From assembly GCF_023101665.1 (NCBI RefSeq), contig NZ_CP082162.1, positions 1-64,000 of the forward strand: DNA of 64,000 bases, given 5' to 3'. This DNA comes from Bradyrhizobium sp. 195 (GTDB lineage: Bacteria > Pseudomonadota > Alphaproteobacteria > Rhizobiales > Xanthobacteraceae). The notes under the pieces were generated by a model that worked only from the letters and a program-made list of their open reading frames with translations, searched no databases and was not told the origin of the DNA. The stretch's first letter is position 1. Every line of letters begins with the position of its first letter. Both the position numbers and the translations under genes were made by a program. Positions 1 to 64,000 of this stretch are shown in pieces.

Positions 1-1
1 G

Positions 2-277
2 TATCGCGGCTCCAATCCCGAAAGCCCGCAAGTCGTTCAAGGCCGTTTCGGGGTTGCCACTGTGCGGATCAAGGCGATCTCGCTCCTGGCCGACAATGTG
101 GCGTCCGTGCGCTTCCTGAAGGAGAGCCGCAAGGGCGAGGAGACGCGCGTGACCCATTGGGTCTCGACCCTGACGTTCTCCTATGCCAACGCGCCAATGT
201 CCTCCGCCGACCGTCTCATCAATCCCCTCGGCTTTCTGGTCTCGGAATATCGCGCCGATCCGGAGGTCGTGCCATGA
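2..277 (+). CDS. virB8: VirB8-family T4SS inner-membrane protein (C-terminal part)
   Basis: The gene enters from the left edge; reading frame 2 is open from base 2 to a TGA at 275-277. The visible 91 residues show the end of the VirB8 periplasmic NTF2-like domain, with a basic stretch, a THWVSTLTF strand and an NPLGF turn near the C-terminus. VirB8 is the bitopic assembly factor of the inner-membrane complex of type IV secretion systems. The stop overlaps the ATG of virB9 (ATGA), and virB9, virB10, virB11 and virD4 follow, which fixes the identity. The N-terminal half and membrane segment lie outside the window. Confidence 0.85.
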   Translation, partial: YRGSNPESPQVVQGRFGVATVRIKAISLLADNVASVRFLKESRKGEETRVTHWVSTLTFSYANAPMSSADRLINPLGFLVSEYRADPEVVP

Positions 278-1125
278 AACGCTTCGCTCTCTTGATGATT
301 TTCGCCCTGGGATTCGCGGGGCCGGCAATGGCCTTGCAACAGCCCTCACCAGGTCAACATGATGCCCGCGTGAGAACCGTGACCTACGATCCGGCCAACG
401 TCGTCAAGGTCAACGGCGTGATTCGGGCGTCAACCCAGGTGTTGTTTGCCGACGATGAGGAGGTCGCGCATGTCGCGATCGGCGACGCGATTGCATGGGA
501 GGTCGCACCGGCGGGCTCAATCCTGTTCCTTAAACCCCGCGAGAAACATCCACCAACCAATTTGCAGGTCGTCACCACGCGCCCTGACGGACGCAAGCGC
601 TCGTATCAATTCGAGTTGTCGATTGCCGAGACGACGCTGGCGGACAGCTACTTCGTCGTCCGCTTCGCCTATCCCGGCGACGAGATCGAACGCCGCCGCA
701 CTGAAGCGGCCGCCCGCGGCGCCGAGCGGGAAGGCGCGCTGGTCGAGCAGACCTTTGACCTGCATCATGCCTATGGCGCGCGCAACTGGCGTTTTTCAGC
801 ACAGGGTTCGGTCGACCTCGAGCCCGAGGCCGTTTTCGACGACGGCAAGGAGACCACGTTCCGCTTTGCAGGCAACCGCGAAATCCCCGCCATCTACCTG
901 ATCAACTCCGACAGCTCGGAAAGCCTGGTGCCGAAGGATGTCCGCGGCGAGCTCGTGGTCGTTCACGCCACAGCGCGGGAGTTCCGGCTGCGCAAAGGTG
1001 ACAACGTGCTTTGCATTTTCAACGAAGCATTCGACGCGGTGGGGATCAACCCGGGCACCAATACCACAAGCCCGTCGATCGAGCGGCGGGCGAAGAAATC
1101 ACCACTAACCCCAAGGCCACGATAG
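274..1125 (+). CDS. virB9: VirB9 T4SS outer-membrane complex protein
   Basis: 283 residues. I start it at the ATG overlapping the virB8 stop, because this places a clean signal peptide (residues 1-20, basic MKR then hydrophobic, ending AMA) at the N-terminus; a longer upstream reading would bury it. VirB9 is periplasmic and joins VirB7 and VirB10 in the outer-membrane core complex. The family pattern is visible: an early R-x-V-x-Y-D-P strand, a central K-R-S-Y-Q-F-E-L strand, and the C-terminal segment NWRFSAQG followed by the T-x-F-R-F and P-A-I-Y-L motifs that bind VirB10. It sits second in the overlapping virB8-virD4 transcription unit. Confidence 0.92.
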   Translation: MKRFALLMIFALGFAGPAMALQQPSPGQHDARVRTVTYDPANVVKVNGVIRASTQVLFADDEEVAHVAIGDAIAWEVAPAGSILFLKPREKHPPTNLQVVTTRPDGRKRSYQFELSIAETTLADSYFVVRFAYPGDEIERRRTEAAARGAEREGALVEQTFDLHHAYGARNWRFSAQGSVDLEPEAVFDDGKETTFRFAGNREIPAIYLINSDSSESLVPKDVRGELVVVHATAREFRLRKGDNVLCIFNEAFDAVGINPGTNTTSPSIERRAKKSPLTPRPR

Positions 1126-1136
1126 GCGAGGGCGAT

Positions 1137-2282
1137 ATGACCGAACATCAGGATGAGACGATCGCCGGCGACCGCGGCATTACGCCAGTGGGCGGAGGGG
1201 ACAATGGCCGTACAGCGATGCTCAAACGCGGCTTTGGTGCGTTGGCACTCACCGCCTTTGCCGCTCTGATCATCTGGGGGACCTGGAAAGGCGATAAGCC
1301 GGTTAACGATTCCGCCCGGAAGCTGGTGATCCGCCAGGCGGCGGCGTTCGAGCCCCTCCCGGAAGCGCCGGCCGCGCCTGTTACCACGGCCGCAATTGGA
1401 GCCGCTCCGGTCCCAGCCACGCCAGCGGCTCCTGCACCCGCCTCCGACCAGCTTCTGGAGAGCGCTCGGCGCGCACCCGTGCTGGCCTATAACAGGCCCA
1501 ATTCCGCTGGACGCGCGGCCCACGACAGCGTGACCGGAAGTGTCGTCACTGATCCCTATGGGTTCGGGCGGGGCGAGCCGCGCAACGACCTGGCCGACAA
1601 GCTGAAGCCGACCCCGATCGAGGGCGTGCGCGCAGCGCGGCTTCCCAACCGCAACCTGCTCATTACCCAGGGCACCTCAATCCCCTGCGTGCTGGAGACG
1701 GCGATGTCCTCGGACGTGGCCGGCTTCGTCTCCTGCGTCGTGGTGCGCGACGTGATGTCGGACTCCGGCAACGTGGTGCTGATGGAAAAGGGCACGCAAG
1801 TGGTTGGTGAATATCGCAGCAATGTGCGACGCGGCTCAAAACGCCTGTTCGTGCTGTGGACCCGCGCCAAGACGCCGACCGGCGTCATTGCGGCATTGGC
1901 CTCGCCGGCCACCGACGCGTTGGGCCGCGCCGGTTTTGACGGCGACATCGACACCCACTTCTTTGAACGGTTCGGCTCGGCGCTCCTGCTGTCGATTGTC
2001 AATGATGCCGGCTCGATCGGACGTCAGCAACTGCAGGACAGCTCCATCCAGATCAACAACACCACCGGCGCCACCAACACCGCCGCAGCCATCGCCGTGG
2101 AGCAGTCGATCAACATTCCGCTCACGCTCAATAAAAACCAGGGCGAACTGGTCAATATCTTTGTCGCCCGCGACGTCGATTTCTCCTCGGTCTATCAATT
2201 GCGGCGGACCGAGACCCGCACGCAGATATTAGACCGCACCATCCCCGGGGGCCTCGCAGCCCCGGCCGTGGTGACAAAGTGA
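1137..2282 (+). CDS. virB10: VirB10 / TrbI-family T4SS protein
   Basis: 381 residues starting at the ATG 11 bp after the virB9 stop. Order of parts: short cytoplasmic tail, one transmembrane helix at about residues 32-48, an Ala/Pro-rich periplasmic linker (about 70-105), then the TrbI/VirB10 beta-barrel domain from about residue 165. That domain carries the typical I-x-x-G-T-x-I-P-C-x-L-E and M-E-K-G-T-x-x-x-G-E-Y motifs. VirB10 spans both membranes and links ATPase energy to opening of the outer-membrane pore. Its end overlaps the GTG start of virB11 by four bases, suggesting translational coupling. Confidence 0.93.
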   Translation: MTEHQDETIAGDRGITPVGGGDNGRTAMLKRGFGALALTAFAALIIWGTWKGDKPVNDSARKLVIRQAAAFEPLPEAPAAPVTTAAIGAAPVPATPAAPAPASDQLLESARRAPVLAYNRPNSAGRAAHDSVTGSVVTDPYGFGRGEPRNDLADKLKPTPIEGVRAARLPNRNLLITQGTSIPCVLETAMSSDVAGFVSCVVVRDVMSDSGNVVLMEKGTQVVGEYRSNVRRGSKRLFVLWTRAKTPTGVIAALASPATDALGRAGFDGDIDTHFFERFGSALLLSIVNDAGSIGRQQLQDSSIQINNTTGATNTAAAIAVEQSINIPLTLNKNQGELVNIFVARDVDFSSVYQLRRTETRTQILDRTIPGGLAAPAVVTK

Positions 2283-3310
2283 GCGCAGTACACTCCATCG
2301 AGCGCGATGGCAGCCGGCTCGTGCTGGCGCGCTATCTCGAGCCGTTGGCTCCGTATCTCGCAGACAAATCCCTGACTGAAATCGTCGTCAACCGCCCCGG
2401 CGAGATCTTCGTGGAAGGCCCCGGCGGCTGGACCCGGCACGAAGCGCCAGCTCTGACGCATGCCTACCTCTCACATCTGGCGACCGCGGCCGCCGGCCAC
2501 ACCCGTCAGGACATCGGCCCGGAGCACCCGGTGGTGTCGACCAGCCTGATCGGCGATGAACGCTGTCAGATCGTGGTTCCGCCGGCGGTGCCAACCCGCA
2601 CGATCAGTCTCACGATTCGCAAGCCGTCGGCTTTGACGATGACACTGGACGCCTTTGAGCAGGCGCAACTGTTCGATGAGGTCCGCGTCGCCAATGACCA
2701 ACTCACTGCCGACGAGGATCGGCTTCTGGCCCTGAAGGAGGCCGGCGCCTGGCGCGACTTCCTCCAGCTTGCCGTTTCAACGCGCCGCAACATCATCATT
2801 TCCGGAGCGACTGGTTCGGGAAAGACCACGCTATCGAAGGCGTTGATCGCGGCGATCCCGGCACAAGAGCGGCTCATCACCATCGAGGACACCGCGGAGC
2901 TTTTCATTCCTCATCAGAATTGTGTGCGGCTGCTTTACGCTAAAGATGGCCAGGGTCTCGCTAAAATTGGACCGCGCGAACTTCTGGAGTCCTGCCTGCG
3001 GATGCGGCCCGATCGCATCCTGCTGCAAGAGCTGCGCGATGGGACAGCGTTCTTTTATCTGCGGAACGTGAATTCGGGGCACCCGGGATCGATCACTACG
3101 GTTCATGCCGACAGCGCCAGGCTGGCCTTTGAGCAATTGACGTTGTTGGTGAAGGAAAGCGCGGAAGGCCGCGACCTTCATCGCGACGACATACGTTCGC
3201 TGCTGCTGCTTCTCGTCGACGTCGTCATCCAGATGCAGAAGCGGGACGGCCGCTACCGCATTTCGGAAATTTACTATGACCCCGTTCGCAAACGCGACCA
3301 GATCAGTTAG
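2279..3310 (+). CDS. virB11: VirB11 T4SS traffic ATPase
   Basis: 343 residues with a GTG start inside the virB10 stop (GTGA overlap). It is a hexameric cytoplasmic secretion ATPase of the VirB11/PilT group. The Walker A motif GATGSGKTT lies at residues 176-184, followed by the Asp box (TIEDTAEL) and the Walker B-like region with R-M-R-P-D-R-I and E-L-R-D-G. The His box (NSGHPGSITTVHAD) is also intact. The full set of motifs suggests an active enzyme that powers pilus assembly and substrate transfer. Its 3' end overlaps virD4 by 35 bp. Confidence 0.95.
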   Translation: MSAVHSIERDGSRLVLARYLEPLAPYLADKSLTEIVVNRPGEIFVEGPGGWTRHEAPALTHAYLSHLATAAAGHTRQDIGPEHPVVSTSLIGDERCQIVVPPAVPTRTISLTIRKPSALTMTLDAFEQAQLFDEVRVANDQLTADEDRLLALKEAGAWRDFLQLAVSTRRNIIISGATGSGKTTLSKALIAAIPAQERLITIEDTAELFIPHQNCVRLLYAKDGQGLAKIGPRELLESCLRMRPDRILLQELRDGTAFFYLRNVNSGHPGSITTVHADSARLAFEQLTLLVKESAEGRDLHRDDIRSLLLLLVDVVIQMQKRDGRYRISEIYYDPVRKRDQIS

Positions 3311-5222
3311 GGCCGCGCAGGGCCTAGCGGTCGCGCTCGCCGGCTGCGGAGTGTTCCTGCTGGTCGCCTCGAACGTTCTGCTGCTGGGGCTCCGGCTTCA
3401 CGATGGAGGACTGCATTGGTCGGAAATAGCGACGGGCTGGCCGCGTTACGGCGCTGACCCGCGCTTCGACCGCTGGCTGACCCTTTCGACCCTCGCCGGC
3501 GTGGTTGTGGTCTTTGGCTTGCTCGGTGCGCTCTTCCGGCACCGACCTCTCCCGCTTCACGGCCGCGCGCGTTTCGCTTCCGAGCGCGAGATCAAGGCCG
3601 CTGGCCTGCGATCCAAGCAGGGCGTGCTACTCGGCCGCAAGGATGGTGCGCTGCTCTGCTTCGGCGGATCGGAACACGTCCTGGTCTACGCGCCGACCAG
3701 GGCCGGGAAGGGCGTCGGCTATGTCATTCCAAACCTGCTCAATTGGCCGGATTCAGTCATCGTTCTGGATGTGAAAAAGGAGAATTGGGATCGGTCCGCA
3801 GGATTTCGCGCGGCCCACGGGCAGGAAGTCTATTTGTTCGACCCACTCGACGAGAACGGTCGCACCGCGCGCTACAATCCGCTTGGCTATGTGCGCATCG
3901 ATCCCGCGGACCTCTACGACGATCTGCAGCGCATCTCCGTCATGCTGTTTCCGGCCGAGAGCCGCGGTGATCCTTTCTGGTTCGAGGCCGCACGGTCGGC
4001 GTTCGTAGCAATTGGCGGCTATGTCGCGGAAACGCCAGGTCTGCCATTGACGATCGGTGAGATCCTACACCAGCTCTCCGTGGCCCCGGACCTCAAGGCA
4101 CACTTCGAGAAAATTATCGCCGTTCGCAAGTCCGGTCCCTCGCAACTCTCGCGACATTGCATCACGTCATTGAACGACTTCCTCGCCGCGTCCGAAAACA
4201 CCATGAACTCGGTGCGGAAGACGGTCACGGCCAGGCTTGGCCTCTGGCTTAATCCTCGCATCGATGCCGCCACATCCACCAATGATTTCGATCTGCGGCA
4301 GTTGCGGCAACGGCCGATGTCGATCTATCTCGGCGTCACGCCGGATAATCTCGACCGCATGGCGCCGCTTCTCAATCTGTTCTTTCAGCAAGTGGTCGAT
4401 CTCAATACCCGCGAGCTGCCGGAACAGAACTCCAAACTCAATCGCAAGGTGCTGCTGTTGCTCGATGAATTTCCGGCGCTGGGCAATGTCAACGTACTTG
4501 CGAAATCGGTCGCCTTCATCGCCGGCTACGGCATCCGCCTGCTCACCGTGGTCCAGAGCCCGGCTCAGCTGCGCGCAATCTACGGGATTGATGCGGCCCG
4601 CAACTTCATGACCAACCATGCTGTCGAGGTGGTATTCGCGCCGAAAGAACAGGATGTCGCAAATGAACTCTCGGAGCGCATCGGCTACGATACGGTCAAA
4701 GCGCGCAGCCGCAGCGGACCGAAAGGGCTGGCAACGCGGTCGACCAGCGAGACCGTCTCCGAGCATCGGCGCGCCCTGATGCTGCCGCAGGAACTGAAGC
4801 TGCTTCCAAAATCCAAGGCCTTCATCCTCGGCACCGGCCTTCCGCCCGTCATCGCTGACAAGATCGTCTATTACGAAGACAAGGCATTCCTGTCACGTCT
4901 ACTGCCGGCTCCTGTCCCAAAGCTGCCGACAGGCCGCTCGAACGCAGTGCTTGATGCGGAACTCAAGGAGCTTCGCTCCGAGGTCGCCGAGCTTCGCGCG
5001 GTATTTCGATCCCGCCCGATGACCGACGAGGAAGTGGCCGATCCCTCCACAATTCCCGCCGACGCCTCCTTCGATTTTGGGGACGTGGACGTCGATCTCG
5101 AAGGGCTGTCTGAGGACGACCTGAAAGCCTGGACCCTGAACTACATCGATGCCCAGGCCATCCCGCCAGCGCGGCGGACCGGCCGGAAGCAGAAGGGGGA
5201 GCAGCATGAACGACGGGCATGA
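3276..5222 (+). CDS. virD4: VirD4 type IV coupling protein
   Basis: 648 residues starting inside the end of virB11. Two N-terminal transmembrane helices (about residues 15-38 and 68-88) precede a VirD4/TraG-type ATPase. Walker A is APTRAGKG at residues 139-146 and the Walker B strand is LLLLDEFPALG with Asp near residue 397. Coupling proteins recruit the relaxase-DNA complex to the secretion channel. The acidic tail (last 60 residues, rich in Asp and Glu) is unusual in composition and could be a substrate-docking region (inference). The end overlaps the next gene by 17 bp, so that protein probably belongs to the same transfer module. Confidence 0.95.
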   Translation: MTPFANATRSVRAAQGLAVALAGCGVFLLVASNVLLLGLRLHDGGLHWSEIATGWPRYGADPRFDRWLTLSTLAGVVVVFGLLGALFRHRPLPLHGRARFASEREIKAAGLRSKQGVLLGRKDGALLCFGGSEHVLVYAPTRAGKGVGYVIPNLLNWPDSVIVLDVKKENWDRSAGFRAAHGQEVYLFDPLDENGRTARYNPLGYVRIDPADLYDDLQRISVMLFPAESRGDPFWFEAARSAFVAIGGYVAETPGLPLTIGEILHQLSVAPDLKAHFEKIIAVRKSGPSQLSRHCITSLNDFLAASENTMNSVRKTVTARLGLWLNPRIDAATSTNDFDLRQLRQRPMSIYLGVTPDNLDRMAPLLNLFFQQVVDLNTRELPEQNSKLNRKVLLLLDEFPALGNVNVLAKSVAFIAGYGIRLLTVVQSPAQLRAIYGIDAARNFMTNHAVEVVFAPKEQDVANELSERIGYDTVKARSRSGPKGLATRSTSETVSEHRRALMLPQELKLLPKSKAFILGTGLPPVIADKIVYYEDKAFLSRLLPAPVPKLPTGRSNAVLDAELKELRSEVAELRAVFRSRPMTDEEVADPSTIPADASFDFGDVDVDLEGLSEDDLKAWTLNYIDAQAIPPARRTGRKQKGEQHERRA

Positions 5223-6372
5223 CGCGAGCGGGGATTTCAGCCTGGAGCGGCAACGCCGCGCGGGGCGCGCTTCCGCGCGAGACAAGGGGGACAACGAGGC
5301 CATAGCAACAGCCCCCAACACGCCTTCATCCGCGGAGGTCGCCGATAGTGCGTTTCCGGACCGCATCCGACGAAAATATTTCGTGGTGGCCAGTGAATCC
5401 CAAAAGGACGGATCCGACCGCGAAGCGCGGCTCTATGCGGATGAGGGGAAAGAGTACCTCGCGTTCAAGGCCACTGACGATCGCCTGGTCACCCGCATAG
5501 CTGCCGCAGAAGTGATCCGGGACATGGTCAGCGTGGCACAACATCGCCAGTGGGAGGCACTTCACGTCCGTGGTTCTGTCGAGTTCCGACGCGAGGCCTG
5601 GCTCGAGGCTAGCGCGCGCGGGATGGATGTGAAAGGCTATCAACCAAGCGAGCTTGATCGCCAGGCGCTCGCTGACCGACGAGTCGCGTGGGATCGAGCC
5701 CAGGCCCGGACCAACGATGCCGAGGCTCGTTCCGCCTCCGACAAGCCACTGCAGGCGGATAGGCTCGATTACGACAAGGGCGTTTCCGGACGTCTGATGG
5801 AGGTCGGTTATGGCCCCTACCGCAACCGCCCCGACGCGGAGCCGTCAACCTATGTAGCCATCGAACTGGACGACGGCCGGCGACATCAGGTGTGGGGCGT
5901 CGGCGTTGTAACGGACGTCGCAGATAGTGGCGCCAGGCCTGGCGACCGCATCTCTTTGCGAAGGGATGGCGTCGAACCCGTCATCAGGGCGATCAAGTCC
6001 ATAGACGCCGCCACAGGAACCGCTGGCATTGAACGGCGCCAGATGTGGCGCAACATGTGGAGTGTGACGGTGGAGGCACGCAGTGCAGACCGACTGGCCG
6101 CCGCCCATGATTCCGACCTGCTCGCGGCCCAATCTCAGATTGCCGTCATCAACAAGCTTGTCGAACGCGCTCTGCCGAACGATGAGAATGCTCGCCAGAA
6201 CATTATGGCTTTCGCCAAGGAGCGCATCGCCCAGCATCTGGAGAACGGGCATTCGTTTTCGCGGGCGACAGTCAGGGAACCGGTTCGAGATCGTCATCCA
6301 TCGGAAGGAGATAAGGCGATCCGAATAGCTCAGGCTGGTGAACGCGCGAGAATGCGTGAGCGTGAGCGCTGA
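5206..6372 (+). CDS. LPD7-like conjugation-associated protein
   Basis: 388 residues from an ATG preceded by AGAAGGGGGAGCAGC; it overlaps the virD4 end. Residues about 50-165 match the large polyvalent protein-associated domain 7 pattern (RKYFVVASE, then R-L-Y-A-D-E-G-K-E-Y-L-A-F, T-R-I-A-A-A, E-A-L-H-V-R-G, F-R-R-E-A-W-L-E-A, G-Y-x-P-S-E-L-D). Residues about 190-260 resemble the G-R-L-x-E-x-G-x-x-P-Y and V-W-G-V segment often found with LPD7 or primase-type conjugation proteins. Such proteins usually travel with relaxases and DNA-processing functions of conjugative elements. No relaxase is visible here. The role is inferred from domain and position, not proven. Confidence 0.7.
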   Translation: MNDGHDASGDFSLERQRRAGRASARDKGDNEAIATAPNTPSSAEVADSAFPDRIRRKYFVVASESQKDGSDREARLYADEGKEYLAFKATDDRLVTRIAAAEVIRDMVSVAQHRQWEALHVRGSVEFRREAWLEASARGMDVKGYQPSELDRQALADRRVAWDRAQARTNDAEARSASDKPLQADRLDYDKGVSGRLMEVGYGPYRNRPDAEPSTYVAIELDDGRRHQVWGVGVVTDVADSGARPGDRISLRRDGVEPVIRAIKSIDAATGTAGIERRQMWRNMWSVTVEARSADRLAAAHDSDLLAAQSQIAVINKLVERALPNDENARQNIMAFAKERIAQHLENGHSFSRATVREPVRDRHPSEGDKAIRIAQAGERARMRERER

Positions 6373-6536
6373 ATGCACGAGGTCAATCAATGGGCCGAAC
6401 TAGGCTTTTGGGAAAGTACCCCCGCTCGAAGACAACCCAACCGTCGCGACAATGCAGAACGGCGGGGATCGAAATCCTGAAGCCGCGAATTGCTGGTGGC
6501 GTGACACGTAGACGTCGAGTGGCCAGTACCCTAGGG
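6373..6536. other. Spacer between ICE 3' end and tRNA remnant
   Basis: A short gene-free stretch following the last conjugation gene. I see no 5' half of a tRNA here: nothing pairs with the acceptor strand of the tRNA-Lys remnant that follows, so the remnant is not a disguised complete tRNA. Confidence 0.5.
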
Positions 6537-6588
6537 CAGCTGACTCTTAATCAGCGGGTCCCAGGTTCGAGCCCTGGTGCGCCCACCA
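6537..6588 (+). other. att-site remnant: 3' part of tRNA-Lys(CTT) with CCA
   Basis: The sequence holds the anticodon stem-loop with CTT anticodon (CAGCTGACTCTTAATCAGCG), the variable region, a perfectly paired T arm around GGTTCGAGCC, the 3' acceptor strand TGCGCCC, the discriminator A and the CCA. The 5' acceptor and D arm are absent upstream. A truncated tRNA 3' end next to an integrase gene is the usual product of site-specific integration into a tRNA gene. The orientation places the conjugative element on its left between an intact tRNA-Lys (outside the window) and this right-hand att copy. Confidence 0.85.
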
Positions 6589-6649
6589 TATAAATCAAAC
6601 ACTTAGCGCTGATCGCGATACGGTAAGTGGCTTCATTTTACAGGCCATT

Positions 6650-7672
6650 TTACAGTTTTGTTCGCGCTTCGAGCTTCAGCACCGCAGCTTCGGCGAGCTG
6701 AATATCTCGGCCGAGATAGTGTGCATCGAGAATGGCCTCGACGTCCTTCAATGAGTGACCCGTCACGGGCGCGATCTGCGGCACGCTCGCGCCGGCAATT
6801 GCCAAGCGAACCACAGCGGTGCCTCTCAGGTCGTGAAACGTGAGGCCGCTGATGCCAGCTCGTTCGCATGCCTTTGCCCACGACGTCCGAAAGCCGTCTG
6901 ACGTCCAGGGCCGCCCGAGCGTGTTCGTCAGGATGAGCGGTCCTCGGCGCTCCGTGGTGTCGAGTAGGGCTCGCAGAGGGCCCCCGGCGGGCATCGCGAC
7001 ACGCCGGCCGCCTTTCGACTGCCGAAGGCGAATATAAGGGCTCTCGTAGGCAGACCATGGCAGTCGCAGCATATCTCCCTGCCGTTGCCCACTCCACAAA
7101 GCCAAGATCAGCGCGAGCTGGATCTCGCTGGATGCGACCGCGAGGACAGCGGCAATGTCTTGCTCGGTCCAGATCTTGTCCTTGCGGTCAGCTACGTAGA
7201 GCCGGCCGCCGCGCTCGCATGGATTGGTGGTGATTATGCCGCGGTCCTTCGCGAAAGACAGGATGCGCGCCAACACCGTCCATGCCAGATCAGCCTTACG
7301 CGGCGTGTTTGCGTACTTGTCTCGCCAGCTCTTGAAGTCGCCGCGAATCCTGCGGTCGGCGAGGGCAGCAATTGGCAAGTCGCCGAATTCGTCTTCAATC
7401 AGTTTTATGTATCTCAGGTAATCGCGACGGGTTGACGCCGCGATTTTGTTGAATTCCGGTGCTCCCTTGTATTGCGTGATGATCGACATGAACGATCTCG
7501 CATTGGGCTTGCGTAAATTCGCGTACGCGTCCTGGTATTGTCGTAGACAGTCTGGGGTGCCGGGCGCGGCATTGATCTGGGGGCCGCCGCGATAGGCGTA
7601 ATAGTAGGTTTTCATCGCGCCGTTCGCGAGCGGCACCTTGATCTTATGAACTCCTTTCAGAACGACGCGCAC
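6650..7672 (-). CDS. Tyrosine recombinase/integrase
   Basis: 340 residues. The catalytic domain shows the first Arg in LALWSGQRQGDMLRL, the H-x-x-R box as FHDLRGTAVVRLA, the TGHS box, and the nucleophile Tyr in DAHYLGR near the C-terminus, so all recombinase active-site residues are present. The N-terminal half is a SAM-like core-binding domain (T-R-R-D-Y-L-R-Y-I near residue 80). The gene points at the tRNA-Lys remnant 61 bp away, the classic integrase/att arrangement. Its start overlaps the excisionase-like gene by 29 bp, so the two are probably co-transcribed. Confidence 0.92.
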   Translation of the reverse strand: MRVVLKGVHKIKVPLANGAMKTYYYAYRGGPQINAAPGTPDCLRQYQDAYANLRKPNARSFMSIITQYKGAPEFNKIAASTRRDYLRYIKLIEDEFGDLPIAALADRRIRGDFKSWRDKYANTPRKADLAWTVLARILSFAKDRGIITTNPCERGGRLYVADRKDKIWTEQDIAAVLAVASSEIQLALILALWSGQRQGDMLRLPWSAYESPYIRLRQSKGGRRVAMPAGGPLRALLDTTERRGPLILTNTLGRPWTSDGFRTSWAKACERAGISGLTFHDLRGTAVVRLAIAGASVPQIAPVTGHSLKDVEAILDAHYLGRDIQLAEAAVLKLEARTKL

Positions 7673-7874
7673 GATTTTCTCTCCATTCGTCTAAAGCAGA
7701 TGTTTCTTGTTTCGGTTGCAGGCCACTCATTGCGTCTAACGCGATGTCGATAGCTTTGAGATCCCAGCGAGTTGTGCCGGCGAGTGGTGAAGGCAGCTTG
7801 CCAGCTCGCACCCAAGACGAAAAAGCGCTCGGCGATAGATTGCAGTAAGCAGCTGCTTGCTGCCTGCTCAGCAA
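7644..7874 (-). CDS. AlpA/excisionase-like small HTH protein
   Basis: 76 residues. The N-terminal half is a winged-helix excisionase/AlpA pattern: L-S-R-Q-Q-A-A-A-Y-C-N-L-S, then F-S-S-W-V-R-A-G-K-L-P and a T-R-W-D motif before I-D-I-A-L-D. These small DNA-binding proteins bend att DNA for excision or activate integrase expression. It lies directly upstream of the integrase and overlaps its start, which supports a xis role. The C-terminal 25 residues are charged and probably disordered. Confidence 0.75.
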   Translation of the reverse strand: MLSRQQAAAYCNLSPSAFSSWVRAGKLPSPLAGTTRWDLKAIDIALDAMSGLQPKQETSALDEWRENRARRSERSS

Positions 7875-8094
7875 TCTTGGCGTCAGGTGTCCGCAGGGCG
7901 TCGAGTCGACGTCCTGGGTTATGGCTAATGCAAATTGCAGTTCAGTGCGCTCTCATTTTACCGTCCACTATGCGGTGTCGGCTCGACAAGCAGATCGGTC
8001 TCGCCGTCGGCGCTCGCCGTTGGCCGCTGAGACGATCTTGTAAATGATCTAGCAGCCGTACGAGCTGTGTAATGGATCATGTTGAGGACTGCCT

Positions 8095-8211
8095 ATGAAA
8101 ATCGAGATGGATGCCGCCGTTCAGGAGTACGTTTTTCGTGTGCTCGCTGAAATTATAGGGCCTGAGTTTGCCGACGAGAAAGCACGCGTAACGCTGCCCT
8201 CTCAAGGCTGA
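8095..8211 (+). CDS. Truncated small ORF ending inside tRNA-Glu remnant
   Basis: ATG-initiated 38-residue frame beginning MKIEMDAAVQEY. Its last six codons (LPSQG plus TGA) are made of the tRNA-Glu anticodon stem-loop sequence. I read it as the 5' end of a gene whose 3' part was replaced at an integration crossover, with the tRNA fragment supplying an accidental stop. It could instead be a natural short ORF. I do not recognise the family. Confidence 0.35.
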   Translation: MKIEMDAAVQEYVFRVLAEIIGPEFADEKARVTLPSQG

Positions 8212-8242
8212 AACAGGGGTTCGATTCCCCTAGGGAGCGCCA
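8194..8242 (+). other. att-site remnant: 3' part of tRNA-Glu(CTC) with CCA
   Basis: The anticodon loop CTCTCAA (anticodon CTC) sits in a mostly paired stem with one mismatch. It is followed by a perfect T arm (CAGGGG-TTCGATT-CCCCT), acceptor strand GGGAGC, discriminator G and CCA. No 5' half precedes it. This is a second tRNA-derived attachment remnant only 1.6 kb from the tRNA-Lys one, evidence that different elements integrated next to each other. Confidence 0.8.
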
Positions 8243-8453
8243 GAAAATCAGACACTTCCTGAGAACGTCGAGACGCGTGTCCCGTTAGTGTCCAGTTCTG
8301 CTTTTTTGTTTGCCGTAGTTTTGCATTCGCCAGCGCTTTCCCGCCGCGCGTGGTCGCCCACCGCAAAGTTGGTCTTCCAGCGACTCAATCAGCACTGAAT
8401 TCGCGCGCGGTTGAGCGGGCTTCCGCGTTGTGCGGTCGACCGAGATTGCGCCT

Positions 8454-9512
8454 TCAGGCCGAAATCGCGTTGGGTTTCGGACGGCTTCGCGAGTATGTCC
8501 AGAGCGCCGCGCGGATAGGCTGCCATAGCAGCCAAAGCATCGGTCGCAGGAACCAGTACAAGATCCGGAAGAGGAGCAGGTAGGCGAAGAAGATGCACAC
8601 CAGACCGTTCAATCCGACTTGTTCCGCGGCCCAACCCACGGCCGAGGCGAGCAGCGTCGGATGGGTGAGGACCACGTAGAGAACCGCTGCATTCCCTACC
8701 GGGCCGATTGCGACAGTGCCGATCGTTCGAAGGATCTTCGTCGCGTTAGTGGCCACAAAGCGTGGAGAGCTCCTACCTGTGGCTACCTCAGCGACCCGCG
8801 CCTCCTTCGCAAGCAGTCCGACGCCGCCTGCCACGACGGCGACATCCAATGCGGCGCCACCGTAGTCTTTCCAGGTCGGCGATTCTCCGCGTGCCCAGAC
8901 CGTTTCAAGTTTGTGAATTCCGCCGAGGATCAGGTTCTTGGTACCGAGCACGGTCGCCTCTATCGATTTCCGCTTGGCGCGACCGTCGACGACCTCGAAC
9001 TCAGCCAACACCTCGGAGCCGCGCTCGTCGAGCTCTTGTATGGCCATCAGGCCCATTTGCTCGCCGCTGGGCGCACCCCACGTCGGCATTTGTCCCTGCG
9101 ACACCCGCGCGATAGCTCCTTGCAACACGGCATTCGCGCGGTATCGGTTCGAACCGTTCTCAACGAAGTAACCAACGACCGGAACGACCATTTGCCCGTA
9201 GCGCTCGAAGACGGCTTGAAAGAGAGGGTCTTCACCGTACAACGCAAACACGTTCTGGGCGCTTGCCGGGTATCTCCGTGCAGCCTCCATCGCGATCAGT
9301 CCGTAGGCCGTACAAATCGACAGAACCTCGAGATCGAGAGAATCGGCATACGCTTTCGACAACGGGCATTTGGTTCCCGGCTTCGAAATCTCCTCCGAGA
9401 CCGCCGTTCGCGCCGCCATTTGCTTGAAGTCATGCCAATCGGTGGCCGTAGCCATGAAGCCCGCCGCTACGCCGATCAGGAGCAAAGGTATTGCGATGGA
9501 CTTCTTGAGCAC
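8454..9512 (-). CDS. Membrane protein of unknown function
   Basis: 352 residues. A single hydrophobic N-terminal segment (about 6-24) acts as signal or anchor. A mainly helical soluble region follows with two cysteines. The C-terminal third is strongly hydrophobic: a VAVVAGGVGLL stretch, VAIGPVGNAAVLYVVL, then a long LVCIFFAYLLLFRILYWFL segment followed by tryptophan-rich residues. I do not recognise a family. It stands alone, divergent from the ATP-grasp-like gene, in the cargo region right of the tRNA-Glu remnant. Confidence 0.7.
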   Translation of the reverse strand: MLKKSIAIPLLLIGVAAGFMATATDWHDFKQMAARTAVSEEISKPGTKCPLSKAYADSLDLEVLSICTAYGLIAMEAARRYPASAQNVFALYGEDPLFQAVFERYGQMVVPVVGYFVENGSNRYRANAVLQGAIARVSQGQMPTWGAPSGEQMGLMAIQELDERGSEVLAEFEVVDGRAKRKSIEATVLGTKNLILGGIHKLETVWARGESPTWKDYGGAALDVAVVAGGVGLLAKEARVAEVATGRSSPRFVATNATKILRTIGTVAIGPVGNAAVLYVVLTHPTLLASAVGWAAEQVGLNGLVCIFFAYLLLFRILYWFLRPMLWLLWQPIRAALWTYSRSRPKPNAISA

Positions 9513-9770
9513 CGGGCACCTCGAACTTCATAGATTCGCTTGTTCAGTACCCCGCAAAAGCGCCCAATCCTTGACGAGCTGGACTGCCACACCACCAGCG
9601 CTGGGTGCCTATCCGAAACCGAGTAGTTGACCAGGCCGGCGCTGGCGCAGACGCAGCGCAGCTTGAAGGATCCAGGCGACCTCACGTAGACTACCCGAGC
9701 GGGATCAAGCAGACTCCCGCCGAGACTTCGGTCCAAGCTCTGCGCAGCACGCAACACGTGGAGCTCGCGC

Positions 9771-10805
9771 ATGGACACCCAAAGACCACCCTTTTCCCGA
9801 CGTACCGTCGCCATCCTCTCGCGAGGAGATGCCGTCGCGCGTCGAGATGCGGCCCCGACAAACGGCCGCTTCGTCGACGTCTTCGAAGCGCTCGCCGCCG
9901 TCGGCGTCGAAGCGCGCCCCGCGATCTACGACGAAAGCTTCGCCGACGCCGTCCGCGAGCAGTTGCTCGCCGTGGACGGCGTACTCGTCTGGGTCAACCC
10001 CATCCAAGACGGCCGAAACCGCTCCGGTCTCGACGCCCTGCTGCGCGACGTCGCCGCGCAGGGCGTCTGGGTGAGCGCGCACCCCGACGTCATCCTCAAG
10101 ATGGGCACCAAGGAGGTCCTGTACCGCACCCGCTCGATGGGATGGGGAAGCGACACAGCGCTCTATCAAACCGCCGAAGCGATGCGCGCCGAGTTGCCGA
10201 GGCGGCTTGCCGCCGGTCCGCGCGTGATCAAGCGCAACCGGGGTAACGGCGGGCAGGGTGTCTGGAAGGTCGAGAGGTTGCCGACCTTCCCCATGATCAG
10301 AGTGCTCGACGCGACCAAGGACACGCCCGAGGAATTGACGCTGGATGATTTTCTCCGTCGCTGTGCGGAGTATTTCGAAGGCGGCAGCGTGATCGATCAA
10401 CCGTTCCAGCCCCGCCTGAGCGAAGGCGTCGTGCGCTGCTACATGGCTGGCGATCGGTGCGCGGGTTTCGGCCATCACAAGGTCAAGGCCCTGGTCGACT
10501 CGCCGGCCGCACGCGCCGGGGCCGGGCCGCGGCTCTACACGTCCAACGTCGACCCGCGCTTCCAGCGGCTGCGCCGGCTGATGGAAGATGAGTGGACGCC
10601 GCAGCTAACCTCGCTGCTGGATATTGCCCGAGGTGATCTGCCAGCGATCTGGGATGCCGACTTCATGCTCGGCCCTGTCCAGACGGACGGGAGCGACAGC
10701 TACGTGCTCGGCGAGATCAACGTCAGCTCGGTGCATCCCTACCCGGACGAGGCGCCGGCGGAGATCGCCAGGCGGGTTGCCGATCGGTTGCAGCTTAAGA
10801 TTTGA
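9771..10805 (+). CDS. ATP-grasp-like protein (Cj0069-type)
   Basis: 344 residues, ATG preceded by GGAG with a seven-base spacer. The fold pattern is ATP-grasp-like: an N-terminal Rossmann-type half (RRTVAILSRGD, G-V-L-V-W-V-N-P), a central K-M-G-T-K and V-I-K-R-N-R-G-N-G-G-Q-G-V segment matching an ATP-grasp glycine loop, and a C-terminal D-A-D-F-M-L-G-P and L-G-E-I-N-V-S-S motif with acidic metal ligands. It resembles proteins annotated as Cj0069 family. The substrate is unknown. Only three bases separate it from the ABC ATPase gene, so the two were probably one operon. Confidence 0.7.
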   Translation: MDTQRPPFSRRTVAILSRGDAVARRDAAPTNGRFVDVFEALAAVGVEARPAIYDESFADAVREQLLAVDGVLVWVNPIQDGRNRSGLDALLRDVAAQGVWVSAHPDVILKMGTKEVLYRTRSMGWGSDTALYQTAEAMRAELPRRLAAGPRVIKRNRGNGGQGVWKVERLPTFPMIRVLDATKDTPEELTLDDFLRRCAEYFEGGSVIDQPFQPRLSEGVVRCYMAGDRCAGFGHHKVKALVDSPAARAGAGPRLYTSNVDPRFQRLRRLMEDEWTPQLTSLLDIARGDLPAIWDADFMLGPVQTDGSDSYVLGEINVSSVHPYPDEAPAEIARRVADRLQLKI

Positions 10806-10808
10806 CGC

Positions 10809-11537
10809 ATGCTGACGGTCAGCGAGCTCAAGCGCTTGCACATCTCCGTGTCATTCGACCTGCAGGACGGCGAATGCGTCGCCCTGCAGGGACCATCCGG
10901 GGTCGGGAAGACTTTGCTGCTTCGCTCCATCGCGGACCTCGATCCGAACGAAGGAGCGGTCAAGCTGGACGGAACGTTGAGAGAGGCGATGCCAGCCCCC
11001 GCCTGGCGAAAGCAAGTGACCTACCTCGCCGCCGAGCCCGGATGGTGGTCCGACACCGTGCAAGAGCACTTCGCGAGCTGGGATCATGCCCTACCGCTGG
11101 TCAAGCGCCTGGGGTTGTCGGACGACTGCGGGCCTTGGCCGATCCAAAGACTTTCGACCGGGGAGAGACAACGCTTGGGGCTTGCGCGGGCGCTCATGCT
11201 GCGATCGAGGGTGCTTCTGCTGGACGAGCCAACTTCGGCGCTCGACCCGGGATCCGCCGCTGCCGTGGAATCCTTCCGAAGGGTGCCGCAGTCGATCTAC
11301 GAGGGCGCTCGCGACATGGCGCGCCAGATCGCAAGCTCGTGGGAGGGGCGCACCTCGCGTCGGCTTCGCAAGAAGATCGAGATGCTGTTCGCGCACCTCA
11401 AGCGTATTCTCAAGCTCGACCGTTTACGCTTACGAGGTCCAAACCGCGCGCGCGACGAGTTCACTCTCGCGGCCACCGCCCAGAACCTTCGCAAGATGGC
11501 CAAGCTGATCCCGATGCAAACCATCAGGCCCGCATAA
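10809..11537 (+). pseudogene. YbbL/FetA-like ABC ATPase truncated and fused to a transposase C-terminus
   Basis: Residues 1 to about 155 are an ABC ATPase of the YbbL/FetA type. Walker A is GPSGVGKT near residue 29, the signature LSTGERQRLGLAR is intact, and Walker B is VLLLDEPTSALD. After GSAAAVE the protein changes abruptly to about 85 residues typical of a DDE transposase tail (S-I-Y-E-G-A-R-D-M-A-R, K-K-I-E-M-L-F-A-H-L-K-R-I, R-L-R-G-P, L-A-A-T-A-Q-N-L-R). The ATPase thus lost its C-terminal helices and its usual YbbM permease partner is absent. The fused frame stays open, so a chimeric protein could still be made. Confidence 0.75.
11280..11537 (+). mobile_element. Insertion-sequence remnant (IS1182-like transposase 3' end)
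   Basis: Encodes only the last part of a DDE transposase, in frame with the ABC ATPase upstream. The K-K-x-E-M-L-F-A-H-L-K block and the following L-x-x-A-A-T-A-Q-N-L-R-K motif are characteristic of IS1182-type transposases; the family call is from memory of these motifs. The 5' part of the element is missing, so it cannot move by itself. The junction with the ATPase lies within about 20 bases of 11280. Confidence 0.6.
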
Positions 11538-11923
11538 AGGGCTGATACAGCCGTTCGCTCGCATCCACGCTGGCGCCAATACATCGGATTGCTGCCTTTT
11601 TCAACGGAATCGGCCCTGAGCCAACCCCGAGAACTATCGCCATCTCTGCTGTTCGCGGGTAAACGGACGTTGTTCCACTCAGGGGCTGACTGCTACTTCT
11701 GACGCAAACCGGCCGTTTCGCGCGACGACGGGGCCAAAGATTGCCATGGGGAAACGCCCAGACCTCAATGAACTTGGCGACACAGATCCTAGGAGGCTCT
11801 CCAACTTGCAGCATTTTGTTTTCGCTTCAAACGTTCTCAAATGCCTGCCATCGTCAAGGCTCATATGTGAAAGGACGACACCAGCGCCTCGTCCGTGCGA
11901 CCAAACACCAAGGAGGAAACGTT
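11538..11923. other. Intergenic region after IS remnant
   Basis: No convincing gene. The first 150 bases probably still belong to the insertion-sequence end. The last part carries the AGGAGG ribosome-binding site of the next gene at 11911-11916. Confidence 0.4.
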
Positions 11924-12868
11924 ATGAGCGCGATCTGGTCGGAAATCCCCTACGAGGCATGGCGAGAAACCTGTTCCGCGCTTCATTTGTACTGCCAAGT
12001 TGTCGGCAAGTATCGGCTCGCGAGGACGCCGTGGGTCAACCATTCATGGCACGCAACTTTCTACGTGAATGCTCGCGGGCTCACGACTTCACTTGTTCCT
12101 GACGCCTCAGGTATCGAGATCACCTTTGATCTCTCCCGTCATATCGTGATCGGAGAGGCCTCTGACGGGCGCCGGGTTGAAATGGCGCTCGGGCCGATGT
12201 CCGTTGCCGACTTTCACGCCCGGTTCTGTGAGTTGGTAGGACGTCTCGGCGGTACTCCGGAGTTCGACGGCCGGCCCAATGAAGTCCCCGATCCGATCCC
12301 CTTCCAGGAGGACCGTCAGGTCCGACCCTATGATGCAGACGCCGTGACGCGGTTCTTCAGGGCCCTGGTCGCGATCGACGGTGTGTTTCACCGTTTTCGG
12401 ACGGGCTTCACCGGTAAGGTAAGTCCGGTCCATCTCTTTTGGGGCAGCTTCGATCTCGCGGTGACGCGCTTCTCCGGACGTCCTGCTCCGCTTCACCCGG
12501 GGGGCGTACCGGGTTTACCGGACGAAGTGACGCGCGAGGCCTACAGTGATGAAGTCTCATCCGCCGGCTTCTGGCCGGGCGGAGGCGGCACAGACTTTGC
12601 GGCTTTCTACTCCTATGCCTATCCCACTCCGAACGGTTTTGCTGACCAACAGATTTTGCCGACGGGCGCATATTTCGATCAGAAGCTCGGGGAATATCTT
12701 CTGGCCTACGACGTTGTGAGGAAGTCGGGCGATCCGGAGGCGACGCTCATGTCGTTTCTGGAAAGCACCTATCGGGCAGCAGCCGATGTCGGACGTTGGG
12801 ATCGGGCCGCGCTCGAATGTCCGATTGGTCACCCCCTTCGGCCCCGTCCTCTGGATAGGAAGAAATGA
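11924..12868 (+). CDS. DUF5996-like protein
   Basis: 314 residues. The ATG at 11924 is chosen because a perfect AGGAGG lies seven bases upstream; the frame is open further 5' without such a signal. The sequence has family landmarks: W-S-E-I-P-Y-E-A-W near the start, NHSWHATFYVNARGLTTS, a central H-L-F-W-G-S-F-D-L-A-V-T-R-F-S-G-R block, and a late F-W-P-G-G-G-G-T-D-F-A-A-F-Y-S-Y-A-Y-P segment. These match proteins annotated DUF5996, whose biochemical role is unknown. It is soluble with no signal peptide. Confidence 0.75.
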   Translation: MSAIWSEIPYEAWRETCSALHLYCQVVGKYRLARTPWVNHSWHATFYVNARGLTTSLVPDASGIEITFDLSRHIVIGEASDGRRVEMALGPMSVADFHARFCELVGRLGGTPEFDGRPNEVPDPIPFQEDRQVRPYDADAVTRFFRALVAIDGVFHRFRTGFTGKVSPVHLFWGSFDLAVTRFSGRPAPLHPGGVPGLPDEVTREAYSDEVSSAGFWPGGGGTDFAAFYSYAYPTPNGFADQQILPTGAYFDQKLGEYLLAYDVVRKSGDPEATLMSFLESTYRAAADVGRWDRAALECPIGHPLRPRPLDRKK

Positions 12869-13023
12869 AGTTCGACGAGCCTTCCTCTTGATCCGGCAGA
12901 GCACCTTAAGCGCGATGTCGAGCCACGACGCTGTGCCGGCGGGGCTCCTCGTCAAACGCGAAGATATGTTGAGGATTGGCCATCGACGGCGTCGCCCGAC
13001 TGGGACCCCCTCGATATCCGCTT

Positions 13024-14553
13024 TCAACGCGCGGCTTGCGAGCCAATCGGTCGGATCCACAACCTGAGAAGAATTCCGCCTAGCAAGGAGCAGAGCGCTG
13101 CCACTTGCAACACTATGCGTAGCGCGCGTTCGAACGCTGCCGTTGCGGCTTCGGTGATGCCGGCTTGTCCGGCCAGTATTGCATTCAGTGCTTCGTTGGC
13201 TTGTGACCGCGGCGCACCGGCAAGATAATACGAAAAGCTGGCGAACAAAACGGCGCCAAGCGCCGCGACTGCAAAGAGACCTGCCACCCGGGCGACCGCG
13301 TTGTTGACGCCTGAAGCGACCCCGGCGTGGGCGTCGCCCACTGACGACATTACCATCGAGGTCAGCGGCGGGACGGTGATGGTCATGCCGATGCCAAATA
13401 CGCAGATCGCCGGAAAGGCTCCAGCCCAGTAGGATTCTCGGAAATCGGTGAAAGCCAGCAGCGCCAAACCGCAGCCTGCGATGATGGGTCCGAAGGTGAG
13501 CGACTGCTGCGGCCCGAAACGGTCGGAAAGCATGCCCGCGAATTGCGCGCCGAAAGCCATGATGAGAGCAAATGGAAGCAGCGCTGCACCGGCCTGCGTC
13601 GCGGAGTAGCCGCCGAGCCGGATCAAGCCGAACGGCAGATAATACAGCGCACCGCCGAGCGCAAAATAAAGCAAAAGCGTCAATACGTTGGCTGCGGTAA
13701 AACTGCGCGAACCGTACAGCGATAGCGGCATCATTGCTCGTGCGCCGAGCCGGGCTTCCATTGCGAGAAATAACACGAGCAATACAAATCCCAATCCGAG
13801 CGCGCCGAGTACGGTTCTGTCAGAAAATCCCGACGCCGGAATGGCGCCAAGCCCCCAGGTGATAGCGGCAAGACCGGCGGCGACCGTGGCCGCTCCGGCC
13901 CAGTCCAGCGATTCTGCGTTGTCATTTCGGCTTTCGCCTGCGAAGCTCGCAAGTCCCGCCGCGACGGCCGCCAGCGGCACATTGAGCAGAAAAATCGCAC
14001 GCCACGACACCTGATCGACCAGCCAGCCGCCCAGTACCGGGCCGACGGCAGCGGTCAGCGCGCCGACACCAGCCCATACTCCGATCGCATGGTCGCGCTC
14101 GCGCTCGTCAAAAGTCGCTCCCAACATCGCGAGGCTTGCCGGGATGAGGAGCGCGGCGCCAACCCCTTGGATTGCGCGGCTTGCGACTAGCACCGTGATA
14201 TTCGGTGACAGGCCGCACGTAATGGAGGCCATGGTGAATATCGCAATGCCGAGAACAAAGATGCGTCGACGACCGTAAAGATCGGCAGCCGCCCCTCCAA
14301 CCAGCACCATAGCGCTTAGCAGCAGCAGATAGGCATTAACGATCCATTGGGTCGCGGCCACGCTTGCATGCAGGACGTGCTGCATCGCCGGCAGGGCGAT
14401 ATTCACGACCGAGCCATCGACCAATGCCATGCTTGACCCGAATATAGTCGCCGCCAGCGTCAGCCGCTTGCGTCTTTGCGACGGTGCCGCGTCAAAAGCT
14501 GGTGTCGCCCGGATGATGGTGGCCTCGCAGGGAGGTTGTGTGAAACCAATCAT
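13024..14553 (-). CDS. DHA2-family MFS multidrug efflux transporter
   Basis: 509 residues from the ATG at 14553; the frame stays open upstream but that part is out-of-frame shadow of the next gene. Fourteen hydrophobic helices are visible, as usual for drug:H+ antiporter-2 proteins. The MFS motif A-like loop ADLYGRRRIFVLG lies after helix 2, and the antiporter motif C-like GPVLGGWLVDQVSWR lies in helix 5. It probably exports hydrophobic compounds from the cytoplasm by proton antiport. A reductase-like gene lies upstream on the same strand. Confidence 0.88.
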   Translation of the reverse strand: MIGFTQPPCEATIIRATPAFDAAPSQRRKRLTLAATIFGSSMALVDGSVVNIALPAMQHVLHASVAATQWIVNAYLLLLSAMVLVGGAAADLYGRRRIFVLGIAIFTMASITCGLSPNITVLVASRAIQGVGAALLIPASLAMLGATFDERERDHAIGVWAGVGALTAAVGPVLGGWLVDQVSWRAIFLLNVPLAAVAAGLASFAGESRNDNAESLDWAGAATVAAGLAAITWGLGAIPASGFSDRTVLGALGLGFVLLVLFLAMEARLGARAMMPLSLYGSRSFTAANVLTLLLYFALGGALYYLPFGLIRLGGYSATQAGAALLPFALIMAFGAQFAGMLSDRFGPQQSLTFGPIIAGCGLALLAFTDFRESYWAGAFPAICVFGIGMTITVPPLTSMVMSSVGDAHAGVASGVNNAVARVAGLFAVAALGAVLFASFSYYLAGAPRSQANEALNAILAGQAGITEAATAAFERALRIVLQVAALCSLLGGILLRLWIRPIGSQAAR

Positions 14554-14921
14554 TGGGGTCTCGAGAAGCGTGGCTGTCGCTGTCAGCGTGCGCCCCGCGG
14601 ATACCGTTGGCAACCTCCGGTTCCGCCCATTTCGCCGAGGTCGGTCGTTCGGGTGGTCGGCAAATCCGGCAGGACGTTCCCGCTCGGGCCGACGCCGGGT
14701 CCTGGGCCCTTTTCGGAAATGGCTGCCCTGATGAGCGACGTCCGCTGTTGAGGGACTACCGGATGCGGCCGTCGGAGCAACGAAGCGAAGCAATTGACCC
14801 GTACCGGGCATCATCCCTCCGGGCGCCTCCGCCAGCCGCAGGCCCTGATACACACGCTCGCGTTTGGTTTGAGGCGCGAATCCCAAGGCGGGATATGGCC
14901 CCGAGTAGAAGCGCTCGCCGG
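14554..14921. other. Intergenic region upstream of the efflux pump
   Basis: No gene is supported here. Open frames on both strands are compositional shadows. Two stretches (about 14690-14760 and 14770-14840) have the look of degenerate intergenic repeats common in rhizobial genomes, but I cannot confirm copies elsewhere from this window. Confidence 0.3.
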
Positions 14922-15572
14922 CTACGCTGGCGTTCGTGCGATGGTGATATGGGTCGCATTCTCGCCCGCCACTCGCGCAATCGGCGCGTAGCCGAGGGCC
15001 GGCAGGTCTAGACTGGCAAACAAGCTTTCGCCGGCGCCCAGCAGCACCGCCGGCAACGCCAGATTGATCTCGTCGAGCAAGCGTGACTGCAGGAATTGCC
15101 GCACCACAGAAGTGCCGCCACCGACCCGGATATCTCTGTCCTTTGCGGCCAAACGCGCCTGCGTGAGCGCGGATTCGATCCCGTCCGTCACGAAATGAAA
15201 GATAGTGCCGCCCTCCATCTCGATCGGGGCGCGCCCATGATGGGTGAGCACATATACCGGAGTGTGGTATGGCGGGTTGGGACCCCACCAACCCTTCCAG
15301 GTGTCATCCGGCCACGGGCCGCGAACCGGGCCGAACATATTCCGCCCCATGATCCAGACTCCGATATTCTCCATCGAACGGCTCGCAAATCCGTCGTCGA
15401 CACCGGTGCTGCCGCCCTCTTGCCCCCTCATCGAATGGAACATGCGCGTCTTGAGCATCCAGCCCGGCAACGCCATGCCACCCTCGCCGAAGGGGTTATC
15501 GAGGCTCTGATTCAGCGCGGCGCCGAACCCGTCGATCGAGACAGAGAATGCCGAGGTCCTGACTTTTCCCAT
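14922..15572 (-). CDS. Dihydrofolate reductase / RibD C-terminal family protein
   Basis: 216 residues. The pattern is that of the DHFR-like RibD_C family: FSVSIDGFGA near the start, G-V-W-I-M-G-R-N-M-F, a N-P-P-Y-H-T-P-V-Y-V-L-T-H strand, then F-V-T-D-G-I-E-S-A-L-T-Q-A-R and the glycine turn VGGGTSVVRQFL that binds NADPH. The C-terminal L-L-D-E-I-N-L-A-L-P-A-V-L-L-G-A-G motif is typical. These stand-alone proteins are NADPH-dependent reductases of mostly unknown substrate. Confidence 0.88.
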   Translation of the reverse strand: MGKVRTSAFSVSIDGFGAALNQSLDNPFGEGGMALPGWMLKTRMFHSMRGQEGGSTGVDDGFASRSMENIGVWIMGRNMFGPVRGPWPDDTWKGWWGPNPPYHTPVYVLTHHGRAPIEMEGGTIFHFVTDGIESALTQARLAAKDRDIRVGGGTSVVRQFLQSRLLDEINLALPAVLLGAGESLFASLDLPALGYAPIARVAGENATHITIARTPA

Positions 15573-15893
15573 GATGTCTTACTTCCAATGAGGTTGCGCC
15601 CTGAGGACGAACGGGACGACGTCGCGCCGAGCGAAAATAATTGCAGCGATAAGGGAGCCCTTTGCACGTGTTTCCGCTCTGCAACTCAGGAGCGCGGCCC
15701 CGCCCCGAATCTCGATCAATGGCGGAACGTGCAGCGCGTCATCACCGTCAAAGTTGTGCTTGCGGCAGGCTTCGATCGATCGCTCAGCAAGCTCCCGCGA
15801 GACCTAAACGGGAGCAAAACCGGGGGTTCACCTCCGGTTCAAGTCGCTTGTCCTAACGAAACCTTGCCACCGGGGACAACAGTGAGGTGGACC
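15573..15893. other. Intergenic region
   Basis: About 320 bp between divergent genes. Nothing recognisable apart from the likely promoters of the flanking genes. Confidence 0.3.
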
Positions 15894-16289
15894 ATGTCGG
15901 GTTCGAAAACTGACTTCGATCCGATCGGGATCGTGATCGATCGGCTGGACGCGTGCCGCGAACGACGTCTAGAGGACCTGCTGGCGCTCTATGCAGATCG
16001 GGCGACCCTCGATTGCTGCGACGGAAACCGCTTTATTGGCCGGTCCGGCTTGCTTCGCTATTGGCCTGGAAAGCTGCGGGCCGCAACCGGGGCAGCGTTC
16101 CTGCTCGACGAAGTCGTGCCTGAAAAAGATTATGTTCGCCTCGACTATCGCGATTACGACGGCAGCGAGGTGGGCACGAAATTCTGGTTCGACGATCAGG
16201 GCAATATCACCAGAACGCTCTGTGTTCCTCGCCGGGACGGCGCGAGATCGAAAGCCGCTCAGGTATCAGGCTATCACGCGAAGTCATGA
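15894..16289 (+). CDS. SnoaL-like / NTF2-fold protein
   Basis: 131 residues from the ATG at 15894, preceded by GTGAGGTGGACC. A longer open frame extends upstream across the reductase gene on the other strand but has no family pattern there. The protein begins with a helix (I-D-R-L-D-A-C-R-E-R-R-L-E-D-L-L-A-L-Y-A-D-R-A) and a C-C-D-G turn, followed by R-F-I-G-R-S-G-L-L-R-Y-W and the beta strands of the cone fold. SnoaL-like proteins are small ligand-binding or isomerase-like domains. The exact role is unknown. Confidence 0.7.
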   Translation: MSGSKTDFDPIGIVIDRLDACRERRLEDLLALYADRATLDCCDGNRFIGRSGLLRYWPGKLRAATGAAFLLDEVVPEKDYVRLDYRDYDGSEVGTKFWFDDQGNITRTLCVPRRDGARSKAAQVSGYHAKS

Positions 16290-16407
16290 GTTCTTCCTGC
16301 TCGGCCCATCGCGACGCCACCCGGCCGCGTTGGTGACCTTTGCTCGAGATAACAGGCCAGGCAGATCAATCTTGGTGTTGCACGGCTCACAATGATGGAG
16401 AGATGCG

Positions 16408-16587
16408 ATGTCCACGATCGCCAAATTGCAAGCACAGAAGGAGCTGCTCTTGGAGAGGCTCAAAAGCGAACCGGGACCGAACGAGCGAGAGGAAATCCAG
16501 ACGTTGCTCACGAAGATCGAGACGGCACTTAGCCTTCTCGGTCGAGAAGCTGGACCTCCGACTGAGGATTTCGGCTCGGGATCCTAA
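16408..16587 (+). CDS. Small helical protein, unknown
   Basis: 59 residues, ATG preceded by ATGGAGAG. The first 50 residues form an amphipathic helical pair rich in Leu, Lys and Glu (K-E-L-L-L-E-R-L-K-S, then R-E-E-I-Q-T-L-L-T-K-I-E). Base composition is normal for the region. I do not recognise a family, but the ribosome-binding site and coiled-coil heptads support a genuine gene. Confidence 0.55.
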   Translation: MSTIAKLQAQKELLLERLKSEPGPNEREEIQTLLTKIETALSLLGREAGPPTEDFGSGS

Positions 16588-16638
16588 ACGGCCCCCGGGG
16601 ACGAGAGTTTTATCGGGGTGAACCAGCTCATCGAAAGC

Positions 16639-17250
16639 CTACGTTCGCGGCCGCTCTCGTTCGCGCACGGCGTCTTTCGCCTGCTTGTCGGATCTGAGGC
16701 CTAGATAGACGGGCTGGCGCAGTTCACCCTTGGTGGTCCACTCGGCGAACTTTACCTCGGCTACGAGGGAAGGCCTCACCCAAGTCGTGACGGCCTCATT
16801 CTTCACCTTGGCAGGAAAAGGCGACTTCGCCGCTTTCAGCCGGGTCAGCTTAGAGTGAAGTTCTGCCAGCATCTGGTGACTGAAGCCCGTTCCCACATGG
16901 CCGATGTACCGCCATGCGTCCTTCTCCCTAACCGCAAGAACCAAGGCGCCGAAGAAGGGCCTGGTGCGTCTTGGCGCCGTGAAGCCGGACGATGACGACC
17001 TCCTGCCGCTTCGCGGTCTTGATCTTGAGCCAGTCCGGAGTCCGGCTTCCGGAGCGTACGCACTGTCGACGCGCTTCGCCATAATGCCTTCGAGGCCCCT
17101 CCGCTCGGCCTCAGCGAAGAACGTACTGCCCTTCGCCTTGCGGTGCCGACTAAAGCCGATAAGCCTGTGGCGCGGCAGAATGGCCTTAAGCCGCTTCTTG
17201 CGTTCGAGGAGAGGCCGCTTCCCCATCGCACCGTGGACGACGCCAAGAGA
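16639..17250 (-). pseudogene. ligD: LigD-type ATP-dependent DNA ligase, decayed
   Basis: Pieces of an LigD ligase module are spread over two frames. The adenylation-domain end shows R-K-K-R-L-K and GLEGIMAKRVDSAYAP, then the frame shifts for DWLKIKTAKRQEVVIV and shifts back for GFTAPRRTRPFFGALVL and the OB-fold tail (W-R-Y-I-G-H-V-G-T-G-F, PVYLGLRSDKQAKD). The catalytic-lysine region is missing or unrecognisable. Two compensating frameshifts and the lost N-terminus make this a pseudogene. Intact LigD works with Ku in non-homologous end joining; no ku gene is seen here. Confidence 0.75.
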
Positions 17251-17370
17251 GCGCTCGGGGAACGAGGTCCCGTCTGGTGGAAGGACGGCTCGCCGGACCT
17301 GAACCGGCACATGGCGAAGAACACGGTCTACGCAAGGTGGTTCGCCAAGATCTTTCCTCCGGCCAGATAG
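17233..17370 (+). CDS. Small protein, unknown (possible remnant)
   Basis: A GTG-initiated 45-residue frame with the conserved-looking core ERGPVWWKDGSPDLNRHMAKNT followed by Y-A-R-W-F. The two tryptophans, the D-G-x-P-D and the N-R-H-M-x-K-N-T motif look like a real protein family that I cannot name. The start lies at the edge of the ligase remnant, so the N-terminus may have been lost. Confidence 0.45.
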   Translation: MDDAKRALGERGPVWWKDGSPDLNRHMAKNTVYARWFAKIFPPAR

Positions 17371-17450
17371 GCCCCGGACATACGATCGGCTGCGGATTTG
17401 ATTTCGGATCAGCGCGACCGGTCCTTTGCCCTCCCGAACCGGGAAAAATA

Positions 17451-17475
17451 GGAACGTTGCGGCAACAGGCATGTT
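17451..17475 (+). promoter_or_regulatory. EcfG-type general stress promoter match
   Basis: GGAAC at 17451-17455 and TGTT at 17472-17475 are separated by 16 bases, close to the alphaproteobacterial EcfG consensus GGAAC-N16/17-CGTT. It lies 26 bp upstream of the start codon of the decayed response regulator, with TGGAGGACG as ribosome-binding site in between. Confidence 0.5.
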
Positions 17476-17501
17476 GTGCCCGGCCACTATTGGAGGACGA
17501 C

Positions 17502-17900
17502 ATGAACAAGAAACTTGCCGTTGCGCTTCTAGGGTAACCAGCATCATCTATAGGCCCCCTTGGAACTCGTTGACGGTGCTCTTACGGAAGGGCGATTTAA
17601 AACCGAGATCATCGCAACTGGCGAAGAAGCTATCACCATGCTCCAAGGCGAGCCGACGAAGTACCGGGCGCTGCTCACCGACATTCACTTAAAGGGCGAC
17701 CTCACGGGCTGGGACGTTGCCAAACGAGCCAGAGAGCTTAATCCGGAGATGCCGGTGATTTACATGACTGGCGCGGCGGCCAACGAGTGGCCCTCTCATG
17801 GCGTGCCCAACAGCGTTCTACTGAACAAGGTTTTGCGCCTGCGCAGGTCGTGACGGCTGTGTCTCAGCTCCTCAACCAGACGCCGCCACCGCATGAATGA
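17502..17900 (+). pseudogene. Response-regulator receiver protein, decayed
   Basis: The ATG at 17502 follows TGGAGGACG. The expected N-terminal strand and acidic pair are destroyed by early stops and a frameshift; one frame still reads N-Q-H-H-L, a TAG stop, then A-P-L-E-L-V-D. From there a receiver core is clear: T-G-E-E-A-I-T-M-L, RALLTDIHLKGDLTGWD with the phospho-acceptor Asp, PVIYMTGAA. The C-terminal K-P-F equivalent needs another frame (LNK then FAPAQVVTAVSQLLNQ), indicating a one-base deletion near 17830. At least three lesions make it a pseudogene although its promoter and ribosome-binding site look intact. Confidence 0.75.
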
Positions 17901-17956
17901 GCCCCCTAAGTTGGAGGCCTCGCCAGCCAACCTTAACTCGGCCACTCGGGCGTCTT

Positions 17957-18157
17957 TCAGGCTTCGCCGGAGCCGGAGAATAGCACTGTCGGAGGCATGG
18001 GGCGCTGCGGCGGAAGGGACCACCGGCTCGCCGCGCCTGGTCTGCTCTTGAGATCGTACCTCTGGGCCAGGTCAAGCAGCCGCCGCTTAGTGAACGGATC
18101 GGCGTTCTCCGCAAGATCGCGCGCCCGTTGCGCAAAGCCCATGTAGAACTCTTCCAT
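17957..18157 (-). CDS. Small basic protein, unknown
   Basis: 66 residues starting MEEFYMGFAQRARDLAENAD, then PFTKRRLLDLAQRY and a proline-rich tail. The helical first half with A-R-D-L-A-E-x-A-D-x-F-T-K-R-R-L-L-D-L-A is a pattern I associate with rhizobial short proteins of unknown role. The start at 18157 is preferred over an upstream ATG because the family core begins here. It is monocistronic by position. Confidence 0.55.
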   Translation of the reverse strand: MEEFYMGFAQRARDLAENADPFTKRRLLDLAQRYDLKSRPGAASRWSLPPQRPMPPTVLFSGSGEA

Positions 18158-18285
18158 GACGCACCCCCGCAACATCACCGAAAGCCGGATTTCATTAGCT
18201 TGCAGGACGCGCGTCAAGCCTCGATCGATGCGCTTGCGTATGCTTTGAGAGCAGGACTAGGATCAGGACGGCAGGGGAAATCACG

Positions 18286-18468
18286 ATGGTAGTGCTTCAT
18301 CCGATCCGGAAGGCGTGCCGGGGGTGCGGCAAGCCGATGGTGGCCGTGCCGGACGACGTCGCCGAGGGCCGGTTGCGCTACGTCTGCACCGCTTGCGACC
18401 AAGACCCATTGCACAACCCGACTGTTCGCAACTGGGCCGACAGCCCATTGAGGCCTCCGGAGAAGTAA
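18286..18468 (+). CDS. Small zinc-ribbon protein
   Basis: 60 residues with two knuckles, CRGCGKPM near residue 12 and CTACDQDP near residue 35, separated by about 22 residues; this is a four-cysteine zinc ribbon. Such miniature proteins may bind nucleic acid or proteins. It points towards the SRAP gene (convergent, 16 bp apart) and is not part of that operon. Confidence 0.6.
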   Translation: MVVLHPIRKACRGCGKPMVAVPDDVAEGRLRYVCTACDQDPLHNPTVRNWADSPLRPPEK

Positions 18469-18484
18469 CGGTCGTTCTCAGTGG

Positions 18485-19207
18485 CTAGGCCGCAGGCGCC
18501 TGATCTTCCTTGGCGCCGCGGGCCACGATTCGTAGCGACCCGTCTGGAAGAGGCCGCTGCAGCTTCAAGGCTTCCTCCGGAGGCGCGGTCATCCAGGTCT
18601 CGACTTCTTCCGGCGTCGTCAGGATCACCGGCATCGCCTTCGGGTGGATCGCGCCGACCTCCGTGTTCGCCTCCGTCGTGAGAAACGCGTAGAGGTCGTT
18701 GGTCGCCTCGCCTTCCTTGACTTTGCGGACCGACGTCCAGTTCGTCCAGATGCCGGCGAAGCACGCGAGGGGCCGGGTCTCGTCGAGCGCGAACCAGATG
18801 TCTCCGCCTTCGGCCTTGTTGAATTCGCTGAAGCTGTTGGACGGCACCACGCAGCGGTTCTCCGGACCCAGCCACCTGGTCCAGTGCTTGGATTTCACGT
18901 TGCGGATGTTGGTCGTGCCGCCGTCAGGCTCCATCCGGAGCAATTCCTTGAAGTCGACTACTTTGCCTTTGGCCTGAAGCTTTTCGGCCCGCTTCTTTGT
19001 GGCGTCCATCAGCGCCTTTGACGACGACGGCATGCCCCATCGTGCCGTCGCAAGCTCGCGGCCTTCGGCGCCGGTCCTGACTATTGGCGCCTTGTAGTCC
19101 GGAAACACGCCCGGCATCGGCGCGAGGTTGCCGACGTACCGGTTGACCACGCGGAACAGCGCGCTTATGGCGGCTTGGTTGGTGGTGATGGAGTAGAGAT
19201 TGCACAT
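18485..19207 (-). CDS. SOS response-associated peptidase (SRAP/YedK/HMCES family)
   Basis: 240 residues. It begins MCNLYS, giving the invariant Cys2 that forms a thiazolidine DNA-protein crosslink with abasic sites in single-stranded DNA. Other family hallmarks are W-G-M-P, A-R-A/E-K-like helix T-K-K-R-A-E-K, the N-R-C-V-V-P-S-N-S-F-S-E-F strand (commonly R-C-x-x-P-x-x-G-F-Y-E-W), an F-A-G-I-W strand and IHPKAMPVIL with the catalytic His. Only three bases separate it from the upstream zinc-ribbon gene, so it looks like the last gene of the YhaO/YhaN-containing operon. Confidence 0.9.
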   Translation of the reverse strand: MCNLYSITTNQAAISALFRVVNRYVGNLAPMPGVFPDYKAPIVRTGAEGRELATARWGMPSSSKALMDATKKRAEKLQAKGKVVDFKELLRMEPDGGTTNIRNVKSKHWTRWLGPENRCVVPSNSFSEFNKAEGGDIWFALDETRPLACFAGIWTNWTSVRKVKEGEATNDLYAFLTTEANTEVGAIHPKAMPVILTTPEEVETWMTAPPEEALKLQRPLPDGSLRIVARGAKEDQAPAA

Positions 19208-19210
19208 CGT

Positions 19211-19660
19211 TCAGCGATCGGTCGGTTGATGGCGTGGCTGCCAGGCCAGTTGTAGCAGGGTCGCCGCCGGGCGTCGGCCCGCCTTGGCGCATCTCTGGCA
19301 ACGCAGCCGGCTGGCTAGGTCGTGCACGAATGTTGTCGGCGGATGCTTCATCGCCGCCAGGTCGACATCACTCGGCGTCTTGCAGCGGGAGCACCTGATT
19401 TCCAACCACGGAAAGCCGCCGTTGATCGCCTGGTCGATGGTCGGCGATGGATCGATCGGTTCGCCGTCGCTCCACATCCGCTCGTTCCAGCTTTCGCAAA
19501 GCAGCCGGTCTGCCTGCTGCAGCATGGTCTCGGCCTTCGCCCGCATCTCGGCCGATTGCGCAGCGAGGATATTGGTCATAGTGCGGGCCTTGCCGAGCTC
19601 TTTGCTCAGAGCCTTGCGGTCGCCGCCCGAAAGCGGCGTCGGGTGATGCTTAGGGGCCAT
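19211..19660 (-). CDS. Zinc-ribbon protein, unknown
   Basis: 149 residues. The N-terminal half is helical (A-Q-S-A-E-M-R-A-K-A-E-T-M-L-Q-Q-A-D). The C-terminal half has I-R-C-S-R-C-K-T and L-R-C-Q-R-C-A-K-A-G-R-R-P-A-A-T, two CxxC knuckles about 38 residues apart that should bind zinc. It is packed 13 bp after the YhaN-like gene and 3 bp before the SRAP gene. Co-transcription with repair genes suggests, but does not prove, a nucleic-acid role. Confidence 0.7.
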   Translation of the reverse strand: MAPKHHPTPLSGGDRKALSKELGKARTMTNILAAQSAEMRAKAETMLQQADRLLCESWNERMWSDGEPIDPSPTIDQAINGGFPWLEIRCSRCKTPSDVDLAAMKHPPTTFVHDLASRLRCQRCAKAGRRPAATLLQLAWQPRHQPTDR

Positions 19661-19673
19661 CCGGATGCCCTCT

Positions 19674-22600
19674 TTAGGCCGCCCTGCTAGTTGCTCGAAC
19701 GCGCGTGCCCGACTGAAGGTCGTGGATGACCGTCGTCGGCTCGATGGCCTTGGCGATTTCGCAGAGATGGCGGTGGTGGGTGAAGTAGACCACCTGGCCC
19801 GTGGCGGCCATGCCGGCGAGCAGGCGAAAGGCTTCTTCCGCGCGAAAATCGTCGAACGTCTCCATGACGTCGTCGGCGAGAAAAGGAGCGGGAGCGTGAG
19901 CCCGCGCGAATTCGTGATACCCCGCTACCCGCAGCGCCAAATACAGCTGGAATCGCGTGCCTTTCGATAGTTCGGAAGCGATCTTGGAACTTCCGTCGGA
20001 CCCCTTGGCGATCAGGAGCTCATTTCCGTTGGACGGTTGAGTGACGAGCTCCGAGTAGGCGCCTCGACTGATCAGGGCGAAGGCCTCGGACGCGCGCTTC
20101 ATCATCGAGCTTCGATGACGATCGCGGTAGGCGCGCAACGCTCTGTCGGCCGCCGCCGTCCCGAGCTTCAGCCTGAGATATGCCAAAGCCCTGTCCTCGA
20201 TGTTGAGCAGGATCGTCCGCCGCTTCTCATCCAGAATTGCGACGGTCGCGTCGCCGCCGACCGAGGCTATCTTGTCCTCTGCCATGTTGCGGGCGGAGAA
20301 CAGGTCGCGGCTGCGACCGTCTTCGTCGTCGAAGCTCTTTTTCAGGGCGATCAGCTCGGCGTCCAGCGACCCTCGATCCACAGCGTCGAGAATGCTTTCG
20401 GCCTGCTCGACGGTTTCGGCCCGCATCCCTTCGAGCAATTCGCCTCGAACCTGGTTCGAACGGGCCTCGAGATCGGACCTTCTCTCGAGCGCCCGCAGAC
20501 GGGCATCGACCTCTGTCAAGGATTGTACTCCGAAGAGGCTCATCATCTGGTTCGCTTGGGCTTGGGCTTCCGCGGCGTCATCCGCGAGCGCGCGCGCCTT
20601 GTCCTGCTCGGCCGCGAGCCGCGCCTCCAGCTCCCGTCGCCTGTCGATGGCCCGAGCATTGCTCGAGATGCGGTCCACCACGGCCTGGCAAAGTCCGAGA
20701 GCGTCCGAACTCGGGGATAGCCCGATCGAAGCGGCGAGCGCGTCGACTTCGAGCCGGAACTGGAACTGATCGCGCTCCATTTTCGCGATGCGGTCGGTCC
20801 ACTCCGCTCGTTTCTGCAGAGCCGACTCCAACTCCGCGAGCGCTTCGAGCGTTTCACGCACGACGGCCATCGTGGGCTGAATTTCGCGCTGGCCGAGCCA
20901 GCAGTCTGCGCAGACTTCTCGCCAGTCCTTGCTCCACGCTTCCTCGGCCAGCCGAGCGTCGCCGAGGTTCTTCTCGCGGAATCTGAGGTCGTGCATTCGA
21001 TCCTCGATCGCTGCCTGCAGGTTTTTGGCGTCGACGGCGCGGTCGAGCGCTGATTGGCCGGCCGCCAACATCGCGGGAAAGTTGTCATCCTGTGAGACTT
21101 CGATGCCAGCCGAGCGCATCGCAACGGCGACCCGCTTTCGCGAACCATCGGCTTCGATCTGCGCTTCGCGACATTCCCGTTCTGCAGCCAGCAGTTTTCG
21201 ATGGGCGTCGATCGCCCTATCGTACTTCTGGAGCCACAGGTTCAGCCCGGCAACTCCGATGTTGATCTCGATACCGTGCCCGATCGCGCGGAGAGCCTTT
21301 TCGATCTCTTCGGCTACCTCGGCACGATTTCGCATGGCATCCCGAAGTTTGCGTTCGGTCCGCTCTAGAGCAGCGCGGATTTCGGCTTGTTCCAGCAGGG
21401 CGCGGTTAAGTTCTGCGACGCCAGCGGTGTGACTGAAACGCTGCTCCGTGATCAGATCGAGCTTCCGCATGGCGGTCTCGAAGGCCGCCGCCGACTTTGC
21501 ATCGAGCTCCGCCTTGTGAATGGACCAGGCGGCTTCGCGAGCGGTCCGGGCTTCGCCGGCATCCTTGTCGCTGACGACGCCGACCACGCCGGCGAGCGCC
21601 TCGATTCTCGCATCGAGCCGCCCCCCTTCGGCGACGAGACGGTCTTGTTCGCCTTTCAGCGAAGCGATTTCGCGAGCTACGTCCGCCTCGATCGATGTCC
21701 AACGCTGAAGTTGATCTTGCCTCGGCACCGGTACCGCGCAGAGCGCATTTCTGTCGCCCGTCCAGGGACGCAGATCGATCAGGCGGTCCTCGAATTCGTC
21801 CGCGCGTTCGCGACATAGGCGATCGGCCGCCCCCGATCGCGTGGCATCGTCGATCTGACGAGCGGCCGCGATCGCGGTGGTCAAGGCACCGATCGACGAG
21901 CCGTCGTATCGGACCTCGCTTTCCTCGATCTTGGCTTCGGCCAGCGACAGCGCCTCGACTGCCTTGTCGACCTCCGCTTCGGCTGCGGCGAGGGCGGCCT
22001 CGACGCCCGACCGCCGCTCCATCAGATCGCGGATCGGGCCGGTGACTGCCGCGGGTAGGAGAAGTCGTGCGGGGTCCTGCTCCGAGGCGTGATCGATGCG
22101 GGTCAGGACCCGCGCGACCGTTTGTTCGGCGACCGCCAGACGTAGCCGACGGTCGGGCAGATCCTTCTCCGCCGTGACGTGCCGCGCCCGCAGGTCCATG
22201 AGCAATTCGATGCGGTCTTCCAGTCCGGAAGCGGAAGCGTCTACGACGAGCCGTTCGAGTTCGTCCCGCAAATGCGCGATGTTCTCCGCGACCGTTTGCG
22301 CCTGCGTCGCGAGCTTCGTGTGCCGGGTCATCAGCGCCGGAAGATCGTCGCCCCAGGTCGAAGGCGCGTGCGGCAAGGCCGCGAGAGGCCGAAGCTCCGC
22401 GCGAAGAGATCGGAAGGTCTGCAGTCTCGGCAGGGCGTTGATGAAGCGTTGCACTTCGTCGATCCGGGCCTGCGTGCGGCCGCGCTCGCCGATAGCCTCA
22501 GCATAGGCCGAACTCGCTTTGTCGCGCTCGATGACGAGACGCGAGTACTCGGAGGCGAGAGTGTCGATCCGGTCCCGCTCGTCCTTGAGGGCCGCCAGCT

Positions 22601-23171
22601 CTTTCTTGAGGTCGGAAAGAACTCCCGATCGCTTTCCCGACCGGAAGAAGCTTTCCGCTTCCGCTTTTGCCGATCCCAGCCGATCGCTCAGATCGGCAAG
22701 TCCGGCGGTCGCGGAGAACAGTAGATGACCCAGATCGCCCTTGCTGGCGAGGATGCTTTCTCCGCCCGCCTCCAGAGTCTCGTCGTCGAGACAGAACATG
22801 GTCTGATATGCATTGCGATCGAGACCGCCGAGTTCTCCGAGCAGGATGGCGTCCGCAACGGTATTGCCGGCATCGTCCAGCAGGCTGTTGTGGGGGAGTT
22901 TGATCCGGGAGAAGCTACGGACGCTCCCCAAGATATCGAGCTCGGCTTCGATCCGCATGGTCGGATACGGATGCAAGAAGTTGAACCGGCTTTGATGGTG
23001 AATGCCGTAAAATAGGTCCATACACGCGGACATGGCGGTGGATTTGCCGGCCTCGTTGGGTCCGTAGACGATGTGCAGGTCGGGGACGCCGGCGATGCGC
23101 TCTCCGAAATCGATGACCGCGTCCGTGAACTTGCCGTAACGACGAAGTCCGAGCTTCCGAATGCGCATCAA
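19674..23171 (-). CDS. YhaN/SbcC-like SMC-type AAA ATPase
   Basis: 1165 residues. The N-terminal RecF/SMC-type ABC half carries Walker A GPNEAGKST at residues 37-45 and the YhaN-type MDLFYGI element. The middle 800 residues are heptad-rich coiled coil with many Ala, Arg and Glu. The C-terminal half restores the ATPase with a signature-like S-K-G-T-R-F-Q-L-Y-L-A-L-R and Walker B FLADDVMETFDD. It should pair with the adjacent Mre11-type nuclease to form an SbcCD/Rad50-Mre11-like DNA end-processing complex. ATGA overlap with that gene indicates translational coupling. Confidence 0.9.
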   Translation of the reverse strand: MMRIRKLGLRRYGKFTDAVIDFGERIAGVPDLHIVYGPNEAGKSTAMSACMDLFYGIHHQSRFNFLHPYPTMRIEAELDILGSVRSFSRIKLPHNSLLDDAGNTVADAILLGELGGLDRNAYQTMFCLDDETLEAGGESILASKGDLGHLLFSATAGLADLSDRLGSAKAEAESFFRSGKRSGVLSDLKKELAALKDERDRIDTLASEYSRLVIERDKASSAYAEAIGERGRTQARIDEVQRFINALPRLQTFRSLRAELRPLAALPHAPSTWGDDLPALMTRHTKLATQAQTVAENIAHLRDELERLVVDASASGLEDRIELLMDLRARHVTAEKDLPDRRLRLAVAEQTVARVLTRIDHASEQDPARLLLPAAVTGPIRDLMERRSGVEAALAAAEAEVDKAVEALSLAEAKIEESEVRYDGSSIGALTTAIAAARQIDDATRSGAADRLCRERADEFEDRLIDLRPWTGDRNALCAVPVPRQDQLQRWTSIEADVAREIASLKGEQDRLVAEGGRLDARIEALAGVVGVVSDKDAGEARTAREAAWSIHKAELDAKSAAAFETAMRKLDLITEQRFSHTAGVAELNRALLEQAEIRAALERTERKLRDAMRNRAEVAEEIEKALRAIGHGIEINIGVAGLNLWLQKYDRAIDAHRKLLAAERECREAQIEADGSRKRVAVAMRSAGIEVSQDDNFPAMLAAGQSALDRAVDAKNLQAAIEDRMHDLRFREKNLGDARLAEEAWSKDWREVCADCWLGQREIQPTMAVVRETLEALAELESALQKRAEWTDRIAKMERDQFQFRLEVDALAASIGLSPSSDALGLCQAVVDRISSNARAIDRRRELEARLAAEQDKARALADDAAEAQAQANQMMSLFGVQSLTEVDARLRALERRSDLEARSNQVRGELLEGMRAETVEQAESILDAVDRGSLDAELIALKKSFDDEDGRSRDLFSARNMAEDKIASVGGDATVAILDEKRRTILLNIEDRALAYLRLKLGTAAADRALRAYRDRHRSSMMKRASEAFALISRGAYSELVTQPSNGNELLIAKGSDGSSKIASELSKGTRFQLYLALRVAGYHEFARAHAPAPFLADDVMETFDDFRAEEAFRLLAGMAATGQVVYFTHHRHLCEIAKAIEPTTVIHDLQSGTRVRATSRAA

Positions 23172-24442
23172 CGTGCCTCCTGCGCGTTACCGGCGGCAAG
23201 CCGCGCCAGCACCTCTTCGGATCCTTCGCTCGCGAGTCGTCCGATGAGCAGGTCGAGACCGGTGTCGTCCGGAGCCAGGCTGCGTCGACATTCGGGCGGC
23301 AGCTGCGAGAGAAGGTCGTTGACGATGCCGTCCGCTTCCGTTCGGAAGGCCTCGGATCCGACGATTTCATCGCTCATCGTCCTACGCAGGGTTTCGACCG
23401 GATCCACGCTCTCCGAATCGACCACGGGCCGTCGGCAGTCGATGTCGATCTTTTCGATCCATACGTTGCCTATCGTCTCCGCCCGGGCCTCGGCTTCGGT
23501 TCGCAGGAGATCGGCATCGCGCCGGATGTTCCAGGCCATCGGGGTGGCTCCAGAAACGGCAAGGCGCGCGACCACGTGATCGGATGCCGATCTGCCGGCG
23601 GCTTCTCCGAGGGCCCTCTCGAGCTGGGCAGCCAGTTCCGACCACGATGCCACCGCAGAGGCGTCGACGGCGACGCGTTCGAATTGCGCCAGGCTGACGA
23701 CGCGCTCCTCCGTCGTGATGGAGCCATCGTCGAGCACGCTGGCAAGCGTCACGGATTTGGGACCCTGCTCGCCGATGTCGCGCCCTTGCGGAATGCCCGG
23801 CATCACGACGGCACAGGCGCTTGCCGTCGTCGAACGTTTATGGATGTGCCCGAGCGCCCAGTACCGGAAGCCGGAGGCGAGGAGGTCCGCCGTGCTGCAC
23901 GGCGCGTAGACGTCGTGAGGCGGCGAACCGTCCAGACTGGTGTGCATCAGTCCGATGTTGATGGCGCCGGCGATGGGCGGCCGGTACTTGGCGAGAAGGC
24001 TTTCAGGGGCGTGCGGCTTCGAGAAACTGAGACCGTGGATCACGATCGGTGTTTCAGCGCGATCTCGGGGGATCTCGACCCTATCGGCCCGGCCGCCGAA
24101 CAGGTGCACGTTTTCGGGAAGGACCAGTTCCTTCGTTATCTTCGACAAGGCGTCGTGGTTGCCCCGGATGATGAAGACCTTGATGTCGGCGGCATCCAGG
24201 CGGCGGAGTTGCTCCGCAAGAAAGCGGGCCGTCTTCATCGAGGTCTGCTCGCCGTCGTAAAGATCGCCCGCCAGCAGGAGCGCGTTCACCTGCTCGTCGA
24301 GGCACAGGTCGACAATCCGACAGAAAACCTGGCGGCTGGCGTTGCCGACGAATTCCGCGAGCCGCGGATCGCGCAGAGCGAGCGAACGCAGCGGCGAGTC
24401 GAGATGGACGTCCGCAGCATGCACGAACCGGTATGCGGTCAT
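23168..24442 (-). CDS. YhaO/SbcD-like metallophosphoesterase nuclease
   Basis: 424 residues. The five phosphoesterase motifs are present: D-V-H (residues 11-13), G-D-L-Y-D (59-63, metal-bridging Asp60), GNHD (94-97), MHTS (His167) and GHIHK (His199, His201). This is the Mre11/SbcD nuclease fold, with a capping and YhaN-binding C-terminal region of about 190 residues. It is expected to cleave DNA ends or hairpins together with the overlapping YhaN-like ATPase. Confidence 0.9.
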   Translation of the reverse strand: MTAYRFVHAADVHLDSPLRSLALRDPRLAEFVGNASRQVFCRIVDLCLDEQVNALLLAGDLYDGEQTSMKTARFLAEQLRRLDAADIKVFIIRGNHDALSKITKELVLPENVHLFGGRADRVEIPRDRAETPIVIHGLSFSKPHAPESLLAKYRPPIAGAINIGLMHTSLDGSPPHDVYAPCSTADLLASGFRYWALGHIHKRSTTASACAVVMPGIPQGRDIGEQGPKSVTLASVLDDGSITTEERVVSLAQFERVAVDASAVASWSELAAQLERALGEAAGRSASDHVVARLAVSGATPMAWNIRRDADLLRTEAEARAETIGNVWIEKIDIDCRRPVVDSESVDPVETLRRTMSDEIVGSEAFRTEADGIVNDLLSQLPPECRRSLAPDDTGLDLLIGRLASEGSEEVLARLAAGNAQEAR

Positions 24443-24596
24443 AGCGACAACTCACTCTCAGCCGAATCAGCGGAGTCTAGCGTGCCGCGGAAATCGTCGT
24501 TCGATTGCCGGAGACAACCGGAGGCCGCCGCCCCAGATATCCCCAGCGGCTTTGGGGCGCCCTTGAAAAGTCGGATGGATTGCGTCCTGACCGCAT

Positions 24597-25007
24597 TCAT
24601 TCGAACACCGGCCAGCATCCGTCTTCTTCGTGGCGCCCAGTCCGCTCCGTGCAGGTATCGTCGAGCAGGCGCCGACCGACATCCCTCCAGATCGCATCCT
24701 GGCCGAACAGCCTGACGGCGTCCGCCTTCTGGATTTCCACGATCCTGGCGCAGCGGCGGCAGCTCAGCCTCAGAATATGTTGAGGAATTTGGCTTAGCGG
24801 CCTCCGGACTGCTGATGCGCCCGGGACCGCGGGACTACCGTCGGCACGGGCGTCGTCCAGCAGCGCCTGCCAGTATTCCACCGGCAGATCGTCGTCTGGA
24901 GCCAGTCCGCGCGCCGAAGCGGCCTTTGCGCCGACAGCGGCGGCCATCTTTTCCATCTGCTTGGATGTCGGCATGCGCCAGCTCGCGGGACAGTCGGTCA
25001 TGCCCAA
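24597..25007 (-). CDS. Cys-rich protein, unknown
   Basis: 136 residues. The C-terminal half has LRLSCRRCARIVEIQ and, about 35 residues later, D-D-T-C-T-E-R-T-G-R-H-E-E-D-G-C-W-P; the spaced cysteines and histidine suggest a zinc site. The N-terminal half is helical. It lies 154 bp upstream of the YhaO-like gene on the same strand and may be the first gene of that repair cluster or an independent unit. No family name is recognised. Confidence 0.6.
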   Translation of the reverse strand: MGMTDCPASWRMPTSKQMEKMAAAVGAKAASARGLAPDDDLPVEYWQALLDDARADGSPAVPGASAVRRPLSQIPQHILRLSCRRCARIVEIQKADAVRLFGQDAIWRDVGRRLLDDTCTERTGRHEEDGCWPVFE

Positions 25008-25037
25008 TTAGAACATATCATGAACATCAGAGTCGAG

Positions 25038-25325
25038 TCAGCGGAACGTCGAAATCCAAAAAATGATCCTGGATGGCGCGTATCGGAAACAACCTCCCCG
25101 GTCGGCTTGATTGCGTCTGCCCGTGGCGTCCGCGAGCATCGCGGCGCGATGCTTCGATATTTGCTCTAGGGACAGCCCGGCGATGACTGCGTTCGACCCA
25201 GGACGCGAAGTCTCAAAGCTCTGGATGAACGCCGGTAAAACGAGCCGCAATCCGTGGAAAACGTCGTCGCTCTCCTTGGCGAACCCGTCTGCAGCGGGCA
25301 ATTCATCATGTGCGTTGGAGTGCAT
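25038..25325 (-). CDS. Hypothetical protein
   Basis: 95 residues, ATG start, about 60 bp from a divergent membrane-protein gene. Third-position bases are mostly G or C, as expected for real genes here, and the composition (A-K-E-S-D-D-V-F-H-G-L-R-L-V-L-P-A-F) is protein-like. No ribosome-binding site stands out and I do not recognise a family. Confidence 0.4.
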   Translation of the reverse strand: MHSNAHDELPAADGFAKESDDVFHGLRLVLPAFIQSFETSRPGSNAVIAGLSLEQISKHRAAMLADATGRRNQADRGGCFRYAPSRIIFWISTFR

Positions 25326-25385
25326 TCATTCGTCGATGGGCGTCGGGCCATCCTGATACCTGGCGCGGCGGTCCGGCTGGATGAG

Positions 25386-26330
25386 ATGTCGATGGTCGAT
25401 TGGCGGCGCGGAGGTTGGACGGGGAGCGTCAACCGGTGGGTCCGGCGGGAAGTGCACGAGCACATGCGGTCGAACCCGGCGGCTTCCGCGGCGCGCTACG
25501 ACATCGGCGTCCGCGCACTCAGATATGCCTTCCGGGTCGGAACGTTCCGCCGTTTCGTCGGCCTGTATCTTGTTGTCGATCTGGTCTTCCTGGCTGCGGA
25601 GGCAGTCGCGGCCTGGACGGCGCCGGACTCTCTGCCATCGTGGACGGCGTCGGGACCGCCCGGCATCGACCTTAAGGGCCTGGTGCTCAACGTCTCGAGC
25701 TATTTGCTGAGTACCCAGGTGGGCGCTCTAGGAGTCGTCTCCCTGGCACTTGCCCTCGTCACCCTCGTCGCGCAGCGTGAGGGTTCGTCCACGGACGTGC
25801 AGCTCTACCATCACGAGTCCTTATCGTTCGAACTCGTGGCGAGCTGCGTCGCGCTACTTGCCGTGCTTTGCGTGCAGCTATTATGGCCGTTGCAGTTCCT
25901 CCTGCACCGGTTGTCGCTCGGGACTGACCTTCAGGTCTTCAAATTGGGATTGCTGGGCATCCATGTGGGGTGGCTGCTCGTAAACCTGTGCGCGGTTGCC
26001 CATTTCATCGTGACCACGTTCCGGTTCGTGCAACAGTCGGCCCGAGAGCGCCTGCGCGAGCGATACACCGCCAACGTGGTTCTGCCGCTCGAGATGACCG
26101 AGCGTCTCCGCCAACAGCTTTACGGCCTAGCCAACAGCGAGCTCATTGAAGCCAAGGTCGATGCGGAGGAAGGACCGGACGTCATGTTCGGCACGGATTT
26201 CGGCGAGCCGAGCGTAGTCGAAATCGAGTCGACGTTCGCCAACCCGACGGCCTTGCACGACTTTCGCATGATCGGGGGACAGCCACCATCATGCCCCCTT
26301 GCACGGAGCAGGGCCCATTACGGCATCTAG
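25386..26330 (+). CDS. Multi-pass membrane protein, unknown, probably C-terminally altered
   Basis: 314 residues from the ATG at 25386 (a second ATG two codons on is possible; the frame is open further 5'). At least four hydrophobic helices: F-V-G-L-Y-L-V-V-D-L-V-F-L-A-A-E-A-V, a GALGVVSLALALVTLV helix, SCVALLAVLCVQLLWPLQFLL, and LGLLGIHVGWLLVNLCAVAHF. The cytoplasmic part (R-L-R-E-R-Y-T-A-N-V-V-L-P) follows. The last 15 residues look random and the ORF runs into gene-free sequence, so a longer ancestral protein may have been cut. Confidence 0.6.
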   Translation: MSMVDWRRGGWTGSVNRWVRREVHEHMRSNPAASAARYDIGVRALRYAFRVGTFRRFVGLYLVVDLVFLAAEAVAAWTAPDSLPSWTASGPPGIDLKGLVLNVSSYLLSTQVGALGVVSLALALVTLVAQREGSSTDVQLYHHESLSFELVASCVALLAVLCVQLLWPLQFLLHRLSLGTDLQVFKLGLLGIHVGWLLVNLCAVAHFIVTTFRFVQQSARERLRERYTANVVLPLEMTERLRQQLYGLANSELIEAKVDAEEGPDVMFGTDFGEPSVVEIESTFANPTALHDFRMIGGQPPSCPLARSRAHYGI

Positions 26331-26731
26331 TACAAGCCCTGCCATTGCAGATAATGATTTCAGCAACTTACGACCCCAAAAATGCACCCTGTCAATTTTT
26401 TGTCGAGAACTCTGCCTTTTATTCAGTGCATCGTGGGCAGCTGATGCGCCCCAGCTCACCGAGAGTCTCTGATGCGTTCTTGGCGGGCCCAGTGTCTCGG
26501 ACCCCGCAGCTAGCTTGAGTGCATCGTTGAGGCTCGTCTTGGGCTGCTGGCAGCTTTAGCGTTTTGGGGAGCTGATAGCGACCGAAGTTTCACCCGGGAA
26601 AGTTTGATGCGCCTTGTTGCGCTGCAGGATCGTGGACACCAAGACAGCTTGCGGCTGGCTACAAACTAATCGATGCTGCCGCTTTACCAATAAACCTATT
26701 TCAAGATCGAATTTACGCAGGGGGGATTGCA
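26331..26731. other. Intergenic region, AT-richer
   Basis: Four hundred bases without a credible gene. GC drops compared with neighbours. The ribosome-binding site of the cupin remnant (AGGGGGGATTG) lies at its end. Confidence 0.35.
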
Positions 26732-27115
26732 ATGAAGGTGCTGCTCGGAATTGCTTTGGCTTCGACGCTGGTAACGGCCGCAATTGCTCAGGATTCGCCA
26801 TTTCGCGAAGAGCTGAAGCGAGGTGACCTGATTGGTACGAACATGGAGATCATCACCAGCATCAGCGAGTTGAAGCCCGGTGACATCTCGATGCGGCACA
26901 TTCATCATGGCGACGAGTCGTATTACTTCCTGGAAGGTGGCACCATTGAGCTGCCCGGTTGAAAGCAGATGCCGATTCCGACGGGCTCTGTTGGCTTGAA
27001 CGTACGAGACACGCCGCACGGTGCTTACAAGGTCGTTGGTGACAAGACGATCAGGCTGCTGACCGTCCATATTGTCGACAAGGGCAAGCCTCTATACGAC
27101 GCACCGCAGAAGTAA
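26732..27115 (+). pseudogene. Exported cupin-domain protein interrupted by a nonsense codon
   Basis: A start with a good ribosome-binding site leads a signal peptide (residues 1-19, ending TAAIAQ). The cupin motif then follows: SMRHIHHGDESYYFLEGG with metal-binding His residues and Glu. A TGA at 26960-26962 interrupts the frame after IELPG, yet the same frame continues with conserved cupin strands (T-G-S-V-G-L-N-V-R-D-T-P-H-G-A-Y-K) to a TAA at 27113. A single GGA-to-TGA change would explain it. The full protein would be 127 residues and periplasmic. Confidence 0.75.
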
Positions 27116-27357
27116 CTGTCGAGCGCTGTAGCAGCGGCTACGCCGCAAGAACCCCAATAGAAAAATGACTGGCTTGGCATGCAGACCTACATGGCAAGAC
27201 TGTTCGTCTGCAGAGCGTCAGATAGCTAAATACCCCGAGAGCCCTTCAACTTGGCTGTCAGCATCGGAAACACGACCGATGTGCCTTCGCTCGCAATTTT
27301 GACTCTGCGTGGTCTATATCGACGTCCTGTTACGTCTGGCGTGAGACGGAATACAGA

Positions 27358-27534
27358 ATGTTCGGCGAGAACAGAAACCTGCAACAACTCAAAGCGAAGG
27401 CCCATAGCCCCTCCGGATTAACCGACAAGCTCTCCGTTCATGTAAGGATGGAGGAAGCGCTGATCATGACCGTATCTGCAACAATCGAAGTGGTCGGCGC
27501 GCCGGCCCATGGCAAGCGCAGCAATCTCTCCTGA
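27358..27534 (+). CDS. Small ORF, unknown
   Basis: 58 residues from MFGENRNLQQLKAKAHSPSG to a TGA at 27532-27534. Amino-acid composition is plausible and there are few rare codons, but there is no clear ribosome-binding site. The end overlaps the start region of the DUF1488 pseudogene in a different frame. It may be a remnant. Confidence 0.3.
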   Translation: MFGENRNLQQLKAKAHSPSGLTDKLSVHVRMEEALIMTVSATIEVVGAPAHGKRSNLS

Positions 27535-27843
27535 GGAGTGTCGAGCGGATTCCGAGTTGCCCCTTTCCTCAGATCCATGCGGCGACTTTCAGGAAGCGAA
27601 GCCTGAAGCCGTTCTGTTCGCGATGTTCGATGGCGACAACCGCATCGAGTGTAGGGTCGACTGGTCCGCTTTGCGAGATGCGCCGTCGCAGATGGCACCG
27701 ACCCAGAGGACATAGCGGGCACGTTTAGGAAGCATCGAGCGGAGATCGAGCAGATCGCAAGCGAGCAGTTCGACGCAGGCAATGAGATGCCGGTTGTTCG
27801 GAGCCGGACGCCGCCGTCCCCCAAGAGGAGCGAGCGGAAGTGA
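27509..27843 (+). pseudogene. DUF1488-like protein, frameshifted
   Basis: The first frame shows the DUF1488 opening (FAMFDGDNRIECRVDWSALRD). The second half of the domain (ADGTDPEDIAGTFRKHRAEI, then E-Q-I-A-S-E-Q-F-D-A-G) sits in another frame ending at the TGA 27841-27843. The switch occurs near 27680, so one indel separates the halves. DUF1488 proteins are short, about 90-100 residues, of unknown function. The start codon is uncertain. Confidence 0.65.
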
Positions 27844-27948
27844 AGTCGGTTTATGGCCCATCGCTGTCGCATCGCACGGCCGAGGATAGTCGGCTGTCAG
27901 GGGTAGACCGGACCTAACTTAAAACCGGGCAAACCGTCGCGATTGACC

Positions 27949-28290
27949 CTAAGCAGAAGCCTGCGGGCGTACGGGCCAGCGTGACAAAACGCTTCTGCAT
28001 CCGTCCAAGAGAGGTCCTAGATAGGTCTGATCAAGGTAGAATTCGAATTCGTGCGACCGGGTCATATGGTCGGGCGTGATCATGAATTTTGCCGTCACGT
28101 GGCCGCCAGTGCCACACTGGATTGTAATCTCCAAATTCGGCTCCAAAGAACGTAGCCGGGCTTCACCAACCAACACCGTATGGAGCGTTTCAAGTTCTCG
28201 GGTGAAGCTCGCTAGGTCGGGCGCAAAAACAAAGCTACCCTGCGCCTGAACTACCGCCCCCGGTGCTTCGATCCGCGCTCGCACATTCAA
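27949..28290 (-). CDS. Small beta-rich protein (WapI/DUF6228-like pattern)
   Basis: 113 residues. Pattern: F-T-R-E-L-E-T-L-H-T-V-L-V-G-E-A-R-L-R-S-L-E-P-N-L-E-I-T-I then G-H-V-T-A-K-F-M-I-T-P-D-H, F-E-F-Y-L-D-Q-T-Y-L-G-P-L and a closing helix. This spacing resembles WapI-type or DUF6228 proteins, some of which act as immunity partners; the link is by pattern only. No toxin gene is next to it. Confidence 0.5.
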   Translation of the reverse strand: MNVRARIEAPGAVVQAQGSFVFAPDLASFTRELETLHTVLVGEARLRSLEPNLEITIQCGTGGHVTAKFMITPDHMTRSHEFEFYLDQTYLGPLLDGCRSVLSRWPVRPQASA

Positions 28291-28365
28291 CCAGTTTCCG
28301 TCCCAATAGTCAGTAGCATTGGGGAATGCTTAAATGCCTGCGGACGACCAGATGAATGGCAAAGC

Positions 28366-28608
28366 ATGGAATTCCTGTCAGGATGGATCGCGGCAAATCT
28401 GATCGACCAGTCCGATGATTGGATACCACGAACGCTATTGGGCTGGACCAGAGTTGCATTGCTTGCCGGTCTGATCGGGCAGGTCATTTACCTGATCGAC
28501 ACATGCATCGCGTGGTCAGTCCCGACGGTCCTTTGGTTTGGCCTCGCGGCGAATGTTTTTGCGCTGATCGTCGCCCGTCGCGCCCTGAAGTGGCGCTACC
28601 CCGTGTAG
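28366..28608 (+). CDS. Small two-helix membrane protein
   Basis: 80 residues. After an amphipathic start (M-E-F-L-S-G-W-I-A-A-N-L) two transmembrane helices are clear: R-V-A-L-L-A-G-L-I-G-Q-V-I-Y-L-I and VLWFGLAANVFALIVARRAL, ending with positive residues. It is divergent from the preceding gene. No family recognised. Confidence 0.5.
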   Translation: MEFLSGWIAANLIDQSDDWIPRTLLGWTRVALLAGLIGQVIYLIDTCIAWSVPTVLWFGLAANVFALIVARRALKWRYPV

Positions 28609-28667
28609 CAAACCGTACGGACGGCCGATGTCTGCTACTGCCCCGCTGCGGACCTGAGGGACCGACC

Positions 28668-29048
28668 TTATTGACGCGTGATCAGCGCGACAACGAACGC
28701 AAGCAGTGTCAGCAGAATGGTGAGGGGATACAGCTGCACGAGCTTCGTCCTAAGCGGAATGAATGTGTCAAAGTTGTCGAGGTCGAACTTAAATGGAACC
28801 TCAGAGAAGTGTAGCCCGAAGTCCAGCTCGAATCTCTTGCAAAGGTAGGCCAACAGGTCGTTCGTGAGGAAATAGAATTCGAAGAAGATGACGGCTGGCA
28901 AAAGATATAGCCCCATCGCAGTACTCAGTATTTGCAGCGTCCTGCTCCATTGCATTCCAAAGATGCCAGCTAAGACGACGAGTAGGAGCATTGCGGTGAA
29001 GATTGCAGCGCAGACCGCCACGAGGGCAATTTTGAGTAGCGTTCTCAT
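28668..29048 (-). CDS. Small multi-pass membrane protein
   Basis: 126 residues with three or four hydrophobic helices: ALVAVCAAIFTAMLLLVVLA, a Y-L-L-P-A-V-I-F-F-E-F-Y-F-L segment, and L-V-Q-L-Y-P-L-T-I-L-L-T-L-L-A-F-V-V-A-L. Between them lies a charged loop rich in Phe and Asp (F-K-F-D-L-D-N-F-D-T-F). No family recognised. Confidence 0.55.
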   Translation of the reverse strand: MRTLLKIALVAVCAAIFTAMLLLVVLAGIFGMQWSRTLQILSTAMGLYLLPAVIFFEFYFLTNDLLAYLCKRFELDFGLHFSEVPFKFDLDNFDTFIPLRTKLVQLYPLTILLTLLAFVVALITRQ

Positions 29049-29408
29049 GCGCGGACATCTCGTTCGAAGGGCTCAACATCCATCGGTTGTGCATCAACGA
29101 GCGCTAAACTTCGGTAAATTGCCAGCCGAGTCCCGCTTCTGGGCCCTTAGCGGACTTGATTGATGCCATGGCTGACTTCCGCTTTGCCGGAGATGGCCGA
29201 CATTATCGCCAAGTAGAGACTGCTTCCGTCAGTCCTTCGTCAGCCGGGAAGGCGAGGATCATAGATGCACTGTCACATCCACTGTTGAGCAGGCGAACTT
29301 GTCGGACACCTTGCGACCGCGCACGAACGAAAGTGCACGTATCTGGTGCGGTTTCTGGTGCGGCGGCTGCGTCGCGGGCAACGAGAACGAAGTAAGTTGT
29401 TGATCATG

Positions 29409-29456
29409 TTGGTGGGCCCGGCAGGACTCGAACCTGCAACCAGACCGTTATGAGCG
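29409..29456 (-). other. att-site remnant: 3' part of tRNA-Met/Ile2(CAT), copy 1
   Basis: Read on the minus strand it gives the anticodon loop CTCATAA with the 3' stem strand CGGTC, a perfectly paired T arm (GCAGG-TTCGAGT-CCTGC), acceptor strand CGGGCCC, discriminator A and CCA. The 5' half is missing. The CAT anticodon fits elongator tRNA-Met or the lysidine-modified tRNA-Ile2. A near-identical copy lies at 37145-37192. Confidence 0.85.
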
Positions 29457-29768
29457 GGAGAATATTGGTCAGCTTCGTTGTTCTTCCTGCGGTCTTGCTC
29501 GATCCCAGTCGCCTTCGCTCCGTTTCGCTCACGCGTTTCTGGTGCGAAACTGGTGCGGTGCTCCGGAATTGGCCTGTGGGCCATAAGCCGGTCATCGGCA
29601 TCCTTTGGTGGTGCAAAGCGGACCTTCGAACACGCAAGTTGCAGAGGGGTCCAAGAGCGCCACTGCGCCCTTAATGGGCGTTTAACGCTTTTGCGCAACA
29701 GATGGATCACCAGCGCGGAATTAGTCCTAGTTACGAGTGCGAGCCGAGCTCCCAGGGAGGGGAATCGG

Positions 29769-30353
29769 ATGGGACTGCTTTTTGTTGGAGTGCTGGCAGG
29801 AGTCCTGATCGGCTTTGGCTGGTTCGCGCCTTCCCGAGGGTATTTCCTTGGGTGTGCGTCACGACCCTGTTTCGACCGGGTTGCGGTCGCCCGACCCGCG
29901 CAGCCAGCGCCGACGGCATTGGCGCCGGATCCCCTGATCGTCAAATCCAATTCTGCAACTCCGGGAACGTCCGGCAAGAAATCATCACCAAAGAAGAGCG
30001 GATCGGTCGACCTCGCCAAAGCGGCGTCACCGCGGACGAGGATCAGCCTCCCGGCATCCGAAAGGCCCGCGGAAGTATCAGATTCTGTCCTAGAAAAGGC
30101 GAAGGTCACCATCGCCACGAAGATGGAGGATCCAGGATCGGCCGAATTCACCGAAATGAAGCGCACGATGCGAAAGAACACGCTTGGACGCCCCGTGGAT
30201 ACGATTTGCGGGCGTGTGAAGGGAAGAAGCGCACCACGCGGCGAGACCGGAGAGAGACCGTTTCTTGATCTCGTGAAGGAGGATGAAGCATATGTCGTCG
30301 ACGGCAAGTCGGGGTCGGCGGCGTCAACGGCGTATCGAAATATCTGCAATTAG
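29769..30353 (+). CDS. Membrane-anchored protein, unknown
   Basis: 194 residues from the ATG at 29769, preceded by CAGGGAGGGGAATCGG. An N-terminal hydrophobic segment (LLFVGVLAGVLIGFGWF) anchors it. A Pro/Ser/Lys linker follows, then a conserved-looking C-terminal domain beginning V-L-E-K-A-K-V-T-I-A-T-K-M-E-D-P-G-S-A-E-F, with I-C-G-R-V and P-F-L-D. The domain has the look of rhizobial periplasmic proteins of unknown function. The frame is open upstream into the tRNA remnant, but the ribosome-binding site marks this start. Confidence 0.6.
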   Translation: MGLLFVGVLAGVLIGFGWFAPSRGYFLGCASRPCFDRVAVARPAQPAPTALAPDPLIVKSNSATPGTSGKKSSPKKSGSVDLAKAASPRTRISLPASERPAEVSDSVLEKAKVTIATKMEDPGSAEFTEMKRTMRKNTLGRPVDTICGRVKGRSAPRGETGERPFLDLVKEDEAYVVDGKSGSAASTAYRNICN

Positions 30354-30567
30354 GGAAATGCGTCGACTGCGTCACCGCGCGGTACGCGCCCAAATGATTT
30401 GAGCGGAAAGAATTTCCACCCAGGCGTCAGGTAAACCGGCAGTGCATAAGGCACTGGCGGCGGGACGGTGCCGCTCTCGTGATGATCATTCAGGATGAAT
30501 GCAGCAGCAGGGGAGACGCAATACGGAATGGGAATTTGGCGGAAGCTCTTTTCATCTCGAGGAAATC

Positions 30568-31350
30568 ATGGACGACATAACCAACTCCTCAAAGCGGCTC
30601 GATGGATCGCTTCACTTTCCGGTTCTGGTAATCGTCGAACCGCTCCTGTTGCCTCGCACATGTATTCTGAACGTCCTCAGGCGGGAATTGGCGGAATTCG
30701 AGATCCTCGACATGGCAACGGTCGAAAGCCTGGACTCCACGTCAACCCGCGATGTTCGTCTGGTGGTGCTGAGTATCGCAGACAAGCCCATCGACGATCC
30801 CTCGGTTGAGGGCAGTCTCGCCTTCGTCGCGGAGTGTTGTCCCAACGCCGCCGTTGCAGTCCTGTCGAATCATGACGACGAGCCGACCGTGCAGGCCGCG
30901 ATGCAGCGGGGCGTGCGCGGCTTTCTTTCTACCTCGCTGCCGATCGAGATCGCCATAGCTGGCCTGCGTCTTGTCCTGGTCGGCGGCGTCTACAGGCCGT
31001 TGCCCGTCGCCGGGATGAACAGGATACCGGATTTCGAGGCGCCAGATGCACGCGGGCTTGCGCGCGCATATCTTGTGAACGAGGGAGCCGGAGTGACTAT
31101 CGAAAGGAGCGTGACGGATCTCACGCCTCGTGAGCAACAGGTTCTGGCGGAATTGGAGCTCGGCCTGCCCAACAAGCTGATCGCCGCCAAATTGAACCTG
31201 TCGGAAAGCACAGTCAAAATGCACATCCAGCATATCATGCGGAAATGTGCTGCGCACAATCGGACGGAAGCCGTGCTCCGCTGGCGCGGCCGGTTGCCGG
31301 CGCAGGGGCGCGACCACGACCCCGGCGCAGGTCCAATGCAGAAGACTTAG
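30568..31350 (+). CDS. LuxR-type regulator with degenerate receiver domain
   Basis: 260 residues; ATG follows CGAGGAAATC. The C-terminal LuxR/FixJ helix-turn-helix is typical: LTPREQQVLAELELGLPNKL then I-A-A-K-L-N-L-S-E-S-T-V-K-M-H. The N-terminal half folds like a receiver (V-L-V-I-V-E-P, G-V-R-G-F-L-S). At the expected phospho-acceptor position the strand reads RLVVLSIADK with Ser, not Asp, and the first acidic pair is reduced to one Glu. Phosphorylation-independent control is therefore likely (inference). It converges with, and overlaps by four bases, the secretion adaptor gene, and may regulate that cluster. Confidence 0.85.
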   Translation: MDDITNSSKRLDGSLHFPVLVIVEPLLLPRTCILNVLRRELAEFEILDMATVESLDSTSTRDVRLVVLSIADKPIDDPSVEGSLAFVAECCPNAAVAVLSNHDDEPTVQAAMQRGVRGFLSTSLPIEIAIAGLRLVLVGGVYRPLPVAGMNRIPDFEAPDARGLARAYLVNEGAGVTIERSVTDLTPREQQVLAELELGLPNKLIAAKLNLSESTVKMHIQHIMRKCAAHNRTEAVLRWRGRLPAQGRDHDPGAGPMQKT

Positions 31351-32819
31351 TCCTCTCTGAATGCACCACGGAAGCTGTCGAGCAGGGGCCTGAGCGCGTA
31401 GAGAGCCACGGTACCGCGCCCTGTCGTGATGAACACTTGAACCGGCATGCCGGGGACGATCTGGATGTCGTTTGCGGCGATCTGCGCGTCGTCGATCCGG
31501 ATTTTCGTCGCGTAGTATGGCTGGTCGGTACGCTTGTCGAGGAGCCGGTCTGCGGACACGTGCACGACAGTTCCCTTCAGGCGAGGCACGCGACGCTGAT
31601 TGTACGGTACGAGGTGAACCTCGGCATTGAGGCCGGGATGAACCACATCGATATCCTCGGGCCTCAGGCGCGCGCTCACGATGAGACGGTCTTGCCGGGG
31701 CACCAGGTCCATGAGCGGAGCGCCCGCTCCGATGACGCCACCGGCTGTATGAATCCGCAAATCGGTTATCACGCCGTCCTCTGGCGCCTTGACCTCCGTT
31801 CGCGATAGCTGGTCCCTGGCCGCAAGCAACCGCTCGCGGAGCTGGAATATCTGGTTCTGTGCTTCACGAAGCGACTGTGCGATCTCGTTCTGCCTCTCGC
31901 TCTCGAGCTTGAACAAGGTGGCCTGCTGTTCGCTGATGACTTGCGCGGCGCGGGAAATCTGCGCGGCGATCTCGCCGCGGCGGCCCTCAACGTCGGCCAG
32001 CTCCCGCTGCAGGTTCAGAAGCCGCGGCCTCCGTTCGAGCCCCTTGTTGACGAGGGTCGCGACCATATCCAGCTCCTCCCGAACGATGTCGACCCGCTGC
32101 CCGGTGGCGGTTTCCTGAGCCTTGAGACCTTCGATCTCCTTCTCGACTTGACGCCTTCGTTCGCGAATGACCGCAAGCTGCGACTCGTGAACCTGCAGGC
32201 GTGCCTGGAAAATGAACTGCTGCGCCGACACCGCAGCGGCGGCCACCCCGCTCTGCTTGCTGTCCTGTTCCAGCGCGTCCGGGATTGCGATCCTTTCGAA
32301 TCTCTGCTGCTCGGCTTGAAGCCGTGCTGCACGAGCAGCTGCGTCCCAAAATTGGCCTTGAAGGCTTTGCATCTCCGAGCTCGCCCGGGTATCCTCCAGC
32401 GCGACCAGCGTTTGGCCGGTTCGCACGATATCGCCATCCGAAACCAGGATCTTGCTGACGATGCCGCCTTCCAGATGCTGGATCGTCTTCCGGCTCGATT
32501 CCGATTCCACGACGCCGGCGGCGATCGCGGCGCTCTCGAGAGGCGCTAGGCTCGCCCATGTACCAAGCCCCAGCATGAAGCAGAGCACCAGCAGATTGCC
32601 CGCGACGGTGATAGCGCGAAGCCTTCCGCGTGGCGAGGTCGGCGTAGGCGTCGAGCACCATGGAAATTCCAGAGGCTCGAAATCGTCGATTGCGGTTACC
32701 ACGACGCCAGATCGTCGGGCGGGCGGGGGGCACACCGGCGCTCGCATGAGCCGGTCCCAGATCATGGGAAGTCTCGAGACGGCAGGATGCTTCCAGATGG
32801 TGAGAGAATTCCAGATCAT
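31347..32819 (-). CDS. HlyD-family type I secretion membrane-fusion protein
   Basis: 490 residues. A cytoplasmic N-terminus of about 68 residues precedes one transmembrane helix (about 69-91). The HlyD landmarks follow: an A-x-G-V-V-E-S-E-S-S-R-K-T-I-Q-H-L-E-G-G-I-V lipoyl half, a long coiled-coil hairpin rich in Gln, Arg and Glu (about 170-345), the second lipoyl half, and the beta-barrel tail ending I-V-P-G-M-P-V-Q-V. It bridges the inner-membrane ABC exporter to an outer-membrane TolC-type channel, which is not encoded in this window. It overlaps the ABC gene by four bases. Confidence 0.93.
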   Translation of the reverse strand: MIWNSLTIWKHPAVSRLPMIWDRLMRAPVCPPPARRSGVVVTAIDDFEPLEFPWCSTPTPTSPRGRLRAITVAGNLLVLCFMLGLGTWASLAPLESAAIAAGVVESESSRKTIQHLEGGIVSKILVSDGDIVRTGQTLVALEDTRASSEMQSLQGQFWDAAARAARLQAEQQRFERIAIPDALEQDSKQSGVAAAAVSAQQFIFQARLQVHESQLAVIRERRRQVEKEIEGLKAQETATGQRVDIVREELDMVATLVNKGLERRPRLLNLQRELADVEGRRGEIAAQISRAAQVISEQQATLFKLESERQNEIAQSLREAQNQIFQLRERLLAARDQLSRTEVKAPEDGVITDLRIHTAGGVIGAGAPLMDLVPRQDRLIVSARLRPEDIDVVHPGLNAEVHLVPYNQRRVPRLKGTVVHVSADRLLDKRTDQPYYATKIRIDDAQIAANDIQIVPGMPVQVFITTGRGTVALYALRPLLDSFRGAFRED

Positions 32820-34561
32820 GGCGCAACCTGCGAAGTAACCTGGGGTCGGCTCAGGTGCCGTTCAAAGATGTCCTCGCTGTCGCCGAACGCGGCGACCGCA
32901 CCGTCTTCCATGATGGCAATCTTGTCCGTGGCGGCGAGGAGACCCATCCTGTGAGTGACGACGACAAGGATGACGCCCGCGAGCTTCATGCGCTCGATGG
33001 CATCCAGGAGCATTCGCTCGCCCCCGTAGTCGAGGCTGGCGTTGGGTTCGTCGAGAACGATGAGGCGTGGACTGCCGAAAAATGCGCGGGCAAGACCGAG
33101 GCGCTGCCGATACCCGCGTGAGAAGATTGTTTCACTGTGAACCACCGTGTCGTAACCCTGCGGCAGGCGCATGATCGCCCCATGGATTCCGGCGAGCTTG
33201 GCCGCGTCGACGACCTTCCGCCGGTCCGCATCTTCAAGGCGTGCGATGATGTCGTTGATGGTGTCGCCGATCAGATTGATGTCCTGGGGGAGATATCCGA
33301 GGCCGTCGCCGTTTCGGCCCTCGCGAAGCAGCGAGACGTCGGTATTGTCGAGGAGGACACGGCCATGCGTCGGCATCGACAGCCCGGCGATCACCTGGCC
33401 GAGCAAGGACTTGCCTGACCCGGACGGACCGATAATGCCAAGGCATTCTCCGGGCATGAGGCTGAAGGAGACGCCGTTCAGCAGAAGATGGTCGGTCCCC
33501 GCAAGCCACACGCCCACATTGTCGACGACGAGGCCGCTTCGCGCGTGCGGCGGGAAAACCCCCGCGCTCTCCTGCCGGGCGACCGGGAATGCGGCGAGAA
33601 GTACGCCGAGCCGCTGACAGGCGCTCACGGCCGTCACGAGTGATTTCCAGCCTGCGACCGCACTTTCGACCGGCGCGAGCGCCCGGCTGAACATCAGCGT
33701 AGAAGCAAAGATGATTGCCGGACTTTTTCCGTGATCGAGGACGAGCCACGCGGCAGCCCCCATGATCAAGACCTGCGACAGCGCGCGAACCGGCTTGGCG
33801 GCCAGTGAGACGATCTCGCCTCGCCGGAGTGCCACATCGTGCTCTCTGCGCGCGTGCTGCGCGTCACGGTGGATCATGCGCGCAGCGCTATCGAACATTC
33901 CCATGGCGCGGATCATGTGGATGTTGCCCGCGGCAGTCTGAAGGCGACCGTAGCTTCTGGAGAGCGCGGCGCTGGACCTGAGCAAAGCGTCTTCCGTGAC
34001 CAGCTCTCCGGCGACCGTGAGTGCGAATAGGAAGGCGACGCAACAGGCGCCCACCACGCCAAGCAGGGGATGGATCAGAACGAGGACAAGGAGGAACAAG
34101 GGCGCCCAGAGCGCGTCGAACAGCATCGTACATGAGCCGGACTCGACGAACTGGCGCAGCACGGTGAGATCCCGATATGCGCTCGATGCTTGCGTCCAAT
34201 CGCTGCGAAACGCCGATTCGAGGCCGGCCGAAAGCACGCAGGGACGAAGGCGATCGTCGAGCCAGGCGCCGAGGCGTCCAAGGACGGCGCGCCGCAATGC
34301 ATCGAACATGCCGCCGACGACCACTGTGATCGCGACTATGAGCGTGAGCAGGAGCAACGTGTCGCCGCTCCGGCTCGACAACACCCGGTCGTAGATCTGA
34401 AGAAGATAGATGGAGGGTGCAAACAGTAGCAGATTGTAACTGCAGCTATATGCGAATACGAGACCTAGCGGTCCCACGCAGGACCGGAGGGCTGTGTGCA
34501 GTGGCGTCCGGATCTGCGGCAGGATGGGCAACCGAATAGGCGGCATCAGCATGATCGTCAC
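32816..34561 (-). CDS. PrtD-like type I secretion ABC transporter (permease-ATPase)
   Basis: 581 residues, GTG start at 34561 (the ATG at 34552 is an alternative). An N-terminal membrane domain of about 320 residues carries six helices. The nucleotide-binding domain has Walker A GPSGSGKS at residues 378-385 and Walker B R-L-I-V-L-D-E-P-N-A-S-L-D. The ABC signature reads FSRGYRQRLGLAR (residues 480-492), where LSGGQ is standard, so the signature is strongly altered. Closest in style to PrtD/AprD exporters that export proteins with C-terminal signals. The likely substrates are the Gly/Asn-rich proteins encoded directly upstream. Confidence 0.9.
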   Translation of the reverse strand: MTIMLMPPIRLPILPQIRTPLHTALRSCVGPLGLVFAYSCSYNLLLFAPSIYLLQIYDRVLSSRSGDTLLLLTLIVAITVVVGGMFDALRRAVLGRLGAWLDDRLRPCVLSAGLESAFRSDWTQASSAYRDLTVLRQFVESGSCTMLFDALWAPLFLLVLVLIHPLLGVVGACCVAFLFALTVAGELVTEDALLRSSAALSRSYGRLQTAAGNIHMIRAMGMFDSAARMIHRDAQHARREHDVALRRGEIVSLAAKPVRALSQVLIMGAAAWLVLDHGKSPAIIFASTLMFSRALAPVESAVAGWKSLVTAVSACQRLGVLLAAFPVARQESAGVFPPHARSGLVVDNVGVWLAGTDHLLLNGVSFSLMPGECLGIIGPSGSGKSLLGQVIAGLSMPTHGRVLLDNTDVSLLREGRNGDGLGYLPQDINLIGDTINDIIARLEDADRRKVVDAAKLAGIHGAIMRLPQGYDTVVHSETIFSRGYRQRLGLARAFFGSPRLIVLDEPNASLDYGGERMLLDAIERMKLAGVILVVVTHRMGLLAATDKIAIMEDGAVAAFGDSEDIFERHLSRPQVTSQVAP

Positions 34562-34693
34562 CGCCTGAAATCGAGGTCCGGCGCACTTGACTGATGGTCA
34601 ACGCAATCCGGCAACGGCATCGGTAGATCTTTGGCGTGAAATCCGGGACCGGCGGCCGCGGCAGCCGGTCCCGCCAGTCGGACGAGCGGCTCG

Positions 34694-35152
34694 TCAGAGC
34701 GTGTCGAGATGGAAGGTCACCCCGCCACCCCATGCGAAGTTGCCGTCTCCGCCATCGCCGCCGATGCCGGCGACAACTTCCTGGTGCTGGTCCACCGCGA
34801 GCTTGTTGATCTGGGTGGCATCCGTGTTGGCGTAGACCTTGGAGGTATCGTAGCCGCTGTAGGACTTCTGGCTGCCGTTCGACTCGGCGTCTCCGCCATG
34901 AGCCTTGGAGAACACCGAGGCCTTGGCGTTGGCGCCGCCGGCATCCCAATCCGCCGTCTGTTTGACGTGATCGCCGGTGCTCACGTGCACGTCGGCGCCT
35001 TCCGCCTTGTTGGTCGGATCGTAGTTGACAGTCGGCTTGCTGATGATGGCTCCCTTGAAAGTACCGTCGCCGCCATTTCCGGCACTTTGACCACCGGTAT
35101 CGATCGATTTGACTTTGATCGTATCCGAGATGTTGATTGCCTTTGGCATCAT
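34694..35152 (-). CDS. Gly/Asn-rich single-module protein, putative type I secretion substrate
   Basis: 152 residues starting at the first of two ATG codons, six bases after GGAGG. It has no signal peptide. Residues about 18-38 (GGQSAGNGGDGTFKGAI) and the C-terminus (V-V-A-G-I-G-G-D-G-G-D-G-N-F-A-W-G-G-G) match the two halves of the repeat module of the neighbouring larger protein. The middle is an Asp/Lys/Ser-rich insertion of about 80 residues. The gene lies 132 bp upstream of the exporter on the same strand. Secretion by that exporter is inferred from absence of a Sec signal, glycine-rich composition and linkage. Confidence 0.7.
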   Translation of the reverse strand: MMPKAINISDTIKVKSIDTGGQSAGNGGDGTFKGAIISKPTVNYDPTNKAEGADVHVSTGDHVKQTADWDAGGANAKASVFSKAHGGDAESNGSQKSYSGYDTSKVYANTDATQINKLAVDQHQEVVAGIGGDGGDGNFAWGGGVTFHLDTL

Positions 35153-35403
35153 TTGAGGCCTCCATCGTTTTGTTGGCTGTCGTGCAACATCCATCCCGAT
35201 CAGGCGGACGCGCACGGCAAGTCTGATCCGCCCGTGCGCGAGAGCGATAGATGTCAAATCGGATACCGTCCGGTTTGATGGGCCTACGTACGAAAGTACG
35301 ACATTTTGTTAGCGGAGGGCGCCTCTGCGCGGGCTTTCCATGCGAAGAGCGGCGACGGCGCGTGCCGCGATGCGATCGGCCATGCGAGCGATGCGATGTT
35401 TCG

Positions 35404-36816
35404 TTATGCCACCAGGTGAAAATCCGACAAGAGATGCGCGGCATCGCCACCCAGCGCGAGATTGCCGGAGCCGCCGTCCCCGCCAACGCCGGCGATCTGG
35501 GTCGCACTCTGGTCGATGTGCACGTTGTTGACCTGATCGGCCACGGCCGTCGAATGTGGACCTGCGATTGCTATGTTGATGGGTGCATAGATCGCGACGC
35601 TGACGTCAATCAGACTGCCCGCAAAATAACCGTTGCCGCCATTGCCAGCGCTGTTCGAACCGGTCGCGATTGTATCGGACCCGCCCCACAGATTATGGGA
35701 GAGAAGGTTTGCATGGCCGCCAGCTGCGGCGTTGTCGTTGCCGCCGTGCCCGCCAATGCCAGCGATCTGAACCGCGGATTGATCCACGGAGACATCATTT
35801 ATCTGGACCGCGTAAGCGCCGGAGCCATAGCCCGCGATTGCGATGTTGATCGGGTTGTACACTACAAACGAGGTATGGACGAGTTCCCCGTGGAACATGC
35901 CGTCACCGCCATTGCCGGCCTGGCTTCCGTCCGTTTGAACGTCAAAGACGCTCGATCCCCAATTGGGGTCGAGCGTGATGACGCTGCCGCCGGCGGCCAC
36001 ATTGCCATGTCCGCCACTTCCGCCGACGCCCGCGATCTGCGTGGCCGATTGGTCGATGTCCACCGTGTTCGACTGACTCGCATGTGCAGTGCCGCCCGAG
36101 CTCGCCAACGCAATATTGATCGGATGATAGATTACCACGGGAGCGTCCACGATCGCACCCGAGAAATGGCCGCTGCCGCCGTTTCCGGCGCTGTTTTCGC
36201 CGCTCGCGATCACGCCGGAGCCTGAAAACGTACTGATGCTCCCACCCGCTGCAATGTTGTTATTGCCGCCATGGCCGCCGACGCCGGCCATTTGAAAAGC
36301 GGATTGATCGACATTCAAATTGTTGGACTGGTTGGCCAGGGCGACCGAGCCGTATCCCACGCTGATCGAAATGTTGATCGGTTCATAGATCAACAGGGAC
36401 GCGTGAATGATACCTCCGTAAAAATGGCCATCCCCGCCGTTCCCTGCCGTGTTCGCCCCACTCTCGACCGAAGCAATGCCCTTCTCGGGAAAGGATGCGC
36501 CGGCAGGAGGCTTCGTGGACGAAACATCCAGGCCTTCTGCGGCGTGGTTGCCGGCGTGGCCGCCCATCTCGCCCCCCGATGGGGAATGTTTGGATTGAAC
36601 CGGGTCGGAGTCTCTATGATGGGTATTCGCGCTCGCGGCGTATGCTCCAGGACCAGCAAACGGGCCGGGACGATGGACCAGGGCGTCACCGCCGACCGGG
36701 TCAGCCACGAACGGAGCACTCGACGCAGGGCCCAATTCGCCCGCGCCATCGTACCCATCGCGGTGATGAGAGGCGTGATGCAGCCGGATTGCATCCGACA
36801 TCCGCGTAAAATCCAT
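35404..36816 (-). CDS. Four-repeat Gly/Asn-rich protein, putative type I secretion substrate
   Basis: 470 residues. The ATG at 36816 is chosen because GGGAGG stands five bases before it; the frame stays open upstream through the tRNA remnant without a comparable signal. The first ~118 residues are His/Gly/Ala-rich and low in complexity. Four tandem modules of about 85-90 residues follow, each reading S-A-G-N-G-G-x-G-x-F-x-G, then I/V-Y-x-P-I-N-I-A-I-A, then D-Q-S-A-x-Q-I-A-G-V-G-G-x-G-G and A-A-G-G. No Sec signal and no canonical RTX nonapeptide are seen. Function is unknown; an adhesive or matrix role is one possibility. Confidence 0.75.
   Translation of the reverse strand: MDFTRMSDAIRLHHASHHRDGYDGAGELGPASSAPFVADPVGGDALVHRPGPFAGPGAYAASANTHHRDSDPVQSKHSPSGGEMGGHAGNHAAEGLDVSSTKPPAGASFPEKGIASVESGANTAGNGGDGHFYGGIIHASLLIYEPINISISVGYGSVALANQSNNLNVDQSAFQMAGVGGHGGNNNIAAGGSISTFSGSGVIASGENSAGNGGSGHFSGAIVDAPVVIYHPINIALASSGGTAHASQSNTVDIDQSATQIAGVGGSGGHGNVAAGGSVITLDPNWGSSVFDVQTDGSQAGNGGDGMFHGELVHTSFVVYNPINIAIAGYGSGAYAVQINDVSVDQSAVQIAGIGGHGGNDNAAAGGHANLLSHNLWGGSDTIATGSNSAGNGGNGYFAGSLIDVSVAIYAPINIAIAGPHSTAVADQVNNVHIDQSATQIAGVGGDGGSGNLALGGDAAHLLSDFHLVA
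35413..36470 (-). repeat. Four tandem ~265-bp coding repeats
   Basis: Start points of the A-G-N-G-G motif recur near 36445, 36185, 35915 and 35650, a period of about 260-270 bp. The units are diverged at DNA level but their protein motif order is the same, so the array grew by duplication and then drifted. Confidence 0.8.
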
Positions 36817-37144
36817 CGTAGCCTCCCTCATCGCAATCGCTCCGCGCGATCGGACGGGTTCTGCACTCCGGAGAGAATGTCGTCCCGGGAAGGTCGAATG
36901 CCCAGCCGTCAGTTCGGACATAGCGCTCGTCCGGCAGCCGTAAAATCGGCTACATCCGTTCGGGTGTGTTACAGCCTTTGCATCAATTCCCCCGCTCCGC
37001 GCACTCATCTCGCCTGCCGCGAAAATGAATCCGCCGCATTGCCGGATTTGAACCTTATTGCGACCTGGGTTGCGGCCAAAGCTCGTGTCGCCCGCTTCAG
37101 CGGAAGTGGAGTGCTTGTCGCAGCCCGGCAAAGTGATCGATTTA

Positions 37145-37192
37145 TTGGTGGGCCCGGCCGGACTCGAACCTGCAACCAGACCGTTATGAGCG
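37145..37192 (-). other. att-site remnant: 3' part of tRNA-Met/Ile2(CAT), copy 2
   Basis: Matches copy 1 (29409-29456) at 47 of 48 positions and in the same orientation. The single difference (C for A) breaks a T-stem pair, so this copy could not be part of a functional tRNA. The 5' half is missing here too. The two copies bracket the type I secretion cluster. Confidence 0.85.
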
Positions 37193-37314
37193 CTCGGCTC
37201 GTGCGTACGATAGCTTGCCACCCGCAATGCAGCGGTTTCAATTGTGCGTTTTGGTCTCTCAGTAGCGGCCAACCACGATGACCGGATGGCTGAAAGGGTT
37301 GCAAGTCGATCGAA

Positions 37315-37599
37315 CTATAAAATTTTGCTCTCAACCGCGGTCAGTTCTTCGACTGATAAGGTTTCTAACAAAACCTTATCAGTACTGTGGCGCGATATTG
37401 GCAAGCGCGCGACTTGACTGTTTGGCGGATCACCGCTCCTCCCATCTGAATTGATAAGCCATTGGAGCATCGCAAATTTTCCGATAGGGCGGCCCAGGCG
37501 GTCTGAGTAGCTACGGTGACGAACTACGAATGGATCCGGAGCGGGCACCGAAATGGCCTCGGCCGAACCCCGCTGACGGTCCTGCAAGATAAGAGCCAT
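37315..37599 (-). CDS. Hypothetical protein, doubtful, carried by a dispersed repeat
   Basis: 94 residues starting MALILQDRQRGSAEAI. Most of its length coincides with copy 1 of a dispersed repeat whose second copy has a similar end (S-T-D-K-L-L-E-T-L-A-V-Q-E-L) in a broken frame. It could be a real small gene of which the other copies are decayed, or simply an open frame in a repeat. Confidence 0.35.
   Translation of the reverse strand: MALILQDRQRGSAEAISVPAPDPFVVRHRSYSDRLGRPIGKFAMLQWLINSDGRSGDPPNSQVARLPISRHSTDKVLLETLSVEELTAVESKIL
37342..37535. repeat. Dispersed repeat, copy 1
   Basis: Begins CAGTTCTTCGACTGATAAGG and contains a strong palindrome around 37352-37382 (CTGATAAGGTTT...AAACCTTATCAG). 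It aligns over about 190 bp with 42838-43033, sharing T-C-A-G-T-A-C-T-G-T-G-G, GATCACCGCTCCTCC and ACGGTGACG blocks. Confidence 0.6.
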
Positions 37600-37702
37600 T
37601 GGTGTTCGCCTTTCGCTATCTCCAACTCCCCGTCGGCTCGCAACGTCGACGGTTTCCTTAGCGGCGCCTTTGAGCCCTTCTCTCAGCAATGATGGCAGAT
37701 GT

Positions 37703-37936
37703 TCATTTTACGTCTGAGCTGAGCTTCATCCGCTCGCTCTCGGTGGTCGGCTCGGACTTCGACGACGGTTTTAGCTCCGGCGCGTTGGCCCGCCTGCGGT
37801 TCCCTCGGTTGGGTGGGGAAGTCTCGGGTTGCGGAGGATACAGCCCATCTGGTCCCACGAGCCCATTCTGGGCCATGCAAGCATTCCCGGATGCGCAGCA
37901 AAGCGCTGCAAGCAATAGGCCAGCACGGATGTTCAT
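37703..37936 (-). CDS. Small exported protein
   Basis: 77 residues. The start at 37936 follows GGAGG with a six-base spacer. Residues 1-22 are a signal peptide (M-N-I-R-A-G-L-L-L-A-A-L-C-C-A-S, ending ACMA). The mature part is short, Pro-, Arg- and Ser-rich and probably disordered. No family recognised. Confidence 0.55.
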   Translation of the reverse strand: MNIRAGLLLAALCCASGNACMAQNGLVGPDGLYPPQPETSPPNRGNRRRANAPELKPSSKSEPTTESERMKLSSDVK

Positions 37937-38091
37937 TGGCGCCCTCCAATGGGTGAACGAGGGCGCCCTACATCGTTTGATCTTCACTGATCCGACGCCT
38001 GGCTAACCTCGTGTTCTTTCAATCGATCGACAAGCCAAGTGGATAACAAAGGATGTGCGTTAGCTCCCAACGCGATCGCGACGGGCGTCGC

Positions 38092-38430
38092 TCAATTTGT
38101 CTGCCGCCTTTTTATCGAAGCCTGATCAATTAGGAAATCGTCCAACTTCCGGCCGCCTCGAAGCTGCGGCCGCAGCCACCGAGGCAGCCTGCCGCGACCC
38201 GACCACGTCTCCGCCGGGTTCTTTGGATTGCGATATTTCGGGCGAACGGGCGGATATGAGCGGCGTTTGCGGTCGAACCTTGTGGCCTTGTCGGGCAGTC
38301 CAATTTTGACGAGCCGTTCCTCCAACCGTGCTTTCTGCAACAGGAGTTTCTGAGTCAGGCTGGCGGCGACCTGTTGGTGAAGTGTCCAGAGCTCTTCAAG
38401 GGAGAGCGTGTTGAAATGCTCGGTGTTCAT
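38092..38430 (-). CDS. H-NS histone family nucleoid protein
   Basis: 112 residues from MNTEHFNTLSLEELWTLHQQ. The N-terminal half is the H-NS coiled-coil oligomerisation region (L-E-E-L-W-x-L-H). The C-terminal half is the DNA-binding domain with Y-R-N-P-K-N-P-A-E-T-W-S-G-R-G-R-L-P-R-W-L, where the A-T-hook-like G-R-G-R loop contacts the minor groove. Rhizobia carry many such paralogs, often on islands, where they silence foreign DNA. The gene is in a low-GC stretch, consistent with such a role. Confidence 0.88.
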   Translation of the reverse strand: MNTEHFNTLSLEELWTLHQQVAASLTQKLLLQKARLEERLVKIGLPDKATRFDRKRRSYPPVRPKYRNPKNPAETWSGRGRLPRWLRPQLRGGRKLDDFLIDQASIKRRQTN

Positions 38431-38732
38431 GGCTCGATGCAAACTCTTGGGAGAGGCCCAGGCAGACAAGTCGGGAATGAAGAATCATACAAGGAGTTAA
38501 ATAGAGATTGGCCGTACAATCCACATTTAAATGCGGGAGGTTGCACGGAGAAAGGCACGACAGCGGTAATATCGTGGCGGAGCATTTAATTTGGTGCGCG
38601 GGCAACCATCGTTGAGGCACGAAAACCGGTACGGTGGTAGCCGCGAACTTGCCCCACACCAGTTGCGCTTTAGCGCCGCCGCGCCAGTGCGGAGAGGGGG
38701 CATAAACCGGGCAGCGGCGTTGCGGACAGGGG

Positions 38733-39146
38733 ATGGGACAAATCGCCAGCAAGACGCAGATGGCTCGATTGCTTGAGTGCGCTGCCGCGTGCCGCAACCC
38801 AAGAGTGCTGGATGGGCTGATTAGTTCGGGTGGCGAGGAGCACAATAAATCCATCTCGCTGCCGGATTTAAGTCGGATGGGAGAGATAATCGACGCGCGC
38901 GCGGAATTGCCAATCTCTTCGCCGGCCGCGGGGGTCCCGACGCCCCCGGTACGCGAAGTCAAGGTCGCTGACGCCGCTTCTGTTTTCGATGCAGGCGCGT
39001 CGGCTCTGATGCCGGCGGCACCCGTCACGGATCTTCCCATCGGCCAGCTCACGCCCGAGAGCGGGCTCGTCGCCGAGCTGGCGGAGCGGCCCCGGCCTAC
39101 CCCTGAAAAGCCCCCTGAAGCCGGGGCCGCCTCCCGGATTCGGTAG
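38733..39146 (+). CDS. Fragment-like paralog of the exported protein at 52528-53259
   Basis: 137 residues. The stretch I-D-A-R-A-E-L-P-I-S-S-P-A, P-P-V-R-E-V-K-V-A-D-A matches L-D-A-R-A-E-L-L-R-S-A-P-A, P-P-R-A-Q-F-K-V-A-D-A of the 243-residue exported protein near 53 kb. Here the signal peptide, the cysteine pair and the C-terminal membrane segment are missing, so this is probably a decayed copy. ATG at 38760 is another start. Confidence 0.4.
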   Translation: MGQIASKTQMARLLECAAACRNPRVLDGLISSGGEEHNKSISLPDLSRMGEIIDARAELPISSPAAGVPTPPVREVKVADAASVFDAGASALMPAAPVTDLPIGQLTPESGLVAELAERPRPTPEKPPEAGAASRIR

Positions 39147-39387
39147 TATCCGAGAAGCGTATGGGTTCATCTGCCTTGAGCCGATCCAGGAGCGCCTCAT
39201 TGAATCGACGCCGCTCCTCTACACGCTCAAAGCCCACTGGCGAGTGAGCGCCGGGATTAAGCATGCAGTCGAAGGAGTTTGGCTCGAGCCCGCACGACAG
39301 CGGGGGCTTGCGTGCGGCTCCTTAATGGCGGCGACATGATATAATCTTTTGGCGGCCTGATCGGTAAAACCACAGAGAGGCTGATCC

Positions 39388-39558
39388 ATGGCGAAGGAAG
39401 TCAAACAATTGCGGAAGCAAGCTGAAAAGGCTGTGCGCGCGGCAAAAGAAGCCGCAGATGCCGAGGTGTCCGAGGAACTGCAGGCGCTAGCACGCGCGTT
39501 CCAAAGCCAGGCCGACGTCCTGAAGTCGAAAAAGGGAGCAGGCAAGAAGCAACAGTAG
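39388..39558 (+). CDS. Small Lys/Ala-rich helical protein
   Basis: 56 residues, ATG seven bases after GAGAGG. It is a single amphipathic helix, E-V-K-Q-L-R-K-Q-A-E-K-A-V-R-A-A-K-E-A-A, with a lysine-rich tail. Composition is histone- or DNA-binding-like, but no named family is recognised. Confidence 0.5.
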   Translation: MAKEVKQLRKQAEKAVRAAKEAADAEVSEELQALARAFQSQADVLKSKKGAGKKQQ

Positions 39559-40055
39559 GCGGCCTTACTACGCCTCCACCGTTCGGAACGGCTCGTAAGC
39601 GGGGGAGTGCTTGTTTTTGCGGTTCGCGGATTGCATCAGATCATCGAGTCGGGCTGCGGCTCGAGCGGAGGGCTTCCGACTGCTGGAGGCAGAAGCGCGT
39701 CATACTGAGGTCACGCCGCGCGGCCTGCCCTCATGCAACAGCTGATCGAGCGCCTCCCCGACATTGTCCCCGGCTAGGGCGCGCCGGACGGGCCTGCGTT
39801 GACTAGCCATTGAACTACTACTCCAGCCTGATGCTCGTCCGAGGTCCAGCGCATCTTGGTTTTGCAGCAAACTCGCCCGCGTGGCTTACTTTACGGCGCG
39901 GTGCCATTCTCAGGGTAGATCAGAGCCCAAGCTGATCTCGGAGCAAGACCTGTCCGGAGAAAACACGGCCCCGGACTAAGCGCTCTCCGCAAAAGAGCGA
40001 TGCCGGGGCCGTCGCCTTGGTACAGGGGAGCACCAATTGGCTCTAGAGTTAACCC
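39559..40055. other. Intergenic region
   Basis: About 500 bp without a credible gene. An inverted repeat of CCCCGG and CCGGGG with spaced GCTCT/AGAGC arms near 39970-40010 could form a terminator-like hairpin, without a clear U tract. Confidence 0.3.
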
Positions 40056-40080
40056 GGAACGAGGCTTTTCTCTGCTCGTT
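40056..40080 (+). promoter_or_regulatory. EcfG-type promoter match (perfect GGAAC-N16-CGTT)
   Basis: GGAAC at 40056-40060 and CGTT at 40077-40080, spacing 16. The next supported start codon is 320 bp downstream, so it would drive a long leader, a small RNA or be fortuitous. Confidence 0.4.
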
Positions 40081-40339
40081 TTTGCGCACTATTGTGTCGA
40101 CGGAACTCTGGTTTCTCGTCGCGGATCGCCTCGGCAAAACCCGCCAGCCTCGACAGCAGGGCGGGCTTTGGTCACCAAACAGCAACGCGCGGTGCAAAGG
40201 AAACGCCGCAGCTGGGGGCAGAGAAAGGCTGGAGCCTTTCGATGTCGACGGGGGACGACAGATACCGAGAGCCAAACAGCCTGCCCGGCTAACGTTCCCT
40301 CAACTTCAAGGCCGATGCGGGGACGCCTTGCCCGCCTTG

Positions 40340-40364
40340 GGAACTTACGTGTTTCCGGGCTGTT
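40340..40364 (+). promoter_or_regulatory. EcfG-type promoter match for the gene at 40401
   Basis: GGAAC at 40340-40344 and TGTT at 40361-40364, spacing 16, located 36 bp before the ATG. The same half-sites and spacing as at 17451-17475. Confidence 0.5.
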
Positions 40365-40400
40365 GTGGGGTGTGTTCATTTGCGATTAGGGTTTGATCAT

Positions 40401-40667
40401 ATGACTCGCCTGCTGGCGCTTCTCGCTTTTTGCGCTTTCTGCACCCTTCCCGACGCAGCTTCCGCGGATCAGATGAAGACGCAGCCCAGTCAGGTGTCCG
40501 ATTTCAGCGCTCGTCAACGGTGCGCATGCAGCACGTGGCGCAGGCCCGGCCGAATCGCCCAGCACTACCGGATAAGAGCAGCATATTTGATCGGCTATGA
40601 TCCCCTGCCGTATCGATACGGCTCGACATATGTTTTCGAACCGCCGTACCGCTATTACCGACGCTGA
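40401..40667 (+). CDS. Small exported protein, probably stress-induced
   Basis: 88 residues. Signal peptide at residues 1-22 (M-T-R-L-L-A-L-L-A-F-C-A-F-C, ending ASA). The mature part has a Cys pair (R-C-A-C-S) and an Arg/Tyr-rich tail (Y-D-P-L-P-Y-R-Y, F-E-P-P-Y-R-Y-Y-R-R). An EcfG-type promoter match lies just upstream and a hairpin just downstream, so it looks like a monocistronic unit of the general stress response (inference). No named family. Confidence 0.6.
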   Translation: MTRLLALLAFCAFCTLPDAASADQMKTQPSQVSDFSARQRCACSTWRRPGRIAQHYRIRAAYLIGYDPLPYRYGSTYVFEPPYRYYRR

Positions 40668-40675
40668 GGTGGCAA

Positions 40676-40703
40676 TGGAAGGATCATGGCTCGATCCTTT
40701 CCA
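40676..40703 (+). terminator. Hairpin after the small exported gene
   Basis: TGGAAGGATC and GATCCTTTCCA form arms of a stem with one bulge and a seven-base loop, starting nine bases after the stop codon. No long U tract follows, so efficiency is uncertain. Confidence 0.45.
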
Positions 40704-41082
40704 CTGCACGAAGCGGCCAAATATCCGGATGCTTCGTATCGTCCCATCTTACGGTAGCTTGAACGCTGCTGTTGCGGACGAGAGTGCCCCGCCGCCCCGC
40801 CCAATCGACGCGAGCTCTACGGCGACACGGAGCCCCCCCGCATCATCGTTTCGGCAACAACGTCGGTGAGCTTGATGCGATCCCCGCGCTTTAACATCCC
40901 AGGCCTTCTATCCCGTAGTGCAGATGTTTCATGCACTCGTACAGAAGGTCCGGTTTGTCGGGCTAGTTATACGTAGGGATGTTTCGGCCTACCTTTTGCT
41001 GTCTGAAGGCGAAGGGTTCATGTGGCAGGTCATAACCGAAAATGGTCAAATTCGCCTGTAGACGGGTGGAAAGAACCCGTCC
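40704..41082. other. Intergenic region
   Basis: No gene supported. Open frames here lack start signals and protein-like composition. Confidence 0.3.
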
Positions 41083-41337
41083 ATGTCTTCGTTTGATCGT
41101 ATCGTGGGCGACATCGCCGGCGCGCTGCTGCTGGGCACCATCGCGGTGAGTTCAGCGGATAGTTCACCGGCGAAGGGCCGGGGTGACACGCCTAAGCCGA
41201 CGAGGACCTATCTGCCCGTGGAAGATCTCCCAAGCCGGGCACCGCCGATGGCGCCTGAGGAGCGAGCCAAAGTCATGCAGGAGCTGACGGCCTTGCGCGA
41301 GCGGCAGAAGATGCTAGCAGCGCCGAACGGCAACTAA
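41083..41337 (+). CDS. Small possibly exported protein
   Basis: 84 residues. A weak hydrophobic N-terminal segment (I-A-G-A-L-L-L-G-T-I-A-V-S-S-A) could be a signal peptide. The rest is Pro-rich then helical (E-E-R-A-K-V-M-Q-E-L-T-A-L-R-E-R-Q-K). ATG preceded by GGTGGAAAGAACCC. Plausible gene, unknown function. Confidence 0.45.
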   Translation: MSSFDRIVGDIAGALLLGTIAVSSADSSPAKGRGDTPKPTRTYLPVEDLPSRAPPMAPEERAKVMQELTALRERQKMLAAPNGN

Positions 41338-41360
41338 GTGCGGGTAGAGTGTTGCTCGAT

Positions 41361-41468
41361 CTACCGGCGCGGCCGCTCGGCGCGCGCGTCGATATACAAG
41401 GCCACGGCAAATGTGACGGCCAAAGCCAGCACGCTAACTCCGACCGTAACCAATAGGCCTGCAAGCAT
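41361..41468 (-). CDS. Possible small single-helix membrane protein
   Basis: 35 residues consisting of one transmembrane helix (LLVTVGVSVLALAVTFAVAL) and a basic tail. No ribosome-binding site is obvious, so this is tentative. Confidence 0.3.
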   Translation of the reverse strand: MLAGLLVTVGVSVLALAVTFAVALYIDARAERPRR

Positions 41469-42083
41469 GTTGCGACCAGTATTGCTGCAGGCGTGGGACG
41501 ACAAATCACGTTCTGCTACCGCCCTGAAACAAACCGAGGCAACTGCGCAGTTCCTCGTGAATGTAGCACCTCGGTTACAGCATTCGCCGATTGTCGCTGC
41601 TAGGCATCTGCGATCCAGACGGAGTCCAAGCATGTCAACAGATGGCGCTCGAACTGACCGGGACGAACACCGCACGACGGCTGCCGCGGGTCACACGGGC
41701 GTCCACCTTCGTTCCTCCGATCTCATTGAGGCGAAGTCGGCAACAACGGTGGATGGTCCGACTGACCATTACTTTCCCGAGAAATGGAGTTGGGGGGCAC
41801 CCAGGTCTTCCAAGTTTTGGTAGAGGCTCCTTAGCTCGTTTAAGTGCCGTTTCCAGTCGGTCGCGAGTCCAAGTTTACTGGGACGCCGACGCCGGCCGCC
41901 GCTCGATCACACAGAAGATGTCCCCTGAGGAAGCAAGGGCTGCTGCGCAGGCGTTCGGGCCGAACAAGACAAGCTAGACGGTCTTGCCGGATGACGCCCG
42001 CTGGCATCACTGACAAGCACCTCGCCGACCGCTGCAACGCGGTCATTCCCGACAAATGTTGAGCGGCGGGCGATCGAGAAATA

Positions 42084-42317
42084 TCACTGCGATCCGTTGT
42101 CCGGCAACGTGCCAGGCAGCGCCTTCAGCTCTTCCAAGCCAGCATCGATTATCGCTAAATCGCCCCGGATGATTTCAATCGCGTTGGCTGTGCTGATCCC
42201 CGAGACAGACTGAAGGTCGCTGAGCACCTTGCGACGCGCTACAAGCAGGGACTCAAGTGCGCCTCGATCCTGCAGCTTTACGTAGCTGACCACAATTAGC
42301 TTCATGGCCTCGGACAC
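42084..42317 (-). CDS. Small helical protein, unknown
   Basis: 77 residues beginning MSEAMKLIVVSYVKLQDR. Amphipathic helices follow (A-L-E-S-L-L-V-A-R-R-K-V-L-S-D-L, N-A-I-E-I-I-R-G-D-L-A-I-I-D-A-G-L-E-E-L). A CAGGAGGCGGCGCC stretch precedes the start. No family recognised. Confidence 0.5.
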   Translation of the reverse strand: MSEAMKLIVVSYVKLQDRGALESLLVARRKVLSDLQSVSGISTANAIEIIRGDLAIIDAGLEELKALPGTLPDNGSQ

Positions 42318-42837
42318 GGCGCCGCCTCCTGGTGGTCAGTCAATCCTGGGGGCCTTGCAGCAGGAGGAATGACCACCGCTGCTATGCCGATCAGCGGTGG
42401 CTCGCTCAATATGCTGCAACCCAAAAAGGGCGAGGATATACTGCCGCAGCCTAGTTAAGGCTCAGTTGACGTGGAACGTACCGCGGGCGTCGAATGCCCG
42501 GAGGAGTCGACCCAGGTACCGTCTCGGCGATGGCGGAAGCGATCAAACGAAAGTTGCCGGAGCGGTGCAAGTGAAGGTCAAAAATTTGAAGCCGACAAAC
42601 GGCCGCCGATCTAGCACAAGATAGCGTACCGCCTTGCAATCGCGATTGTGCTTTGCTTGGATGTCGGCCGTGGAGGACATCAAAGACAGGTTGGTCCTAA
42701 GTCTCCCAAGCTTCTTTCTGTTTTGATGATGCGTCGGGATTTCGCCCGCGTCCTGGCTCCCGATGGAGTCGGTTCGCGGACTGATAAGGTTTGGCAGAGG
42801 GGGAGTCGGTCTGCGAACTGTAAGCTTTGGTCGCAAA
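42318..42837. other. Intergenic region with short direct repeats
   Basis: Gene-free. Near its end the block GACTGATAAGGTTTGG (42779) recurs in altered form at about 42815 and again in the dispersed repeat at 42846, a small tandem series. Confidence 0.35.
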
Positions 42838-43033
42838 CAGTTCTTGGACTGCTAAGGTTTCTAAAAGCTTATCAGTACTGTGGCTTGATGCTGGGCATAG
42901 TGGCAAATACGCGTCCTGATTGACTCGGCAGATCACCGCTCCTCCAAACGAAATGGCTAAGAAGGTGAATTCTCTGCAAATTCTACGACTCTTAAGCTCG
43001 CGTGAATAGCAACGGTGACGTGCTAGGAATGGA
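42838..43033. repeat. Dispersed repeat, copy 2
   Basis: Aligns with 37342-37535 (copy 1). The palindrome is shortened here (GCTAAGGTTTCTAAAAGCTTATCAG). The GATCACCGCTCCTCC and CGTGAATAGCAACGGTGACG blocks are shared with copy 1, and the second also with copy 3. Confidence 0.6.
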
Positions 43034-43345
43034 ATCGCGCAGTTCGGCACGACCGTCGAGTCGGCTGGGGCACTGGTCCCGACCGCGGTCTGAGTTGCGG
43101 TGATCGGGTTTTTTTGCGCGCGCCAAATCGAGATTCGGGCGCGCCAACGACAACTGAATCGGGCAAGTAGGTAACGGCTGCGGCAGGCCGACCAGCTCTG
43201 CTTTGTCCCGCCGATTCGCAGGGGCAAGAACTTGCACGGTCGCGGCCGAGCGTCGATTTCTCTGAACTTAGATCTATGGTAATGGGGCAGGACGAAGTCG
43301 AAAGGCAAGATCTCTTCTTGCTAGATCGCAGGGCAGGGGCGTCCC

Positions 43346-44965
43346 ATGAGCGTCTCCCAACTCACGAAGCGCGTTCGGCGCGAGCTGACTTATTTGGACT
43401 ATCCCGCTCGGGGGTGGACTGTCCCGCGATTTAAGGACGGCGTGCTGGTTCTCGACGTGCTGATTGTCGGCGGTGGTCAGAGCGGGTTAGGAATCGCCTT
43501 CGGTTTGAGGCTTGAGCGTATAAGAAACTTCAGGATCATTGATCGTCGCCGGCGTGGTCTGGAAGGCCCCTGGCGCAGTTTCGCTAGGATGAAGCAGCTG
43601 CGCACGCCGAAAGAGGTGACTGGCATTGATTTCGGTATCCCAAGTCTAACGGTGCGGGCTTGGTACGAGGAAAAATTCGGGAAGCGATCATGGGATCGGA
43701 TAGATACGCTCCATCAGGAAGTATGGCGATCTTATCTGGATTGGTACCGCGACGTCTTGGCTCTCCCGGTCGAAAACGATGTGGAGTTGATGCTGATCGA
43801 GCCCGTGGATGATATTTTCCTTGCCCATCTCCGTCGTTCTGACGGGATCGAGCGGGTGTATGCAAGAAAGATCGTTCTAGCAACGGGCTTTGAGGGGAGC
43901 GGCAGTTGGCGGGCTCCTAAGTCACTTGTTGCTGAGTTGCCGGCAGATCTTTATGCGCATTCAACCGATGATATCGATTTCCGCAAGCTTGCAGGAAAGC
44001 GCATCGGAATTCTTGGTGCCGGTGCATCGGCGTTTGACAACGCAGCCCTCGCACTTGAGGCGGGCGCCGCACGAGTAGACCTATGCTTCCGCCGTTCGGA
44101 GATGCCCCGAGTCAATCCACTCACCTGGATGAACTTTGCTGGTATGTTGGGCCACTTCAGCGAACTGGCGGACTTGGACCGCTGGAGATTCATGCGCCAC
44201 ATTCTCGAGGAGCTCTCGGTCCCGCCTACACAGGACTCCTACTGGCGATGCCGCAGGTTCGAGAACTTTGCGTGGCACTCCGACTGCGGATGGAGTGCCG
44301 TCGACGCAGCGGGCGGTATCGCAAGAGCCAGAAGTAGGGATCGTAGCTTTGATTTCGACTTTGTTATTTTTGCGAACGGAGTCGAGATGGATCTCTCGGC
44401 ACGTCCGGAGCTCGCCCTCTTTTATGAAGAGATTGCCCTTTGGAACGACCGCTTCACGCCTCCACGCGGCGAGGAAAGCGAGGCACTCGCGCGATATCCA
44501 TATTTGGGTAGAACCTTCGAATTCACGGAGCGGCATTACGGCGCGGCTCCTTTCTTGAGAGCATTGCATAACTTTACCTTCGGAGCGATGCTGAGCCATG
44601 GTATTTCCGGAGCCGCCATCACGGGTATAAAGTACGGAGTGCGGCGACTGGTAAACGGCATCGCGAGGGAACTGTTTTGCGGAGAGGCGGCCGAATATTA
44701 CAGAGATCTGCTATCATACCAGACGCCTGAGCTGCGAACCCTTGACAGTGCATTTGTTTGGTTGAGCCAGCTTGGCAGTGATGCTGTTGATGCCGACAGC
44801 CTAGCCAATCAGCTCTATCAACACCGCCTTGCAACGCTCGGTGCCTCATTGCAGCGATCAATGCCCCAGCATGACTCTGTGTCGGCAAAGTCCATTCGGT
44901 TCGCGCGCCCAAAGCGCACCCCGCAGCCGGCACACCTCAAGAAGAGAAAGCGGCGGCGAGACTAG
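43346..44965 (+). CDS. Flavin-dependent monooxygenase-like FAD/NAD(P)-binding protein
   Basis: 539 residues. The FAD Rossmann motif VGGGQSGLGIAFG starts at residue 41, and the NADPH motif ILGAGASAFDNAA begins near residue 222, an order typical of flavoprotein monooxygenases (Baeyer-Villiger/N-hydroxylating type). An L-A-T-G-F motif (KIVLATGFEG) precedes the second site. The last 35 residues are very basic. It probably uses NADPH and oxygen on a small substrate that cannot be named from sequence. The gene has lower GC and stands alone, suggesting separate acquisition. Confidence 0.82.
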   Translation: MSVSQLTKRVRRELTYLDYPARGWTVPRFKDGVLVLDVLIVGGGQSGLGIAFGLRLERIRNFRIIDRRRRGLEGPWRSFARMKQLRTPKEVTGIDFGIPSLTVRAWYEEKFGKRSWDRIDTLHQEVWRSYLDWYRDVLALPVENDVELMLIEPVDDIFLAHLRRSDGIERVYARKIVLATGFEGSGSWRAPKSLVAELPADLYAHSTDDIDFRKLAGKRIGILGAGASAFDNAALALEAGAARVDLCFRRSEMPRVNPLTWMNFAGMLGHFSELADLDRWRFMRHILEELSVPPTQDSYWRCRRFENFAWHSDCGWSAVDAAGGIARARSRDRSFDFDFVIFANGVEMDLSARPELALFYEEIALWNDRFTPPRGEESEALARYPYLGRTFEFTERHYGAAPFLRALHNFTFGAMLSHGISGAAITGIKYGVRRLVNGIARELFCGEAAEYYRDLLSYQTPELRTLDSAFVWLSQLGSDAVDADSLANQLYQHRLATLGASLQRSMPQHDSVSAKSIRFARPKRTPQPAHLKKRKRRRD

Positions 44966-45124
44966 TCGTAGTACTAAACGTGCGGCGCTACCTGTTTCGT
45001 TCTCGCTCCGCGGGCAGGAGGAAATGCCGTTTGACTATAGGTCGATGATAGCGGACAATATCACATTTCTTTGCCTCGCACGTAGTGATCACCGCCTGAC
45101 GACCAGGCCATCGGGAGGTAAGTA

Positions 45125-45322
45125 ATGGCCTTCATCGCATTTACGAAGGTGATCGATTTTACCACATTGACGGCTGAACAACGAAGAGAGCTCAAGAGCA
45201 TTCTTGGGAGCCGCGAGAAGCAGCTCAAGAAGGCAATAAGGGATGTCGAGATTGCCCTCAGTAGGCTCGAACGATCGGGTAGCAAGCCTCGAAAGCGAAA
45301 GACGGGGAAGGGCAGGCGTTGA
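45125..45322 (+). CDS. Small basic protein, unknown
   Basis: 65 residues, ATG after GGGAGGTAAGTA. A helical core (A-E-Q-R-R-E-L-K-S-I-L-G-S-R-E-K-Q-L-K-K-A-I) precedes a lysine/arginine-rich tail. Could bind nucleic acid; not recognised. Confidence 0.5.
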   Translation: MAFIAFTKVIDFTTLTAEQRRELKSILGSREKQLKKAIRDVEIALSRLERSGSKPRKRKTGKGRR

Positions 45323-45363
45323 CGCTGTCAAGTTTGCGCCACGCGCGGATACTGCAGCGTTAG

Positions 45364-48300
45364 CTAGCAGTTGCCGTGGTTTGGCTTCCATTCCAATCCC
45401 GAAACTGAGTTCAGCTCCTCAACGAGAGTCTTGGCGTCTTGCAGATCTGGCGTATCCCGACCTTCGATGAACCACGTGTATACTGGGTTCATCAGGGACG
45501 TGGCTTCGAAGTACCTGCCTTCGTTGATCCAATGCCGAGCGAGACAAATGGAGGTACGCAACTCCCACCAGCGGGCCTGCTGTTGCCGCGCGATCGCCAA
45601 GGATCGCCGCAGCTCGGCCTCTGCCTGGTCACTTCTGCCGAGACCTAGATTGATGGTGCCCCGGAGACGGTACAACTCGGCTTCAAAGAACCTCTCACCT
45701 GTTGTTTGGGCGAGCTGAACGCCTTCGTCCAGCAAACGAAGTCCAACTTCCGGCTCTCCGAGCTTGGCATGGGCAAGGGCGAGATGGCCCAGGTAGAGAG
45801 TTCGGCGGCCACGTTCAGAATTGCGGTAAGTTGCCGCCAAGGCGCTGCGCATCTGGTCGATCCCGGCTTGAACGTCTCCTGCTTGGGCTAATAGGGCTCC
45901 ACGGAAAAAACGTGCTCTTCGTTCGATCGCCGCGAATTCATGCTCAACGCTGAGTGATATCGCCTCGTCGGCGTGCGCCAAGGCGCGCTGGGCGTCGCCG
46001 CCGATTATTCCCATAATGACTATGTTCCCCAGAGCCAGGGCAGTTGTGAAGCTTTGTTGCCTCGTCCGAGCAAGAGTTTCAGTCTGCTCGACCATCGTTG
46101 CAGACTGTTCAGGATAACCAAGCACTAATAGAGTCGACGAGAGCCACGCTAGGCTGTTCACCGCGTCATCCACTCCAAACCTGCGATAGGTCGATATCGT
46201 GGCTGGATTCGTTGAGCACAACGAGAGGGCTCGCTCTAAGTGGTTGCGCGCGTCCGCGAACGCGCCTGTGCAATGCAGCGTCTGTCCAATGAAGCGTGTG
46301 GCTAGGACGGAGACGCCGGGATGATCATACTCGGCGGCCAACGCAAGGCAGTGGCGGGCATCCTCGAGCGCTGTGCTATACTCCGCGCGCATGCTGTGGG
46401 CTAGGTAGTTACCCCATAGGATCGTCATTCGTTCTTCTAGGGTGGCACTTTCGCCAAGCAGCGCGCCAGCCCGCGAGAAGACCCGCGACGTTTCAGGCGC
46501 AGCGTCGCCCTCAGTCGCGGCGACTGCAGGCCCAAGAGCCAGATAGAAATCCAGTTCCTTGCGATCGCGTTGTGACGAGCTCCGCAGCTGTTGGATCAGC
46601 TCCAGCCCTCGCGCCAGATGCTTTACGGCCTCGGCATTGGAGGAGCGGCTGAGCGCACGCTTTCCGGCCTTGAGCCAATAATCCGTAGCCTGTTCAAGCA
46701 GGCCGGCTTCGGTGAAATGGTGTGCAAGGATTTCGGGGTCGTTCACGGCGGCAATCTGGAATTCTTGCTCAATGACGTGCGCTATTTGAGCATGGAGTTG
46801 CCGCCGCCGTCTTTTCAGTAAACTTTGATAAGCTGCATCTCGCACCAATGCGTGCTTGAATGTGTACACGGCATCCGGCAAGTCACCTTGACGGAAAATC
46901 AGTCCTGCCTGCTCGAGTTCAGAGAGGGACTGCTGCAAACGTGTTTCCTCTCGAGTGACCACCGCTCGTATCAAGCAATAGGAAAAGTCACGACCGATGG
47001 TGGCGCCGATTTGGGCGATCTCCTTCACTGAATGCAGGCGGTCGAGCCGAGCCATGAGGGAATCGTGAAGGGTTTCCGGGATGGCGAAAGGCGGTAACGG
47101 ACTCCCGAGTTGGTAGCGATCTTGATCTTCAACCAGAAAGCCTGTTTCGAGAACAGCCTTCGTGAGCTCCTCTACAAAAAGCGGATTCCCGTCCGTCTTT
47201 GTTATGATCTGTTTTATCACGTCGGTCGGAAGCGCGCGGCCATTTGCCACCTGGGTGGCCACACCTTTGACTTCGTCGGGGTTGAGTCGTCCTAACGTCA
47301 GGCTTCTGACATTTGAAAGACCCGTCCAAGCAGCCTCAAACTCGGGTCGAAAAGTAACCAGTACAAGCATAGGCAGCAGACGGGCTCGCTCTACGATGAG
47401 GTCGAGCAATTCGAGCGTGGTGTTGTCGGCCCAGTGAACATCTTCGATGAGCAAGAGGATCGGCTGTTTGCGCGAGCAAATCTCGAAGTGATCAAGCAGC
47501 GCGGCAAGCGTGCGTCGACGCTGCTGTGCGGGACTTAGCTGCAGCGCCGGATAACGGCCTTCGAATGGAATCGACAGCAACGCGGCAAATAGTGCAGCGA
47601 CGATCTCGACTTCCGGCCCTCTCAACGCGAGCAGCGATTCCAGCTTATCAAGCCGCTTCTCGGCCGTATCCTCCGCCTTAAACCCTGCGCTTCTCTCCAA
47701 CTGCTCGACCACCGGATGAAGTGCACTGTTGGCGTGATAAGGAGAGCATTGATAACGAAATTGCAGATGTGGTCGATGCTTGCCTGCACGTTCCGTTAGA
47801 GCCGTTGCAAGCCGCGATTTGCCTATACCTGGCTCGCCGGAGATAAGGACGATCTGACCTTCGCCGGCCCAAGCTAAATCCTGACGTTCCAACAGGAACT
47901 CCAACTCAGAATCTCGGCCGATGAGATGGTTGAGCTCTGCCGGACGCACCGCCTCAAAGCGGCTCTTGGAGGCCAAGAGGCCCTGAACGACCCACGCGCT
48001 CACGGGCGTGCTGATGCCCTTGAGCTGGTGGGCGCCCAAATCGCGAAGATCAAAGATGTCGGCAAGAAGCCGGCGCGTCGAGTCCGCGACGACCACCGTA
48101 TTCGGCTCGACCAAGGCTTGCACGCGAGCCGCGACATTCGGAGCGCCTCCAACCACGGAATGCTCCCGAAGTTTGCCCTCGCCGCCGAGGTCGCCTACGA
48201 CCACCATTCCCGTAGCGATGCCGATGCGCACGGCAAGAGGCTCTCCTGCGCGCGTTTCAAGCCGGGCGACAACAGCCACGATATCTAGTGCCGCCCTGAC

Positions 48301-48744
48301 CGTTCGTTCGGGATCGTCCTCGTGTGCAATGGGATAGCCGAAATACGCAAGGATGCCGTCCCCGCGAAAGTCGGCGAGAAAGCCGTCATAGGAGCGCGTT
48401 ATACGAGCACAAGCGGCGTGATAGGCATCGATGACGGCGCCCATATCTTCCGGGTCAAGTCGTGCCGCCAAAGCGGTCGAATCGACTAAGTCACAGATCA
48501 TCACCGTGAGATGGCGGCGTTCGGCGTACGGCGCAACTGCAGCGTTCCTGACAGGTGAGGGAGGGCTAGGAGGAAGTGCACTTATCCCGCTCATGAGACG
48601 CTTCCGGTCTCCGAGCGGGATACCGATCTTTTCGAAGTCGAGTTCCGTTAATTGCGGCAGCACATCGCAATCTATGGCGTTCGCGATGAACAGGGACTCA
48701 TGCCGTCCCAGTCCCAACCCTCTCAGCCAAGTCCTGATTTCCAT
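45364..48744 (-). CDS. SAM / class III adenylate cyclase / AAA ATPase / TPR multidomain regulator
   Basis: 1126 residues. Order: N-terminal SAM domain (about 3-55, T-W-L-R-G-L-G-L), class III nucleotide cyclase domain (about 76-250) with metal Asp in M-I-C-D-L-V-D-S-T and F-R-G-D-G-I-L-A-Y-F-G-Y-P, then an AAA/STAND ATPase module with Walker A GEPGIGKS (303-310) and L-L-L-I-E-D-V-H-W-A-D, and a long C-terminal TPR region. Such proteins make cAMP (or act as sensors) under control of the ATPase and TPR parts. Abundant in Bradyrhizobium; the ligand is unknown. Confidence 0.9.
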   Translation of the reverse strand: MEIRTWLRGLGLGRHESLFIANAIDCDVLPQLTELDFEKIGIPLGDRKRLMSGISALPPSPPSPVRNAAVAPYAERRHLTVMICDLVDSTALAARLDPEDMGAVIDAYHAACARITRSYDGFLADFRGDGILAYFGYPIAHEDDPERTVRAALDIVAVVARLETRAGEPLAVRIGIATGMVVVGDLGGEGKLREHSVVGGAPNVAARVQALVEPNTVVVADSTRRLLADIFDLRDLGAHQLKGISTPVSAWVVQGLLASKSRFEAVRPAELNHLIGRDSELEFLLERQDLAWAGEGQIVLISGEPGIGKSRLATALTERAGKHRPHLQFRYQCSPYHANSALHPVVEQLERSAGFKAEDTAEKRLDKLESLLALRGPEVEIVAALFAALLSIPFEGRYPALQLSPAQQRRRTLAALLDHFEICSRKQPILLLIEDVHWADNTTLELLDLIVERARLLPMLVLVTFRPEFEAAWTGLSNVRSLTLGRLNPDEVKGVATQVANGRALPTDVIKQIITKTDGNPLFVEELTKAVLETGFLVEDQDRYQLGSPLPPFAIPETLHDSLMARLDRLHSVKEIAQIGATIGRDFSYCLIRAVVTREETRLQQSLSELEQAGLIFRQGDLPDAVYTFKHALVRDAAYQSLLKRRRRQLHAQIAHVIEQEFQIAAVNDPEILAHHFTEAGLLEQATDYWLKAGKRALSRSSNAEAVKHLARGLELIQQLRSSSQRDRKELDFYLALGPAVAATEGDAAPETSRVFSRAGALLGESATLEERMTILWGNYLAHSMRAEYSTALEDARHCLALAAEYDHPGVSVLATRFIGQTLHCTGAFADARNHLERALSLCSTNPATISTYRRFGVDDAVNSLAWLSSTLLVLGYPEQSATMVEQTETLARTRQQSFTTALALGNIVIMGIIGGDAQRALAHADEAISLSVEHEFAAIERRARFFRGALLAQAGDVQAGIDQMRSALAATYRNSERGRRTLYLGHLALAHAKLGEPEVGLRLLDEGVQLAQTTGERFFEAELYRLRGTINLGLGRSDQAEAELRRSLAIARQQQARWWELRTSICLARHWINEGRYFEATSLMNPVYTWFIEGRDTPDLQDAKTLVEELNSVSGLEWKPNHGNC

Positions 48745-49078
48745 GGCTGGACCCTTGTGCGTGGCAGAAGATTCAGCAACTCAGAGCCTGATTGTTGTTC
48801 GGGGCAACTCGGTCCTAGACTGCTTCAACTGATCGTAGCGGGCCCACGGTAGCATGCTGTCTGGCCTGGATATGTGAACAGCCTCGCAATTGGTCGGATC
48901 CACTACCAGGAAACGCCGCAAGTGTCTCCCGAGGGACTGCGCGCGTCGGCTTCAATTCTATGATCGCTCGCGAAGACGGATGGCTATATTGGCCTCAGAC
49001 CGTCCACGCACGCATGTTCCGTTAGCGCGACCCACGCAAACTAAAGGCCGAAACAGTTCAATTATCAAGCTAGAGGAT
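48745..49078. other. Intergenic region
   Basis: No supported gene. A 164-residue open frame on the minus strand covers 48958-49452 but runs through the dispersed repeat and has no family pattern. Confidence 0.3.
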
Positions 49079-49165
49079 ATCCACTCCCCCAAACGGAACG
49101 TTAGTCTGCAATTGTTCGGCAGGGGGTCTAAGATTCGCGTGAGTAGCCAAGGTGAGAAGCTACAG
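49079..49165. repeat. Dispersed repeat, partial copy 3
   Basis: The 87-bp stretch CCACTCCCCCAAACGGAACG to AAGGTGAGAAGCTAC aligns with the right half of copy 2 (CCGCTCCTCCAAACGAAATG to AACGGTGACGTGCTAG). The palindromic left half is missing. Confidence 0.5.
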
Positions 49166-49593
49166 ATTTTTCGGGGCAGCGACCACCGCGCCCAAAGAGC
49201 AGGGCACTTCGCAATGCGCCAAATGGCAACAATTGGCTGAACGCCTTCGGGCGCTGGTAAGCGTGAGCTTTCCGCTAGGACCCGTTTGCCATCCGCCTCG
49301 GCGACGTTGAACGGATAGATCGCGTTGTCAGCCTGATTAGCACCAAGGTCGACGAGCGCTACACTGGCGCGCTTCAGATCGAAGTTTTCATATCTATCTT
49401 GGCACTCCCCCTCTAGGAATACCGTATCGTCCGTTTTAGGACATTCGCACAATCAACGCTCGTCTCCCAGGGCCACGCTCATAAGGACGTTCAACGGCGC
49501 TCGCCGGTTTGACAGGTTCTGAAGCAAAAGCCGCGGAGCGTTGCCCATTTGCAACCCGCACAGCCGTTCGGAGTTGTAAGCTGATCGATCAGA

Positions 49594-49773
49594 ATGACCG
49601 AAACATATTTCGTATTTACTTTGACAATCTCAGCGGGGCGAAACGTGTTTGATGTCTATCGCAATGGCAAGCGCGATTTGCTCGTTCTAAGAACAGGGTC
49701 CGCGATACCCGGGGCTTACTCTGCAAATAAGTGGCGCAAGAGCAGAAAAACTCAAAGTAAGCGACGAGATTAG
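49594..49773 (+). CDS. Small protein upstream of the replication-relaxation remnant, probably frameshifted
   Basis: 59 residues starting MTETYFVFTLTISAGRNVFD and containing L-L-V-L-R-T-G-S-A-I-P. After the codons for N-K-W the better protein-like continuation lies in another frame (A-E-K-L-K-V-S-D-E-I-R, then Y-Y-V-R-R) ending near 49832, which suggests a frameshift. Family unknown; position next to a mobile-element gene suggests shared origin. Confidence 0.4.
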   Translation: MTETYFVFTLTISAGRNVFDVYRNGKRDLLVLRTGSAIPGAYSANKWRKSRKTQSKRRD

Positions 49774-50620
49774 GTCAACCGTTCAGCGACAAGGGTATTA
49801 CGTTCGTCGCTCCACAAAGAACAGTTCGATTTAGCTCGTTATCGTTTCCTGGGATCCCCTCACATTGCAGCGTTGATCGACAGTTCATTGGATCGGGCGA
49901 GCGACCGGCCATGTCGTCTCTATCATGCGGGCTTTGTCGATAGGTCGAGGGCGCAGCTCGACCGTTATCCCACATCCGGATCGGCACCCATGGTGTACGC
50001 GCTCGGCGACCTCGGCGCCGAATTACTTGCCGAGCGCGGGAGTGAGTGCGGACATCTCGAGCTGAGCCGAAGAAATCGGAATGCCGGTCGACCGTTTATC
50101 GAACATCAATTGGAGATTGTTGACTTTCAAGTGTCGCTTGATCTCGCAGTGCGGCAGCGCGACGATTTCTGTCATTCATACGGATGAACTTGTATCTGAA
50201 TTTCCAGAGCAGACTCGCAGCATGCGCAATGCACTCGCAATGCGGGTCGGAGTGTCGCATAACGGGATGGCTCAGGAGGTCGGACTTGTACCGGACTTGA
50301 TCTTCGGACTCAGATTTTCGGACGGCTCGCGTCGCTGCTTCATGGTGGAGATCGATCGCGGCACGATGCCAATCAAACGAACCGATGTCGGGCAAAGGAG
50401 CTTCGCTCGCAAGATGCGGGCATACCTTGCTGCACAGTCAGCGAAGCAGCACGAAGTTCAATTCGGTTGGAAAGCCTTTCGCGTTGCAACCGTCACGACC
50501 GATCGTAGCCGTGCGCAGTCAATGAAGGAAGCCCTTCGAGAATTGAGCGCGGCGCGTAGCATCGGACCAGCTCTTTTCTGGTTTGCTTTGCGCGACGAGT
50601 TACGGCCAGCAGTCCGATAA
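49774..50620 (+). pseudogene. Replication-relaxation family protein, frameshifted
   Basis: Two frames carry consecutive parts of a replication-relaxation protein. Frame one reads L-A-R-Y-R-F-L-G, LYHAGFVDRSRAQLDRYPT, MVYALGDLGAELLAE and AGRPFIEHQLEIVDF. After about 50165 the second frame continues with I-H-T-D-E-L, EVGLVPDLIFGLRF, R-R-C-F-M-V-E-I-D-R-G-T-M-P and M-R-A-Y-L to the stop at 50620. One indel near 50160 separates them. The N-terminal winged helix is also short. The family is typical of plasmids and conjugative elements, so this is a decayed mobile-element gene. Confidence 0.75.
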
Positions 50621-51018
50621 CGTACGACTGGGAGCTGAACATGTCGCCTAACCAGATTGGCCTACCGTTCGAGGGCGTCTTACGATCGTGAAGTGAAGGG
50701 AGATTGATCGCGATCGGTCCATCATTGCGGGCAGGGGATACCCTGCGGTTGTGCACGCCATCTAAACCGGGCGTGCTCACGACTGCACTGCAGCAAGTGG
50801 GGGCATCGGTGAACAAGCGATAGTGCTGACCAATCTGTCCTGGGCATCTCAGGGTTCCGAATTAACCATTGGCAGCCGCAAAACTGTTTGAAGGTTAAAG
50901 GACCACGGTATACCCTTATGAGGTCAAGCTTCGATGAAAAGCTTTGGGTGCCGCCTCATTGGCGGGTTCAGATGCTGAACCCGCAGCGTGGCACTTCGCG
51001 CTCCAGAGATCGCCTATC
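50621..51018. other. Intergenic region
   Basis: About 400 bp with no supported gene; contains the promoter region of the NYN-domain gene, with no sharp consensus visible. Confidence 0.3.
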
Positions 51019-51651
51019 ATGTCATCTTCCGATAAGATTGCGCTCTTCATCGACGGGGCCAATCTCTATGCCTCAACGAGGGCGCTCGGCTTCGATATCG
51101 ATTACAAGCGCCTACTCAGCGAATTTCAGAGCCGCGGCACACTTCTGCGGGCGTTTTATTACACAGCGACCATCGAGGATCAGGAATCCTCGTCAATGCG
51201 CCCTCTGATCGACTGGCTGGACTATAATGGCTACACCGTCGTCACCAAGGTGAGCAAGGAATTCATCGACGCCTCCGGCCGTCGTAAGGTCAAGGGCAAC
51301 ATGAGCATTGAACTCGCTGTCGACGCGATGAGGCTCGCTGAGCACATAGACCAGATGGTGCTGTTCTCCGGTGATGGTGACTTCCGCTCCCTGGTGGAGG
51401 CCGTGCAGCGGCGCGGCGTCCGTGTCACCGTGATCTCCACGATCGCCAGCCATCCGCCTATGATCGCGGACGAGCTAAGACGCCAAGCAGACGTGTTCAC
51501 CGAACTCACCGAGCTTCAGGCTAAGATCGGTCGCAATCCCTCTGAGCGGCCGCCGCCGCGTCCGCGCGAGGTGCGTTATCGCCCGGAGCAGGTTCCTGAC
51601 CGGGAGACGATCGCGGCCCTCAAGGGAAATGATAGCGTGTTCGAGAAGTGA
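51019..51651 (+). CDS. NYN-domain (LabA/DUF88) protein
   Basis: 210 residues from the ATG at 51019. The PIN-like NYN nuclease pattern is complete: I-A-L-F-I-D-G-A-N-L-Y (Asp12, Asn15), V-K-G-N-M-S-I-E-L-A-V-D-A-M and VLFSGDGDFRSLVEAVQRRG with acidic metal ligands, then V-I-S. NYN proteins are presumed RNases; LabA relatives act in regulation. The C-terminal 45 residues are Pro/Arg-rich and disordered. Confidence 0.9.
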   Translation: MSSSDKIALFIDGANLYASTRALGFDIDYKRLLSEFQSRGTLLRAFYYTATIEDQESSSMRPLIDWLDYNGYTVVTKVSKEFIDASGRRKVKGNMSIELAVDAMRLAEHIDQMVLFSGDGDFRSLVEAVQRRGVRVTVISTIASHPPMIADELRRQADVFTELTELQAKIGRNPSERPPPRPREVRYRPEQVPDRETIAALKGNDSVFEK

Positions 51652-52115
51652 GCCGCGTAGCCAGAGCGCTCGTGCAATCCAGATCGCCAGTATGGTTCGG
51701 CGGCCGACGCGCGTTGTCCAAGGGATGAGCTCGACGAAAAGGCCGGCATTTGCGCCGGACTGATCGTCAATATGGTTCGGTGCTCAGCAAAGGACGAACT
51801 AGAGAGCAATCCGAACCTCTGGTCGGTTCGGATTCTGACATTGCAACCCTTGCTGGCGAGATTCGCATAGCATGTTGCCGATAGGCACTCGCGGGCCGTG
51901 ACGGTCGCGCTTTGACGCGCCAACATTATGAAAAATGAACAAGGTGGATGCGATACGCCAAAAAGGCTTACTCAGTCGGCCACATCTAACATCAATTAGG
52001 GGCTTGCCACTTTTTCCCGGTCTGCTGTAGAATCTTCGCGCCAGTATTTTGAAGGAATAGGTTCCGTTCAGCTCCAGATTTCGAAAATTCATAAAATTCT
52101 TTGGGGGACATTGCG
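51652..52115. other. Intergenic region
   Basis: Roughly 460 bp, lower GC towards the right. The short block TATGGTTCGG occurs twice (about 51691 and 51771). No gene supported. Confidence 0.3.
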
Positions 52116-52421
52116 ATGGCTAAGCCTTCCGTTTCCCGTGACGCCTTTCGTGGGTTGTTCGCATTCTATGCGGCCAAAGCCCACCATGATCATAACGGCG
52201 TCGCCGAAGGCCGGCTCCTCAAACTATTTGGATCGAGCGACCACATCCCCGATCGTCTGTTAGACTTGTGGTCATCACAGACCGAGCTGATTGGCCCTGA
52301 GGCTGTTGGCAACATAATGTCACCGCTCGCTCATCAGATCTTGGACGGCGACGCACAATACAACCACGCCAGCGACTTCTTGCATCGACTGTTGCGAGAG
52401 TTGGACCGAGACGTCCACTAA
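52116..52421 (+). CDS. Hypothetical protein
   Basis: 101 residues from MAKPSVSRDAF; an in-frame TTG five codons upstream is less likely because GGGGGAC lies between the two. Soluble, helical, with H-H-D-H-N-G and W-S-S-Q-T-E-L-I-G-P-E-A motifs. No family recognised. Confidence 0.5.
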   Translation: MAKPSVSRDAFRGLFAFYAAKAHHDHNGVAEGRLLKLFGSSDHIPDRLLDLWSSQTELIGPEAVGNIMSPLAHQILDGDAQYNHASDFLHRLLRELDRDVH

Positions 52422-52527
52422 CCGCCATCGCGAGAATGTCCGCTCTTGGGTCGCCGTTTGCTGTACCTAGGTAAACTCGGCGCGAGACTCGCCTTGGCGG
52501 CAAGGTATCCTGCCGAGCGCAACGCGC

Positions 52528-53259
52528 TCAGAAGCGCAATCTTACCGCATGCCGAACCGAGCGGCTCGTGCTTAGGATGGAAAGCAACCCTAGCATCATC
52601 AGCAGTACGCCGAGCCAAGTTGCCGTCCGGCTCGTCGCCTCGCCATCGGCCTTAGCGAGGCGTACGCCGACCGGAACGCTCTGAAGTTCGGACGAAGTTA
52701 CCACATCGTTGGCCGGCGCGGCCGCTAGAAGTTGCTCAACGTCGACTTGATTTTGGTTCTGTCCGAAGGGCATGGTCTGGCGACTGTGCTGGCCAACGAG
52801 AGCGGCCGATGCCAGAGCAGTGCTTGTACCGAGATCAGGGTCAGCATCAGCTACCTTGAACTGTGCGCGAGGCGGCTGTGAAGGCAAGGCGGGTGCGGAG
52901 CGCAGCAGCTCCGCGCGCGCATCGAGGACCCCGCTCTGCCTGGGCCGCGCGGTCCCGCTCTCGTCTAAACTGGCCGTGGCAGGTTTGGGGGCGCGACGAG
53001 CGATCTTCTTCACTTTCGCGGTGCCCTCGCTCAGGAACCAGCATTTGCGGTGCCCGTCCAGTCGATAGACCCAATGTTGGCCGTCGGGAGCCGAGTTGCC
53101 GGGACGTCCCACGCATTCTGCTTGCGGCGGAGAAGTCACCGGAGGCGGGGCTGCAGCAGTGTTGAAGAGATCCGCAAGAGGATTGGAGGAGGCAGGCGCC
53201 GTCAAAAGAGTTTCAAGAAGAACGAAACTGACGAAGCACAATCGCAAATAACCGGACAT
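52528..53259 (-). CDS. Exported protein with C-terminal membrane anchor, unknown
   Basis: 243 residues. Signal peptide at about 1-24 (L-C-F-V-S-F-V-L-L-E-T-L). A small conserved-looking domain follows with C-V-G-R-P and W-V-Y-R-L-D-G-H-R-K-C-W-F, where two Cys could pair. A long low-complexity Ala/Pro region and a C-terminal transmembrane helix (A-T-W-L-G-V-L-L-M-M-L-G-L-L-S-I-L) complete it. A related fragment lies at 38733-39146. Confidence 0.65.
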   Translation of the reverse strand: MSGYLRLCFVSFVLLETLLTAPASSNPLADLFNTAAAPPPVTSPPQAECVGRPGNSAPDGQHWVYRLDGHRKCWFLSEGTAKVKKIARRAPKPATASLDESGTARPRQSGVLDARAELLRSAPALPSQPPRAQFKVADADPDLGTSTALASAALVGQHSRQTMPFGQNQNQVDVEQLLAAAPANDVVTSSELQSVPVGVRLAKADGEATSRTATWLGVLLMMLGLLSILSTSRSVRHAVRLRF

Positions 53260-53431
53260 CGAAAACTCCCGGTGTTGCGCCCACCCGGGATGACCCTTTG
53301 CACCGACCTAGGCAGCTATACGGCCCAAATCTGGCGGTGCGATGGATTCATTGAGCTCGTGCCATGGCATACGGTGCGAATGCAAGGCCGTGCCCGCCGT
53401 CATCTGGTCCAGTTTCCGGGGCCGATCAACT

Positions 53432-53692
53432 TCAATCGGTATAAGCGCGTGGTCGGTCGGTTTCGGCAGTCTCGTTTGACGCTAAGCAACGTCGCGCCCG
53501 CTCGATCTGTGCGTCGGTAGCGCCATGATTTCGAGCGTACATCTCGGCGACGGCTGCCGAGTATTTTGCGACGTAGTATCTGACCTCACTGCAAGATATG
53601 CGCGTTGTGGGCCTGTGGTGACGGGAAGCGAAGGCATCGGACCCCAGCGGCATCAGCAGCAACGCAACAGTGGCCCCCGCGCGTACAATCAT
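53432..53692 (-). CDS. Small exported protein
   Basis: 86 residues. Signal peptide 1-22 (V-R-A-G-A-T-V-A-L-L-L-M-P-L, ending AFA). The mature part reads C-S-E-V-R-Y-Y-V-A-K-Y-S-A-A-V-A-E and Y-A-R-N-H-G-A-T-D-A-Q-I-E-R-A-R-R-C-L, with two cysteines flanking a helical pair. I associate this motif with rhizobial periplasmic proteins of unknown function. Confidence 0.6.
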   Translation of the reverse strand: MIVRAGATVALLLMPLGSDAFASRHHRPTTRISCSEVRYYVAKYSAAVAEMYARNHGATDAQIERARRCLASNETAETDRPRAYTD

Positions 53693-54354
53693 TCCCCCGC
53701 CCCCTAGGTTTGTCTGTTTCGTGCAGAGAGGAGGACTGAGTCGCTCACACGACGCAAATTAACAATCGCGCACTGGTCAAGGTGCCGGGAAACTGTTGCT
53801 CCAATGCTTCGGTGTTGCGGACAAAGGCTGCAGATGCAGATGCTCGTGAAGCGACTGATGCGGTTGCGCCAATGTCGAAGCGGGGACGCGCGATTGCATT
53901 GAACGGTAGCTATCACCGCCGAAGAACTCTCCTTCTCCGCACGGCTTTCGCCTTCGGGATGCGCCGACCAACCTTCTCGCGTTCGCGGCTCACAGGCGCC
54001 GCCGGAGTGTCTGCACTTCCGCAAATAGTGCGATGAGCCCCTCGACCCGTTCACGCAGAATAGCCGAGTAATTGTAAACCTGACCTCGATTACTCATTAC
54101 TGCCTCGAACAATGACTATTAAAGCAAATGCAGGCGACAACGGGAAGAGTATGCAATCGGAGGTAGGACCATACAAGTCCCAAAAGACGGTAGCGTGAAT
54201 GTGGAAGGGCTCGCAGAGCCGGAGGGATTATGTTGCGCGTCCCTTTCGCTCTGTCTTTCGGGTTGGCTTTCATCCGAAAGTCCGGTCCCTCGGGTGAGGC
54301 GGGCTCTGATGCCGTAGCACAACAATGGGCACTCTGCGCCAGCATGGGTGGCGC
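53693..54354. other. Gene-poor region
   Basis: About 660 bp. Several open frames on both strands are shadows of each other without start signals or family patterns. Nothing else recognised. Confidence 0.35.
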
Positions 54355-54555
54355 TTACTTCCCTATTCGTAGTTGGCCCGGTGCGCGCTCCAGAGGCGGC
54401 CGGGTAGCTAAGCCAGTGGTGCCGGAGGGAATCTCGCCATTAGCTGTGCTGGTCTCGACCCGCTCAAACGTCGTGACGAATGCCGCGAAGGCCACCACTA
54501 TGACGGCAATCGCGAACAACAGGATCACAGGGTCGGGATTCCGCTCAGTACTCAT
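54355..54555 (-). CDS. Small single-helix membrane protein
   Basis: 66 residues from MSTERNPDPVILL, preceded by GGAG with a six-base gap. One transmembrane helix (V-I-L-L-F-A-I-A-V-I-V-V-A-F-A-A-F-V) and a Thr/Gly/Pro-rich tail. Unknown role. Confidence 0.45.
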   Translation of the reverse strand: MSTERNPDPVILLFAIAVIVVAFAAFVTTFERVETSTANGEIPSGTTGLATRPPLERAPGQLRIGK

Positions 54556-54857
54556 GAGCAACTCCACTCAGACGCTCGGCAGCTGAGCAGCCCGCCAGCT
54601 AAGCTCCGTCTCGCCACGTGTCGAGAGCTCCCGCCGAGCGCTCTCCAGATATCGACGCGAGGGCAAAACGCGGAGTGTATGCAGTTCGAATATATTTGTC
54701 GGTCAAACCGGCGCGTTGGTTCAGATCTATCCTTGGTCCTACGCTGAAAACGCCGGGTGCTTAAGCATCCTCCCGATCTTCGTGGGTGCCCGTTGAACTG
54801 TGCGTATTTCCATCGGAGTTCGGAACATGCGACAGGTTTTGCTGTCGTAACCCGTGA

Positions 54858-55671
54858 GCGCTAGTTGTTGCTTCACGATGTTCGACACTGGGATGGGCGC
54901 CCGGCTGCTGGTCAACGTGACCGATCAGCTTGCCGTGCTGGGCGGGATTTTCGATGACGATCAGGCCGGGCCGGGCTCAGGCGACCCGCAGGAGCGCAAT
55001 CGTTACGGCCTGAATTTTCGCGTCAACGATCCGCCGTTGCTGCTCGGCCAAATCCAGTATGCCTGGAACAAAGAAGGGTGATCCAAACCTGACCGGCCAG
55101 ATCAAGTTCGGAGGCTGGCAGCACTTCGGCTCCTTCCCGGACCAGCGCCTCGCGTCAAACGGCGTCTTCTTGCCGCTCCGGGCAGCAGCGGCGAGCCGCT
55201 ATTGCTGTCAGGAGACATCGGTGGGTGGGCGGTCTTCGAACAGCAGATCTATCGCGTGCCTCACAGCGACGATCGTGGGATTGGTGTGTTCGCAAGAGCC
55301 GCCGGCGCACCCGCTGATCGCAACCTGATCGATCTCTACGCCGATGTCGGCGTCGAGTTCATCGGGCTTCGCGAGGACCGTCCCCACGACAAGTTCGGGA
55401 TTGCCGCGGGTTATGCCATGTCTCCAAACGGGCGCAGGCTCTCGATACGGACTACCGGACGTTGCTCGATCCGAATTGGCCGGTGCGAAGCTTCGAAGGT
55501 TTGCTGACGGCCGTCTATCAGTATCAAATCAAGGATGGCTGGACGGTACAGCCGAACTTCCAATACATCGTCCATCCCGGAGACGGGGCCGCGCTACCCG
55601 CCGGGCCGCTGGCGGGTAAGGCTCTAAGGAACGGGTCGGTATTCGGACTACGAACCGCTCTCAAGTTCTAA
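54858..55671 (+). pseudogene. OprB-family carbohydrate porin, decayed
   Basis: The C-terminal two thirds of an OprB-type porin are spread over at least three frames. Pieces in order: LLVNVTDQLAVLGGIFDDDQ, R-Y-G-L-N-F-R-V-N-D-P-P-L-L-L-G-Q-I-Q-Y-A-W, then L-T-G-Q-I-K-F-G-G-W-Q-H-F-G-S-F-P-D-Q-R, then G-V-F-A-R-A-A-G-A-P-A-D-R-N-L-I-D-L-Y-A-D-V-G-V-E-F, finally S-F-E-G-L-L-T-A-V-Y-Q-Y-Q and the closing strand V-F-G-L-R-T-A-L-K-F. The terminal Phe is the usual outer-membrane insertion signal. The signal peptide and first strands are gone. Breaks lie near 55070, 55170 and 55430. Confidence 0.8.
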
Positions 55672-55722
55672 GACGATGTTCTATGATCGTCGTGGCGGCC
55701 TTGTGCAGCCGCGCGGGAATGT

Positions 55723-55890
55723 TCACTTTTGACCGGACGGTGCTTGAGCGTTGGCCTTGTTCGGCTCCGGCTTGTTCGCCTCCTGATGACAGGTCACGCA
55801 ACCAGCCGCTGCGCCGAGCTTCTGGGCCGCCATGTGGCCGGTGACGCTACCTACGAAGGCTCCCTTAATGCATCCTTTTGCTTCCGCGGC
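55723..55890 (-). pseudogene. Glycine-zipper-like protein, N-terminally truncated
   Basis: The minus strand reads A-K-G-C-I-K-G-A-F-V-G-S-V-T-G-H, then L-G-A-A-A-G-C-V-T-C-H-Q-E-A-N-K and a short tail to a TGA at 55723-55725. This is the glycine-zipper core found in small exported proteins (G-C-I-K-G-A-x-V-G-G). The signal peptide and start are missing, with a stop just upstream. The CVTCH looks like a heme motif but is probably chance within the zipper. Confidence 0.5.
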
Positions 55891-56120
55891 GCCCGGCAGT
55901 CAGCACAACAACCGCCAGGCTATCGGGCCGTCGATCCAGGGCGGCCTTTTAGTTTGCGCGTGCAAAAGCGGCGCTACAGTCTCCAACAATGCGGTAGCCC
56001 ATTCGCTTTTGGCAGCCGGCACGGCGATGAAATGCATTCTTAACCGTACCGAGATTGCAACAGTGCTCTTGCGCACAGTTAACGTGATTCGAAGCAGACG
56101 GACCTAGTCTGTGTTCCGGG

Positions 56121-58877
56121 ATGTCAACCATCGAGCGAATCACCTCGTGGGCTGCCCGCCTACGTACAGGCTTGCCAGGGCAGTCCACATTCGACGGCGC
56201 AGCGCGTCCGAGGCGCCGGACCGCCTCGACGCGCCCAATTGTCGTTCTCGTGCTATGCAGTGCATTCCTGATCGCGCTGGTGGTGGGCGTGATCTCCCTG
56301 ATCCTGTCTAACCTGCGTCACCACGCCATCGAACAGAGCAAGCAGCAGCTGCTGGCTACCGCAACCGTGCTTGCCCGGCAGGCGGCCCGCGACTTCGAGT
56401 CAATCGGTCTTATTGATGCCAGCCTGATCGAATACATGGAAACACTCGCCATCGTTTCCGATGAGCTCTACGAGCGCGCCATGGTGGGACGCGGCATTCA
56501 CCTAATGCTGAAGGACAGGATCAGCGGCTTCCCTCACATCGGCGCGGTCATGCTAATCGGCGCCGATGGCAGGCTCATCAATTCGTCGCAGGCCTGGCCA
56601 ACCCCACAACTCAATTTCGCTGGTCAGGACTTTTTCGAGGCGCTGAAGGCCGACCCGCGATTGGGCTCGATGCTTGGCAAACCGACGCGGGATCGCGAGA
56701 CGGGCGCCTGGACCACATATTTCGCCCGTAAATTCAGGGGATCGAACGGCGAGTTCCTCGGCCTGGTTGTCGGCACGGTCAAGTCGCAGTACTTCGAGGA
56801 ATCTTACGCAGCTATCGCGCGCGGGACCGATGAGTGGATCGCACTGTTTCGCGAGGATGGCATGATGCTCGCGCGCTATCCGCATATCGATTCCTTTATT
56901 GCACAACCCTTTGTCCACAGCCTCAGCGGCGGGACGACGCAAGGGTCCAGCAGCGGCGCGGCAGGGCAGCGCCATGTGCTTGATGATTCGGAGCGGTTGA
57001 CAGCACAGGCGCGGCTTTCCAACCTTCCGATCAATCTGATTGCCAGCACGACTGTCGTCGCCGCGCTCGCGGACTGGCGGACCGAGGCGGGGTATCTGAT
57101 CGGGCTCTCTATAGTCCTCGTCGTGGCGATCGGCGGTACCGGCGCCGTCGTTGTGCAATTTTTTCGCCGGCAAAGCATGCAGCTCGATTCCACGCTGAAC
57201 AATCTGTCGCAAGGCGTCTGCATGTACGACGACCACCGCCGCCTGATTCTGTGCAACGATCGCTATGCCGAGATGTACCATCTGCCAAATGAACTGACAC
57301 GGCCCGGAGCCGCACTGCGCGAGATCCTCGAGCATCAGATTTCGCTCGGTCCCTATCCGGGAGGCAGCCCTGATAAGTATGTGCCCGAGATGATGGCTAT
57401 CGTGATCGCCTGCAAACCGGCGAGTACCGTGACGGAATTCTCCGACGGGCGGGCTATACTAGCTGTGTTTCGGCCCGTGCCGGGTGGCGGCTTTGTCACC
57501 ACCGTAGAGGATATCACCGAGCAAAAACACGCCGAGAAGCGGATCGCGCACATTGCTCATCATGACTCACTAACCGGTCTGCACAATCGCGCGGCGTTTT
57601 CCGACCATCTGGCGATGACCATTGACGAGAGTCTACGCGCGGCCGGGACGTTTGCAATCCTGTGCCTCGACCTCGACCGTTTCAAGGAGGTCAACGACCT
57701 TTACGGCCATCTGGTCGGCGATGCACTGCTGCGCGAGGTGGCGCGGCGTCTGCAAGCCGTTGCCGATGGTGCCTTTCTAGCACGCGTTGGCGGAGACGAA
57801 TTCATCGTGATCTCTATCGGAGACGCACGGGGGACGGCTGTCGGTCAACTGGCTCAGCAATTCAGGACCGCGCTCAGCGGCGACATTGAGATCGCCGGAC
57901 GGCAGGTGCGCATTGGACTGAGCATCGGGATCGCTTCCTTTCCGATTGATGGGACCGACCCGACGACCCTTCTCGCCAACGCGGATGTGGCACTCTACCG
58001 CGCTAAGGCTGAAGGGCGCGATACGATCCGATTCTTTGAGGCCGACATGGCTGCGCAATTGCGCGATCGGCGCGAACTGCAGCACGATCTACAATCTGCT
58101 ATCGCGAACGACGAACTGCGACTCGATTTTCAGCCGCTGGCAAGCATCCGTGGCGAGATCGTGGGTTTCGAGGCGCTGGTCCGGTGGCACCATCCGAGCC
58201 GCGGCGTGGTCGCACCCGGTGTTTTCATCCCACTCACGGAAGAGAACGGGCTGATCGTCACGATGGGCGAATGGATTCTGCGTGCTGCGTGCCGCGAAGC
58301 TGCCTCCTGGCCGAACCAGTTGCGAATTTCCGTCAATCTGTCGCCGGTGCAGTTTCGGAACGATGGCATCGTGCGGCTCGTTCACGAGACTCTGATCGAC
58401 ACTGGATTGGACGCTGGTCGGCTTGAGCTCGAGATCACGGAAGGCGTTCTCATCGACGACTTTTCCCGTGCAGTGTCGATCCTGCGGCGCCTCAAATCGC
58501 TCGGTGTGCACATCGCGCTCGACGATTTTGGCACGGGCTACTCGTCGATGTCCTATCTGCAGGCGTTTCCGTTCGACATGATCAAGATCGACCGCAGCTT
58601 CATATCGAACCTCGAACGCAGCGCACAATCGAAGGCCCTGTTGCGTGGCGTCATCGGACTAGCGCGCGGGCTTGAGCTTCCGGTGACCGCTGAGGGCGTC
58701 GAGACGCGAGCCCAGCTCGATGTTCTCACCCGTGCTGGCTGCGATCTCGTGCAGGGCTTCCTAATCGGAAGGCCTGCGGCAATTGAGGGCTATGCGGAAG
58801 TCGTGGGTCGGCCAGCTAGTCTGGATCAGCAGGGCATTCGGGCGGGCCAGGCCTCGGCGGCACGGGGCAAGAGATGA
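56121..58877 (+). CDS. Cache-PAS-GGDEF-EAL c-di-GMP turnover protein
   Basis: 918 residues. A transmembrane helix (about 39-63), a periplasmic Cache-type sensor (about 70-315), a second helix (about 325-350), a PAS-like domain (about 360-465), GGDEF domain with intact GGDEF at 557-561, and EAL domain with EAL at 684-686 plus DDFGTGYSS and K-I-D-R-S-F-I. Both catalytic motifs are intact, so it could make and degrade cyclic di-GMP. The upstream context is a porin remnant. A solute-binding protein gene starts 40 bp downstream in the same direction. Confidence 0.93.
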   Translation: MSTIERITSWAARLRTGLPGQSTFDGAARPRRRTASTRPIVVLVLCSAFLIALVVGVISLILSNLRHHAIEQSKQQLLATATVLARQAARDFESIGLIDASLIEYMETLAIVSDELYERAMVGRGIHLMLKDRISGFPHIGAVMLIGADGRLINSSQAWPTPQLNFAGQDFFEALKADPRLGSMLGKPTRDRETGAWTTYFARKFRGSNGEFLGLVVGTVKSQYFEESYAAIARGTDEWIALFREDGMMLARYPHIDSFIAQPFVHSLSGGTTQGSSSGAAGQRHVLDDSERLTAQARLSNLPINLIASTTVVAALADWRTEAGYLIGLSIVLVVAIGGTGAVVVQFFRRQSMQLDSTLNNLSQGVCMYDDHRRLILCNDRYAEMYHLPNELTRPGAALREILEHQISLGPYPGGSPDKYVPEMMAIVIACKPASTVTEFSDGRAILAVFRPVPGGGFVTTVEDITEQKHAEKRIAHIAHHDSLTGLHNRAAFSDHLAMTIDESLRAAGTFAILCLDLDRFKEVNDLYGHLVGDALLREVARRLQAVADGAFLARVGGDEFIVISIGDARGTAVGQLAQQFRTALSGDIEIAGRQVRIGLSIGIASFPIDGTDPTTLLANADVALYRAKAEGRDTIRFFEADMAAQLRDRRELQHDLQSAIANDELRLDFQPLASIRGEIVGFEALVRWHHPSRGVVAPGVFIPLTEENGLIVTMGEWILRAACREAASWPNQLRISVNLSPVQFRNDGIVRLVHETLIDTGLDAGRLELEITEGVLIDDFSRAVSILRRLKSLGVHIALDDFGTGYSSMSYLQAFPFDMIKIDRSFISNLERSAQSKALLRGVIGLARGLELPVTAEGVETRAQLDVLTRAGCDLVQGFLIGRPAAIEGYAEVVGRPASLDQQGIRAGQASAARGKR

Positions 58878-58917
58878 ATATTGTGCAGGTGAACCGAAAA
58901 TCCCAACCGGGGATGGA

Positions 58918-59832
58918 ATGATGGACTTAAAATTGATCTTGACGGCAACCGCCCTGTGCATCGCAGGCCATTCGGGGATCGCTGAGGAACTGACCGGCAC
59001 ACTGGAGAAAATCAGGAGCTCCGGAACGATCACGATTGGGCATCGAGAATCGTCAATTCCTTTTTCGTACTATGACAAAGACGAGAAGGTCGTGGGCTTT
59101 GCGATGGACCTTTGCTACGTCGTTGCCGAAGCTGTGAAGGCTAGGCTTGGCCTGGCAAAGCTGGAGGTCAAGCTGGTGCCGATCACGCCGTCGCTTCGCA
59201 TTCCCTCCATATTGTCCGAGAAGATCGATCTCGCATGCGAAACAATGACTAACAACCTCGAGCGGCAAAAGGTCGTGGCTTTCTCGACTACATATTTCGT
59301 CGCCTCTAATCGGTTCGTCTCCAAGGCAGCCGCAAATCTGCGGACGCTGGATGACCTCAAGGGCAGAACGGTGGTGTCGACCATAGCATCAACCAATCTC
59401 AAACAGATCAGCGAGCTCAATGTGCAGCGCCATCTTGGCCTCACCATTATCGCGGCCAAGGACAATTTCGAGGCCTTCCGCATGCTGGAATCGGATCGCG
59501 CGGCCGCAGTCGTCATGGACGATATCCTACTGTACAGCCTCGTGGCCAACTCGGCGGCGCCCGCTAACTACGTGGTCTCGGACGACGCGCTGTCGGTCGA
59601 GCCGTACGGCATCCTGCTGCGGCGCGACGATCCCGCCTTCAAGCGGGTAGCTGACGATGCGCTTGCGACAATCTTTCGCAACGGTGAAATCAGCAAGATC
59701 TACGCCAAATGGTTTCTCAACCCTATTCCTCCGAACGGCATCAGCCTCAATGTGCCTTTGAGCGCAGCGCTGAAGCGCGTCATCGACAATCCGACAGACA
59801 GCGGCGATCCAGAGGCGTATGCGATGCGCTAG
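58918..59832 (+). CDS. Periplasmic solute-binding protein, amino-acid type (GltI-like)
   Basis: 304 residues with two adjacent ATGs after ACCGGGGATGGA. Signal peptide 1-22 (L-I-L-T-A-T-A-L-C-I-A-G-H). The family-3 binding-protein pattern is clear: G-T-I-T-I-G-H-R-E-S-S-I-P-F-S-Y-Y-D, V-G-F-A-M-D-L-C, the I-P-x-L-x-x-K-I-D-L strand, M-T-N-N-x-E-R and G-R-T-V-V-S-T. No permease or ATPase is nearby, so this orphan may deliver a ligand to the neighbouring Cache sensor or to a distant transporter (inference). Confidence 0.88.
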   Translation: MMDLKLILTATALCIAGHSGIAEELTGTLEKIRSSGTITIGHRESSIPFSYYDKDEKVVGFAMDLCYVVAEAVKARLGLAKLEVKLVPITPSLRIPSILSEKIDLACETMTNNLERQKVVAFSTTYFVASNRFVSKAAANLRTLDDLKGRTVVSTIASTNLKQISELNVQRHLGLTIIAAKDNFEAFRMLESDRAAAVVMDDILLYSLVANSAAPANYVVSDDALSVEPYGILLRRDDPAFKRVADDALATIFRNGEISKIYAKWFLNPIPPNGISLNVPLSAALKRVIDNPTDSGDPEAYAMR

Positions 59833-60021
59833 CGGATGCGTTTTTATACAACGCAATCCGACGAACTGCTGCCCGGTCACCGGCCGGGCGAACTTGACGA
59901 TCATCGCGTTGGATCGCAGCGCTCCGGGCCATCATGAACGCTTGGCGAGCTAGTTATATTCATCATTTGTCTTCTGAGGCAAATTCTCGGCTCAGATTTC
60001 CGCTTTCGATTTTCGATCGAC

Positions 60022-60234
60022 TTGAGCTTCAGGGGGCAGGCTTTTCGGCAGAACTCCAAGAAGCGAACCTGGCGCCGGATGTTCGAGCAAGGCTGGTCCA
60101 ATCACGGGGCCGGCTTCGTGCTCCTCGACGGTGCGGCAGTCGTCGGCTTCATGGGCACCATCGTCGCCCGTCGGCAAATGCATCAGCAACGTTTCGTCGT
60201 GAGCCGTTCACCCGAAGGCGTGGCCACTAACTAA
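60022..60234 (+). pseudogene. GNAT acetyltransferase fragment
   Basis: A short frame reads W-R-R-M-F-E-Q-G-W-S-N-H-G-A-G-F-V-L-L-D-G and AAVVGFMGTIVARR, matching the N-terminal strands of GNAT-type acetyltransferases. The acetyl-CoA binding part is absent and the frame runs into the convergent H-NS-like gene. Probably a truncated gene. Confidence 0.4.
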
Positions 60235-60411
60235 CTCTGCCGGGCCTAGGCGCTGATCAACTGCGCCTTCGGTCGGCTGTTGGAGTTGCGCAAGCCGCTT
60301 TTCGAGCTCTGCCTTTTTAGCGACTATCCTTGAGGAGAGGATCTCATCGACGTCTGTGTGGAGGGCCCACAATTCATCGATGGACATGCTCGTGAGTTGC
60401 TCTTTATCCAT
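60208..60411 (-). CDS. H-NS-like protein lacking the DNA-binding domain
   Basis: 67 residues from MDKEQLTSMSIDELWALHTD. The S-I-D-E-L-W-A-L-H-T-D-V-D-E-I-L and K-K-A-E-L-E-K-R-L-A-Q-L motifs are the H-NS family oligomerisation helix. The protein then ends without the T-W-S-G-R-G-R-x-P-x-W-L domain that the homolog at 38092-38430 has. The length is short for the family (about 100-115). It might act as a dominant-negative partner of full-length H-NS proteins, or be a truncated gene. Confidence 0.6.
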   Translation of the reverse strand: MDKEQLTSMSIDELWALHTDVDEILSSRIVAKKAELEKRLAQLQQPTEGAVDQRLGPAELVSGHAFG

Positions 60412-61030
60412 AATCGCACCCGAACCAGCGCCCCGTTGGTCCGTTGACGCGAGGTCGGGAGGCCGCCGGTGTGAACGGCATGCCCCAAACGAATATAGCA
60501 TCCAGCGTCCGCTTTGATTCATTCGACCTTGAGCCGAACAGACTGGTCATAGCTGTGGTCGAGCGGCCCTGAACATGCAGCCTAAGTGTCTTTGGCAGCT
60601 GTGCTTGGTAAAACTTGTTCCGGCAGCCAAGTCCCTGGTGTCTTACAAGCGCTTCTCTTGATGCGGTTGCCGGTCCTGGACCATTGCCGCTCAAAAGCAA
60701 CGTTGGAAGTACATGCCTGGCCTCACCGTAAGCTGATCAGACAGGGCGCCAATCCCGGACACCAAGTCCTCAATGCAACGTGAAGGGTGAGTGCGCATCA
60801 GCGCCTCGGATGAAAGGATTATTTGGCTTAGCCGCATCTACGTCGGGCACTGAAAGCCCCACTGCGGGATAAACCGATGGCCGAAATTGGCTGCCTAGGC
60901 CGCTCCTCGCCGCGGGAACTCATACCACTCTCTTTGGCACTCTGCCGCCGTGGAGAGCTGTCCGCCGGCCTGCGACCGCATCCCCTTCACTCTAGCATCA
61001 CTATTGAATTGTTCTACAATTGAGAGTTGA
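60412..61030. other. Intergenic region
   Basis: About 620 bp with no supported gene; open frames are shadows. The AATTGTTCTACAATT palindrome at 61008-61022, just before the start of the PAS regulator, could be an operator. Confidence 0.4.
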
Positions 61031-62071
61031 ATGTCGGCATTTGAAGAATGGGGGCTGATTTTGCTTCAGCTGGAGGCACATCTTGAACTGTCCGATGTGC
61101 TTCGTTTGATCGAAGAAAAGCTGGGAGCAGGTGTCTGGCGCTGTGATGCAGCCGGCCAGATGCAATGGTCGCGTGGCTTTTTTTGGCTGCTCGGATTGGA
61201 TCAGCATGCGGTGTCGCCTTCATACGCGGAAATCCAACAAAGAATTCATCCGGACGATCGCGGTCCGAATCGCGGTCCCAGCGAGTTGATGACAGATCGG
61301 ACGTTGCTCGACGGCGAGTTTCGTATTGTTCGGCCCACTGGCGCCTTGCGCTGGATTCACTCCCACACAGAGGTGCTGCTAGATAGAGCAGGTGAGCCGG
61401 AATGTATCTTGGGGATTGCTCTCGACATTACCGCGCAACGTCGGTTGCTCCAGACGCTACGAAGTGACGCCGAGCGTTACAGCGCTTTGACCCAAGTGGT
61501 AGGCGGCCAGCTGTGGATCGGTAGTTCCGATGGTCGGATCACAGCACTGCCGAATGGCGAGAAGACACCGGAGGCAAATCAGTTCTTTGGCAAAGGCTGG
61601 GTCGATCTTCTTCACGAAGACGAGCGTGAGGCGGCCGTGAGAAACTGGACGGCCTCGGTCGAGACGGGACGGCAGTACAGTGTCGAACATCGGCTGCGAC
61701 AGCCCGACAATACATATCGGTGGTACCGTTGTACGGCAGTGCCTGTCACCAATGCGGATGGCAGCATCCAGGAATGGATGGGTCTCTCCATTGACGTGCA
61801 TCAGGAAAAGCTCTCCGTCCAACGCGCGGCGACATCGCAGCTTACGGGCGCGCAACTGCGCGCAGCCCGCGGCATCTTAAATTGGTCTGTGAAGCAATTG
61901 GCCGCGCGAACAGGGATTTCGTCGGCCGTCATCCGTCGGCTTGAGGAATATGATGATGCTCCCCCAATACCGGACGAGACTATGGATATCCTTCGCCGGG
62001 TCTTTTGGGATGCGGGAATCGAGTTCTTGTTTCCGTCTGTGGGTAAGCCTGCAGTTCGGCCGCGACAATGA
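61031..62071 (+). CDS. PAS-PAS-XRE transcriptional regulator
   Basis: 346 residues. Two PAS domains in tandem (about 28-135, with W-S-R-G-F-F-W-L-L-G-L and R-W-I-H-S-H-T-E; about 148-258, with F-F-G-K-G-W-V-D-L-L-H-E-D-E and R-W-Y-R-C-T-A-V-P-V). The C-terminus (about 272-330) is an XRE-type helix-turn-helix, Q-L-R-A-A-R-G-I-L-N-W-S-V-K-Q-L-A-A-R-T-G-I-S. No kinase or receiver is present, so small-molecule or redox sensing would act directly on DNA binding (inference). A palindrome lies eight bases before the ATG. Confidence 0.85.
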   Translation: MSAFEEWGLILLQLEAHLELSDVLRLIEEKLGAGVWRCDAAGQMQWSRGFFWLLGLDQHAVSPSYAEIQQRIHPDDRGPNRGPSELMTDRTLLDGEFRIVRPTGALRWIHSHTEVLLDRAGEPECILGIALDITAQRRLLQTLRSDAERYSALTQVVGGQLWIGSSDGRITALPNGEKTPEANQFFGKGWVDLLHEDEREAAVRNWTASVETGRQYSVEHRLRQPDNTYRWYRCTAVPVTNADGSIQEWMGLSIDVHQEKLSVQRAATSQLTGAQLRAARGILNWSVKQLAARTGISSAVIRRLEEYDDAPPIPDETMDILRRVFWDAGIEFLFPSVGKPAVRPRQ

Positions 62072-62486
62072 TCGAGACAGGTTGTCGCAGCCTTGCTCTT
62101 CTCACTCGCCATGAATGGCTTGGAAGGACTGTCTTAGCACTCAGTTTTGGGGTTCCGCGCGCATTCCGCGGCCCAGCGAGCTAAAAATTTGCGAAGAGCG
62201 CGACCCAAGTTTCGTGACAAGGCGCTGAAACGGCAATTTTTGCTCGCATGAGGAAAATTAGAATCAAATTCTTCTTTAACCAACTAGCAGGCAATTGTCT
62301 TCACCATCGTCTACACGCTGAGGTAGGGGGGGAAGCGTTAGTTGCAGTTTCAATTGAGTGAATCCTAGGATCTTTTTGGCGTCTCCCCCGAAAAGCCGTC
62401 GTCGGTTGCGGCGACTAAGTGCGTCACATTCAAATCCATTCTTGTCGATCGTTTTTTAAGGGTCCGATGACCCGCGGAGTATTGCC
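62072..62486. other. Leader region of the chemoreceptor gene
   Basis: 415 bp, lower GC. No gene. Contains the chemoreceptor promoter; no consensus could be assigned. Confidence 0.35.
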
Positions 62487-64000
62487 ATGCCTTTCAAAGT
62501 CAAACTTCGGATTCGTGGCCGGCTGATTTCGGGATTTTTTGCCGTGTGCGCGCTTATCGCGCTTTCTGTCGGGTACACAGTGTTTGCGGTCGGCGGGATT
62601 TCCACGACCGTGGATCGCATGGTGAACCTGCGCACCCCCGTCGCAATCGCGAGCACGGAGCTGGTCGGCAATCTCTATTCCACACTGGCGACACTGCGTG
62701 GCTATCTCCTGACCGGAAATCCGCAAGGCAAGCTCGATCGGGCCGCGATGTGGAAGGAAATGGATGCCACAATTGCTGCCTTCGATGAGAAGGCGGTACG
62801 TTTTACCAACCCGGAGAACAGCCGAAAATGGGCCGAGGCCAAGGCGCTGCTCGCTGAATTCCGAGCTGCGCAAGACAAAGCCGAAGCCATCGCGTTCACT
62901 TCCGAGGCATATCCGGCGACCAAGCTATTGGTGACCGAAGTCGGTCCGCGCGCCGAAACAATCTTTTCCGAGATCACCAGAATCATCAACGAGGAGGAAG
63001 GTCTGGAGGCGACGGCGGAGCGAAAGCGACTGCTGAAAGCCATGGCAGACACGCGCGGCAATTTTGCCGCAGCCACTGCTCAACTTCGCATGTACCTCCT
63101 GTCGGGCGAAAAGAAGGACAAGGAAATATTCTTCAAGCCGTGGGAACTCTTTGAAAAAGGCTATACTGCGGTGAGTGCGAAGAAGGACCTACTCACGCCA
63201 TCGCAGCTGCTCTCTTTCGAGAAGATCACGAAGGCGCGTGGCGAATTTGTCCCCCTTTACGAGAAGATGTTCGCGCTCCGGGAGTCCGCAGACTGGAATG
63301 CAGCCGTGCATATTCTCGTAACGGAAGCGGCGCCGCGCGCGATGAAAATTCTCGATCTGCTTGACGGGCCGAAAGGAGCCGATGGCACCCGCTTTGGAGG
63401 AATCAAGACGAATCAGAAGAGAATGCTTGCCGAAGAAAGCCATCAGGTGCAGACCAGTATATCCTTCCTGAAGCAGGTCCTGTGGGGCTTGCTCGCGGCA
63501 GGACTTGGCCTCGGCACCGCGATTGCGTTGCTGACCGCTCGGACGATCGCGCGCCCGATCCAGGGGATGACCGCCGCCATGGGCAGCCTCGCGGGAGGCG
63601 ATACGTCCACGGCGGTCCCCGGCATGGGCCGCGCCGACGAGGTCGGCGAGATGGCGGAAGCGGTTCAGGTCTTCAAGGACAATATGATTGAAACGGACCG
63701 GCTGCGCGCCGAACAAGCGCAATCGGAGGCTCGTGCCGCTGCCCAACGCAAGGCCGACATGCACCAACTCGCCGGCCGGTTCGAGGATGCCGTCGGAGAG
63801 GTCATCGAGACGCTATCGTCGTCTTCGACCGAGCTTGAGGCAGCGGCCAAGACCCTGAGCAGGACGGCCGAGAGCACTCAGGAGCGCTCCAGCATGGTAG
63901 TTGCGGCTTCTGAGGAAGCCTCTACCAACGTCCAATCGGTTGCTTCCGCCACCGAAGAGATGAGTTCATCAGTCACCGAAATCAGCCGCCAGGTGCAGGA
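62487..64000 (+). CDS. Methyl-accepting chemotaxis protein (5' part)
   Basis: The frame from the ATG at 62487 (ribosome-binding site CGCGGAG) is open to the window edge, giving 504 residues. First transmembrane helix about 13-36, a helical periplasmic ligand domain to about 325, second helix about 328-351, HAMP domain (T-I-A-R-P-I-Q-G-M-T) to about 405, then the start of the signalling coiled coil with A-S-E-E-A-S-T-N-V-Q-S-V-A-S-A-T-E-E-M-S-S-S. It relays periplasmic signals to CheA. The tip and end are outside the window. Confidence 0.93.
   Translation, partial: MPFKVKLRIRGRLISGFFAVCALIALSVGYTVFAVGGISTTVDRMVNLRTPVAIASTELVGNLYSTLATLRGYLLTGNPQGKLDRAAMWKEMDATIAAFDEKAVRFTNPENSRKWAEAKALLAEFRAAQDKAEAIAFTSEAYPATKLLVTEVGPRAETIFSEITRIINEEEGLEATAERKRLLKAMADTRGNFAAATAQLRMYLLSGEKKDKEIFFKPWELFEKGYTAVSAKKDLLTPSQLLSFEKITKARGEFVPLYEKMFALRESADWNAAVHILVTEAAPRAMKILDLLDGPKGADGTRFGGIKTNQKRMLAEESHQVQTSISFLKQVLWGLLAAGLGLGTAIALLTARTIARPIQGMTAAMGSLAGGDTSTAVPGMGRADEVGEMAEAVQVFKDNMIETDRLRAEQAQSEARAAAQRKADMHQLAGRFEDAVGEVIETLSSSSTELEAAAKTLSRTAESTQERSSMVVAASEEASTNVQSVASATEEMSSSVTEISRQVQ

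Follow-up and report, generated by a model that had tools for sequence, protein, structure and literature searches.

Rhizobium leguminosarum 3841 has an orphan type I system, TobDE (RL0623/RL0622), for which a 2008 study looked for cargo and mutant phenotypes and found neither (PMC2275737). According to the accessible part of that report, loss of tobD (tobD::Tn5 mutant A896) left supernatant proteins, compared in a single medium, as well as biofilm, swarming, plate growth and nodulation unchanged, pea being nodulated normally, and no known type I substrate was found within 10 kb of tobDE. The same part locates mscL (RL0602) on the side of tobE, at a distance of about 20 locus tags, and describes a B. 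japonicum protein with 52% identity to TobD and similar neighbours. R. leguminosarum also has PrsDE, which is reported to export at least 13 proteins from diverse regions (PMC2275737). In the accessible parts of other papers, tobDE is merely mentioned (PMC10925705) and RL0626 appears as a growth-impaired conserved hypothetical (PMC5118466); the accessible main text of PMC11406972 contains no RL062x. Here, we analyzed a 64,000-nucleotide stretch of Bradyrhizobium sp. 195 DNA (the window), which contains a locus that resembles tobDE and encodes two candidate substrates.

Gene content and relation to TobDE

Every part of the gene set named in the original prediction (a regulator, an ABC protein, an HlyD protein, a small protein, SML, and a large one, LRG) is present in the window. 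On the minus strand, the genes for the HlyD-type membrane fusion protein (31,347-32,819) and the ABC permease/ATPase (32,816-34,561) overlap by 4 nt. The HlyD protein scores 378.4 bits against TIGR01843, above the curated cut-off of 208.65. The best model for the ABC protein, covering nearly its full length, is TIGR01842, and because the score of 496.7 bits falls slightly below the cut-off of 510.15 we call this protein PrtD-like. The ABC protein also matches PF00005 (85.9 bits), and the solved chain closest to it by sequence is 5l22_B, named ABC transporter (HlyB subfamily), which we take to be Aquifex PrtD. TolC is not among the five genes of the locus. The LuxR/NarL-type regulator is encoded on the plus strand, convergent to the exporter genes (30,568-31,350; the ORF opens at 30,499). 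The cassette is flanked on the minus strand by two 3' fragments of the same tRNA, on the left at 29,409-29,456 and on the right at 37,145-37,192, each with a 25-nt core identified by pattern. They form a direct repeat with 47 of 48 aligned nucleotides identical and, by our reading of the sequence, carry a CAT anticodon; ARAGORN did not find a whole tRNA in the window.

The exporter is 52% identical to the orthologue at each of the two R. leguminosarum loci (L087 and L100), and orthologues outside Bradyrhizobium fall between 50 and 54%. Among the matches listed, other Bradyrhizobium exporters reach at most 39% identity to the window protein and other Rhizobium exporters at most 42% to the Rhizobium orthologue. 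Furthermore, mscL lies on the HlyD side of SML on the same contig, at 20-26 kb in four of five Rhizobium genomes and at 93 kb in the fifth. The 52% identity together with this synteny points to the exporter being the TobDE orthologue, the ABC and HlyD proteins corresponding to TobD and TobE, and for this reason the SML/LRG family would supply candidate substrates for TobDE. The match to TobDE, like the conserved hairpin described below, is additional to the original prediction.

SML and LRG as a family of modular proteins

LRG (470 aa; 35,404-36,816, minus strand) was predicted to carry four tandem modules of about 88 residues. In agreement with this, its AGNGG motifs start at residues 124, 210, 300 and 390, with spacings of 86, 90 and 90 aa, and profile A2 matches all four modules, at 36,229-36,465 (E 1.1e-31), 35,974-36,204 (E 2.4e-33), 35,704-35,937 (E 2.0e-33) and 35,434-35,664 (E 1.8e-33). 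The single split module proposed for SML (151 aa; 34,694-35,149, minus strand) was also recovered, since it aligns to the two halves of the module, which in SML are separated by some 50 additional residues. Both proteins are kept at all 79 loci described below, which together with this alignment fits one family with two architectures. In one Rhizobium-like LRG (L098) our script split gave only two modules. At E≤0.001, 803 database proteins matched LRG (7990 candidates scored) and 239 matched SML (323 candidates scored), so that the observation is not due to chance.

The window's SML and LRG lack the GGxGxDxUx nonapeptide, as expected from the claim that the module is not an RTX repeat, and neither contains cysteine. 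A Sec-like hydrophobic N-terminus, whose absence had also been predicted, was not found in either protein, the highest 19-residue Kyte-Doolittle mean within the first 60 aa being 0.62 for LRG and -0.05 for SML. Both proteins gave no match to Pfam, NCBIfam, PHROG or PDB sequence families, and a limited literature search, covering mostly top-ranked results, found no paper naming SML or LRG. Some LRG homologues carry the name PE-PGRS in source databases. They share Gly/Asn-rich GGxGG segments with those proteins, but Pfam searches of LRG members revealed no PE domain, and the label looks compositional.

Co-occurrence, gene order and regulation

The exporter orthologue, SML and LRG are found in an identical set of 35 of 98 Bradyrhizobium genomes, and in Rhizobium, where the count refers to the exporter orthologue and SML, these two share an identical set of 62 of 120. 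Summed over both genera, exporter and SML occur together in 97 genomes, neither occurs in 121 and one alone in none; these counts are uncorrected for kinship and related genomes are not independent. The original prediction had named homologues regularly found away from any type I exporter as evidence against it, and such homologues were not seen in these 98 and 120 genomes, in a search whose loose first pass could miss divergent homologues. In two overlapping samples, of 347 order-level and 398 phylum-level genomes, profile A2 matched the same four genomes each time (G000, G265, G288 and G120).

Gene order is also conserved. A contig scan with SML alone, in which 80 of 82 confirmed matches were kept, yielded 79 loci from Bradyrhizobium, Rhizobium, Phyllobacterium and further Rhizobiales isolates. 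In 78 of them the complete set of five genes is contained within 5.7-7.6 kb, and the 79th is cut off by the end of its contig. SML is located 5' of the exporter gene in 78 of 78 loci. The two share a strand in all 34 Bradyrhizobium genomes that have them on a single contig and in 62 of 62 Rhizobium genomes, the gap between match ends being 86-360 bp and 208-321 bp, respectively. Outside Bradyrhizobium, LRG and SML have opposite orientations at 22 of 29 loci, yet LRG remains inside the cluster. Two loci may be broken, one with HlyD in two pieces (L048) and one with a shorter exporter match (L059). Co-occurrence across genomes and the adjacency of the five genes support SML and LRG as putative dedicated substrates of the exporter, and we consider it very likely that both are exported by this system. 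Alternatively, SML and LRG could be intracellular proteins that are merely neighbours of an exporter with another, unlinked substrate, as the cargo range of the related PrsDE might suggest (PMC2275737). This is very unlikely given that exporter and SML are present or missing together in two genera and that SML remains immediately upstream (5') of the exporter gene even where neighbours are inverted.

A conserved stem-loop (34,644-34,673, minus strand) follows the stop codon of SML and precedes the exporter gene. In 74 of 79 sequences of this interval the best hairpin has 11 or more pairs, versus 26 of 395 random pieces. The stem covaries across 16 Bradyrhizobium versions, with two of the five covariation measures not clear of shuffles. 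We lean towards reading it as an attenuator or mRNA stabiliser. The regulator matches PF00196 (GerE; 67.9 bits) and its receiver domain is degenerate: among tblastn matches covering 78 loci, the position of the phospho-acceptor Asp is most often S (31), followed by D (24), N (16), G (5), and T and E (1 each), and T occupies the position of the conserved Lys in 66 of 79 matches. That this LuxR-type regulator acts on the locus is likely.

Proposed export, predicted structure and comparison with known systems

C-termini of RTX-type substrates are depleted in K/R and enriched in D/L/F/I/V, as stated in the accessible part of PMC8861453. Similarly, the last 20 residues are free of K/R in 79 of 79 LRG and 71 of 79 SML proteins (the remaining eight SML tails have one K/R each), although LRG averages 0.9% K/R, so that in this protein 20 such residues would be expected in any case (probability 0.83). 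Asp followed by L/F/I/V within three residues occurs in the last ten residues of all 79 LRG and 63 of 79 SML proteins, counts made without a chance control, and SML tail length varies by lineage. At the other end, a conserved [ST]D.[IV] motif is present in 78 of 79 SML proteins, 34 of 50 Bradyrhizobium LRG and none of the 29 LRG elsewhere, so the signal could be at least partly N-terminal. This lowers our confidence in a C-terminal export signal, which we still moderately favour.

The N-terminus of SML also bears on whether the locus might be a microcin-type bacteriocin operon with SML as the peptide. In 49 of 50 SML proteins from Bradyrhizobium the module is preceded by a GG pair that looks like a double-glycine leader site, a small gene lies in front of an ABC/HlyD pair, and bacteriocin exporters exist in rhizobia (accessible part of PMC2275737). 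However, the GG pair is absent from all 29 SML proteins outside Bradyrhizobium, the ABC protein has no C39 peptidase domain (Pfam, up to E 0.1), and a 470-aa LRG is kept at every locus, which makes a bacteriocin operon highly improbable.

In the best of five predicted models the LRG modules are all-beta, the other four models being poor; LRG residues 4-116 (36,469-36,807, minus strand) have no confident structure (pLDDT <50) and the SML model is unusable (pLDDT 45.2). Curli and Fap each leave the cell through outer-membrane routes of their own, and one could imagine a curli- or Fap-like functional amyloid leaving through a type I ABC system instead: an extracellular fibre of stacked beta modules, with LRG as subunit, SML as nucleator or cap, the hairpin keeping cargo levels higher than those of the exporter, and a LuxR-type regulator that acts independently of phosphorylation and takes the position of CsgD. 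FapC and CsgA likewise have repeats, beta modules and conserved Gln/Asn residues, but they have no sequence match to SML or LRG. Pfam searches of 35 LRG and 40 SML members, with matches accepted up to E 5, revealed no curli-type family. Such a fibre is unlikely, and its probability is lowered by the four poor models and by the structural search, in which the solved folds nearest to the LRG model, FapC and CsgA amyloids included, were very weak matches (Foldseek probability 0.03).

Our preferred reading, based on sequence comparisons, is that the locus is probably a dedicated type I system of the TobDE kind with SML and LRG as its own cargo. TobD (PrtD-like) and TobE (HlyD-like) would form the inner-membrane exporter, with an unlinked TolC-like channel presumably borrowed. 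LRG and SML, made without a Sec signal, would be exported in one step and fold outside the cell into glycine-rich beta modules, most likely as surface or matrix material. LRG would then provide the repeated subunit, accompanied by SML in the role of a cap, a nucleator or another subunit. The hairpin downstream of SML would hold cargo mRNA above exporter mRNA, and the pseudo-receiver regulator would control the locus. A surface or matrix role is proposed tentatively. The cargo might instead be exported but non-structural, namely binding or signalling proteins directed towards the plant or other bacteria. In this regard, all 79 loci come from Rhizobiales, and nodA is commoner with the locus (27 of 35 positive versus 25 of 63 negative genomes; Fisher p 6e-4, uncorrected for kinship). 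Nevertheless, 8 of the 35 positive genomes lack nodA, nodA of this genome lies on another contig, no known enzyme or toxin family was matched in SML or LRG, and the tobD mutant nodulated pea normally according to the accessible text of PMC2275737; a non-structural role is possible but somewhat doubtful.

If SML and LRG are secreted by a dedicated TobDE-kind system, they would represent a new family of non-RTX type I substrates and, with their exporter, a matched pair for studying how proteins without RTX repeats are recognized; if they form fibres or matrix, this would be a new sort of structural role for type I secretion in root-associated bacteria. HasA is a non-RTX type I substrate. SML and LRG resemble it in the lack of a Sec signal, a candidate C-terminal signal and a gene in front of the exporter, but no PDB sequence relation was found, and they form a two-protein family with a repeat architecture. 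PrsDE has the same combination of PrtD-like ABC protein and HlyD-like adaptor, but its cargo is broad and mostly unlinked, including RTX and Rap/cadherin-like proteins according to the accessible part of PMC2275737, whereas the putative cargo here is linked and non-RTX. TobDE shares TobD-level identity and mscL synteny with this locus, and differs in that the accessible part of the same paper reports no cargo, whereas here two adjoining unannotated proteins are proposed. TobDE, cargo-less since 2008, thereby gains two specific and testable cargo candidates, for which tobD mutants of a laboratory strain have already been made (PMC2275737).

Association of the module proteins with a type I exporter

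Five genes lie within 30568-36816 of the window. Four are transcribed from the minus strand, in the order LRG (470 aa; 35404-36816), SML (151 aa; 34694-35149), a PrtD-like ABC exporter (581 aa; 32816-34561) and an HlyD-type adaptor (490 aa; 31347-32819) whose gene overlaps that of the exporter by 4 nt, and a convergent plus-strand gene encodes a LuxR/NarL-type regulator (30568-31350). The exporter type is already known. LRG contains four modules, with spacings of 86, 90 and 90 aa and mutual identities of 51-57%, and SML consists of both halves of one LRG-type module separated by about 50 additional residues, in agreement with the four-module and single-split-module architectures of the original prediction. 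The LRG and SML of the window had no family match in Pfam, NCBIfam or PHROG and no PDB sequence match at E ≤10; they contain neither cysteines nor RTX nonapeptides nor a Sec-like N-terminus, which bears out the earlier description of non-RTX modules in proteins without Sec signals. Additionally, two database homologues of LRG, P0035 (741 aa) and P0074 (769 aa), have about eight modules each by reading of the sequence, indicating a variable number of modules beyond the genomes sampled. Their termini, LLDHSL or LLDHAL, resemble the HLLDHA tail found in 10 of 79 LRG proteins.

Co-occurrence was analyzed in 98 Bradyrhizobium genomes using the window's exporter, an LRG module profile and an SML profile. 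Exporter orthologues (61-100% identity) were found in 35 genomes, clearly separated from paralogues of at most 39% among the matches listed, and LRG and SML were each detected in exactly the same 35. SML and exporter matches lay 86-360 bp apart on one strand in all 34 genomes having both on one contig, where LRG matches were 779-2024 bp distant; in the 35th they were split over two contigs. In 120 Rhizobium genomes, where the genome-wide search covered the exporter and SML, an exporter orthologue at least 77% identical to that of R. leguminosarum was present in 62 (next group at most 42% among the matches listed), and the same 62 contained SML, always on the exporter's strand and with gaps of 208-321 bp. 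Pooling both genera, 97 genomes had exporter and SML, 121 had neither and none had just one, although these 218 genomes are related and hence not 218 independent observations. The distribution is patchy inside each genus, with no exception to the pairing. Wider samples of 347 order-level and 398 phylum-level genomes each contained four genomes with the modules, identical in both samples, and the three besides the window's own genome all had an exporter orthologue (52-62% identity).

As an independent route, one-genome-per-species contigs were scanned with SML only and then searched by tblastn with the five window proteins. The scan gave 79 loci (50 from Bradyrhizobium, 24 from Rhizobium, 3 from Phyllobacterium and 2 from other Rhizobiales isolates), and all five genes were matched in 78, over spans of 5.7-7.6 kb and with SML invariably located 5' of the exporter gene and on the same strand; in the remaining locus, L031, the contig ends just beyond SML. 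A tblastn match does not prove an intact gene: at locus L048 the HlyD match was split in two, and at L059 the match to the exporter was short. Outside Bradyrhizobium, the regulator was on the other side and LRG ran opposite to SML in 22 of 29 loci, the other 7 retaining the Bradyrhizobium arrangement; the five-gene set stays together despite rearrangement. All these comparative data strongly support SML and LRG as candidate dedicated substrates of the exporter, as originally proposed. A published description of this cargo family was not found in a limited literature search.

Candidate export and expression signals

The C-terminal tails lacked K/R in 79/79 LRG and 71/79 SML, although LRG composition alone predicts low tail K/R. 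Asp followed within three residues by L/F/I/V was present inside the last ten residues of 79/79 LRG and 63/79 SML, a count made without a chance control. Similar C-terminal biases are described for RTX-type substrates in the available part of PMC8861453. At the N-terminus, a [ST]D.[IV] motif (SML residues 8-11, LRG residues 7-10) occurred in 49/50 SML and 34/50 LRG from Bradyrhizobium, and in 29/29 SML (78/79 in total) but 0/29 LRG elsewhere. This motif could bear on the export signal, and its presence in both Bradyrhizobium proteins would argue against a purely C-terminal one. A GG pair ahead of the module, present in 49/50 Bradyrhizobium SML and in 0/29 from elsewhere, resembles a double-glycine leader site; a Pfam search found no C39 domain in the exporter.

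A stem-loop without a T-run lies directly 3' of the SML stop codon, 5' of the exporter gene. In the window and 78 loci, the best hairpin had at least 11 pairs in 74 of 79 sequences vs 26 of 395 random 130-nt pieces from the same sequences; the exceptions were loci L040 (9 pairs, elsewhere), L056, L058, L061 and L096 (10 pairs each), and in L059 the best hairpin lay further on than usual. Among 16 distinct Bradyrhizobium versions, all of one length and register by selection, pairing held in 99.0% of cells vs 92.3% in shuffles and 16 cells were double-changed vs 4.5; the covariation score was matched by 0/500 shuffles. Double changes affected 5 pairs vs 3.0 (equalled by 18/500 shuffles), and further pair types were not raised (11 vs 10.7). 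Values for slid controls were far lower. Other genera have hairpins of different sequence at about the same place. In RTX operons, a hairpin lies between hlyA and hlyB. Such operons are depicted with rho-independent termination hairpins in the available part of PMC6950323. By analogy with these, the stem-loop after SML likely holds cargo mRNA above exporter mRNA, via attenuation or 3'-end protection. Regarding the regulator, its receiver is degenerate in most matches (S, D, N or G at the Asp site, T at the Lys site), which makes phosphorylation control unlikely as a general rule.

Genomic surroundings

Direct repeats at 29409-29456 and 37145-37192 (47/48 nt identical) flank the five-gene cassette and correspond to a tRNA 3' end, with anticodon CAT by reading of the sequence. 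A similar motif was found in 7 of 99 compared loci (L011-L109), two of which (L043 and L045) have it on either side of the cassette. The cassette may itself be a mobile tRNA-targeted island or be located between such islands. Near the contig start, 3276-5222 encodes a conjugative type IV system coupling protein of the TraG/VirD4 type, so an integrative or conjugative element may include the left part of the window. The window also encodes an adenylate/guanylate cyclase catalytic domain fused to SAM, AAA and TPR domains (45364-48744), a PAS, GGDEF and EAL protein for cyclic di-GMP turnover (56121-58877), and an open frame of 358 aa that had no Pfam match at E 1e-5 and in which several hydrophobic stretches are visible by eye (25254-26330). 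Beyond it, no more than 55 kb away along the contig, are two more ABC transmembrane-domain genes (G000:C2:79126-79917 and 88130-88897), the latter matching the window's exporter at 37%.

nodA was present in 27 of 35 locus-positive vs 25 of 63 locus-negative Bradyrhizobium genomes, and lies on another contig in the window's genome. The locus is more frequent among nodulating strains but is neither required for nor confined to them; a function in life at root or soil surfaces would fit better than a symbiosis-only one.

Relation to TobDE of Rhizobium leguminosarum

Four type I systems have been described in R. leguminosarum 3841 by Krehenbrink and Downie (PMC2275737). In the available part of that paper, no substrate was identified for TobDE (RL0623/RL0622) or ToaDE, no known type I substrate lay within 10 kb, supernatant proteins were unchanged in single mutants and double or triple mutants showed nothing beyond the prsD effect; biofilm, swarming, growth and nodulation did not differ. 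The same part reports that TobD shares 52% identity with a B. japonicum protein whose gene neighbourhood is similar, and lists mscL as RL0602, which is separated from tobE by about 20 locus tags. Both R. leguminosarum loci examined encode an orthologue with 52% identity to the window's exporter. In 4 of 5 Rhizobium genomes, mscL and SML are 20-26 kb apart on one contig, with mscL on the HlyD side; in the fifth, locus L100, the distance is 93 kb. Because this identity and the mscL position match the published tobDE, we conclude that the window's system is the TobDE system, which would place SML and LRG at about RL0624 and RL0625 of strain 3841. Whereas no nearby substrate was known for TobDE in the available part of PMC2275737, here two adjoining proteins are candidate cargo, and they address a question left open in print, the substrate of TobDE.
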